From assembly GCA_021809525.1 (NCBI GenBank), contig JAKAYU010000005.1, positions 1 through 44,238 of the forward strand: 44,238 nucleotides of DNA, read 5' to 3'. This stretch comes from Pseudomonadota bacterium. GTDB lineage: Bacteria; Pseudomonadota; Gammaproteobacteria; Steroidobacterales; Steroidobacteraceae. Shown here one piece after another: positions 1-44,238 of the stretch (its first letter is position 1; the number at the start of each line of letters is the position of its first letter). Made by a program: the position numbers and the translations under genes. The notes under the pieces were generated by a model, which saw only the letters and a program-made list of their open reading frames with translations, was not told the origin of the DNA and did not search any database.

Positions 1-280
1 GCGACATGCGGCGCCATTGGTGAAAACGCTGCTGCGCCTTGCGCCGCTCGGCCGGGCTCATGCGCAGCCAGATCCGGCTGCCGCGCGCGAGCGCGCGCTG
101 CCGGGCCGGCGGCAACTGCGCCCACCGTGCGCGCAGTTGGCCGAGCAGCCGCTGCTGCGCGGAGGACAGCGCCGACCAGGGCACTGCGGAGGCGCCGGCC
201 GCGGCCTGTTGCGCCCCGGCCCACGCGGGCGCAAGCGCCAACAGCACTGCCAACACAACGATGCGCCAGTTCCGGGACAT
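1..280 (-). CDS. DUF3106-like secreted protein (truncated at window edge)
   Basis: Minus-strand reading from ATG at 280-278 gives MSRNWRIVVLAVLLALAPAWAGAQQAAAGASAVPWSALSSAQQRLLGQLRARWAQLPPARQRALARGSRIWLRMSPAERRKAQQRFHQWRRMS..., a signal peptide plus the LS..Q...L......W..LP..R...L.....W..M.P.ER...Q.R...W pattern of DUF3106. Open at the window start, so absent from the ORF track. Confidence 0.75.
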   Translation of the reverse strand, partial: MSRNWRIVVLAVLLALAPAWAGAQQAAAGASAVPWSALSSAQQRLLGQLRARWAQLPPARQRALARGSRIWLRMSPAERRKAQQRFHQWRRMS

Positions 281-597
281 CAGCCGGGTGCCTTATGCTT
301 CGCCGGCGGACGCGCGACGCTCGTCTGGGCCTTCGCCGGCGCTGGCGCCACGGGCTTGGCGTTGCCCAAGTTCAGTTGTGACAGGTAGACCATCCACTTG
401 CTCCCCTCGGAGCGCCCGCCATGGCCGGCCGGATCGCTCTCGCCCAGGAACTCCAACAGCTGCAGCCGCACTTGTTGGTGGTTGCGGCGCGGCGACGGCG
501 CGGCGGCGCGCGCGCCGGGCGCGAGCGCCGCGCTGAGAAGCATCGCCGCCGCTGCTGCCGACCATCGTTCAGCCGCCATTCTTGTCCGGCTCGTCAT
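280..597 (-). CDS. small secreted protein of unknown function
   Basis: Frame of ORF 280..687. Internal start MTSRTRMAAERWSAAAAAMLLSAALAPGARAA (signal peptide), then LLEFLGESD...KWMVYLSQL. Stop overlaps the next start as TGATG. Confidence 0.6.
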   Translation of the reverse strand: MTSRTRMAAERWSAAAAAMLLSAALAPGARAAAPSPRRNHQQVRLQLLEFLGESDPAGHGGRSEGSKWMVYLSQLNLGNAKPVAPAPAKAQTSVARPPAKHKAPG

Positions 598-1006
598 CGG
601 CTGTCCCCGAGGCGCGCGTGCTGCGCGCCTGTGCGGCCGCCCACTCGTAGAACTGCCCGCCGCCGCCTTCCACCAGCGCCAGCCCATCGCGATCGGTCAA
701 CAGCGTCAAATCCTCGGCCGTCACCGCCGCGCCGCCCGCCGCGAACTGCGGGGGTGCACTGCGGTGGGGCATCCCGATCATCACCCACGCCGCCGCCGCC
801 GCAAGCACGCCCGCCGCAGGCAGCCAGATCCGCCGTCTGCGCAGGCTCTGGCGCCACGCGCCACGACCGAGATCCGCCCGAGCCAGCGCCGCATGACGCG
901 CCTGAGTCAGCCGTGAACGCACATGGCCGCTCACCGCGTCCGCATCGCGCGCCAGCAGCTCACGCAGTTGTCGCTCGAATGTCCTCACATCGTCGGATGC
1001 GCTCAT
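569..1006 (-). CDS. DUF3619-like / putative anti-sigma membrane protein
   Basis: 145 aa with one TM segment (IWLPAAGVLAAAAAWVMIG), directly downstream of and ATGA-overlapping the sigma factor gene. Confidence 0.6.
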   Translation of the reverse strand: MSASDDVRTFERQLRELLARDADAVSGHVRSRLTQARHAALARADLGRGAWRQSLRRRRIWLPAAGVLAAAAAWVMIGMPHRSAPPQFAAGGAAVTAEDLTLLTDRDGLALVEGGGGQFYEWAAAQARSTRASGTADDEPDKNGG

Positions 1007-1623
1007 TTCAGATCACCCAGTTGCGCCCGCAGCGCCCGCAACGCACGGAAATAGTGGGTCTTCACGCTCCCTTGGGAGCAGCCCATCGCACGCGCGGTCT
1101 GGGCGACATCCAGCCCTTCGAGGGTGCGCAGCAGAAACACCTGCTGCTGGCGGCGTGGCAGTCCGCCGAGCGCACGCTGCACCGCCGAGAGGGTCTCGTC
1201 GATCTCGATGCGCCGAGGCAACGGCAGCTCCGGGCTGACCGCGGTCGCCAGCGGATCGCTCGCCTCGTCGGCCTCGGCGGTGAAGGGCAGCCACGCCATG
1301 ACCCGCTCGCGCACACTGCGCCGCCGCTGCAGGTCGCGGATGCGGTTCTCCAGAATCCGGTAGAAGAGAGGCTTCCACTCCTCGGCGGGACGGTCTGCGT
1401 AGGCGCGCGCGAGCTGCAGCATCGCGTCCTGGACGGCATCCAGGGCGTCGTCCTCGTGCCGCAGGGCGGCCTGCGCGATGCGGAATGCCTTCAATTCTAC
1501 GCTCGCCAGGAACTGGCCGAGCGCGCGCTGAGCAATCTGGGCATTCGAATCTGGACGATCCACGTCGCCGCGTCGGGCAGCCGGCATGCTATAAGGCGAG
1601 GCGAGCGTAGCAGACTCTGGCAT
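1003..1623 (-). CDS. RNA polymerase sigma factor, sigma-70/ECF family
   Basis: Sigma region 2 (ALRHEDDALDAVQDAMLQLARAYADRPAEEWKPLFYRILENRIRDLQRR) and region 4 (LPRRQQQVFLLRTLEGLDVAQTARAMGCSQGSVKTHYFRALRALR). Start placed at MPESATLASP rather than the longer ORF start; M at 1587 is an alternative. Confidence 0.85.
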   Translation of the reverse strand: MPESATLASPYSMPAARRGDVDRPDSNAQIAQRALGQFLASVELKAFRIAQAALRHEDDALDAVQDAMLQLARAYADRPAEEWKPLFYRILENRIRDLQRRRSVRERVMAWLPFTAEADEASDPLATAVSPELPLPRRIEIDETLSAVQRALGGLPRRQQQVFLLRTLEGLDVAQTARAMGCSQGSVKTHYFRALRALRAQLGDLK

Positions 1624-1718
1624 AGCCCGTATAACGCGACCCCACCCTGTCGGTTGACGGCGACGGAGACGGCGAGGGCAACGGGCGGATCGTACCGCAG
1701 ACTTTTCAAGAACTTGGC

Positions 1719-3917
1719 ATGTCTCCCGCCCCCGTCCTGCGCGTAGCGCTCCCGACACCGCTGCGCCAGCTGTTCGATTACCGCGCCACCGCCGAGCGCA
1801 TCGAGCCCGGCATGCGCGTGCGCGTGCCCTTCGGGCGCCGGCGCATGATCGGGGTGGTCATGACCCGCGCTGCGGCCTCGGACCTCCCCGAGGAGAAGCT
1901 CAAGACCGTCCTCGAGACGCTGGACGAGCGGCCGGTGTTCGACGCGGGGCTTCTCGAGCTGCTGCAGTGGGCAGCCGGCTACTACCACCATCCGATCGGC
2001 GAGGTGATTGCGGCGGCGCTGCCGAAGGCCCTGCGCCTGGGTGCGAGCCTCGCTGCGCAGGAGGAGCGCTGGTGGCTCACGCCTGCCGGCCGTGCCGCCT
2101 GTGCGCAGGGCGAGCCGCGGCGCGCGCCGCGTCAGCGGGAACTGCTCGCGGCGCTGCTGGCCGGCGCACGAGCCTCGCACGAGCTGCGTGCGCAGTTCGG
2201 AGCATCCTGGCGCGCCGCGGTGCGCCCGCTCGGCGAGCGTGGCTGGCTCGAATCGGCGCTCGCGCCCTGCGCGGCCCCGCCCCCTGCCGATCCGCCGCCC
2301 TCGCCCCGCAGCGCACCGCCGCTCAATGAGGAGCAACAAGTGGCCGCCGAGCGCATCCAGGCTTCGCTCGGACGGTTCGGGGCATTTGTACTGCAGGGGG
2401 TCACCGGCAGCGGCAAGACGGAGGTCTACCTGCGTGTGACCGAACAGGCGCTCGCGCAGGGCCGCCGCGCGCTCGTGCTGGTGCCGGAAATCGGTCTGAC
2501 CCCACAGCTCGTGGGACGCTTCCGCGAACGCTTCGCGGTGCCCATGGCGGTGCTGCACTCCGGACTGACCGACCAGGAACGGCTGCTCGCGTGGCGCGAA
2601 GCGTACGCCGGCGGGGCGCGCATCGTGCTCGGCACGCGCTCGGCGGTGTTTGCGCCAGTAGCGAATCTCGGTGTCATCATGGTCGATGAAGAGCACGACG
2701 CCTCGTATAAGCAGCAGGACGGCGGCTTCCGCTACTCGGCGCGCGACCTGGCGGTGATGCGCGCCCGCGGCGCGCAGGTCCCGGTCGTGCTCGGCTCGGC
2801 CACTCCCGCCATCGAGACGCTGCACAACGTCGCAGCGGGCCGCTACACGCCTCTGACGCTCACCCGGCGCGCGGTACAGGCCGCCCCTCCCCGGCTGGCG
2901 CTGATCGACCTGCGCGCCCATGCCCACACCGGTGGACTCGCCACGCCCGCGGTGCAGGCCATCGAGCGCCACCTCGGCGCCGGCGGCCAGACATTGGTGT
3001 TTCTCAATCGGCGCGGTTATGCGCCGACTCTGGCGTGCACCGCGTGCGGCTGGGTCGCGCCCTGCCGGGACTGTGATGCGCGCCTGACCGTGCATCTCGG
3101 CGCGCGCGCCCTGCGTTGCCATCACTGCGGCGCGCAGGCGCCCCTGCCTGAGCGTTGCCCGCAGTGCGGCTTCGCAGTCAAGCCGGTGGGCCAGGGCACC
3201 GAGCGCCTGGAGGAGACGCTCGGCCAGCTGTTCCCGGGGGTGCCGTGCGTGCGGCTCGACCGGGACGTGGTCCGGCGGCGCGGGGATCTCGAGGCGGCGG
3301 TGCAGCGCATCGCCTCGGGCGAGGGCCGCATCCTGGTCGGCACGCAGATGGTGACCAAGGGACACGACTTTCCGAACGTGACGCTGGTGGTGGTGCTGAA
3401 CGCCGATCAGGGGCTGTTCAGCACGGACTTCCGCGCCGCGGAACGCCTGGCGCAGACCATCGTGCAGGTCGCCGGCCGCGCCGGGCGCGGCACGCGGCCC
3501 GGCGAGGTGCTGATCCAGACCGAATTCCCGGACCATCCCTTGCTCACCGGTCTGCTGAGCGAAGGCTACGAAGGCTTCGCGCGCACCGCGCTCGCGGAAC
3601 GGCGGCAGGCCGGCTGGCCGCCCTTCAGCCGCCTCGCCGCCGTGCGCGATTCGGCGCGCACCGCGGAGGCCGCGCTGCAGTTCCTGACCGAGGCGCGGGC
3701 GCTCGCGCAGGGGACACGCGGCGTGCGCCTGCTCGGCCCGGTGCCCGCCGCGATGGCCAAGCGCGCCGGCCGCTACCACGCGCAGCTGCTGATCGAGAGC
3801 CCCGAGCGCGGCGGACTGCATCGGTTCCTGGAGGCGTGGCTGCCGCAGCTCAACGGCCTGCCGGGCGCGCGCTCCGTGCGCTGGGCACTCGATGTCGATC
3901 CGATGGAGCTGTTTTAA
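1719..3917 (+). CDS. priA: primosomal protein N' (PriA helicase)
   Basis: Walker A GVTGSGKTEVYL, DEEHDASYKQ, zinc cysteines CTACGWVAPCRDCDARL...CHHCG..CPQCG, GTQMVTKGHDFPNVTLV. Confidence 0.96.
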   Translation: MSPAPVLRVALPTPLRQLFDYRATAERIEPGMRVRVPFGRRRMIGVVMTRAAASDLPEEKLKTVLETLDERPVFDAGLLELLQWAAGYYHHPIGEVIAAALPKALRLGASLAAQEERWWLTPAGRAACAQGEPRRAPRQRELLAALLAGARASHELRAQFGASWRAAVRPLGERGWLESALAPCAAPPPADPPPSPRSAPPLNEEQQVAAERIQASLGRFGAFVLQGVTGSGKTEVYLRVTEQALAQGRRALVLVPEIGLTPQLVGRFRERFAVPMAVLHSGLTDQERLLAWREAYAGGARIVLGTRSAVFAPVANLGVIMVDEEHDASYKQQDGGFRYSARDLAVMRARGAQVPVVLGSATPAIETLHNVAAGRYTPLTLTRRAVQAAPPRLALIDLRAHAHTGGLATPAVQAIERHLGAGGQTLVFLNRRGYAPTLACTACGWVAPCRDCDARLTVHLGARALRCHHCGAQAPLPERCPQCGFAVKPVGQGTERLEETLGQLFPGVPCVRLDRDVVRRRGDLEAAVQRIASGEGRILVGTQMVTKGHDFPNVTLVVVLNADQGLFSTDFRAAERLAQTIVQVAGRAGRGTRPGEVLIQTEFPDHPLLTGLLSEGYEGFARTALAERRQAGWPPFSRLAAVRDSARTAEAALQFLTEARALAQGTRGVRLLGPVPAAMAKRAGRYHAQLLIESPERGGLHRFLEAWLPQLNGLPGARSVRWALDVDPMELF

Positions 3918-3960
3918 TCGGGTAGAATTCTCTGTTTCCTCTGGTCCGGACCCGATTTCC

Positions 3961-5715
3961 TTGAAGCAGCAACTCGAGCAACTCCTCGCCGGCGCACTAG
4001 CCGCCCTCGGCGGCGCGCTCGGCGAGCCCGCCGCGGCGGCAGCCGTGACGGTCGAACGCGCGCGCGATGCGCGTCACGGGGACTTTTCCTCCAACATCGC
4101 GCTGCGCCTGGCCAAGGCGGCGCGCAGCAATCCGCGCGAGCTCGCCCAGCGCATCCTCGCAGCCCTGCCGCCGAGTCCTCTGGTGCTGCGCAGCGAGATC
4201 GCTGGCGCCGGATTCATCAATTTCTTCCTGTCCCCGGCGGCCTACGGCGAGGAGCTGGCGGCGATCCACGAGCGGGCCGAGCGCTACGGACACAGCACGC
4301 TCGGCCACGGCGAGCGCGTGCTCCTGGAGTTCGTCTCGGCCAACCCCACGGGGCCTCTGCACGTCGGCCACGGACGCCAGGCGGCATACGGTGCGACGCT
4401 CGCCAACATCCTGGTGGCTGCCGGCTTCACCGTGGCGCGCGAGTACTACATCAATGACGCCGGCCGCCAGGTCGACATCCTGGCGGTCAGCGCCTGGATG
4501 CGCTACCTGGAGGCGTGCGGAGAGACGCTGCCGTTTCCCGAGAACGGGTATCGCGGCGATTACGTGCGGTCGATCGCCGCGCGGCTGCACGCCAGCGAGG
4601 GCGACGGTCTGCGGCGCGCAGCGGCGAGCGTGCTCGCCGGACTGCCTCCCGATGCGCCCGCGGGCGACAAGGAGGTGTACATCGATGCGCTGATTGCGCG
4701 CGCCCGGGAGCTGATCGGCGCCGAGGCGTTCGCCCGAGTGCTCGAGCAGTCGCTCGCGCAGATGCTGGCGGACATCCGCGAGGACCTCGAGCAGTTCGGT
4801 GTGCGTTTCGATCGCTGGTACTCGGAACGGGAACTTGAGCGGAGCGGCGCGATCGACCGGGCGCTCGCACGCCTGGAGCGTGACGGCCGACTGTATCAGC
4901 AGCAGCGCGCGACTTGGTTCCGTGCCACGTTATTCGGCGATGAGAAGGACCGGGTGGTGGTGCGCGAGAACGGTCAGAAGACGTATTTCGCCTCCGACAT
5001 CGCCTATCACCTGCAGAAGCGCGAGCGCGGCTTTGAGCGCCTGATCGACGTGCTGGGCGCCGACCACCACGGCTACGTAGCGCGCGTGCGCGCCGGACTC
5101 ACCGCCATGGGCGAGCCGGGCGAGAGCCTGGAAGTCAATCTCATCCAGTTCGTCAGCCTGTTCCGCGGCGGTCAAAAGGTCCCCATGGGCAAGCGTGAGG
5201 CGCAGTTCGTGACGCTGCGCCAGCTGCGCGAGGAAGTCGGCAACGACGCCTGCCGCCTGTTCTACCTGATGCGCAGCCACGATCAGCCGCTCGATTTCGA
5301 CCTGGAGCTGGCCAAGTCACGCACCAACGAGAACCCCGTCTACTACATCCAATACGCTCACGCACGCGTCGCCAGCGTCCTGAAGCAGATGGCGGCCCGC
5401 GGGCTGCAGTTCGACCGGGCGGAAGGCCTGGCACACACTGCGCTGCTCACCAGCGCTCACGAGCAGGCGGCGCTCGCCTGCGTGACACGCTACGCCGAGG
5501 CGCTCGAGCAGGCGGCCGTGAATCGCGCGCCGCACACGCTGGTGCATTACCTGCGTGAGCTCGCCAATGCGCTGCACACGTATTACAACGCCGAGCAGTT
5601 CCTGGTCGAGGACTCCAAGATACGCAATGCGCGCCTGGCGCTCGTGATCGGCGTGCAGCAGGTGCTGCGCAACGGCCTCGGTCTGCTCGGCGTGAGCGCG
5701 CCCGAGAGCATGTGA
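3961..5715 (+). CDS. argS: arginyl-tRNA synthetase
   Basis: ANPTGPLHVGHGR (HIGH motif), YYINDAGRQVDIL, GADHHGYVARVRAG, FVTLRQLREEVGNDACRLFYLMRSHDQPLDFDLELA. TTG at 3961 (KQQLEQLLAGALAAL) is the likely start; the ATG at 3892 lies inside priA. Confidence 0.95.
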   Translation: MKQQLEQLLAGALAALGGALGEPAAAAAVTVERARDARHGDFSSNIALRLAKAARSNPRELAQRILAALPPSPLVLRSEIAGAGFINFFLSPAAYGEELAAIHERAERYGHSTLGHGERVLLEFVSANPTGPLHVGHGRQAAYGATLANILVAAGFTVAREYYINDAGRQVDILAVSAWMRYLEACGETLPFPENGYRGDYVRSIAARLHASEGDGLRRAAASVLAGLPPDAPAGDKEVYIDALIARARELIGAEAFARVLEQSLAQMLADIREDLEQFGVRFDRWYSERELERSGAIDRALARLERDGRLYQQQRATWFRATLFGDEKDRVVVRENGQKTYFASDIAYHLQKRERGFERLIDVLGADHHGYVARVRAGLTAMGEPGESLEVNLIQFVSLFRGGQKVPMGKREAQFVTLRQLREEVGNDACRLFYLMRSHDQPLDFDLELAKSRTNENPVYYIQYAHARVASVLKQMAARGLQFDRAEGLAHTALLTSAHEQAALACVTRYAEALEQAAVNRAPHTLVHYLRELANALHTYYNAEQFLVEDSKIRNARLALVIGVQQVLRNGLGLLGVSAPESM

Positions 5716-5719
5716 AGCG

Positions 5720-6373
5720 ATGTCCCAGCTCACCCGTGACTACAAGGGTGCCGGACGCCGCCCCAGTTCGCCCGGCGGGCTGAAGGAGTTCCTGCTGGGC
5801 GCACTGGCGGGCGCGCTGCTCGCCGGACTCGGCACGGCACTGGTGATGCACCATATGCGCGGTTCGGCGAGCGCCTGCGCGGCGGGCGGCTCCGCCGCAC
5901 AGACTGCCGCGCCCCCGGCCGCCCCAGCCACAAACACTCGAGCGGCGCAGCCCCGCAGCAACAGCCGCAAACCCGTGCTCGCTCAAACGGACACGCCTAC
6001 GGCGGCGCATGCCAAGGCTGCACCGGCGCAGCCTCAGTACGATTTCTACCAGATGCTGCCGAACCTCAAAGTGATCGTGCCGCCGCCGACTGCCCCCGGG
6101 GCGACCGCCGTCGGCCCCAACGGCCGCACCGAGTTCGCCGGCTATGTCCTGCAGGTCGGCGCCTACCGCGACGAAGCGCAGGCGCAGCGGATCGTCAACT
6201 ATCTCGACAGCCTCGGCATCCTGGCGCACATCAATCCCATGCACGACGGCAGCGCCACGCTGTACCGGGTGCGCATCGGCCCGATCATCGAGCAGTCGGA
6301 GCTCAATCGCTTCCGCGCCGTGCTGAAACGCATCGGCTACCCCGGGGTGCTCATACCGGGGGCCACTCACTGA
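5720..6373 (+). CDS. SPOR-domain, FtsN-like cell division protein
   Basis: N-terminal TM (FLLGALAGALLAGLGTALVM), Pro/Ala-rich linker, C-terminal SPOR repeat (YVLQVGAYRDEAQAQRIVNYLDSLGILAHI...YRVRIGP). Position after priA-argS matches ftsN synteny in other gammaproteobacteria. Confidence 0.85.
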   Translation: MSQLTRDYKGAGRRPSSPGGLKEFLLGALAGALLAGLGTALVMHHMRGSASACAAGGSAAQTAAPPAAPATNTRAAQPRSNSRKPVLAQTDTPTAAHAKAAPAQPQYDFYQMLPNLKVIVPPPTAPGATAVGPNGRTEFAGYVLQVGAYRDEAQAQRIVNYLDSLGILAHINPMHDGSATLYRVRIGPIIEQSELNRFRAVLKRIGYPGVLIPGATH

Positions 6374-6383
6374 GCCGCGCGAC

Positions 6384-7745
6384 TCAATCCTCCGCGATCG
6401 AGCGGAAATCCAACCCCAGCGAGCGCAGTTTGCGATACAGGTGGGTGCGCTCCATGCCGACGCGCTTGGCGAGCTGCCCCACCTTGCCGTTGCACAGCAG
6501 CAGCTGTTGCTGCAGGTAGGCGCGCTCGAACTGCTCGCGCGCCTCGCGCAGCGGCAGCGCCAGCAGATCCTGCTTGACCAGCGGCTCGCCGGCCGGTGCC
6601 TGCACGGCAAGCTCACGCTCGACTTCCTCCAGACCGATCTCCTCGCCGCCGCCCTGCAGCAGCAGGCGGTGCACGAGATTCTTCAGCTCGCGCACGTTGC
6701 CCGGCCAGGGGTAGTTGCGCAGCCGGTTCTGCGCGGCGACGCTGAAGTGGCGCAGCGGCAGCCCCTCGGAGTCGACCAGACGGTCGACGTGATGGCGCAG
6801 CAGCTCGGGCACGTCCTCCGCGTAGTCGCGCAGCGGCGGCACACGCACGATCAGCGTGTTCAGATCACCGAGCAGGTCGCGGCGCAGGGCCGAGCCGGCG
6901 CGGTTCTCGACCCCCGGCTGCGCCGATGAGACCAGCCGCGCGCGCAGCTCGATCGGTTCGCCGCCGCCGAGCGGCGTGAAGCGCCCAGACTCGATCGCCC
7001 CGACCAGCAGCCGCTGCGCCCCCGGCGGCAGATCCTCGAGCTCCTGGATGAACAGCGTGCCGTCGGCGGCCTGCTCGAGCAGACCCGGCCGGCGCGTGCC
7101 GTTGTCGACCGAGCCGAACAGGCGGCTCTCGGCGTCCGCATCGCGCAGGCTGCTCGCCACCAGCGTCACGAACGGCGCACCGGCGCGCGGGCCGCGCCCG
7201 TGCAGATAGCGGGCGAACACCTCCCGTCCCGAGCCCGGCTCGCCGATCAGCATCACCGCAGAGGTGTGGGTGGCGATCTGCTGCAGCTCGGCGCGCAGTT
7301 GCTGCATGAGCTTGCTCTTGCCGGCCGGCATCATCAGCGCAGGCACGAACAGCTTGCCGGCCTGGCGCCTGCGCCGGCCGGCGTCGAGCGCCCGCTCCAC
7401 GGTGCGCAGCAGCTTCGCGAGCGACAGCGGCTTCTCCACGAAATCAAACGCGCCGAGCCGCGTGGCCTCCACTGCGGTCTCCACAGTGCCGTGCCCGGAC
7501 ATCATCACGACCGGACAGCCGTCGGAGGCGGAAGTCGACCATTCGCGCAGCAGCGTGATGCCGTCCACATCGGGCATCCAGATATCGAGCAGCACCAGAT
7601 CGGGCGTCTGCCGGGCGCGCGCGGCGCGCGCCTGCGCCGCGTTCGCGGCGATTTCGACCACGTAGCCTTCCTCGGAGAGAATCTCCTTCAGCAGGCCGCG
7701 AATATCCGCCTCGTCATCGACCACCAGGATGTGTGCCGCACTCAT
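6384..7745 (-). CDS. NtrX-like response regulator (receiver + AAA+ + Fis HTH), degenerate sigma-54 activator
   Basis: Receiver ILVVDDEADIRGLL...LVLLDIWMPDVDG...EKPL; AAA+ GEPGSGREVFARYLH...GTLFIQELEDL; NYPWPGNVRELKNLVHRL; Fis HTH KVGQLAKRVGMERTHLYRKLRSLGLD. ATGA overlap with the upstream kinase gene. Confidence 0.88.
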   Translation of the reverse strand: MSAAHILVVDDEADIRGLLKEILSEEGYVVEIAANAAQARAARARQTPDLVLLDIWMPDVDGITLLREWSTSASDGCPVVMMSGHGTVETAVEATRLGAFDFVEKPLSLAKLLRTVERALDAGRRRRQAGKLFVPALMMPAGKSKLMQQLRAELQQIATHTSAVMLIGEPGSGREVFARYLHGRGPRAGAPFVTLVASSLRDADAESRLFGSVDNGTRRPGLLEQAADGTLFIQELEDLPPGAQRLLVGAIESGRFTPLGGGEPIELRARLVSSAQPGVENRAGSALRRDLLGDLNTLIVRVPPLRDYAEDVPELLRHHVDRLVDSEGLPLRHFSVAAQNRLRNYPWPGNVRELKNLVHRLLLQGGGEEIGLEEVERELAVQAPAGEPLVKQDLLALPLREAREQFERAYLQQQLLLCNGKVGQLAKRVGMERTHLYRKLRSLGLDFRSIAED

Positions 7746-9985
7746 GCTTGCTCGCTCCGCAACGACTGCCGTTTTTCTTGTACCTCGGACCGCTTGCCGA
7801 ACGCCACCGGCAGAGCGACCCGGATCCGGGCCCCTCCCTCCGGTCGGTTGTCGGCGTCGATCCGGCCCCCATGTTCCTCGACGATCTTCTTGACGATCGC
7901 GAGCCCCAGCCCCGTGCCCTTGGGCTTGCTGGTGACGTACGGATCGAAGATCCGCCCGAGCAGGTCCGCCTGAAAGCCCGGTCCATTGTCACACACGCTC
8001 ACCAGCGCGAAGGCGGTCGCACCGCCCTCGAGCCGCGTGCTGATCTCGAGCCGCGGCTCGGGATGCCCCTCGAGCGCCTCGAGCGCGTTGGTCAAGAGGT
8101 TGTTCAGGATCTGACGCACCCGCCCGCGGTCGGCCTCGATGGCGCTCAGGCGCGCATCCAGATCGAGCGTGATGGTCGCACGCGGATCCTGCGAGCGGTA
8201 CAGATCGGCCACCTCGGTGACCAGCTGATTGAGGCTGAAGCGGCTGACGTGCATCTCCGGGGCGCGCGCGTACTCGCTGAAGGCATTGACCATCTGCTGC
8301 ATGCTCTCGACCTGCTGCACGATGGTGTGCGTGGAGCGCTCCAGGAACTCCCCCTCCGACGGCGCGAGAATCGGCAGCAGCCGCCGCCGCACCCGCTCGG
8401 CCGACAGCTGAATCGGCGTTAGAGGATTCTTGATCTCGTGCGCCAAGCGCCGCGCCACCTCGCCCCAGGCGGCATCGCGCTGTGCCTCGAGCAGCGCAGT
8501 GATGTCGTCGAAGACGATGACGTAGCCCATATCGCCGCTTTCCCCGGGCAGGGGCGTGCAGGCGCACATCAGCGTCACCATCCGCCCCGGCTTGCCGAGG
8601 TCGATCTGCTCGCGCCACTCCTCGCGACCGCGCGCGAAGCGCACCGCCAGCGCCGCCACGAACTGGCCGAGCCGCTCGTTGCCGGCCGCCAGGTCCGGCA
8701 GCGCCCGCCCGGTCCCGGCCGACAGATCGGTGCCGAGAATCCCGCCGGCCGCCCGGTTCGCCATGCGCACCACCAGGTTGCGATCGACCGCGAGCACGCC
8801 GGTGGACAGGCGCGCCAGGATGATCGCGAGCCGCTCGCGCTCGCGCTCGACGGCCTGCTGGCTGCGGGTCGCCTCATCGTGCGCACGCCGCAGCCGCTTG
8901 GTCATGTCGTTGAACGAGTGCACCAGATAGCCCATCTCGTCGCGCGAGGGCAGCGTGATGCGGGTCGCGAAGTCGCCCTTGCCCACCGCACGCGTGCCGG
9001 CGATCAGGTCCTGCACCGGGCGCGCCAGCCGTTCGGCCGAGAGGATCGCCCCGTGAATCGCCGCGAGCATCGCCAGCAGAAGCACCAGGGTGAGCGTCAG
9101 GCGGAAGCTGTACTTCAGCGGCTCGCGCAGCGCCGTGAGGTTGCCATAGCGCGAATAAGAGCGCTGCACGGCGTCCGAAAGCGCCGAGAGCTGCGCGGGC
9201 ACCGGATACACCGCCATGAGGTAGCGCCGGCCCGATGCGCCCGCGGATTGCGCGAGCGGCACGCCGATGCGGATGACGAACCGGCCGTTCGCCTGCGGCT
9301 CGAGGCTTACGTAGGTCCGCCGCTCGCTCACGGTGCGCACCAGGTCGGCTGGCGGCGCGAGCGGCACGTCCGAGAGCGGATCCTCGAGGCTAGCGGCGAG
9401 CACACGCTCGTTGGCGCCGTAGAGCACGATCTCCCGAGCGGAGTCGGCGCGGCGCGCCTGATCGAGCTGCCCCTGGATCCGCAGCGCCGAGTGCCCGAAC
9501 AGCGAGCGCGCCAGCACGGCCGTGCGGTGCGACTCGGCCTGCACGCGCAGATCGAGGGCCGAGCGCGACAGCACCAGCGCGTCCTTCAGGCCCTCGCGCA
9601 CCTCGACGCGGAACCAGCTGTCGATGCCCCGATCGATGAACTCCAGGGAGGAAAAATAGACGATCAGCAGCGGCGCGATCACCAGCGCGCCGAAGATCAT
9701 GACCGTGCGCGCGGTCAGGCGCGAGCCCGGCACGTGATTGCGGAAGTCGCGCACCAGCTGCCACAACCGGCGCGCGAGCAGCACGATCAGCACGAATACG
9801 CCGATGACGTTGAGCAGCACGATCCAGGGCTGCAGCCGGCCGAACTCCGAGGAGTTCTGCGCGCTCTTGGCCAGCAGCAGCAGCGCCGCGAGCCCGATGA
9901 GGCTCCACAGCGCGATCGCGGCGATCGCGCGCGCCCGGCCGCGGCGCGGCGGTCCGCTCACACCGGCAGCGACCATGAGTACCAC
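7742..9985 (-). CDS. NtrY-like sensor histidine kinase
   Basis: N-terminal TM segments, HAMP (ERLARPVQDLIAGTRAVGKGDFATRI), PAS, HisKA LAHEIKNPLTPIQLSAERVRRR, HATPase NNLLTNALEAL...VCDNGPGF...GTGLGLAIVKKI. Confidence 0.92.
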   Translation of the reverse strand: MVLMVAAGVSGPPRRGRARAIAAIALWSLIGLAALLLLAKSAQNSSEFGRLQPWIVLLNVIGVFVLIVLLARRLWQLVRDFRNHVPGSRLTARTVMIFGALVIAPLLIVYFSSLEFIDRGIDSWFRVEVREGLKDALVLSRSALDLRVQAESHRTAVLARSLFGHSALRIQGQLDQARRADSAREIVLYGANERVLAASLEDPLSDVPLAPPADLVRTVSERRTYVSLEPQANGRFVIRIGVPLAQSAGASGRRYLMAVYPVPAQLSALSDAVQRSYSRYGNLTALREPLKYSFRLTLTLVLLLAMLAAIHGAILSAERLARPVQDLIAGTRAVGKGDFATRITLPSRDEMGYLVHSFNDMTKRLRRAHDEATRSQQAVERERERLAIILARLSTGVLAVDRNLVVRMANRAAGGILGTDLSAGTGRALPDLAAGNERLGQFVAALAVRFARGREEWREQIDLGKPGRMVTLMCACTPLPGESGDMGYVIVFDDITALLEAQRDAAWGEVARRLAHEIKNPLTPIQLSAERVRRRLLPILAPSEGEFLERSTHTIVQQVESMQQMVNAFSEYARAPEMHVSRFSLNQLVTEVADLYRSQDPRATITLDLDARLSAIEADRGRVRQILNNLLTNALEALEGHPEPRLEISTRLEGGATAFALVSVCDNGPGFQADLLGRIFDPYVTSKPKGTGLGLAIVKKIVEEHGGRIDADNRPEGGARIRVALPVAFGKRSEVQEKRQSLRSEQA

Positions 9986-10581
9986 GCGCTCTCGCGCTGC
10001 CAGTCATCCGTCCAGAACAGGAGCGCCCGCAGCGATGCAGGCAGCTTGCCTCGACGCACGCCGGCGCGGACGCTGATGATGTAGCGACCGCTGTGCAATT
10101 GCGACTCGACCAGAATGGGCCAGTCGCGCACGCGCTCCAGGTAATCGAGCGCCTTCTTGACGGTATCGAAGCTGCGCTCCGCACCGCTTTGCACGTCCCG
10201 CACCACGTAGCGGCGCGTGACCACATGGTAGGCGAGCTCGCGGTGCAAGGTCAGATCGATGACCGTGGCATTGAACCAGAACCGGCGCACCTGCTCGATC
10301 CGGGTTTCCACATCGAAGCTCAGCGTCACCCCGTTCTGCAGCGCCTTGAGAATCGTCGGGTTGAGCGGATAGGTCACCTGCGCGTTCAGTTCGATCACGC
10401 CGTGGTCGAAATTGACGTACGCCGAGCGCACCGCCAGCGTGCCGTCGAGCGCGCTCGCGCCTGCCACGGTGCGTGCCACTGCAAGCACTAGCAAGGCCAG
10501 AGCGATCCCCAGCGAGTGAGGCACACGCGCGTGCGCCGACGCCCTCCCCCGCGCCCGTCGCGAACCCGCTCGTGGCATCAA
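9958..10581 (-). CDS. DUF4390 domain-containing protein
   Basis: Signal peptide plus AYVNFDHGVIELNAQVTYPLNPTILKALQNGVTLSFDVETRIEQVRRFWFNATVIDLTLHRELAYHVVTRRYVV; located between rsmB and the ntrYX-like pair. Confidence 0.85.
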   Translation of the reverse strand: MMPRAGSRRARGRASAHARVPHSLGIALALLVLAVARTVAGASALDGTLAVRSAYVNFDHGVIELNAQVTYPLNPTILKALQNGVTLSFDVETRIEQVRRFWFNATVIDLTLHRELAYHVVTRRYVVRDVQSGAERSFDTVKKALDYLERVRDWPILVESQLHSGRYIISVRAGVRRGKLPASLRALLFWTDDWQRESAWYSWSLPV

Positions 10582-10623
10582 TGCAACGACCGAACGCGTA
10601 AATCCCCCTTGGCCAGAACGATA

Positions 10624-11967
10624 TCAGGATGCCGGCGTTGTCTTTTCGATACAAGCATAATAGAAGCCGTCCGTGTCCGCCGCACCCCCAGCCAGCAATT
10701 GCGCGCCGTAGGGGCAGAGCACCGCGCCGGCGGGCAATTGCGCCGCCGGCAGCGCGACGGGCCGCGCCTGCGGTTCCCCGGCGAGCAACCGCGCCACGAC
10801 CCCCTCGTTTTCCGCTGGCAGCACCGAGCAGGTCGAGTACAGCAGCCGCCCCCCGGGAGCGAGCAGCCGGAAGGCCGCGCCAAGGATCTCGAGCTGCGTG
10901 GCCACAAGCTGTGCAATATCCTCGGCGCGGCGCAGCAGCTTGATATCCGGGTGGCGACGGATCACGCCGGTGCCCGAGCAGGGGGCGTCGACCAGGATGC
11001 GCTCGAAGGGCCGGCCGTCCCAGAAGCTCGCCGGGCGGCGGACGTCGGCGGCGACCAGATGCGCACTCAACTTGAGCCGCGAGAGTGTCTCGGCCACCCG
11101 CTCGAGGCGGGCCGGGTCGATGTCGAGGGCCCACAGCTCGAGCGCACCGTTCCGCTCCAGAATGTGCGCCGTCTTGCTGCCCGGCGCGGCACAGGCGTCG
11201 AGCACCCGCATGCCGGGCAACGCATCGAGCAGCGGCGCGGCCAGCTGTCCCGCCGCGTCCTGCACCGACACCCACCCCTCGGAAAATCCGGGCAGCGCCG
11301 TGACGGGCACCGGCGGCTCGACCGAGATGGCGGTCGGACCGGCCGCACCAGCGATGCCATCGAGAGGCCGGCCTGAGAGCCCTGCGCACGCCAGGTCCTG
11401 CAGGTACTGCTGTGCCGGGCGCAGCTGCGGATTGAGCCGCAGCGTCAGGGGCGGATGCGCATTGTTCGCCGCGAGGATCGCTTCGGACTGCTGCGGCCAG
11501 GCCGCCTGCAGGAGCGCGACCAGCCATCTCGGGTGCGCGCTGCGGCGCGCCGGATCCTCGTCCACGCGCGCGAAGAGTGCTTCGCGCTGCGCGACCAGCT
11601 TGCGCAGAACGGCGTTCACCAGGCCGCTGGCGTGCGCGTGACGCAAGATCCGCGCCGCGTCGACCGCCGCGTGGACGGTCTGCTGGGGCGCGTTGCGGGA
11701 GTATTCGATCTGGTGTGCCGCCGTGACGAGCAGAGCGTGCACATCGCGGCCGAGCGCGTGCGGCCGCGCGAGCAGGCCGTCGACGGCCGGCTGCAGACGC
11801 AGATACCAGCGCATCGTGCCCAGGGCGATGGCGCGCACCGCGGCACGGCGCGCACTCGCCTCGAACGCCGCGAGGGCCGTGTCGGCCGACTGGCCGGTCA
11901 GCACCGCCGCCACCGCGCGCGCGGCATCCGCCAGCGTGGCGGCCGCCGGGTTTTCAGGACGATTCAA
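10624..11967 (-). CDS. rsmB: 16S rRNA (cytosine-967-C5)-methyltransferase
   Basis: NusB-like N-terminus plus MRVLDACAAPGSKTAHIL...ILVDAPCSGTGVIRRHPDIKLLRRAEDI...LLYSTCSVLPAENEGVV. TTG at 11967 overlaps the fmt stop as TTGA; the track's ATG at 12090 is the alternative. Confidence 0.92.
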   Translation of the reverse strand: MNRPENPAAATLADAARAVAAVLTGQSADTALAAFEASARRAAVRAIALGTMRWYLRLQPAVDGLLARPHALGRDVHALLVTAAHQIEYSRNAPQQTVHAAVDAARILRHAHASGLVNAVLRKLVAQREALFARVDEDPARRSAHPRWLVALLQAAWPQQSEAILAANNAHPPLTLRLNPQLRPAQQYLQDLACAGLSGRPLDGIAGAAGPTAISVEPPVPVTALPGFSEGWVSVQDAAGQLAAPLLDALPGMRVLDACAAPGSKTAHILERNGALELWALDIDPARLERVAETLSRLKLSAHLVAADVRRPASFWDGRPFERILVDAPCSGTGVIRRHPDIKLLRRAEDIAQLVATQLEILGAAFRLLAPGGRLLYSTCSVLPAENEGVVARLLAGEPQARPVALPAAQLPAGAVLCPYGAQLLAGGAADTDGFYYACIEKTTPAS

Positions 11968-12956
11968 CGCGACCGACCGAGCCGCATGGGCGGCTGCAGG
12001 CGGCTGTGACCGCTGGCGAACACTCCGGCGCACTGCGGCGCGCCCCCCGGCCGCTGCAGCGTGAGCAGGTCGAGGCTCCCGACGCCGCATTGCACGCGCA
12101 GATACCCGTCGCGATGATTGCCGTCGGCCTGCAGAAGGGTGCCCGGCAGCGCGCCGCTCCCGTCAGCCTCGGGCGCGAGGCGGGCCGCATGCACCAGCAG
12201 GCGCTCCTCGGCGCCGCTGGCCGGATCGATCCACACCGTCTCGGCCGTGACGCGCGGGCGCAGCGCCCGGATCTGGCGCTCGATCTCGACCGCCGGGCGC
12301 CGCCAGTCGATCTGCGCCTCGCGTTTCTCTAGCTTACGGGCGTAGGTGACGCCTTCGGCGGGCTGCGGCGTGGCGCTCAGCGTGCCGCGCGCGAGGCCCT
12401 CCAGGGCTTCAAGCAGCAGCGGTCCGGACAGCTCGGCGAGGCGGTCATGCAGGCTTCCGCCGGTATCGGACGGCTCGATAGGAACGCGCCGCTGCAGCAG
12501 GATCGGACCGGTGTCGAGACCGGCCTCCATGCGCATCACCGTGAGTCCCGTTTCGGCATCTCCGGCCAGCAGTGCGCGCTCGATCGGCGCCGCCCCACGC
12601 CAGCGGGGCAGCAGCGAGGCGTGAACATTCAGGCAGCCGAGCGGCGGCAGATCGAGCACTGCCTGCGGCAGGATCAGCCCGTAGGCGACCACCACGAGCA
12701 CCTCGGGCCGCCACTCGAGCAGCGCCGCCCAGTCGGCCGGGGTCTTCAGAGCCGCCGGCTGGCGGACCGGAACGTATGCCTCGGCCGCGAGCTTCACCGG
12801 GGAGGCGCTCAGCTGCCGCCCGCGCCCCCTGGGCCGGTCAGGCTGGGTGAGGACTCCGACGAGCCGATGACGGGAATGCTGCAGCGCCTGCAGCACCGGC
12901 ACGGCAAATTGCGGCGTCCCCGCGAACGCCACGCGCAATGCATTCGGCTCGGACAC
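11964..12956 (-). CDS. fmt: methionyl-tRNA formyltransferase
   Basis: RVAFAGTPQFAVPVLQAL..., VVAYGLILPQAVLDLPPLGCLNVHASLLPRWRGAAPIERALLAGDAETGLTVMRMEAGLDTGP. Confidence 0.97.
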   Translation of the reverse strand: MSEPNALRVAFAGTPQFAVPVLQALQHSRHRLVGVLTQPDRPRGRGRQLSASPVKLAAEAYVPVRQPAALKTPADWAALLEWRPEVLVVVAYGLILPQAVLDLPPLGCLNVHASLLPRWRGAAPIERALLAGDAETGLTVMRMEAGLDTGPILLQRRVPIEPSDTGGSLHDRLAELSGPLLLEALEGLARGTLSATPQPAEGVTYARKLEKREAQIDWRRPAVEIERQIRALRPRVTAETVWIDPASGAEERLLVHAARLAPEADGSGALPGTLLQADGNHRDGYLRVQCGVGSLDLLTLQRPGGAPQCAGVFASGHSRLQPPMRLGRSR

Positions 12957-12968
12957 CGGGTCGGCCAG

Positions 12969-13505
12969 TCACAATGGCGCAGGCACCGCAGCGCCGCGCT
13001 GCTGGGCCCGGACCTTGCGCTCCTTCTCCAGCTTCTTGCGGATGCGATCGCGCTTGAGGCTGGAAAGATAGTCCACGAACAGCTTGCCCTCGAGGTGATC
13101 CATCTCGTGCTGCACGCACACGGCGAGCAGCTCGGCACAGTCGCGCTCGAAGAGGTGCCCGTTGCGGTCCTGCGCGCGCACCCGGATGCGCGCAGCGCGC
13201 TTGACGGCGTCGAACACCCCGGGCACCGACAGACAGCCCTCCTCGGTGCTCGCCTCCCCCTCGCGCTCGATGATTTCGGGGTTGATCAGCACCAGCGGCT
13301 CGTTGTGCGTCTCCGAGACATCGATGACAATGAGGCGCAGGTGCGCGTCGACCTGCGTGGCCGCGAGGCCGATGCCGGGCGCCGCGTACATGGTTTCGAG
13401 CATGTCGTCGACCAGCCGGTGCAGGCGGGTATCGAACCGGGTGACGGGCTGCGCCCGCGTGCGCAGCCGCGGGTCGGGAAACTCAAGTATGGTTCTGAGC
13501 GCCAT
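12969..13505 (-). CDS. def: peptide deformylase
   Basis: [21 protein letters not shown]..., [49 protein letters not shown]. Start trimmed to the internal ATG at 13505. Confidence 0.97.
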
Positions 13506-13625
13506 GAATGCTTGGAGTTGCAATAGGGGGCGTGGTTCCGGACCGCCCGGCCGGGCTGCCGGCCGCGACGCGACCGTGACCGGATGCACAGCTTGACATT
13601 AAATCGCCGTACACGGGGAGCCGTC

Positions 13626-14879
13626 ATGCAATTATACGCGGCCATGGCGTCGAAACAGATTCGCTGTGCCCGCCTTCTGCTGGCGGGCGGGATACCGGCC
13701 CTCCTGGCGGCCTGCGCGGCCACCCATGGGGCAAGCCGGCAGACGTTGGCTATGCCGCCACCGCCGAGCCCTCCGCCGGCCGCTGCCACGGCAGCGCCGC
13801 CGCCAGCGGCCGCGACGCAGCAGGCCACGCCGATCATCCGCCGCAGCGCTCCCATGACCTATACGGTCAAGCGGGGCGATACGCTCTGGGGCATCGCCTC
13901 GAAGTTCCTGCGCGATCCGTGGGACTGGCCCGAGGTCTGGTACCTCAACCCCCAGATCCACAATCCCCACCTGATCTACCCGGGCGACGTGCTGGCGCTC
14001 GCCTACGGCCGCAACGGCAAGCCCTCGATCCGCATCGTGCGCGCCAGCCCCCTGCGCGCGCAGGCGGGCGGGGAGCCGACTATCCGGCTAGAGCCGCATC
14101 TGCGCAGCAAGCCGATCACGGCGGCCATCCCCACCATCCCGTACTCGGCGATCGCCGCGTTCCTGGCCCGGCCTGTGGTGCTCACCGCCGGGCAAATCCG
14201 CCGCGCCCCGCACGTGATCGCCTTCCGCAACCAGCACCAGATCGCCGGGACCGGCTCGATCGCCTACGTGAGCAGCCTAGGCCCCCACCCGCACAGCCGC
14301 TACAGCGTGATCCACGTCGGGCGCAAGCTGCGCGAACCGGGCGACTTCGGCTTCGGGCACGTGTTCGGCTACCTCGGCACCTACACCGCCACGGCGGTGA
14401 TCACCGCCGACGGCCATCCGGCCACGGCGGTGCTGACTCACTCGGCGCGCGAAACGTTCCGCGGCGACCGCCTGATCGCCGCTGACACACGCGCGCCGCT
14501 CACGGTCGAGCCGCGCGCCCCCTCGCGCCCGGTTCGCGGCAGGATCATCTGGGTGGTCGGCGGCACGGGCGGCGGGGCGGACCTCGCCGGCCAGTACGAC
14601 ATCGTGGTCATCAACCGCGGCAGCCGCGCCGGGCTTGCTCCCGGGGACGTGCTCGCCGTCGATCACCACGGCTCGGTGGTGCACGATACCCATGGGACGT
14701 TCGCGTGGCTCTTGCACTCCCTCGGCTCGATGGGGCGCACGTTCTCCCCGCGCGTGAAGCTGCCCAACTATCGCGCCGGCACGCTGCTGGTCTTCAAGAC
14801 CTACCGTGACGTGTCGTTCGCGCTGGTGGTGGCCGCCTCGAACGTCATCAACGACGGAGACGTCGTCCACAACCCCTAA
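13626..14879 (+). CDS. LysM peptidoglycan-binding lipoprotein-like protein
   Basis: Signal/lipobox-like LLLAGGIPALLAACAA, LysM MTYTVKRGDTLWGIASKFLRDPWDWPEVWYLNPQIHNPHLIYPGDVLAL. Exact start uncertain (13584, 13626 or 13644). Confidence 0.85.
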   Translation: MQLYAAMASKQIRCARLLLAGGIPALLAACAATHGASRQTLAMPPPPSPPPAAATAAPPPAAATQQATPIIRRSAPMTYTVKRGDTLWGIASKFLRDPWDWPEVWYLNPQIHNPHLIYPGDVLALAYGRNGKPSIRIVRASPLRAQAGGEPTIRLEPHLRSKPITAAIPTIPYSAIAAFLARPVVLTAGQIRRAPHVIAFRNQHQIAGTGSIAYVSSLGPHPHSRYSVIHVGRKLREPGDFGFGHVFGYLGTYTATAVITADGHPATAVLTHSARETFRGDRLIAADTRAPLTVEPRAPSRPVRGRIIWVVGGTGGGADLAGQYDIVVINRGSRAGLAPGDVLAVDHHGSVVHDTHGTFAWLLHSLGSMGRTFSPRVKLPNYRAGTLLVFKTYRDVSFALVVAASNVINDGDVVHNP

Positions 14880-15733
14880 TCGGCGCCGCCGGCGCTGAGT
14901 TCGGCATTGCGCCCGGAGAGCGCCGCGAGCACCGGCGCGGTGAGCGGCCGCACGCCGCGCCAGAGCCGGAAGGACTCGGCCGCCTGCTCGACCAGCATCC
15001 CCCAGCCGGGCACTGCCCGGCGGCAGCCCAGCTCGCGCGCCCAGCGCACGAAGGCCGTATCGCCCCGGCCATAAGCCATGTCGTAACAGAACGTGCCGGC
15101 TGCAAATGCCGTCGCCGGCACCGCCGGCAGCTCCCCGGTGAGACTGGCGGAGGTTGCGTTGATGATGACGTCGAAGGCCTGCCCGGCCAGCTCGGCGAAA
15201 CCGCAGCCCTCGACCGCGCCGAGGCCCGCGAACACCGCGGCCAGCGCCACGGCCCGCTCGGCGGTGCGGTTGGTGATCACGATGCGCCGCGGCGCGAGCG
15301 CGATGAGCGGCGCGATCACGCCACGCGCAGCGCCGCCGGCTCCGATGAGCAGGATGCTGCGCTCCCGCATGCGTATGCCGAGGTTGACCGTCAGATCCTG
15401 CACCAGGCCGGCCCCGTCGGTGTTGTCACCGAGCAGCGTGCCGTCGCGGCGCGCTGCCAGCGTGTTGACCGCGCCGGCGAGCCGGGCCCGCTCGGTGAGC
15501 TCGTTCGCGAGCGTCATGGCGCGGGTCTTGTGCGGCAGCGTGATGTTCACACCCCGCCCGCCCGTGGCGAAGAACTCGCTCACGCGCTCGATGAACTGCT
15601 CCGGCGGGGTGTCCATCAGCCGGTAGCTCACCGCCTGTCCGGTCTGGCGCGCAAACAGCGAATGAATGAAAGGCGAGAGGCTGTGGGCGACCGGGTGTCC
15701 CACCACCGCATACTGATCCACTCTCCCTTCCAT
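14876..15733 (-). CDS. aroE: shikimate dehydrogenase
   Basis: YAVVGHPVAHSLSPFIHSLFARQTG, VNITLPHKTRAM, NTLAARRDGTLLGDNTDGAGLVQDL, LLIGAGGAARGVIAPL, NRTAERA. Confidence 0.96.
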   Translation of the reverse strand: MEGRVDQYAVVGHPVAHSLSPFIHSLFARQTGQAVSYRLMDTPPEQFIERVSEFFATGGRGVNITLPHKTRAMTLANELTERARLAGAVNTLAARRDGTLLGDNTDGAGLVQDLTVNLGIRMRERSILLIGAGGAARGVIAPLIALAPRRIVITNRTAERAVALAAVFAGLGAVEGCGFAELAGQAFDVIINATSASLTGELPAVPATAFAAGTFCYDMAYGRGDTAFVRWARELGCRRAVPGWGMLVEQAAESFRLWRGVRPLTAPVLAALSGRNAELSAGGAD

Positions 15734-15764
15734 GAATCGATTGTGCCCCTGCGCGCTGGCCCTG

Positions 15765-16613
15765 TCACCCCGGGCGCGGCGGGGAGAGCGCCCGCACCAC
15801 GATGCCGCCGTCCGCCGGCGCGCCGAGACGCTGGCACAGCTCCCCGAGCCAGCCCGGCATCGCCGCGTCGAGTTGGTACGGCGGGTTCGCGATCAACATG
15901 CCCGAGCCGTTGAGCGCGACGCGCGAGTCGCAGGGAAACAGCCGCAACTCGGACACGAGCGCGGGGCGCTCGATCCCGCGCGCCAGGGCGGCGAGCCACC
16001 GCTCGGTATCACGCGCGTCCTTCACCGGATACCAGATCGCCACAATCCCCGTCGGAAAGCGCCGCAGCGACTCGATGAGCCCCGCCCTGACCCGCTCGAA
16101 GTCCCCCCGGGTATCCTCGTAGGGCGGATCGATCAGCGTCAGCGCCCGCCGCTCAGGCGGTGGCAGCGCGGACCGCAGCCGCTCAAAGCCGTCGCCCGTC
16201 TCGATGCGGATGGCGGCAGGGCCGACGCTGTGCAGCGTGCGCCTGAGCGCGCGCGCCTCTTCGGGCTGGGCTTCCACGAACACGGCCCGGTCCTGCACGC
16301 GCAACTCGCTCGCCGCGAGCCACGGGGATCCGGGGTACTGGCGGTCCGAGCCGCCCGCCCGGCGCGACTCGACCACGCGCTCGAGGTAATGGCGCAGCTC
16401 GGGCGCGGCGCACGGCGCGCCCTGCAGGCGTGCGATGCCGGCAGCGGCTTCGCCCGCCGAACCGGCCAGATCGTACCGGCCGCGGCCAGCGTGGGTCTCG
16501 AGGTACAGAAAGCCCTTGTCCTTGCGCCGCAGCGCCCTCAGCAGGACCAGGAGCGTCACGTGCTTGTGAACGTCGGCAAAGTTGCCTGCGTGATGGGTGT
16601 GCCGGTACTTCAT
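15765..16613 (-). CDS. rlmJ: 23S rRNA (adenine-2030-N6)-methyltransferase
   Basis: MKYRHTHHAGNFADVHKHVTLLVLLRALRRKDKGFLYLETHAGRGRYDL, ALTLIDPPYEDTRGDFERV, IWYPVKD. Confidence 0.92.
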   Translation of the reverse strand: MKYRHTHHAGNFADVHKHVTLLVLLRALRRKDKGFLYLETHAGRGRYDLAGSAGEAAAGIARLQGAPCAAPELRHYLERVVESRRAGGSDRQYPGSPWLAASELRVQDRAVFVEAQPEEARALRRTLHSVGPAAIRIETGDGFERLRSALPPPERRALTLIDPPYEDTRGDFERVRAGLIESLRRFPTGIVAIWYPVKDARDTERWLAALARGIERPALVSELRLFPCDSRVALNGSGMLIANPPYQLDAAMPGWLGELCQRLGAPADGGIVVRALSPPRPG

Positions 16614-16623
16614 GCGCCGGCAC

Positions 16624-16995
16624 ACTAGCAAATCCCAGCAGGGGGCATACCGCGAGCCATCGACGAGCGGCCCTGGGGGAGGGCGCCACCCCGGGTGCAG
16701 CGGGCCCTCAGGGGTGCCCGAGTCCTCACGGGGGCGCATGGAGATGCGTTTTAAATCGTAAAATCAGATACTTATGCAAAATCCGCCGGCGCTTGGATTG
16801 GACAAGGAATATGAAATGCTGTTAGATGCGCTCGGTTTTGAGCCCGTGACTCCCGGCGCTCCCGCGGCCCACGCAGGCCGGTCGGGCGGATCCCTCGCCC
16901 CGATCGTGCCCGCTGCGGCGCAGCGGAGACGCCTCGCCCCTACTCCGGCGGCCGCTTTGGCCCAATCGATTCGCACTGACAGCTTGATTCAATGA
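16624..16995 (+). pseudogene. dprA: degraded 3' portion of dprA (DNA processing protein A)
   Basis: Frame of 16625 reads ...ANPSRGHTASHRRAALGEGATPG, resembling DprA NP.SRGCH.LIREGATPVE. A second frame (16774..16995) reads LDKEYEMLLDALGFEPVTPGAPAAHAGRSGGSLAPIVPAAAQRRRLAPTPAAALAQ, resembling the DprA winged-helix C-terminus. Stop overlaps the smg ATG as ATGA. No Rossmann-fold portion found. Confidence 0.6.
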
Positions 16996-17477
16996 CAACC
17001 GGCTGCGTCCTCGACGTTCTGATCTACGTTTACGACCACTACATGATGGCGGACCCGGCAGAGGTGCCGGCCCGCCGGCAGATCTTCTCCGCGCTCGCCC
17101 GCAAGGGCTTCACCGTCGGGGAGGTGGTCGAAGCGATGGAGTGGCTGTCGGTGCTGGCGGCGGGCTCACAGAGCGCCGCGGCGGGCGAACCGGCCGCCGG
17201 TCCCAGGGCCGTGCGGGTGTTCGCCGACGGGGAGTTGTGGCGGCTGTCGGACGAGTGCCGAGGCTTTCTCACCCGGCTCGACCGTGACGGGGTGCTCACG
17301 CCCGAGCAGCGCGAGCTGGTCATCGAGCGCACCCTGGCGCTCGATGTCGCCGAGCCGACGCTGGATCAGCTCAAATGGGTGGTGCTGCTGGCCCTGTCCG
17401 TGCAGCCCGCCGAGGACGCCGCGCTGGCGCGCTTCGAGGCGCTGATGGCGAGCGAAGGCAGGGTCGTGCGGCACTGA
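16992..17477 (+). CDS. smg: Smg family protein (DUF494)
   Basis: VLDVLIYVYDHYMM...RRQIFSALARKGFTVGEVVEAMEWL...RVFADGELWRLSDECRGFLTRLDRDGVLTPEQRELVIERTLAL; located upstream of topA. Confidence 0.92.
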   Translation: MTTGCVLDVLIYVYDHYMMADPAEVPARRQIFSALARKGFTVGEVVEAMEWLSVLAAGSQSAAAGEPAAGPRAVRVFADGELWRLSDECRGFLTRLDRDGVLTPEQRELVIERTLALDVAEPTLDQLKWVVLLALSVQPAEDAALARFEALMASEGRVVRH

Positions 17478-17493
17478 TCGGACGCAGAAAGAC

Positions 17494-20058
17494 ATGGCAG
17501 AAAATCTGGTTGTCGTCGAGTCCCCGGCCAAAGCGAAGACCATCAAGAAGTACCTGGGCAAGGATTTCGAGGTGCTCGCCTCCTACGGGCACGTGCGCGA
17601 CCTGGTCCCCAAGGAAGGCGCGGTCGACCCCGAGCATGGCTACGCCATGCGCTATCAGGTGCTGGAGAAGAACGAGCGGCACATCGAGAGCATCGCCCGG
17701 GGCCTGAAGAAATCGAAGGCGCTGTACCTGGCGACCGACCCGGACCGCGAGGGCGAGGCGATCGCCTGGCACCTGAAGGAGATCCTGAGCGCGCGCGGAG
17801 AGCTCGACGGCAAGACCGTGCACCGCATCGTGTTCTATGAAATCACGCGCAACGCGATCCGCGAGGCGGTGGAGCGGCCGCGGGAGCTCTCGCTCGATCT
17901 GGTCAATGCGCAGCAGGCGCGCCGCGCGCTCGATTACCTGGTCGGCTTCAATCTCTCGCCGCTGCTGTGGAAGAAGGTCCGCCGCGGCCTCTCGGCGGGC
18001 CGGGTGCAGAGCCCGGCGCTGCGCATGATCTGCGAGCGCGAGGCGGAGATCGAGGCGTTCGTCGCGCAAGAGTACTGGACGCTCGACGGGGAGGGTGCGA
18101 GTGCGGCGGGCGCCGCCCGCGCGCCCTTTCCGCTGAAGCTCATCGAGTACCGCGGCCGCAAGGTCGAGCAGTTCTCCTTCACCGACGAAGCGGCCGCGCG
18201 CGAGGTCGAGCGCACCCTGCAGCGGGCAAGCGGCGCGCAGCCGGGCGCCGGGCGCTTCCAGACCCCCGGCGCGCTGCGCGTGCTCGCGGTCGAGCGCAAG
18301 CAGCGGCGGCGCAGCCCGGCCCCCCCGTTCACCACCTCGACGCTGCAACAGGAGGCGGCGCGCAAGCTGGGATTCAACGCCCGGCGCACCATGCGCCTGG
18401 CGCAGCAGCTGTACGAAGGAGTCGATCTCGGCGACGGCAACATCGGTCTGATCACCTACATGCGTACCGACTCGGTCTCCCTCGCGCAGGAGGCCGTGCA
18501 GGAGATCCGCGCGGTCGCCGCGCGCCTGTACGGCCAGGACGAGGTCGCCGAGGAGCCGCGCATCTTCAAGACCAAGTCGAAGAACGCGCAGGAAGCGCAC
18601 GAGGCCATCCGGCCGACCTCGGCGGCCGTGACGCCGGCGGATGTCGAGGGCAGGATCGACAACGATCTGTACCGGCTGTACGCGCTTATCTGGAAGCGCG
18701 CGGTCGCCTCGCAGATGGCCGTGGCGGTGTTCGACACCGTGGCGGCCGACATGCTTGCCGGCCCGGACGGCCCTGAGCGCCACGTGATGCGCGCGACCGG
18801 CTCGACGCTGGTCAAGCCGGGCTACATTTCCGTCTACCAGGAAGGCACCGACGACACCAAGGCCGACGAGGAGGACCACGCTCTGCCGCCGCTGCACGAG
18901 GGCGATCGGGTGGATCTGCTCGCGCTCACCGCCCAGCAGCACTTCACCGAGCCGCCGCCGCGCTACAGCGAGGCCTCGCTGGTCAAGGCGCTCGAGGAAC
19001 ACGGCATCGGCCGTCCCTCGACCTACGCGACCATCATCTCGACGCTGCAGGACCGCGAGTACGTGGAGATGGACAACCGACGCTTCATCCCCACCGACAT
19101 CGGCAAGATCGTCAACCGCTTCCTGACCGACCATTTCCACCGTTACGTGGAATACGGCTTCACCGCGGCCATGGAAGACGAGCTCGATGCGGTCTCGCGC
19201 GGAGAGGAAGTCTGGACCGCACCGCTCGAGAAGTTCTGGAAGCCGTTCATCCGCCAGGTCGAGCAGACCGAGAAGAACGTGACGCGCGAGCAGGTCGCGC
19301 AGGCGCGCGAGCTCGGCACCGATCCGGGGAGCGGCAAGCCGATCAGCGTGCGCATGGGGCGCTTCGGGCCGTTCGTGCAGATCGGCACCAAGGACGATGC
19401 CGAAAAACCGCGGTTCGCGGGTCTGCGCCCGGGGCAGAAAATGGACTCCATTACCCTCGCCGAAGCGATGGAGCTGTTCAGGCTGCCGCGCACCCTCGGG
19501 GAGACGGCGGACGGGGAGACGGTGGTCGCGAACATCGGCCGCTTCGGCCCGTACGTGAAGTACGGCAGCAAATACGTTTCGCTGAAGGAAGACGATCCGT
19601 ACACCGTGACCCTGGAGCGCGCGCTCGAGGTGATCCGCCTGAAGAAGGAGGCGGACGCCAACCGCATCATCAACGATTTCGGGGTCGACAATATCCAGGT
19701 GCTCAACGGGCGCTACGGACCCTACGTTACCGACGGCACCAAGAACGCCAAGATTCCCAAGGAGCGCGATCCGAAGTCGCTCACGCTGGAAGAGTGCCGC
19801 ACAATGCTGGCGCAGGCCCCCGCGCGCGGCCGCGGCCGCTTCGGGCGGGGCGCGGGCAAGCGCCGCGGCGGCGCGCCGCACCCCCAGGCTGCCGCCCCGG
19901 CCACGGCTGAGGCGCAGCCCCCGGCCCGTAAACCCCCGGCCAAGCGCGCCCGCGCCAAAGCTTCCGTGGCGGCGGCGGCCCCCGCGGCAAAGAGCCGCGC
20001 GCGCGCGCCGGCCAAGCGCGCCGCGAAGAAATCCACCCGGACCCGCGCCGCCAAGTAG
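17494..20058 (+). CDS. topA: DNA topoisomerase I
   Basis: Toprim [18 protein letters not shown]...[15 protein letters not shown], active-site [30 protein letters not shown]-terminal repeats and Lys/Ala-rich tail. Confidence 0.97.
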
Positions 20059-20087
20059 CGCGGCGCGCCGGACCTGACAGGCCGCTC

Positions 20088-21434
20088 TTGAGCAGCTTCG
20101 ACCTCATTGTCATCGGCGGCGGCAGCGGCGGTCTTGCCGCCGCGCAGCGCGCCGCCGAATACGGCGCGAAAGTCGTGTTGATCGAATCACACCGCCTGGG
20201 CGGGACGTGCGTGAACGTCGGCTGCGTGCCGAAGAAGGTCATGTGGTATGCGGCCGATCTGGCCGAGGGGATGCGCGATGCGGCCGGCTACGGCTTCGCG
20301 CTGAGCGCCGAGGGACACGACTGGCAGCAGCTGAAGAGGCGGCGCGACGCCTACGTCGAGCGCCTCAACGGCATCTACGCGAGCAATCTGGCCAAGCGCG
20401 GCGTCACGCTCGTGCGGGGCCGGGCCGCATTCGCGGATCGCGCGAGCGTGGCGGTCGGTTCGGCCCGCTTCACCGCCCCGCACATCATCATCGCCACCGG
20501 CGGGCGCCCCGTCGTGCCGCCCATCACGGGGGCCGAGCACGGCATCACGTCGGACGGATTCTTCGAGCTCACCGCGCGCCCGCAGCGGGTCGCCGTGATC
20601 GGCAGCGGCTATATCGCCGTGGAGCTCGCCGGCATCTTCGCATCGCTCGGCTCGAGCACCGCGCTCGTGCTGCGCACCGCCTCGGCGCTGAAGCAGTTCG
20701 ACGCCATGCTCGGGGAGTCGATGCTGAAGATCCTCGCCGACGAGGGGGTCGCGATCCACACTCAGGCCGTGCCCGCCTCGCTCGAGGGCGGGCCGGGCAA
20801 CCTGACGGTCGTGGCGCGCGACGGCCGCAGGCTCGGTCCCTTCGAGTGCGTGCTGTGGGCCGTCGGGCGCGCGAGCGCGACCGCCGGGCTGAACCTCGCG
20901 CACGCGGGTGTCGGCTGCGACGCGGAGGGGTTCATTCACACCGACAAGTACCAGCTCACCAGCGCCGGGGGCATCTACGCCATCGGTGATGTCACTGGCC
21001 GGGCGCAGCTGACTCCGGTGGCGATCGCCGCCGGCCGCCGCCTGAGCGACCGCCTGTTCGGCGGCCAGGCGGACCGGCACCTCGATTATCACAACATCCC
21101 GACGGTGGTCTTCGGCCATCCGCCGATCGGCACTGTGGGGCTCACCGAGCAGGCGGCGCGCGAGAACTACGGCGATCACAACGTCACGGTGTTCAGATCG
21201 AGCTTCGTGCCGATGTACCACGCGCTCACCGAGCGCAAGCCGCGCTGCGACATGAAGCTCGTGACCGTCGGGCCCGAGCAGCGGGTTGTCGGCGTGCACG
21301 TCATCGGCCCGGGCGCCGACGAGATGCTGCAGGGCTTTGCGGTCGCGGTGCGCATGGGCGCGACCAAGAAGGACTTCGACGACACCGTAGCCATCCACCC
21401 GACCAGCGCCGAGGAGTTGGTCACGATGCGCTGA
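20088..21434 (+). CDS. gor: glutathione-disulfide reductase
   Basis: [30 protein letters not shown], redox motif [36 protein letters not shown]-terminal [16 protein letters not shown] start. Confidence 0.92.
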
Positions 21435-21491
21435 GCGGCGTGAGCCGGCGCCGGCAGTTGCGCTGCCGCGCCGCTCGGGCAGAATGCCCCC

Positions 21492-23522
21492 ATGGACAAT
21501 CCACTGCTCAGCCGAGAACCGCTGCCGCCCTTCTCGCGCATCACCGCCGCCGACGTCGAGCCCGGTATCAATGCGCTGCTCACCGCGGCCCGAGCCGAGA
21601 TCGAAGCGATTGCGGCACGCGAGCCGCCGTCCTTTGCTACGGTCGTCGAGCCGCTCGAGGAGCTGCATCACCGCGTGGCGCGCGCGTGGTCGCCGGTGAG
21701 TCACCTCAACGCCGTAGTGAACTCCGAGGCGCTGCGCGCCAGCTACAACGCCTGCCTGCCGCTGCTGTCGGCCTACCAGACCGATCTGGCGCAGAACGAG
21801 CCGTTGTACCGCGCCTACCGGAGCATCGAAGCGCACGAAGGCGGCTCGCTCGGTCCGGTCCGCCGCCGCCTCATCGAGCAGACGCTCAAGGACTTCACCC
21901 TCGCGGGCGTCGGACTGCCGCAGGCGGCCAAGGATGAGTTCAAGAGGGTGATGCTCGAGCTCACCCAAGTGCAGGCGAAGTTCGAGGAGAACGTGCTCGA
22001 TGCGACCAACGCCTGGAGCCACCACCTCGCCGATCCGGCGCAGCTGCGCGGTCTCAACGAGGTGCTCGTCGATCAGGCCCGCCGCCGAGCGCACGAGAAG
22101 GGTATGGAGGGCTGGCTGCTGACGCTCGATCAGCCGACCTACGTCGCGGTGGTGACCGATGCAGAGTCGCCCGAGCTGCGCCGGACGTTCTATACCGCGT
22201 GGTCCACGCGCGCCTCCGACCGGGGCCCGCTCGCCGGCCGCTGGGACAATGCGCCCGTCATCGGGCAGATCCTCGCCAAGCGGCACGAAGCGGCGCGCAT
22301 CCTCGGCTTCGAGAATTTCGCCGACTACGCCCTCGCCAAGCGCATGGCGCGCAGCCGCGCTGAGGTGCTGAGCTTCCTCGGGGAGCTCACGCGCGCGAGC
22401 CGCCCGACGGCCGAGCGCGAGTTCGCCGAGCTGGAGACATTCGCGGGGCGCCGGCTGGATGCCTGGGACGTCGCATTTTACGCCGAGCGGCTGCAGAAGC
22501 AGCTCTACGCCGTCTCGCAGGAGGAGCTGCGGCCGTACTTCCCGCTGCCGCGGGTGCTCGAGGGGCTGTTTGAAGTCGCCGAGCGGCTCTTCGGCGTGCA
22601 GATCCGCGAGCGCTCCGGCGCTCCCGTGTGGCATCCCGATGTGCGCTATTTCGAGATCAAGAGCGACGCGCGGCTCATCGGCAGCTTCTATCTGGACCCG
22701 TACGCGCGGCCGCACAAGCGCAGCGGCGCGTGGATGGACGAGTGTGTCGGGCGCAAGCATCTTGCGAGCGGCGATGCGCTGCCGGTGGCCCACCTGGTGC
22801 TGAACGTCCTGCCGCCGGGGCAGGAGCATCCGGCGCTGCTGACGCACGACGACGTATTGACGCTGTTTCACGAGTTCGGGCACGGCCTGCATCACCTGCT
22901 GACGCGCGTGGACTTCCCGAGCCTCGCCGGCATCAACGGAGTCGCCTGGGACGCCGTGGAGCTGCCGAGCCAGTTCATGGAAAACTACGCGTGGCATCCG
23001 CAGGTGCTCGGGCGGATCTCGGGGCATTACCAGAGCGGCGCGCCCCTGCCGCACGACCTGCAGGAGCGGCTGCGCGCGACGCGCAGCTTCCACGCCGGGC
23101 TGCAGATGGTCCGCCAGCTCGAGTTCGCGCTGTTCGATTTCCGCCTGCACGCCGAATACGACCCGGCGCGCGGCGCACGGGTGCTCGAGCTGCTGCGCGA
23201 GGTGCGCCGGGATGTATCGGTCGTTCCGACGCCCGAGTGGAACCGCTTCCCGATGAGTTTCGGGCACATCTTCGCCGGGGGCTACGCGGCCGGCTACTAC
23301 AGCTACAAGTGGGCGGAGGTGCTGGCGGCGGATGCGTTCGCCGCGTTCGAGGAGCACGGCGCGTTCGACCGCGCCACGGCCCAGCGCTACCTCGATGAGA
23401 TTCTCTCGCAGGGCGGCAGCCGCGATGCGCTGGAGGCGTTCATCGCCTTCCGCGGACGCCCCCCGCAGGTGCAGGCGCTGCTGAGGCAGCACGGCATCGC
23501 CTCGCCCGAACCGGTAACGTGA
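21492..23522 (+). CDS. prlC: oligopeptidase A (M3 family metallopeptidase)
   Basis: MDNPLLSREPLPPFSRITAADVEPGI; zinc motif LFHEFGHGLHHLLT; FMENYAWHPQVL. Confidence 0.94.
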   Translation: MDNPLLSREPLPPFSRITAADVEPGINALLTAARAEIEAIAAREPPSFATVVEPLEELHHRVARAWSPVSHLNAVVNSEALRASYNACLPLLSAYQTDLAQNEPLYRAYRSIEAHEGGSLGPVRRRLIEQTLKDFTLAGVGLPQAAKDEFKRVMLELTQVQAKFEENVLDATNAWSHHLADPAQLRGLNEVLVDQARRRAHEKGMEGWLLTLDQPTYVAVVTDAESPELRRTFYTAWSTRASDRGPLAGRWDNAPVIGQILAKRHEAARILGFENFADYALAKRMARSRAEVLSFLGELTRASRPTAEREFAELETFAGRRLDAWDVAFYAERLQKQLYAVSQEELRPYFPLPRVLEGLFEVAERLFGVQIRERSGAPVWHPDVRYFEIKSDARLIGSFYLDPYARPHKRSGAWMDECVGRKHLASGDALPVAHLVLNVLPPGQEHPALLTHDDVLTLFHEFGHGLHHLLTRVDFPSLAGINGVAWDAVELPSQFMENYAWHPQVLGRISGHYQSGAPLPHDLQERLRATRSFHAGLQMVRQLEFALFDFRLHAEYDPARGARVLELLREVRRDVSVVPTPEWNRFPMSFGHIFAGGYAAGYYSYKWAEVLAADAFAAFEEHGAFDRATAQRYLDEILSQGGSRDALEAFIAFRGRPPQVQALLRQHGIASPEPVT

Positions 23523-23656
23523 CCGGGATCGCGGCGCTGCGGGCAGATCGGATGATTCTGAGCATTGGCTCTCGGTATCCGGGAGGGCTTTGGCCCAGAG
23601 TGCCTCGAATATCACGCATGCCGGCGGCCCTGCGCGCCGGTCCTCCCGGCAACAGA

Positions 23657-24670
23657 ATGACCAGCGTCCGGCGCAGCGATTTCGACGTCACCGACACCGT
23701 ACAGGTCAGCTCACCGAGCGCCGTGCTCGCGGCCGTCGAGGCGCTGTTCGCGCCCACCTGGCCAAGCACCTCTCTGGAGCCGCTGCGGCGCGCATTCGAG
23801 CACTTCGAGCGGCTGTTCGCGGGGGAGGTGCCGGGATTTCACGGCGTCGATACCGTCTATCACGACCGCCAGCACACGCTGGACATCACTCTCGCCCTGG
23901 CGCGGCTGCTGGTCGGCTACGAGCGCCAGGCGGCCCCGGCGGCGCGCCTCGGCGGCGAGCGGGCGGTCGCAGGGCTGATCACGGGCCTGTTCCACGACGT
24001 CGGCTACCTGCGACGCACCGAGGAGCACGACTCGCGCAACGGCGCCGAATTCACCCGGATACACGTCTCGCGCGGCGCGCGCTTCCTTGAGGAGTACCTG
24101 CCGCAGATCGGACTGGCCAGCTGGGTGCCGGTGGCCCGCGAGGTCATCCATTTTACCGGCTACGAGTTCTCGCCGGCGCAGATCGAAGCCCGCCTGAGCG
24201 AGCCGCGCGACGTGATCGTCGGTCACCTGCTCGGCACCGCGGACATGGTTGCGCAGATGGCCGACCGCTGCTACCTCGAGAAATGCCGCGACCGCCTGTA
24301 CGTCGAGTTCGTCCTCGGCGGGGTTGCGCTGCCGACCGCCGCGAACGGCAAGACGGAGATCCGCTACGCCTCCGGCCTGGACCTGCTGCGCCAGACCCCC
24401 CAGTTCATCGAGGAGGTGCGCACCAAGCGCCTCGACGGGGACTTCGGTGGTGCTTACCACTATCTCGAGGTGCTCTACGGCGGGCGCAACCCCTACATGG
24501 AGTCCATCGAGCGCAATCTCGGGTTCCTGCGCCGGGTCCTGCGCAGCGAGAACTGGCGGCTGCTCAGGCGGCGCCCGCCGATCTTTGCGGCCACCGCGGA
24601 CCCGATGTCCACCATGCGCGATCTTATGGTGAGCTACCTCAAGCGCGTCTGGTCGAACGCGCGCAGCTAG
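23657..24670 (+). CDS. HD-domain phosphohydrolase-like protein
   Basis: VYHDRQHTLDITLALARLL...GLITGLFHDVGYLRRTEEHDS...VIHFTGYEF...GHLLGTADMVAQMADRCYLEKCRDRLYVEF. No HD-GYP GYP motif. ORF opens at 23519; ATG at 23657 is the more plausible start. Confidence 0.75.
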   Translation: MTSVRRSDFDVTDTVQVSSPSAVLAAVEALFAPTWPSTSLEPLRRAFEHFERLFAGEVPGFHGVDTVYHDRQHTLDITLALARLLVGYERQAAPAARLGGERAVAGLITGLFHDVGYLRRTEEHDSRNGAEFTRIHVSRGARFLEEYLPQIGLASWVPVAREVIHFTGYEFSPAQIEARLSEPRDVIVGHLLGTADMVAQMADRCYLEKCRDRLYVEFVLGGVALPTAANGKTEIRYASGLDLLRQTPQFIEEVRTKRLDGDFGGAYHYLEVLYGGRNPYMESIERNLGFLRRVLRSENWRLLRRRPPIFAATADPMSTMRDLMVSYLKRVWSNARS

Positions 24671-24752
24671 CCGCCACGCCCTGCCCGCCGGCCCGGCCGC
24701 ACAGGCCACCACGAGCGTTGACGCCCGCCCGAGCGACCTCTATTCTGCGGTC

Positions 24753-24968
24753 ATGACCACCTATGCCTGGCCGCCTGGGCATGGAGAGCGGCTCGAGCCG
24801 CCTGGTTCCGCTGACCCCAGCCCGCGCGGGGCACGCACCGTTGGTCCGCGAGCGCGTCGATCCGAGATGTCCACCCGCGCGATCAGAGCGCCGCAGCAGC
24901 TGCCCGGCGAACATGTGCGCGGCGGGTGCTCGTCCCTAGACCTTTGCCAAGCGAGTCGTTTTCCGTGA
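24753..24968 (+). CDS. possible 71-codon upstream ORF of the GGDEF/EAL gene
   Basis: ATG lies 6 nt after a -35/-10-like pair; stop TGA overlaps GTG 24965 as GTGA. No recognised family; could be chance. Confidence 0.3.
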   Translation: MTTYAWPPGHGERLEPPGSADPSPRGARTVGPRARRSEMSTRAIRAPQQLPGEHVRGGCSSLDLCQASRFP

Positions 24969-27028
24969 GCCGCGCTTTGAAACACTTCGGTTCGACGCTC
25001 TGGGCGTTCGGCATGACGTTGCTCGTCGCCGTAGCGACGGGCGCGGTCGCGCTCTGGGGCCGCTGGCCGGGCGCCGTGGCGGTGGCCGCGGCCGGTGTGG
25101 TTGCCATCGCCGGCAGTGCTCTCGTTGCGGCGCGAACCCGGCGCAGCGTGCGGGCGATGCACTTGGCGAGCGAGGCGCTCACCCGCACCGCGCAGCGCAT
25201 CGGGCAGGGCGATTATGCGCGGCCCGTCGAGACGGGCGGCCACGAGCTGCTCGCGGAGCTCGAGCGCGCCATGGAGCGGATGCGCTCGCGGCTGCGCCAG
25301 TCGACCATTAATAAGGACTATCTGCGCAGCATCCTCGACAGCATGGCCGACGCGGTGTTTCTCACCTCGCCGGACGGGGTGGTGAAAACCGCCAACGCGG
25401 CGGCCTGCAAGATGCTCGGCTTCGCCGAGGAGGAGCTGCTGGGGCGCAGCATCGTCTCGCTCCTCGATGAGAGCGTGCGCGCGGATTTCGACCTGCTGCA
25501 GGCCGCGCAGGACACGCGCGAGACCGTGGTGCGCACCCGGGATGGACAGACCATCCCGGTGTCGCTCGCCGGCTCGCGCATCGAGACCGACGATCCGCAG
25601 TTCCAGGGCAACATCTTCGTCGCCCGCAACGTCACCGACCGCAAGCGTGCCGAGCGGCGCATCCGCTATCTCGCCCGCTACGACACGCTCACCAAAGTCG
25701 CCAACCGCATGCAGTTCCAGCATCTGCTGCAGCAGACGCTCGCGCGCGGACTGCGCAGCGGTCGCGCGGTGGCGCTGCTGTACCTCGACATGGACCGGTT
25801 CAAGGAAGTCAACGACACGTTCGGCCATGACACCGGCGACCGCGTGCTCGAAGTACTCGCCGAACGGCTGATCCGCGCCGTGCCGCAGACGGCGTTCCTC
25901 GGGCGGCTGGCCGGCGATGAGTTCGCGCTGTGCGTGCACGGGCTGCCGGCCGAGACGGACAACCGCGTGCCCATCGGGCAGCTGGCGCGCGCCGTGCTGA
26001 ACGAAGTGGCGCGCGCCTTCCAGCTCAACCAGCAGGAGGTGTTTCTCACCGCGAGCATCGGCATCGCTTTCTGTCCGCGCGACGCGGAGAACGTGATCGA
26101 CCTGATCCGTAATGCCGACGCGGCCATGTATCACGCCAAACAGAACGGCGGCAACACCTTCACGTTCTACGCCCCGGAGATGAACGCCGCCGCGGTCGAA
26201 CGGCTGATCTTGAAGAGCAAGCTGCGCCGCGCACTCGAGCGCGACGAGCTGGTGATCCGCTATCAGCCGAAGATCGAGCTCGGCAGCGGCCGCGTGGTGG
26301 GCGCGGAGGCCCTGCTGCGCTGGCGCCTGCCGGGCCACGGCGATATCCCGCCATCGCGCTTCATCCCGCTCGCCGAGGAGACCAACCTCATCCTCGACAT
26401 CGGCGAGTGGGTGTTGAACCGGGTGTGCATGGACTACCGCCAGCTGAAGAGCGCAGGGCTCGAGCCGGGGCGCATCTCGCTCAATCTGTCCTTGCGCCAG
26501 CTGCGCCAGGCGAGCTTCATCCTGCGCTGTCGTTCGGTGTTCCGCCGCCACGGCGTCTCGCCCACGGCGCTCGAGCTCGAGATCACCGAGACGACGCTCA
26601 TGGCCGACACCAAGAACACGCTGCGCCTGCTCGAGGAGCTGTACGCGATGGGGCTGCACCTGTCGATCGACGACTTCGGTACGGGCTACTCCTCGCTCTC
26701 GGCGCTGCAGCAGTTCCCCATCGGCACGCTCAAGATCGACCAGTCGTTCGTGCGCGACGTCGAACACAACACAGGCAACGCCACGCTGGTTCGCACCATC
26801 ATCGAGATGGGTCGCAGTCTCGGCATGGTGGTGGTCGCCGAGGGCGTCGAGTCGCCGAGCCAGCTGCAGTTCCTGCGCGACAACGGCTGCGATCAGGTCC
26901 AGGGACGGCTGTTCGGCGAGCCGTGCGCCGCGGAGGAGTTGCTGAGGCTTCTGCAGCGCCAGGGCAGCTCCGGCGCCCCATTCGGGCATCTGCTGCGCCA
27001 GACGGGGGCGGCCGGCCGCCCTGCCTAG
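24926..27028 (+). CDS. PAS-GGDEF-EAL cyclic-di-GMP signalling protein
   Basis: Two TM segments, HAMP-like region, PAS (LRSILDSMADAVFLTSPDGVVKTANAAACKMLGF), GGDEF domain with variant LGRLAGDEF, EAL domain (AEALLRWR...DDFGTGYSSLSALQQFPIGTLKIDQSFV...VVAEGVES). GTG 24965 is an alternative start. Confidence 0.93.
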   Translation: MLVPRPLPSESFSVSRALKHFGSTLWAFGMTLLVAVATGAVALWGRWPGAVAVAAAGVVAIAGSALVAARTRRSVRAMHLASEALTRTAQRIGQGDYARPVETGGHELLAELERAMERMRSRLRQSTINKDYLRSILDSMADAVFLTSPDGVVKTANAAACKMLGFAEEELLGRSIVSLLDESVRADFDLLQAAQDTRETVVRTRDGQTIPVSLAGSRIETDDPQFQGNIFVARNVTDRKRAERRIRYLARYDTLTKVANRMQFQHLLQQTLARGLRSGRAVALLYLDMDRFKEVNDTFGHDTGDRVLEVLAERLIRAVPQTAFLGRLAGDEFALCVHGLPAETDNRVPIGQLARAVLNEVARAFQLNQQEVFLTASIGIAFCPRDAENVIDLIRNADAAMYHAKQNGGNTFTFYAPEMNAAAVERLILKSKLRRALERDELVIRYQPKIELGSGRVVGAEALLRWRLPGHGDIPPSRFIPLAEETNLILDIGEWVLNRVCMDYRQLKSAGLEPGRISLNLSLRQLRQASFILRCRSVFRRHGVSPTALELEITETTLMADTKNTLRLLEELYAMGLHLSIDDFGTGYSSLSALQQFPIGTLKIDQSFVRDVEHNTGNATLVRTIIEMGRSLGMVVVAEGVESPSQLQFLRDNGCDQVQGRLFGEPCAAEELLRLLQRQGSSGAPFGHLLRQTGAAGRPA

Positions 27029-27047
27029 CGCGTTGTCGCGGGCGCGC

Positions 27048-27530
27048 TCAGCGCTTGGCGTGCAGGTGCGCCTCCAGGAACCACAGCTGCTTGTCGATCT
27101 CGCGTGACACCTCGGTGAACAGGTCCGCGGTGTCCGCATCCCCGAGACGAGTCGCCTCCTCGATGCCGGCGCGGGCCTTGCGCCCAAAGTCCGCGAGCGC
27201 CGTGGCCAGCGCCTCGACGTGCGCCAGACCCTCCACGAGCTCCTCCGGATAGGCCTTGAGGCTGGTGGCCCGCGCCACGGCCGCCACTGTGCCGCCCGCG
27301 GTGCCGCCGAGCGCAGTGATCCGCTCGGCGAGGGTATCGACCTGCTCCTCGATCTGCTCGGCGATCTTGTCGAACAGCTCGTGCAGCGCGATGAAGTGCG
27401 GCCCCTTGACGTTCCAGTGCGCATGCTTGGTCTGCATGCCCAGATCGATGGCGTCGGCAAGCCGCGCATTGAGCAGGCGGATGACCTGGCTGCGGGTGTC
27501 GGCGGAAAGATCGTTGCGTGTCTCGAACAT
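27048..27530 (-). CDS. dps: Dps family DNA-binding ferritin-like protein
   Basis: LNARLADAIDLGMQTKHAHWNVKGPHFIALHELFDKIAEQIEEQVDTLAERITALGG...DKQLWFLEAHL; strong SD-like GAGGAGG upstream of the start. Confidence 0.94.
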   Translation of the reverse strand: MFETRNDLSADTRSQVIRLLNARLADAIDLGMQTKHAHWNVKGPHFIALHELFDKIAEQIEEQVDTLAERITALGGTAGGTVAAVARATSLKAYPEELVEGLAHVEALATALADFGRKARAGIEEATRLGDADTADLFTEVSREIDKQLWFLEAHLHAKR

Positions 27531-27746
27531 GGCATCCTCCTCTGTGATGGCTCATTTGCGCCTGCGGTCCGGCAGGCCGGGCCCCGGCCGAATAGTATGA
27601 CGCTTGAGCGCGCCGCGCCGAGCGGCAGGTGTGGCTGTTGTAGCACCGCGCATCGGTTCGGAGCCAATCGGTTGTTCGGATCGGGATGATAAACCACGTC
27701 TATCAGCGCTAGAATTGCAAGCTTTCCCGTACGGAACACACGCACC

Positions 27747-28727
27747 ATGAAACCCGCAATGAATGTCGCGATCACCGGCGCCGCCGGCCAGATCGGCTAT
27801 GCCCTCGCCTTCCGTGTCGCCTCCGGAGCGCTGCTCGGTCCGGACCAGCCGGTCAATCTGCATCTGCTGGAGGTCACCCCGGCGCTGCAGGCGCTGAACG
27901 GCGTGATGATGGAGCTCGCCGACTGCGCCTTCCCCGGCGTGAACCGGATCGTCGCGACCGATGAGGCCAAGGTGGCGTTCCGCGACTGCCACGTGGCGCT
28001 GCTGGTCGGCGCGCGGCCACGCGGCCCAGGCATGGAGCGCAAGGATCTGCTGCTCGCGAACGCGCAGATCTTCTCCGCGCAGGGCAAAGTGCTCAACGAG
28101 TTTGCCGACCGCAGCGTCAAAGTGCTGGTGGTGGGCAACCCGGCGAACACCAACGCGCTGATCGCGCGAGCCAACGCCAAGGATCTCAATCCGCGCAATT
28201 TTACCGCCATGACCCGCCTCGATCACAATCGCGCGCTCTCGCAGCTCGCGGAGAAGACGGGCGCCCATGTGCGCGAGATCCGCCGCATGACCGTTTGGGG
28301 CAATCATTCCTCGACGCAGTACCCGGACATCACCCACGCTCTGGTCGGCGGCAAGCCCGCCCCCTCGCTGGTGGACGCCGCCTGGGTCGAGCAGACGTTC
28401 ATTCCGCTCGTCCAGCAGCGCGGCGCGGCCATCATCAAGGCGCGCGGCGCCTCCTCGGCCGCCTCGGCCGCCTCGGCCGCAATCGATCACATTCACACCT
28501 GGGTGCACGGCACGCACGAAGGCGACTGGGTCAGCATGGCGGTGCCGTCCGACGGCAGTTATGGGATCCCGGAAGGCGTCATCTACTCCTATCCCGTGAC
28601 CACCCGCAACGGCGAATATCAGATCGTTCAGGGCCTGAGCATCGACGCCGCCAGCCGCAAGCGCATGGACGCCACGCTCGCGGAGCTGCGCGAGGAACGC
28701 GACGGCGTGAAATCGCTGCTCGGCTGA
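27747..28727 (+). CDS. mdh: malate dehydrogenase
   Basis: [89 protein letters not shown]. Confidence 0.97.
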
Positions 28728-28766
28728 TCGATCCGCCAGCGTTCGCGCCGCGCGCGCGGCACAGGC

Positions 28767-28794
28767 GCGGGCCCGACACTGCGGTCGGGCCCGC
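28767..28794 (+). terminator. perfect 11-bp GC-rich hairpin downstream of mdh
   Basis: gcgggcccgac-actgcg-gtcgggcccgc, 40 nt after the mdh stop; no T-tract follows, so it may not be a classical intrinsic terminator. Confidence 0.5.
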
Positions 28795-28869
28795 CCCAAC
28801 CGGCGGGAAACCCGCTATAGTGCGACGGCGCCGTTTCCACTCCAGACATCTCGGCACGAAGGAGCTTCC

Positions 28870-31413
28870 ATGCTGGGTGCACTCCTTGCGTTAATCGCCG
28901 CCGCGGCCATCGGCTATGCCGTGACCCAGGCCGGCGGCGTCATCACCCTGATCCTCATCGCCGCGGTGCTGTACCTCGCCTACCGCCGGCTCTCGCTGCT
29001 GGCGTTCACCGCGACGTTCACCGTGCTGCTCGCGGCCTACAGCTACTTCGGCGCAAGCAGCGCCGCGTGGGCCACCTGGAAGGGCTTTCTCTGGCTGTCG
29101 CTCGCGGCGCTGTGGCTGCTCAACGTCCGTCCGCTGCGCAAGGCGCTGATCACCCGCCCGTTCATGAAGGCCTACCGGCGGCTGCTGCCGTCGATGTCGC
29201 AGACCGAGCGCGAGGCGCTCGAGGCCGGCACCGTGTGGTGGGACGGAGAGCTGTTCACCGGCGCACCGAAGTGGACGAAGCTCCTCAGCGCGCGGCCACC
29301 GCAGCTCACCGCCGAGGAGCAGGCGTTCCTCGACGGGCCGTGCGAGGAGCTCTGCCGGATGCTCGATGACTGGAACATCACGCACGAGCGGGGCGATCTG
29401 CCGCCACACGTCTGGGAGTTCATCAAGTCGCGCGGCTTTTTCGCGATGATCATTCCCAAGCGCTACGGCGGCCTGGAATTCTCCGCCTATGCGCACTCCT
29501 GCGTGCTCACCAAGATCGCCAGCCGCAGCGCGACGGCCTCCTCCACCATCGCCGTGCCGAATTCGCTCGGGCCCGCCGAACTGCTCAACCACTACGGCAC
29601 CGAGGAGCAGAAGGACCACTATCTGCCGCGCCTGGCACGCGGGGAGGAAGTGCCCTGCTTCGCGCTCACCGGACCGCGCGCCGGATCGGACGCGGCCTCG
29701 ATCCCCGACACGGGGGTGGTCTGTCGCGGCCCGTGGCAGGGACGGGAAGTGCTCGGCATGCGGCTGAATTTCTCCAAGCGCTACATCACCCTCGCGCCCA
29801 TCGCGACCGTCATCGGACTGGCGTTCCGGCTGTTCGATCCAGACGGGCTGCTCGGCGGCCCCGCAGACATCGGCATCACCTGCGCGCTGATTCCGCGCGA
29901 GACGCCCGGCATCACCGTCGGCCGGCGGCATTTTCCCGTCAACATTCCCTTCCAGAACGGCCCCGTCCAGGGCCGTGACGTGTTCGTGCCGCTCGATTTC
30001 ATCATCGGCGGGCCCAAGATGGCCGGCGCCGGCTGGCGCATGCTCGTCGAGCAGCTGTCCGTGGGCCGCTGCATCTCCCTGCCGTCGAACGCCACGGGCG
30101 GGGCGAAGGCGGGCGTGTGGGCGAGCGGCGCGTACGCGCGCATCCGCCGGCAGTTCAACATGCCGGTCGGCCGCTTCGAGGGCGTCGAGGCGGTGCTTGC
30201 CCGGATGGCCGGGCTCACCTACATCATGGACGCCGCCCGCTCAGTCACCGCCGGCGCGATCGACGGAGGCGAGAAGCCCTCCGTGCCCTCGGCGATGCTC
30301 AAGTATCACGTCACCGAGATGGGCCGTCAGGTCGCCAACGATGCCATGGACGTGCACGGCGGCAAAGGGATCTGCCTCGGCCCGAAGAATTACCTGGCGC
30401 GCAGCTACCAGGCCGTACCGGTCACGATCACCGTGGAAGGCGCCAATCTGCTCACCCGCAATCTGATCATCTTCGGCCAGGGCGCGGTGCGCTGCCATCC
30501 GTTCGTGCTGCGCGAGATGAATGCGGCGCGCAATCCCGACCACGCGCGCGGCGTCGACGAATTCGACCGCGCGCTGTTCGGTCACATCGGCTTCACCGTC
30601 TCGAACGCCGTGCGATCGCTCATCATGGCGCTGACGCATGCGCGCTTCACGCGCTCCCCGGTGAACGGTCCGACCGCCCGCTACTATCAACACATCGTGC
30701 GCTTCAGCGCCTCGTTCGCCTTCACGGTCGATGTGGCGATGCTGACGCTCGGCGGCTACCTGAAGAAGAAGGAAAATCTCTCGGCGCGGCTCGGCGATGT
30801 GCTCTCGGCGATGTACCTCGCCTCGATGGTGCTGAAGCATCACGAGAACCAGGGCCGCCCGGCGGAGGATCTGCCGATCGTCGAGTGGGCATGCCGCGAT
30901 CTGCTCTATCACGCCCAGGAGCAGCTGCACGGCTTCCTGCGCAACTTCCCGAACCGTCTGCTCGCCGGCCTGATGCGCGCCATCGTCTTCCCGCGCGGCC
31001 GGCACTACTCGGCCCCGTCCGACCGGCTGGGCCGGCAGGTCGCCGGACTGCTGACGCAGCCCTCGGACACGCGCCGGCGGATCGGCGAGTACATCTACAC
31101 CACGGTCGAGCCGGGCAATCCGCTCGGCCTGCTTGAGGAGGCGCTCGAGCTCGCCGTGCAGATGGAGCCGGTGGAGAAACGCATCCGCGTCGAGGGCGTC
31201 AAGACCGGCCGGATCAACGCGCTCGATCTGCCCGGACAGATCGAGCAGGCGCTCTCGGCCGCGATCATCACCGCCGAGGAGGCCGATGCGCTGCGCGCGT
31301 TCGACCGCAAGGTGATGAACCTCGTGCACGTCGATGACTTTGCGCCGCACGAGCTCGGCACGCAGGCGCAGCCGGATCTGGAGCAGGCGGGCGCATCGAC
31401 CGCGCTGGCTTGA
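28870..31413 (+). CDS. fadE: acyl-CoA dehydrogenase, FadE type
   Basis: Long acyl-CoA dehydrogenase with N-terminal TM segments; RGFFAMIIPKRYGGLEFSAYAHS, CFALTGPRAGSDAASIPDTGVVC, DVHGGKGICLGPKNYL. Good SD (aaggag). Confidence 0.93.
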   Translation: MLGALLALIAAAAIGYAVTQAGGVITLILIAAVLYLAYRRLSLLAFTATFTVLLAAYSYFGASSAAWATWKGFLWLSLAALWLLNVRPLRKALITRPFMKAYRRLLPSMSQTEREALEAGTVWWDGELFTGAPKWTKLLSARPPQLTAEEQAFLDGPCEELCRMLDDWNITHERGDLPPHVWEFIKSRGFFAMIIPKRYGGLEFSAYAHSCVLTKIASRSATASSTIAVPNSLGPAELLNHYGTEEQKDHYLPRLARGEEVPCFALTGPRAGSDAASIPDTGVVCRGPWQGREVLGMRLNFSKRYITLAPIATVIGLAFRLFDPDGLLGGPADIGITCALIPRETPGITVGRRHFPVNIPFQNGPVQGRDVFVPLDFIIGGPKMAGAGWRMLVEQLSVGRCISLPSNATGGAKAGVWASGAYARIRRQFNMPVGRFEGVEAVLARMAGLTYIMDAARSVTAGAIDGGEKPSVPSAMLKYHVTEMGRQVANDAMDVHGGKGICLGPKNYLARSYQAVPVTITVEGANLLTRNLIIFGQGAVRCHPFVLREMNAARNPDHARGVDEFDRALFGHIGFTVSNAVRSLIMALTHARFTRSPVNGPTARYYQHIVRFSASFAFTVDVAMLTLGGYLKKKENLSARLGDVLSAMYLASMVLKHHENQGRPAEDLPIVEWACRDLLYHAQEQLHGFLRNFPNRLLAGLMRAIVFPRGRHYSAPSDRLGRQVAGLLTQPSDTRRRIGEYIYTTVEPGNPLGLLEEALELAVQMEPVEKRIRVEGVKTGRINALDLPGQIEQALSAAIITAEEADALRAFDRKVMNLVHVDDFAPHELGTQAQPDLEQAGASTALA

Positions 31414-32375
31414 ACGCGAGCGCAGACACCACGGCGGTTCCGGCGCCGCCGCCGGCGATCCACCATTGCACCAACTGCGGGACGGCGCTCACCGGCCCGT
31501 ACTGCAGTGAGTGCGGCCAGCGCCATCACGAGCACTCGGTCCACTCCCTGCGGCATTTCGTTCAGGAAGCAACCGAGGATCTGACCCATGCCGACTCGCG
31601 GCTGTGGATCACGCTGCGGGCGCTGCTGTTCCGGCCGGGGTTCCTGACGACCGAGTTCCTCGCGGGACGGCGCGCGCGCTACCTGCCGCCGGTGCGGCTG
31701 TACCTCGTGGTCAGCCTGCTGTTCTTCATCCTCGCAGAGCTCGCGGCCTCCCTGGCTCCGGCGCCCCGCGTCCATGTGGTGGACAACGCGAAGGGCTTCA
31801 GCATGACATTGGGGGCGGCCGGCGCGGCCGTCCCCACCGCACCTCAGGCCGCAGTACAGACCACGCTCGCGCAGCAGCGCATATGCCAGCAGGCGCGAGC
31901 GGCCGGCGCCCAGGTTTCCGCGTGGTTCGGCCGACGACTCGAGCACGGCTGCTTCGCCACCATGGCGAGCGGCGGAGCCGAGCGTTTCGAGAGCGCCCTG
32001 CAGCGCAATTTCGAGCGCGCAATGTTTCTGCTGCTGCCGCTGCTGGCCGCGGCGATGGTGCCGCTGTACCGCAAGCCGCGCCGTTATTACGTCGAGCATC
32101 TGCTGTTCTTCCTGCACAACCACTCGTGTCTGTTCGTACTGCTCGGAATCGATACGCTGATCCAGATGATCAGCAGCTCCGGCGCGGTGCGCGGCGTTGC
32201 GGCAGCCATCCTGTGGATCTACCTGCCGGTGTATTTCTATCTGTCGATGCGGCGCGTCTACGCGCAGAGCCGCGGGCGCACGCTCGGCAAGATGACCGCG
32301 CTCGCGGGCGCGTATATGCTCATCGGCGGCACCATCATGCTCGCCACCATCACCTACAGTTTCCTGATGCTCTGA
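31410..32375 (+). CDS. DUF3667 membrane protein with N-terminal zinc ribbon
   Basis: CTNCGTALTGPYCSECGQ, LRHFVQEATEDLTHADSRLWITLRALLFRPGFLTTEFLAGRRARYLPPVRLYLVVSLLFF; several TM segments; TTG start overlaps the fadE stop. Confidence 0.85.
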   Translation: MNASADTTAVPAPPPAIHHCTNCGTALTGPYCSECGQRHHEHSVHSLRHFVQEATEDLTHADSRLWITLRALLFRPGFLTTEFLAGRRARYLPPVRLYLVVSLLFFILAELAASLAPAPRVHVVDNAKGFSMTLGAAGAAVPTAPQAAVQTTLAQQRICQQARAAGAQVSAWFGRRLEHGCFATMASGGAERFESALQRNFERAMFLLLPLLAAAMVPLYRKPRRYYVEHLLFFLHNHSCLFVLLGIDTLIQMISSSGAVRGVAAAILWIYLPVYFYLSMRRVYAQSRGRTLGKMTALAGAYMLIGGTIMLATITYSFLML

Positions 32376-32400
32376 GCGCCGCCGGCCGGCGCACCCCGCC

Positions 32401-33558
32401 ATGATCCGCGCCATCCTGCATGTCGACATGGACGCGTTCTTCGCCTCGGTCGAGCAGCACGACCGGCCGGAGCTCGCCGGCAAGCCCGTGGTGGTGGGAC
32501 ACGCCGGCGCCCGCGGGGTGGTGGCGGCGGCCAGCTACGAGGTGCGCAAGTTCGGCGTGCGCTCGGCCATGCCCATGAGCACCGCGCTCAGGCTGTGTGC
32601 GCAGGCGATCTGCGTGCCACCCCGCATGGCGCGCTACCGGGAGGTTTCCGGTCAGGTGTTCGCGGTGTTCCGCGAGATCACCCCGCTGGTGCAGGGTCTG
32701 TCGCTCGACGAGGCCTTCCTCGACGTCACCGGCAGCATCCAGCTGCTCGGCGAGCCGCCCGCCATTGCCCGGCGGATCAAGGATGAGATCCGCTCGCGTA
32801 CGGGGCTCACCGCATCCGTCGGCGTGGCGAACAACAAGCTTATCGCCAAGATTGCCTCCGATCTGGACAAGCCCGACGGGCTGACGGTCGTCCCCCCGGA
32901 TCGCATCCGCGCCGTGCTCGATCCGCTGTCCGTCCGCCGGCTGCCGGGCCTTGGCCGCAAGCTCGGCGAGAAAGTCGAGGCGGCGGGTCTGCGCACGCTG
33001 GGGGACCTGCGCACTGCGCCCGATGCGCTCCTCTGGCCGCTGTTCGGACGCGATACCCCTCGGATGCGGGAGCGCGCCGCAGGCATCGACGAGCGGCCCG
33101 TGCTGACGGAGGTGCAGGACAAGTCCCTCAGCGCCGAGGACACCTTCGCGCAGGACATCGGCAACCCTCGCGAGCTCGACGCGCACTTGTGTCGCCTGGC
33201 GGACAAGGCGTGCGAACGGCTGCGCCGCAAGGGATTGATGGCCGGGCGCGTCGGGGTAAAGATCCGCTGCCACGATTTCGCCACGTTCACGCGGCAGCGC
33301 TCGATTGCCCCGTCGACCCGGGACGGGCGGGCGATCCGCGAGGTGGCCCGGGAGCTGCTGCGCCGCTGGCTCACCGAGCACCGCGGTGCGAAACTGCGCC
33401 TGCTGGGGGTGGTGCTCAGCGAGCTTGCGCCGGCGGCGCAGATCGGGCTGTTCGAGTGTGCCGCGGGCGGCAGCGGCGTGCGGCTCGATGCGGCCCTCGA
33501 TCAGGTCCGCGAGCGCTTCGGCAGCCGTGCGCTGCGGCGCGGGAACATGCTGGAATAG
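32401..33558 (+). CDS. dinB: DNA polymerase IV (Y family)
   Basis: ILHVDMDAFFASVEQHDRPELAGKPVVVG, ASYEVRKFGVRSAMPM, LSLDEAFLDVTG, TASVGVANNKLIAKIASDLDKPDG. Confidence 0.96.
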   Translation: MIRAILHVDMDAFFASVEQHDRPELAGKPVVVGHAGARGVVAAASYEVRKFGVRSAMPMSTALRLCAQAICVPPRMARYREVSGQVFAVFREITPLVQGLSLDEAFLDVTGSIQLLGEPPAIARRIKDEIRSRTGLTASVGVANNKLIAKIASDLDKPDGLTVVPPDRIRAVLDPLSVRRLPGLGRKLGEKVEAAGLRTLGDLRTAPDALLWPLFGRDTPRMRERAAGIDERPVLTEVQDKSLSAEDTFAQDIGNPRELDAHLCRLADKACERLRRKGLMAGRVGVKIRCHDFATFTRQRSIAPSTRDGRAIREVARELLRRWLTEHRGAKLRLLGVVLSELAPAAQIGLFECAAGGSGVRLDAALDQVRERFGSRALRRGNMLE

Positions 33559-33568
33559 TCACTCACCG

Positions 33569-35218
33569 ATGTACCTGTCGTTCTTCGGTCTCAACGAGAA
33601 GCCCTTCTCGATCACCCCGGATCCGCGCTACCTCTTCCTGAGCGAGCGGCACGCCGAGGCGATGGCGCACCTGCTGTACGGCATCAAGGAAGCCGGCGGG
33701 TTCATTCAGCTCACCGGCGAGGTCGGCACGGGCAAGACCACCATCGTGCGCTCGCTGCTGGCGCAGGCCCCGGAGAACACCGAGATCGCACTGATCCTCA
33801 ACCCGCGCATGACGGCGCCGGAGTTCCTGCTCACCCTGTGCGAGGAGCTCGGCATCGGCGTGCCCGACGCCGCCGCCGGCAGCCTCAAGGACCTCGTCGA
33901 TATTCTCAACGATTACCTGCTGCACGCGCACGCGGCGGGCAAGCGCGTGGTGCTGGTGGTCGATGAGGCGCAGAATCTCGCCCCCGAGGTGCTCGAGCAG
34001 GTGCGGCTTCTCACCAACCTCGAAACCAACACGCAGAAACTCCTGCAGATCATACTGATCGGCCAGCCGGAGCTGCGCGAACTGCTCGATCGCAGCGAGC
34101 TGCGCCAGCTCGCCCAGCGCATCACCGGCCGCTATCACCTCGATCCGCTGTCTGCGCCCGAGACGGCCGCGTACGTGCGCCACCGCCTGCGCGTGGCCGG
34201 AGCGACCAGCGAGATCTTCAGCCGCCGCGCCCTGCAGAAGATCTTTGGGCTCTCCGGCGGCGTGCCGCGCGTGATCAACATCCTGTGCGACCGGGCGCTG
34301 CTCGGCGGCTACTCGCTCGACCGGCACCGCATCACCACCGCCCTGGTGCGCCAGGCGGGCAGCGAGGTCTTCGGGCGGCAGGCCAGGCGGCGCTGGATCG
34401 CCTGGTCGGGCGCCGCCGCGGCGCTGTTTGTGGCGGCCGCCAGCCTCGCGCTGTGGCGGTTTGGGCCGGCTCTGCAGGTGCCGGTGAGTGTGCCGGCACA
34501 CGCCGATCCGCGGCCCTTGGCGCACGCTGCGCGCGCCGCGCCGGCGCACACAGCGCCGCCACCTGGGGCGGCCGCGGCCGCCCCGATGCGGCTCGCCGGC
34601 CTGCTCGCGCGGTACGCCGGGCAGACCACCGCCGCGGCGGCCTATGCAAAGCTGTTCACGCTGTGGGGCCTCGCTGCGCCGCAGAGCACCGCCCACCCCT
34701 GCCGGCGCGCCGCCCGGCATGGCTTGTACTGCCTGCAGAATCAGGGGTCGCTAGGGGAGCTGCGCCTCTACAATCGGCCGGCCATCCTGCTGCTGAGCGA
34801 TGCGGCCGGTCACACGTATCACGTGGTCCTGCGGCATCTGGGTCACGCCCACGCGACGCTCGATCTTGGTCCGACGCCCTGCCGCGTCACGCTTGCAGCC
34901 CTGTCGCGCGACTGGCTGGGTCAATACGTGCTGCTGTGGCATCCGGTGGACGGGCGGCTGCGCACGCTGTCGGCCGGCATGAGCGGCGCAACGGTGCGCT
35001 GGCTGCGCACGAGCCTCGAGCGCCTGGAGGGCGTGCACTCGAGCAGTCCGGCCGACAACGTGTACGATGCCAGAATGGTCCGGCTGGTGCGCCGCTTCCA
35101 GCGCAAGCACGGACTGGCGGTCGACGGCATCGCCGGCGTCGAGACCCAGGTGGCGGTCTCGGGCGCGCTGGCAGAGCCGCGCACGCCGCTGCTCGATGCG
35201 CAACCCGACGGGCACTGA
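33569..35218 (+). CDS. ExeA/GspA-like AAA ATPase with peptidoglycan-binding domain
   Basis: MYLSFFGLNEKPFSITPDPRYLFLSERHAEAMAHLLYGI, Walker A GEVGTGKTT, VVDEAQNL, TM segment, C-terminal PG-binding repeat (VRLVRRFQRKHGLAVDGIAGVETQ). Confidence 0.92.
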   Translation: MYLSFFGLNEKPFSITPDPRYLFLSERHAEAMAHLLYGIKEAGGFIQLTGEVGTGKTTIVRSLLAQAPENTEIALILNPRMTAPEFLLTLCEELGIGVPDAAAGSLKDLVDILNDYLLHAHAAGKRVVLVVDEAQNLAPEVLEQVRLLTNLETNTQKLLQIILIGQPELRELLDRSELRQLAQRITGRYHLDPLSAPETAAYVRHRLRVAGATSEIFSRRALQKIFGLSGGVPRVINILCDRALLGGYSLDRHRITTALVRQAGSEVFGRQARRRWIAWSGAAAALFVAAASLALWRFGPALQVPVSVPAHADPRPLAHAARAAPAHTAPPPGAAAAAPMRLAGLLARYAGQTTAAAAYAKLFTLWGLAAPQSTAHPCRRAARHGLYCLQNQGSLGELRLYNRPAILLLSDAAGHTYHVVLRHLGHAHATLDLGPTPCRVTLAALSRDWLGQYVLLWHPVDGRLRTLSAGMSGATVRWLRTSLERLEGVHSSSPADNVYDARMVRLVRRFQRKHGLAVDGIAGVETQVAVSGALAEPRTPLLDAQPDGH

Positions 35219-35219
35219 T

Positions 35220-35963
35220 ATGTCATTCATCCTCGATGCGTTGAAGAAGTCGGAGAATGCCCGCCAGCGCCAGGCCGGACCGGCGTTGTTCGAAGTCAAG
35301 GTGGCCCCGCCGCGCCGAGCCCTGCCGGTGTGGGCCATCGTCATCGGCACCCTGCTGCTGATCAATGTCGCCGCGGTGTCCTGGATGCTCCTGCGCCCGA
35401 GCGGCGCGCGGCCTCGAGCCGCCGCGCACGGCCCCGCCAATGCGAAATCTGCGGCACCGCCGCGCAGCGCGCCCGCCGGCGGCCCACCTGCCCCGGCCAC
35501 CCCCCGCGCCGCTCCGATGATCACTGCGCTTGGCGCTGCGGCCCCCGCCACAGCGCCCATCCCGGCCCCGATGGCTGCATCACCCGCGACGGGCGCCGGT
35601 GAGCCCTCTGTGGCGCCAGTCTCCGGCGCCCAGGCGGGCAGCCCCCAGAGTTCCGCAGGCGCCAATCCCGCCGATTTTGAGCCGGCGCTACCGCCCCCCC
35701 CCGGCCACGGGGGAAACGCAGCGCAATCGGCCGGCGGGCTGCCGCTCTATGCCGAGATTGCCGCTGCGCCCGGCAGCCCGCTGCCGACGCTGCATATGGA
35801 CCTGCACGTGTATGACCGCAACCCCCGCAAGCGCTTCGTCATGATCAATATGCACAAGCTGCGCCAGGGAGACACGCTCCCGGACGGGGTCACCGTGGTC
35901 AGGATCCGCCCCGACGGGGTGGTCCTCTCGTACCAGGGCCGGAAATTCCTGCTGCCGCGCTGA
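35220..35963 (+). CDS. GspB-like general secretion pathway protein
   Basis: MSFILDALKKSENARQR start, single TM, Pro/Ala linker, C-terminal LHMDLHVYDRNPRKRFVMINMHKLRQGDTLPDGVTVVRIRPDGVVLSYQGRKFLLPR. Confidence 0.9.
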   Translation: MSFILDALKKSENARQRQAGPALFEVKVAPPRRALPVWAIVIGTLLLINVAAVSWMLLRPSGARPRAAAHGPANAKSAAPPRSAPAGGPPAPATPRAAPMITALGAAAPATAPIPAPMAASPATGAGEPSVAPVSGAQAGSPQSSAGANPADFEPALPPPPGHGGNAAQSAGGLPLYAEIAAAPGSPLPTLHMDLHVYDRNPRKRFVMINMHKLRQGDTLPDGVTVVRIRPDGVVLSYQGRKFLLPR

Positions 35964-36065
35964 GCGGGCGTCCGGCCGCTCCGGCGCATCACATAACGCC
36001 GGCCTGCGAATGACGGGTTTCACAAAATCATTCCACCGCCCGCGACAAACCGCCCAGGCTGGTCC

Positions 36066-37391
36066 ATGGTTCCAGACCGGCGCATGAATTCCGCAGCGAT
36101 ACGCATATTGATCGTCGATCGCGATGCGAAATATCGCGAGTGGCTACGGCTGCACCTCGGAATCCTCTATCCCCAGGCCACGATCGGCACGCTCGAGCCC
36201 GGCGCGGACGACGGGCTCGGCGCTCTGTCGACCGGGCGCGCCTGCGAGGCGCTCGTGCTGACGGCAGACTTCGGCAGCAGCGGCGAGGAGGAGCAAGAGC
36301 CTCCTGGCATCAAGCAGGTGCAGATCCTGCGGGCGAGCGACGCCGCGCCGGTGCTGCTCGTGCTCGCCGAAGGAGGAAACGAACTCACGGCGGTGAGCGC
36401 GATCCGTGCCGGTGCGAGCGACTACCTTCCCAAGCGGCTGGTGACGCCTGCCCGGCTCAAGACCTCGCTCGACCAGGCCCTGCGCTCGGTCGAAGGCTCG
36501 GCCCCGCAGGCGGCAGAGGAGCCCCAGCCGGCGAAACGCGCCCGGCCGCCTCGGCCGGCCCCGCCCGCCGCGGGCCACCCGGCCATCACCGGTTATGAGA
36601 TCACCCGCAAGCTGAGCGAATCGGAGAAGGCCGTGGTGTATCTGGCCGAGAGCCGCGCGCGCGGCACGGACGTGGCGCTGAAGGTGAGCAAGATCCCCTG
36701 CGAGGACCGTACCAAACAGGCGCTGGAGCGCGAGTATCAGGCCATCCTCGCGGTGCACGATCCGGCCGTGGTGCGCATCTTCGATCACGGCATCGAGGAC
36801 GGCTACGAATATCTGGCGATGGAGTACTTCCCGCGCGGAGATCTGAAGGCGCGCATGCAGGTCGGCGTCACCGAATCAGAGGCGCTGCGCTTCCTCGAGC
36901 GCATCGCCGCGGCGCTCGGCGTGGTGCACCGGGCGGGACTGCTGCATCGGGACCTGAAGCCGCCGAACGTCATGCTGCGCGAGAACGACAACGTCGTGTT
37001 GATCGACTTCGGGCTCGCCCGGCTGTTGGATGTGAGTCACCACAGCACCTACACGGGAGTGCTGCGCGGCTCGCCGTACTACATGAGTCCGGAGCAGGCG
37101 CTCGGCGAGAAGCTCGATCCGCGCTCGGATCTGTACAGCCTCGGGGTGATCTTTCACGAGATGCTGACCGGGCGCAAACCGTTCACGGGCAACAGCGCCA
37201 TGGAAGTGCTGCAGCAGCACGTCAACGCGACCCCGCCGCGCCTGCCGCCGTCGCTGAGCGGCTACACGCCGCTGCTCGCGCGGCTGCTCGCCAAGCAGCG
37301 CGAAGAGCGCTTCAGCGGCGCGCAAGAGCTGATCGGCGCGTGCGTGGCGCTGCGCAGCGGCAAGGGGCGGCAAGCTCAGTCGGCTGCCTAG
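36066..37391 (+). CDS. receiver-like domain fused to Hanks-type Ser/Thr protein kinase
   Basis: N-terminal RILIVDRDAKYREWLR...GASDYLPKR receiver-like fold; kinase VALKVSK, LLHRDLKPPNVMLR, LIDFGLARL, GSPYYMSPEQALG, SDLYSLGVIFHEMLTGRKPF. Confidence 0.88.
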   Translation: MVPDRRMNSAAIRILIVDRDAKYREWLRLHLGILYPQATIGTLEPGADDGLGALSTGRACEALVLTADFGSSGEEEQEPPGIKQVQILRASDAAPVLLVLAEGGNELTAVSAIRAGASDYLPKRLVTPARLKTSLDQALRSVEGSAPQAAEEPQPAKRARPPRPAPPAAGHPAITGYEITRKLSESEKAVVYLAESRARGTDVALKVSKIPCEDRTKQALEREYQAILAVHDPAVVRIFDHGIEDGYEYLAMEYFPRGDLKARMQVGVTESEALRFLERIAAALGVVHRAGLLHRDLKPPNVMLRENDNVVLIDFGLARLLDVSHHSTYTGVLRGSPYYMSPEQALGEKLDPRSDLYSLGVIFHEMLTGRKPFTGNSAMEVLQQHVNATPPRLPPSLSGYTPLLARLLAKQREERFSGAQELIGACVALRSGKGRQAQSAA

Positions 37392-37420
37392 GTGGCGCGG
37401 CAACTGCTGCAAGGGCCGCC

Positions 37421-37449
37421 TTGACACTGCGCGGCGGGGGGCGTGCAAT
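37421..37449 (+). promoter_or_regulatory. sigma-70-like promoter upstream of the GT4 gene
   Basis: TTGACA (37421-37426), 17-nt spacer, TGCAAT (37444-37449), overlapping a TCCCCCCGGGGGGA palindrome. Confidence 0.45.
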
Positions 37450-37490
37450 CCCCCCGGGGGGAAACGGGCCCCGAGGATCTGGAGCGACCC

Positions 37491-38636
37491 ATGAACCCGC
37501 GCCGCCTCGTCGACACCACGCTGTTCTACTCGCCGACGAGCGGCGGAGTGCGGCGTTACCTGACCGCCAAGCACGCCTGGCTCCGCTCCCAAGCCGGATG
37601 GCAACACACGCTGCTCGTGCCGGGGCGCACAGAGCGCCTGGAGCCCGGCGGGGTGTCCACGCTCGCCGGCGTGCCCGTGCCGGGGTCGTTCAATTACCGC
37701 CTCCCGCTCAATCCGCGGCGCTGGACGCGGCTGCTCGCTGCGCTCGAGCCCGACCTCATCGAGGCCGGTGACGCCTTTCATCCGGCCTGGGCCGCCTGGC
37801 GGCTCGCCCACCGGCGCGGCATTCCGTGCGCCGCGTTCTTTCATTCGAACCTGCCGCACATCGTTGCGCGCCGCTGCGGCGGGCGGGTAACCGAGCGTCT
37901 GGCCGGCAATTATCTGCGTTGGCTGTACGAGCGGTTCGATGTGGTGTTTGCTCCGAGCCGGCTGATGGTTGCCTTCCTCGATGGACTCGGCATCGGCCAC
38001 ACGGTCCACCAGCCGCTCGGCGTCGACGAGACGGTGTTTCACCCCAGGCAGCGGGGAGCATGGCTGCGCGAGCGGTTGGGGCTGGAGCCGGCAGCGCGCG
38101 TGCTGGTGTATGCGGGCCGCTTCACCGGCGAGAAGAACGTGCCCGTGCTGCTGCGCGCGTTTGCGCATCTGGGCCGCCCGTATCATCTGTTGATGATCGG
38201 CGGCGGCCGCGCCGGGCGACTCTCGCCGAACGTCACGCTGCTGCCGTACCGGCGCGACAGCGTGGAGCTGGCCCAGTGGCTGGCCTCCGCGGACGCGCTG
38301 GTGCATGCCGGCACCCGCGAGACGTTCGGCCTGGTGATCCTGGAAGCCATGGCCTGCGGCCGCCCCGTCGTCGCGGCGCGCGCTGGCGCGGTGCCCGAAC
38401 TGCTCGATGAGCGCTGCGGGCTGCTCAGCGAGCCGGGCGATGCCGGTAGCCTCGCCGAGGCGATCGCGGCGCTTTACGAATGCGATCTCGATGCCCTGGG
38501 GCGCAATGCGCGCGCCCGCGTCCTGCAGCAGTACACGTGGCAGAAGATCTTCCAGCGCCAGTTGAACGTCTATCGGGCACTGCTCACCGCACGCAGCGCC
38601 GCGGCCGTGACGCAGGAAGTGCCCGAAACCGGCTGA
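37491..38636 (+). CDS. GT4-family glycosyltransferase
   Basis: FYSPTSGGVRRYL, AARVLVYAGRFTGEKNVPVLLRAFAHL, VHAGTRETFGLVILEAMACGRPVVAARAGAVPELLDERCGLL. Confidence 0.9.
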   Translation: MNPRRLVDTTLFYSPTSGGVRRYLTAKHAWLRSQAGWQHTLLVPGRTERLEPGGVSTLAGVPVPGSFNYRLPLNPRRWTRLLAALEPDLIEAGDAFHPAWAAWRLAHRRGIPCAAFFHSNLPHIVARRCGGRVTERLAGNYLRWLYERFDVVFAPSRLMVAFLDGLGIGHTVHQPLGVDETVFHPRQRGAWLRERLGLEPAARVLVYAGRFTGEKNVPVLLRAFAHLGRPYHLLMIGGGRAGRLSPNVTLLPYRRDSVELAQWLASADALVHAGTRETFGLVILEAMACGRPVVAARAGAVPELLDERCGLLSEPGDAGSLAEAIAALYECDLDALGRNARARVLQQYTWQKIFQRQLNVYRALLTARSAAAVTQEVPETG

Positions 38637-38646
38637 GCGGGCTCGC

Positions 38647-39060
38647 TCAGCGCCCGCGCAGGGCGCCGAGCAGCCGCAGGCCGGCACGGCTGCGCGCAAG
38701 GCGCAGCACGGCTCGCCAGAACAACCGCTTGCCGGGCGGCGCCGGCCGCGGCGGGATAGCCCGAAAGAACGCGGCGCGTACATCCCGATGCACGAACACG
38801 GTGCGCGCGCGGAGCAGCCAGTGCTGCGGCGGGCTCTCGATCCGATAGCCGCTCGCATCGACCGCCACCACGCGCGCGCCCTCGAGCGTGGTGGGCAGCT
38901 GCGCGCCGTCGGCTGCGACGAAGCTGACAATGAGGCCCTCGGGCGGCTCCCCGGCCGAGGCGCCGCGCAGCGTCACTCCAGGCGATGCGCCCGTCTCGCG
39001 CGCGCAGGCCACCGCGCCGACAAACTCCGCGATGAGCCGTTCTGTTCGAGGCTCCTGCAT
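38647..39060 (-). CDS. uncharacterised protein
   Basis: ATG at 39060, 137 aa, MQEPRTERLIAEFVGAVACARETGASPG..., 17 nt downstream of the methyltransferase gene on the same strand. Confidence 0.5.
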   Translation of the reverse strand: MQEPRTERLIAEFVGAVACARETGASPGVTLRGASAGEPPEGLIVSFVAADGAQLPTTLEGARVVAVDASGYRIESPPQHWLLRARTVFVHRDVRAAFFRAIPPRPAPPGKRLFWRAVLRLARSRAGLRLLGALRGR

Positions 39061-39077
39061 CCGGCACCCCCTGTGGT

Positions 39078-39659
39078 TCAGCCGCTGCATTCCAGTTCCC
39101 AGACGGTCAGCGGAGCGCCGCGACGCAGCCAGAATCCTGCGCCCACCTCGCGAAAATGGCGGCGCAGGCGGGTGCGGTACCACTCCCCGGTGCGCAGATG
39201 CACCTCGGAGTCCGTCCGGCTGCGGTCGCAGTTGATCTGCCAGTCGCGGCGGGTCAGCGCGCTGAAATACAACACGCCGCGGCATAGGCGGGCGAAATTG
39301 GCGAGCGCGCTCGCCGCCTCGCGCGCCTGCAGATACTGCAGCACGTCATAACAGATCACCAGGTCGAAGGGCGTTTCCGGCCGATAGTCCTGCAGGCGGC
39401 CGCTCTGCCAGCCGTAACGGCGGCAGAGGTATTCGCTCATTTCGAGCCCCACGTACGCGGCTTTCGGCAACGCCCGGCGCAGCGGCGCGCGCAGCAGACC
39501 GGTGCCGCAGCCGGCATCCAGAATGCGGCGCACCGGCAGGCCGATGTGCGCCGTGAAAGCGCCGATGAGCCGGGCGCGCGCCCGCATCTCGGCGCGCGAA
39601 GTCACCGCGGTGCGCGGATCGAAGTAGAAGCGCTGGTAGTACGCCTGATCGAAGCGCAT
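39078..39659 (-). CDS. class I SAM-dependent methyltransferase
   Basis: VRRILDAGCGTGLLRAPLRRALPKAAYVGLEMSEYL...FDLVICYDVLQYL. Confidence 0.85.
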   Translation of the reverse strand: MRFDQAYYQRFYFDPRTAVTSRAEMRARARLIGAFTAHIGLPVRRILDAGCGTGLLRAPLRRALPKAAYVGLEMSEYLCRRYGWQSGRLQDYRPETPFDLVICYDVLQYLQAREAASALANFARLCRGVLYFSALTRRDWQINCDRSRTDSEVHLRTGEWYRTRLRRHFREVGAGFWLRRGAPLTVWELECSG

Positions 39660-39663
39660 CGGC

Positions 39664-40497
39664 TCAGGATGCCGCGCCGCCTGCCGGGAAGGTCAAGCGG
39701 GCACTCACTTCGGCGAGCCGGCGACGGGCGGCCTCCTCGTAGGCCTGCGCATGCGCGTGCGCCCTATCGCGGCCGTTGAAGTACTCGCCGCTCGTGCCGG
39801 CGAGCTCCGGCGCGCAGGCGAGCCGCACGACGGCCGCCGCGCCGTCCGCCACGGTACTCACCGGCGCGACACCCATGGCACGGACCATCGAGGTATCCAT
39901 GTAGGTGGCAGGATGCAGACATGTGACCGTCACCCCGCGGTTGCGCAGCTGCTGCGCCAGATCGAAGGTGAAGAGAATCTGCGCCAGCTTGCTCTGCGCG
40001 TAAGCGCGCATACCGCTGTAGGCGCGCTCGAGCATCAGGTTGTCGAAATCGAGCGGGTATTGCGCGCCGGAGGATACGTTGACGATGCGCGTCGGTGCGC
40101 TACGCTCGAGCAGCGGCAGCAGCAGCCGCGTCAGCAGGTAGCCGGAGAGGTAATTCACCGCGAAGCGCAGTTCGTAGCCGTCTGGGCTCACTTCCCGGCC
40201 GGACACCTGCGGCGTCGTGGGTCCGATGCCGGCATTGTTGATCAGCAGCTCGAGCCGAGGCAGAGCGCGCAGTGCGGCCGCGGCGAGCGCGCGCACCTGC
40301 TCGAGCGAGGCGAAATCGGCTTGCACGAAGCGCGCCTCGCCGCCCTCGGCGGCGATCTGCCGCGCCAGCGCCTCGCCCCGCTCGGCATTGCGGCCGTGCA
40401 GCCAGACCCGGTAGCCCTGCCGGGCGAGCGCTCGTGCGACGGCGCGCCCCAAGCCGTTGGTGGAGCCGGTGACGAGGGCAGTCTTGGCAGTGCTCAT
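39664..40497 (-). CDS. short-chain dehydrogenase/reductase
   Basis: TALVTGSTNGLGRAVARALARQGY, LLINNAGI, VNVSSGA, YAQSKLAQ. Confidence 0.92.
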   Translation of the reverse strand: MSTAKTALVTGSTNGLGRAVARALARQGYRVWLHGRNAERGEALARQIAAEGGEARFVQADFASLEQVRALAAAALRALPRLELLINNAGIGPTTPQVSGREVSPDGYELRFAVNYLSGYLLTRLLLPLLERSAPTRIVNVSSGAQYPLDFDNLMLERAYSGMRAYAQSKLAQILFTFDLAQQLRNRGVTVTCLHPATYMDTSMVRAMGVAPVSTVADGAAAVVRLACAPELAGTSGEYFNGRDRAHAHAQAYEEAARRRLAEVSARLTFPAGGAAS

Positions 40498-40576
40498 GAC
40501 GGTCTAGTTTGCCGGATGGCCCGCGTGGCTGCACACTGTTGCGGGCAACCCCCGCAGGCGGTCCCCGGAGACACTG

Positions 40577-41170
40577 ATGCCTCGACGCTTGAAGCGCGAA
40601 CCCGGCCCATCGATGGCCCTGCTCACTGTGCTGCTGTCGATGGCCGTCCCGGCCAGCGGACGCAACGCGGGCGCGCCAGCCCCCGGTGCGCGCTTCACGC
40701 TGAGCAGCCCGCAGCTCACCCCCGGGGGCCGTGTTCCGCTCGCGCTCGTGTACGACCGCAACGGCTGCAGGGGCCAGAACCGCTCTCCGGCCCTGACCTG
40801 GCGCAATGCGCCTTCCGCAACGCGCAGCTTCGCGCTGTTGATCTACGACTCGGATGCATGGGGCGGCTGGTGGCATTGGCTGGTGATCGACATCCCCGCC
40901 GACATCAGCGGGCTGCCCGCCGGGGCCGGTGATCCGCGCGGAGGCGCGCTGCCTGCGGGCGCCGTTCAAACACGCAACGATTATGGATCGTTCGGCTACG
41001 GCGGTCCCTGTCCGCCGCCCGGGCGGGCGCATCACTACCACATCTTCCTGTATGCTCTCGGCGTACCGAAGGTGGCTGTCGCCGCCGATGCTCCGCCCGG
41101 CGCCGTCGCCGCAGCCGTGCGCGCCGAGGCGATTGCCGAGGCAGAGATCACGGTCCTTTACGGCCGGTAG
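40577..41170 (+). CDS. YbhB/YbcL family Raf-kinase-inhibitor-like protein
   Basis: [79 protein letters not shown]...[22 protein letters not shown]. Confidence 0.93.
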
Positions 41171-41261
41171 CCCGCGGCGGTTGCGCCCATCGGGCGGCGC
41201 GAGTAGGCTGCGCGCGCCGCGGCAGAGCCTGTCTGCCCCGCCGAGCCACACAGATCCCACG

Positions 41262-42614
41262 ATGAATTCCCCAAATCGCCGGCGCGCCGCTACGCGCCGA
41301 GGCAGCCCCAAGATCGGCTTCGTCAGCCTCGGCTGCCCGAAGGCGCTGGTCGACTCCGAACGCATCCTGACGTCCCTGCGCGCCGAGGGCTACCAGATCA
41401 GCCCCAGCTACGAGCGGGCCGAGCTGGTGGTGGTCAATACCTGCGGTTTCATCGACGCGGCAATCGATGAGTCGCTCGCGGCGATCGGCGAGGCGCTCGA
41501 GCACAACGGGCGGGTGATCGTGACGGGCTGCCTGGGGGCGCGGCCCGAGCGCATCCTGGAGCGTCACCCGCACGTGCTCAAGGTGACCGGGCCGCAGGAT
41601 TACGCCGGGGTGCTCGCGGCCATTCATGAGCACCTGCCGCCCGAGCACGATCCGTTCCTCGACCTTGTGCCGCCGCAGGGTATCCGCCTGACGCCGCGGC
41701 ATTACGCGTATCTGAAGATCTCCGAGGGCTGCAACAACTCCTGCACCTTCTGCATCATCCCGGCGCTGCGCGGCCGGCTCGCCAGCCGGCGCATCGACGA
41801 GGTGCTCGCGGAAGCCGACCGTCTCGTGGGCGCGGGCGTGAAGGAACTGCTGGTGATCTCCCAGGACACCAGCGCATACGGGGCGGATATCCGCTACCGC
41901 GGGGCCGAGTGGCGCGGGCTCCAGTACCAGTCGCGGTTCATCGATCTGGCGCGCGCCCTCGGCACGCTCGGCGCCTGGGTGCGGCTGCATTACGTGTATC
42001 CCTATCCGCACGTCGATGAGGTCATCGCGCTGATGGCCGAGCGCCGGGTGCTGCCCTATCTGGACATCCCCTTCCAACACGGCAGCCCTGCAGTTCTGAA
42101 GCGCATGCGCCGTCCGGCGCACGCGCAAGACGTGCTCGAGCGCATTCGGCAGTGGCGGCGGCAATGCCCCGACCTGACGCTGCGCAGCACCTTCATCGTG
42201 GGCTTTCCCGGCGAGACGGATGCGCAGTTCGAGGAGCTGCTGCAGTGGCTGCGCGCTGCTGAACTCGACCGCGTGGGGTGCTTCAAATACTCTCCCGTCG
42301 AGGGCGCCGCCGCAAATGCCCTCGGGCCACCGGTTGCGGCCGAGGTCCAGGAGGAGCGCTACGCCCGCTTCATGGAGTGTGCGGCCGAGATCAGTGCCGA
42401 ACGGCTGCAGCGGCGCGTGGGACAGCGTCTGCGCGTACTGGTCGATGCGGTGGGTGAGGACGGCGCCATCGCGCGCAGCGAGGCGGAAGCGCCGGAAATC
42501 GACGGTGTCGTGCGCATTGCGGATGCCAACGGACTTATGCCGGGAGAGTGGGCAGACGTGCAGATCACAAGCGCTGACAGCTACGATCTGCACGCGAGTG
42601 TGCTCGCGCGGTAA
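41262..42614 (+). CDS. rimO: ribosomal protein S12 methylthiotransferase
   Basis: [45 protein letters not shown], radical [31 protein letters not shown] domain at C-terminus. Start trimmed to ATG 41262. Confidence 0.96.
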
Positions 42615-42703
42615 GCCGATCGCCGCCGTCCCCTGGGGCCCGCGGAGAGGCTGCCGCGAGGCGCGGATCACGCTGCTCGGCGCGCGTTGCTACGATAGCG
42701 GCC

Positions 42704-44238
42704 ATGCAACTCGGAATGCCTGCGGCGCGCCGCCGCACCGCCCGAGCCTCATCCACTTCAGACGCCGAAGAGAACAGCCACGCTCGTCTATCGGGCGCTT
42801 CTGCTGTCCGCTGGGCTCGCCGGATCCTTTCCGGCAGCTGCGCTGGCCCATACGAAACCGGCTGCGCCTCCAGCCCCGCTCAATTCTGGACGACGCTGCA
42901 CACGGTGACGACGCACGGCAGCGTTACGGTCGGCGGCCACGTCATTCACTACACGGCCAAGGCCGGAAACCTGATCCTGTGTGACAAGGCCGACAAGCCG
43001 ACCGGCGAGATGTTCTACGTCGCCTATTTCAAGACCGGTGCCCGTCTGGCTCAGCGCCCGATCGCCTTTCTCTACGACGGGGGACCCGGGGGCAGCTCTG
43101 CGCCGCTGCAGATTGGAGCGTTTGGCCCGGTGCGCGTGATGACGCAGAGCCACACGCACACGCCGCCCGCGCCGTACCGGCTGGTCGAGAATCGGTACAG
43201 ACTGCTCGATGTGAGCGATCTGGTGTTCGTCGATGCCCTGGGCACGGGCTTCAGCCGCATCATCGGCAAGGTGGACGGCGGCGTGGGCACGGCGAAGATG
43301 TTCTACGGGATCGACCCCGACGGACAGGCATTCGCGCAGTTCATCACCCGTTTTCTGTCCCAGTACGACCGGTGGAACTGCCCCACATACCTGATCGGGG
43401 AGAGTGATGGCACCACGCGCTCGGCGGTGGTCGCAGGCACCCTCGAAGACGATGGCAACGTCGATCTGAACGCAGTAGTGCTGCTGTCCACCATCCTGAA
43501 CTTCGACATGAGCATCGATCAGACCAACCTCAATCCGGGCGTCAACCTGCCCTACGCGCTCGCGTTGCCCACCTTTGCTGCGCTCGCCTGGTACCCCGAG
43601 CGCCTCAGTCAGCCGCCCGCGCGGTTGCATCCGTTCCTCGATGAGGTGCAGTCCTCGGCGATGGGACCGTATCTGAGTGCGCTCAACCGCGGCGCGGCCG
43701 CGCGCAGGAGAAGGCGATCGCCGCGCAGATGGCCGGGTACACGGGACTGCCCGCGCACTACCTGCTGAAGGCGGTTCTGCGCGTCACGGGTCCCGAGTTC
43801 GAGCAGCAGCTGCTGTCGGCCGAGGGCAAGACCACAGGACGGCTGGATGCGCTCCTCGGGTCCCGCACTCGATACGCTCGCCCAGTATGCCGAGTACGAT
43901 CCGCTGATCTGCGGCATCGGCTCGGTGTACGTGTGGGCCGCGAACACGTGGCTGCGCGACACGCTGCACTTCGGCACCGGACACCACCATGTGTTTCTCT
44001 CCGGAACCGTGGGCAACGACTGGAAATGGCAGCACACCCCGCCGGGATCGGGCTCTCCCGCGCCGGTCGCACCGAACGTGCTGGCAGATCTGGCCACCAC
44101 GATGACCCTTGATCTGCACCTGAAGGTGCTGGTCAACGCCGGCTACTTCGATCTGGCGACGCCCCGTTACGCCGCCGTGTACCAGATGCGCCAGCTGCCG
44201 ACGCAGCCGCAGCTGCAGAGGAACATCGAGTTCCGCTT
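42704..44238 (+). pseudogene. S10 family serine carboxypeptidase, disrupted by frame changes (runs off window)
   Basis: FLYDGGPGGSSAPLQIGAFGPVRV, LIGESDGTTRSAVVAG, AQEKAIAAQMAGYTGLPAHYLLKAVLRVTGPEFEQQLL, DTLAQYAEYDPLICGIGSVYVWAANTWLRDTLHFG, NAGYFDLATPRYAAVYQM: consecutive parts of an S10 peptidase lying in different frames. Confidence 0.8.

Follow-up and report, generated by a model that had tools for sequence, protein, structure and literature searches.

A conserved DNA element, probably a control site for smg and topA, within the 3' remnant of a deleted dprA in the Steroidobacteraceae

In the 44,238-nt stretch of DNA analysed here (the window, G000:C219 of a 3.57-Mb, 94%-complete Steroidobacteraceae MAG), a short DprA-like reading frame stands directly upstream of smg and topA, and the rest of dprA is gone. 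Why has this end of a lost gene persisted? The order dprA-smg-topA is widespread, and what it means for function has been described as an open question (PMC5817196). A comparison of this locus across the family shows that the remnant is what is left of the 3' end of a deleted dprA. We propose that it has probably been kept for an embedded element that would control smg-topA, the intragenic promoter or operator function being predicted from conservation and position. A literature search on intragenic topA promoters, on dprA pseudogenes and on competence in this family turned up nothing on this element.

What survives of dprA at the locus

The surviving part of dprA is a single piece of about 65-75 codons and is a real DprA 3' end (Table 1). 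Its 73-aa ORF aligns without gaps with intact DprA from the same genus, over the linker and the winged helix (e.g. ...MQNPQVPALDKEYEMLLDALGFEPVTFDTLAARSG...), with a Smith-Waterman score of 151 against the congener protein and of 62 for the best of 200 dinucleotide shuffles; the part of the remnant 3' of the invariant block described below scores 75 against 60, above all shuffles. The Pfam model DprA_WH (PF17782) matches residues 3-27 of the ORF (E=0.008), and its 16.6 bits fall under the cut-off of 22.9 because the 3' half of the remnant is degraded. The TGA of the ORF overlaps the ATG of smg (16992) as ATGA. The sequence-only reading of this region had named two peptide strings, both of which are in the sequence as written, and had taken them together for about 120 surviving, frameshifted codons of dprA. 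The second string, described as DprA-like and just 5' of smg-topA with the ATGA overlap, is confirmed by these scores and coordinates. The first ('NPSRG...'), which falls in the short interval 5' of rlmJ and had been read as a piece of the Rossmann-fold domain, is a chance resemblance: its best score against DprA was 37, the shuffle mean was 40, 155 of 200 shuffles did as well or better, and the frame has no Pfam match. A second, frame-shifted Rossmann fragment is unsupported.

Table 1. Features of the locus, in window coordinates.
Feature	Position	Strand	Remarks
rlmJ	15765..16613	-	Divergent; PF04378, E=1.1e-58; the deleted part of dprA began at its 5' side
'NPSRG...' frame	16625..16695	+	Rejected as a Rossmann fragment
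dprA 3' end remnant (linker + winged helix)	16774..16995	+	73-aa ORF, open in this genome; DprA homology
Bipartite DNA element	16798..16829	+	32 bp, inside the remnant
-35-like hexamer TGGACA	16799..16804	+	Putative; 5/6 to TTGACA
-10-like hexamer TTAGAT	16822..16827	+	Putative
smg (DUF494)	16992..17477	+	First gene downstream; PF04361, E=5e-39
topA (DNA topoisomerase I)	17494..20058	+	Constant neighbour of the element on its downstream side; protein search for it covered 150 family genomes

With homology, synteny, a disrupted gene and intact copies in relatives all found, the remnant is a pseudogene. It is homologous to the linker and C-terminal winged helix of DprA (PF17782) and occupies the syntenic place 5' of smg-topA, but it is without the Rossmann domain, its frame is broken or drifting, the DNA element alone is conserved in it, and it makes no working DprA. 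Nor is there a copy to be found elsewhere, as had been considered: the Rossmann-fold DprA domain (PF02481 / TIGR00732) is absent from the locus and from the whole 94%-complete genome, and PF02481 is likewise absent from the relatives G006, G020, G023 and G024. Another relative that has lost dprA at the smg locus, G001, carries a separate short DprA-like frame of 242 aa (G001:C2:31077-31637; L028).

Several members of the genus have an intact dprA directly 5' of smg, and the closest members are without it. The order in the dprA-intact congeners L068, L069, L070, L071, L074 and L075 is aroE-rlmJ (reverse), dprA, smg and topA, or the same without smg, and the deletion of dprA fell between rlmJ and smg. 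It had been supposed that rlmJ and aroE lie in place of the missing part of dprA. Both, however, stand 5' of the intact gene in the congeners G003, G014, G018 and G022, and since they precede it in these relatives they were at the locus before the deletion. The segment aroE-rlmJ (window 14876-16613) has moved within the family: many other genera and some congeners (L073) have it on the 3' side of topA and on the strand of that gene, and in the subclade of the window it is reversed and lies 5' of dprA.

The suggestion that DprA-dependent transformation was lost here, locally, does not stand. ComEC (PF03772) was absent in all 25 family genomes searched, at least 7 of them dprA-positive, in a search that gave a match in 10 of 14 control genomes; given this absence, dprA-positive members included, the loss of dprA cannot be read in this family as the loss of a working ComEC-type transformation. 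What DprA does in the ComEC-less members presumably lies outside transformation that depends on ComEC.

Conservation of a 32-bp element with and without dprA

Inside the remnant lies a bipartite element, TTGGACAA-N7-GAAATNCTGTTAGATGC, whose right box is also written GAAATGCTGTTAGATGC and whose spacer in this genome is GGAATAT. In the alignment the corresponding block TTGGACAAGGAATATGAAATGCTGTTAGATGC is identical or nearly so across the genus, in members with and without dprA, and the element is unvarying there, synonymous sites included. It is present in single copy in this genome, with no further match at up to 3 mismatches, and no second, regulon-like site was found in 12 genomes. A pattern scan across the order (296 genomes) gave 73 genomes with the element, every one of them from the window's family and with a single copy; the 15 other families had none. 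In a scan of the collection, the matches listed were Steroidobacteraceae, including Steroidobacter agaridevorans, plus MAGs with assorted titles, and among those listed smg and/or topA was nearly always next on the same strand.

Since the collection scan is biased by its own pattern, our claims on conservation rest on a sample anchored on topA. A protein search of 150 family genomes placed this gene in 142 of them; 99 of the regions upstream of it were then read, which with the earlier genus loci and the window made 114 regions. The element stands 5' of topA in 108 of them and in 24 of 25 genera, with 0-4 mismatches over its 24 fixed positions; in full-length regions the reversed control pattern came no closer than 8-13 mismatches. 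Of the six regions without the element, five (L268, L275, L277, L288, L299) are on contigs that stop short of its position or close to it, and in the sixth, the full-length L279 (g28, one genome), the element is truly absent, though dprA and topA are kept. The element shows few variants, with ATGGACAA in g20 and g24 and TTGAAT in place of TTAGAT in g22, g73 and g74. Upstream, the neighbour of the element may be dprA, rlmJ or LysM; downstream stands smg followed by topA, and in loci that have no smg (L073, L074, L075 and L361) topA comes next; smg is missing between dprA and topA in L279 as well. The partner that the element has in common across loci is topA.

In the intact dprA genes of 77 genomes, the strongest synonymous-conservation windows of the whole gene fall on the element block, where the excess homozygosity is 0.377 against a per-codon mean of 0.085 (sd 0.133). 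The codon TTA, which accounts for 3% of the Leu codons in these genes, reaches 86% at one position of the element. Where dprA has been lost, both boxes remain, still 7 bp apart, and the sequence of the spacer drifts (GCCCGGC, GCCGATT, CCCACGG and others). Within the window's dprA-less clade (10 genomes), the pairwise divergence of the element is 0.000 and that of its flanks 0.21-0.50, with frames that end at different places. The element is kept in 30 of 30 dprA-lost loci, including g33, in which the rest of the domain is unrecognisable; in several of these loci the end of the LysM gene now comes within about 60-270 bp of it. A tree built from segments of LysM, Smg and TopA (by a quick method, with some gappy rows) requires, by parsimony, 7 changes for the loss of dprA, at least 6 of them forced by well-supported branches. 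Two loci, L072 and L061, were assigned to the losses manually: L072 is a pseudogene interrupted by an internal stop, and L061 has the stub on a contig that ends 60 bp 5' of the element. For g25, g33, g70 and one genome of g26, the scoring of loss refers to this locus alone.

These comparisons demonstrate strongly that the element is conserved independently of coding. An intact 73-aa ORF under purifying selection was looked for in the relatives, where the frame proved instead to be broken in different ways; purifying selection acts on the 32-nt DNA element within the remnant. Its conservation beyond coding need and its constant position 5' of topA mark the element as putative cis-regulatory DNA of that gene, and the dprA stub has apparently been retained because of the topA control site inside it.

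Candidate functions of the element

The element would probably act as an intragenic promoter, or as a promoter with an overlapping operator. Transcription would begin within the dprA stub and run through smg into topA, the expression of topoisomerase I would thereby be independent of dprA transcription, and repeated loss of dprA would be tolerated, but only as far as the edge of the element. Two hexamers, assigned by eye, could serve as -35 and -10 sites. TGGACA is invariant in all the element-bearing loci and is separated from TTAGAT/TTGAAT by 17 bp, the classical promoter spacing. By the criteria for sigma-70 hexamers, the spacing and the final T of the -10 fit and the A at its second position is missing; a strict sigma-70 scan called no promoter at the element. 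GAAAT and CTG, between the hexamers, are likewise conserved, beyond the needs of a plain promoter, and this extra conservation suggests a bound protein, instead of or besides RNA polymerase. An AT-rich stretch 5' of the element (window 16740-16785; AAATCA-N6-TTATGCAAAAT) is partly conserved among the dprA-less relatives and could be an UP-element-like part.

The promoter proposal fits what is known of Neisseria meningitidis: dprA, smg and topA share a transcript there, a promoter has been predicted within dprA, and a dprA null mutant still produces TopA (PMC5817196). The gene order is the same, and in both cases topA is, or in the Steroidobacteraceae would be, expressed independently of dprA; the meningococcal promoter, however, is a software prediction in mid-gene, whereas here a specific conserved element, located by comparison, lies in winged-helix codons.

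Alternatively, the element may not be a housekeeping promoter alone: it could be the operator of a dedicated transcription factor, activating or repressing topA, or an alternative sigma site, which we consider possible, if on the unlikely side. Its 24 conserved positions outnumber those required by a sigma-70 promoter and are spread more evenly, the strict scan called no consensus promoter, and a precedent exists in Pseudomonas aeruginosa, in which NrdR activates topA through one box (PMC4409342). Like that box, which controls topA transcription, the element is a single site upstream of topA; unlike it, the element has no palindromic symmetry and is located in DNA derived from dprA. The NrdR consensus ACACWATATATWGTGT (Rodionov and Gelfand 2005, cited in PMC4409342) is unmatched, with 5-6 mismatches out of 14 at best, and so are those of LexA, Fur, CRP, FNR, ArgR, sigma-54 and sigma-32, all these patterns, that of NrdR included, having been written from general knowledge. 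Moreover, without another copy of the element in the genome, the protein would have a single target. It is a tentative idea, and an unlikely one, that some unrecognised regulator or alternative sigma factor of the Steroidobacteraceae acts at this element and nowhere else and is dedicated to setting the level of topoisomerase I; if true, the dprA coding sequence would conceal a private switch for supercoiling homeostasis, and sister families would have unrelated counterparts of it within the same domain of dprA.

The other readings fare worse than the promoter or operator. The remnant is clearly dprA-derived and still open over 73 codons in this genome, as a functionless pseudogene stub would be if its conservation came from recent loss or from shared coding ancestry. 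This explanation is refuted by the lack of divergence in the element when the flanks in the same genomes diverge, by its survival in every lost locus through about 7 losses, g33 included, and by the constraint on synonymous sites in the intact genes; only a sampling artefact common to all the assemblies could rescue it, and we hold it to be highly improbable. An even smaller probability attaches to the 73-aa ORF being a functional small winged-helix protein. Its open frame, its ATG and an overlap with smg that suggests translational coupling would agree with such a role, but frame, length or C-terminus vary among the relatives, with stops at different places; G006 and G090 are without an in-frame start codon there; and the older losses keep the DNA boxes and not the spacer that encodes KEYE. 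An overlapping leader ORF in the element (MKCC*) was also rejected, its ATG being destroyed by spacer changes in the older losses. Position about 160-270 nt 5' of smg, in sense orientation, would suit an element acting as RNA, be it a leader structure, a small RNA or an RNA-binding site in the smg-topA mRNA; Rfam, however, gave no match and folding was no better than that of shuffles (z = +0.67), which makes this very unlikely. Finally, single copy, strong conservation and a partial likeness to a XerD arm recall dif or another chromosomal site for replication or segregation, a reading to which we give next to no credence, because a separate dif-like site lies far off (at 1,730,045 in G072, with the element at 133,520; at 39,084 in G241, with the element at 2,161,120) and the element always tracks topA.

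A second block in a sister family, and what the element would mean

In the sister family f7 (30 loci, L363-L392, from G030 and its kin), the hot spot of synonymous conservation in dprA, with an excess of 0.47, is another block, GGATTGACGATYGANCAGSTTTCCTCCATGCT. It consists of the dprA codons for SGLTIDQVSSML and lies about 25 codons further 3' than the Steroidobacteraceae element. The two blocks share the DprA domain in which they lie, synonymous-site conservation and a position 5' of smg-topA, but they are unrelated in sequence. Because dprA losses are absent among the sampled f7 loci, coding constraint is inseparable from any other for the f7 block.

The persistence of a useless gene end would thus be explained by a neighbour's control site embedded in it. 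About seven independent losses of dprA, all of which stopped short of the same 32 bp, amount to a natural deletion experiment that tells coding from regulatory constraint where the two overlap in one sequence. Topoisomerase I, the product of topA, sets DNA supercoiling, and the gene is essential; our findings point to an uncharacterised control site for it. A topA control site embedded in dprA would give one concrete reason for the linkage of dprA, smg and topA.
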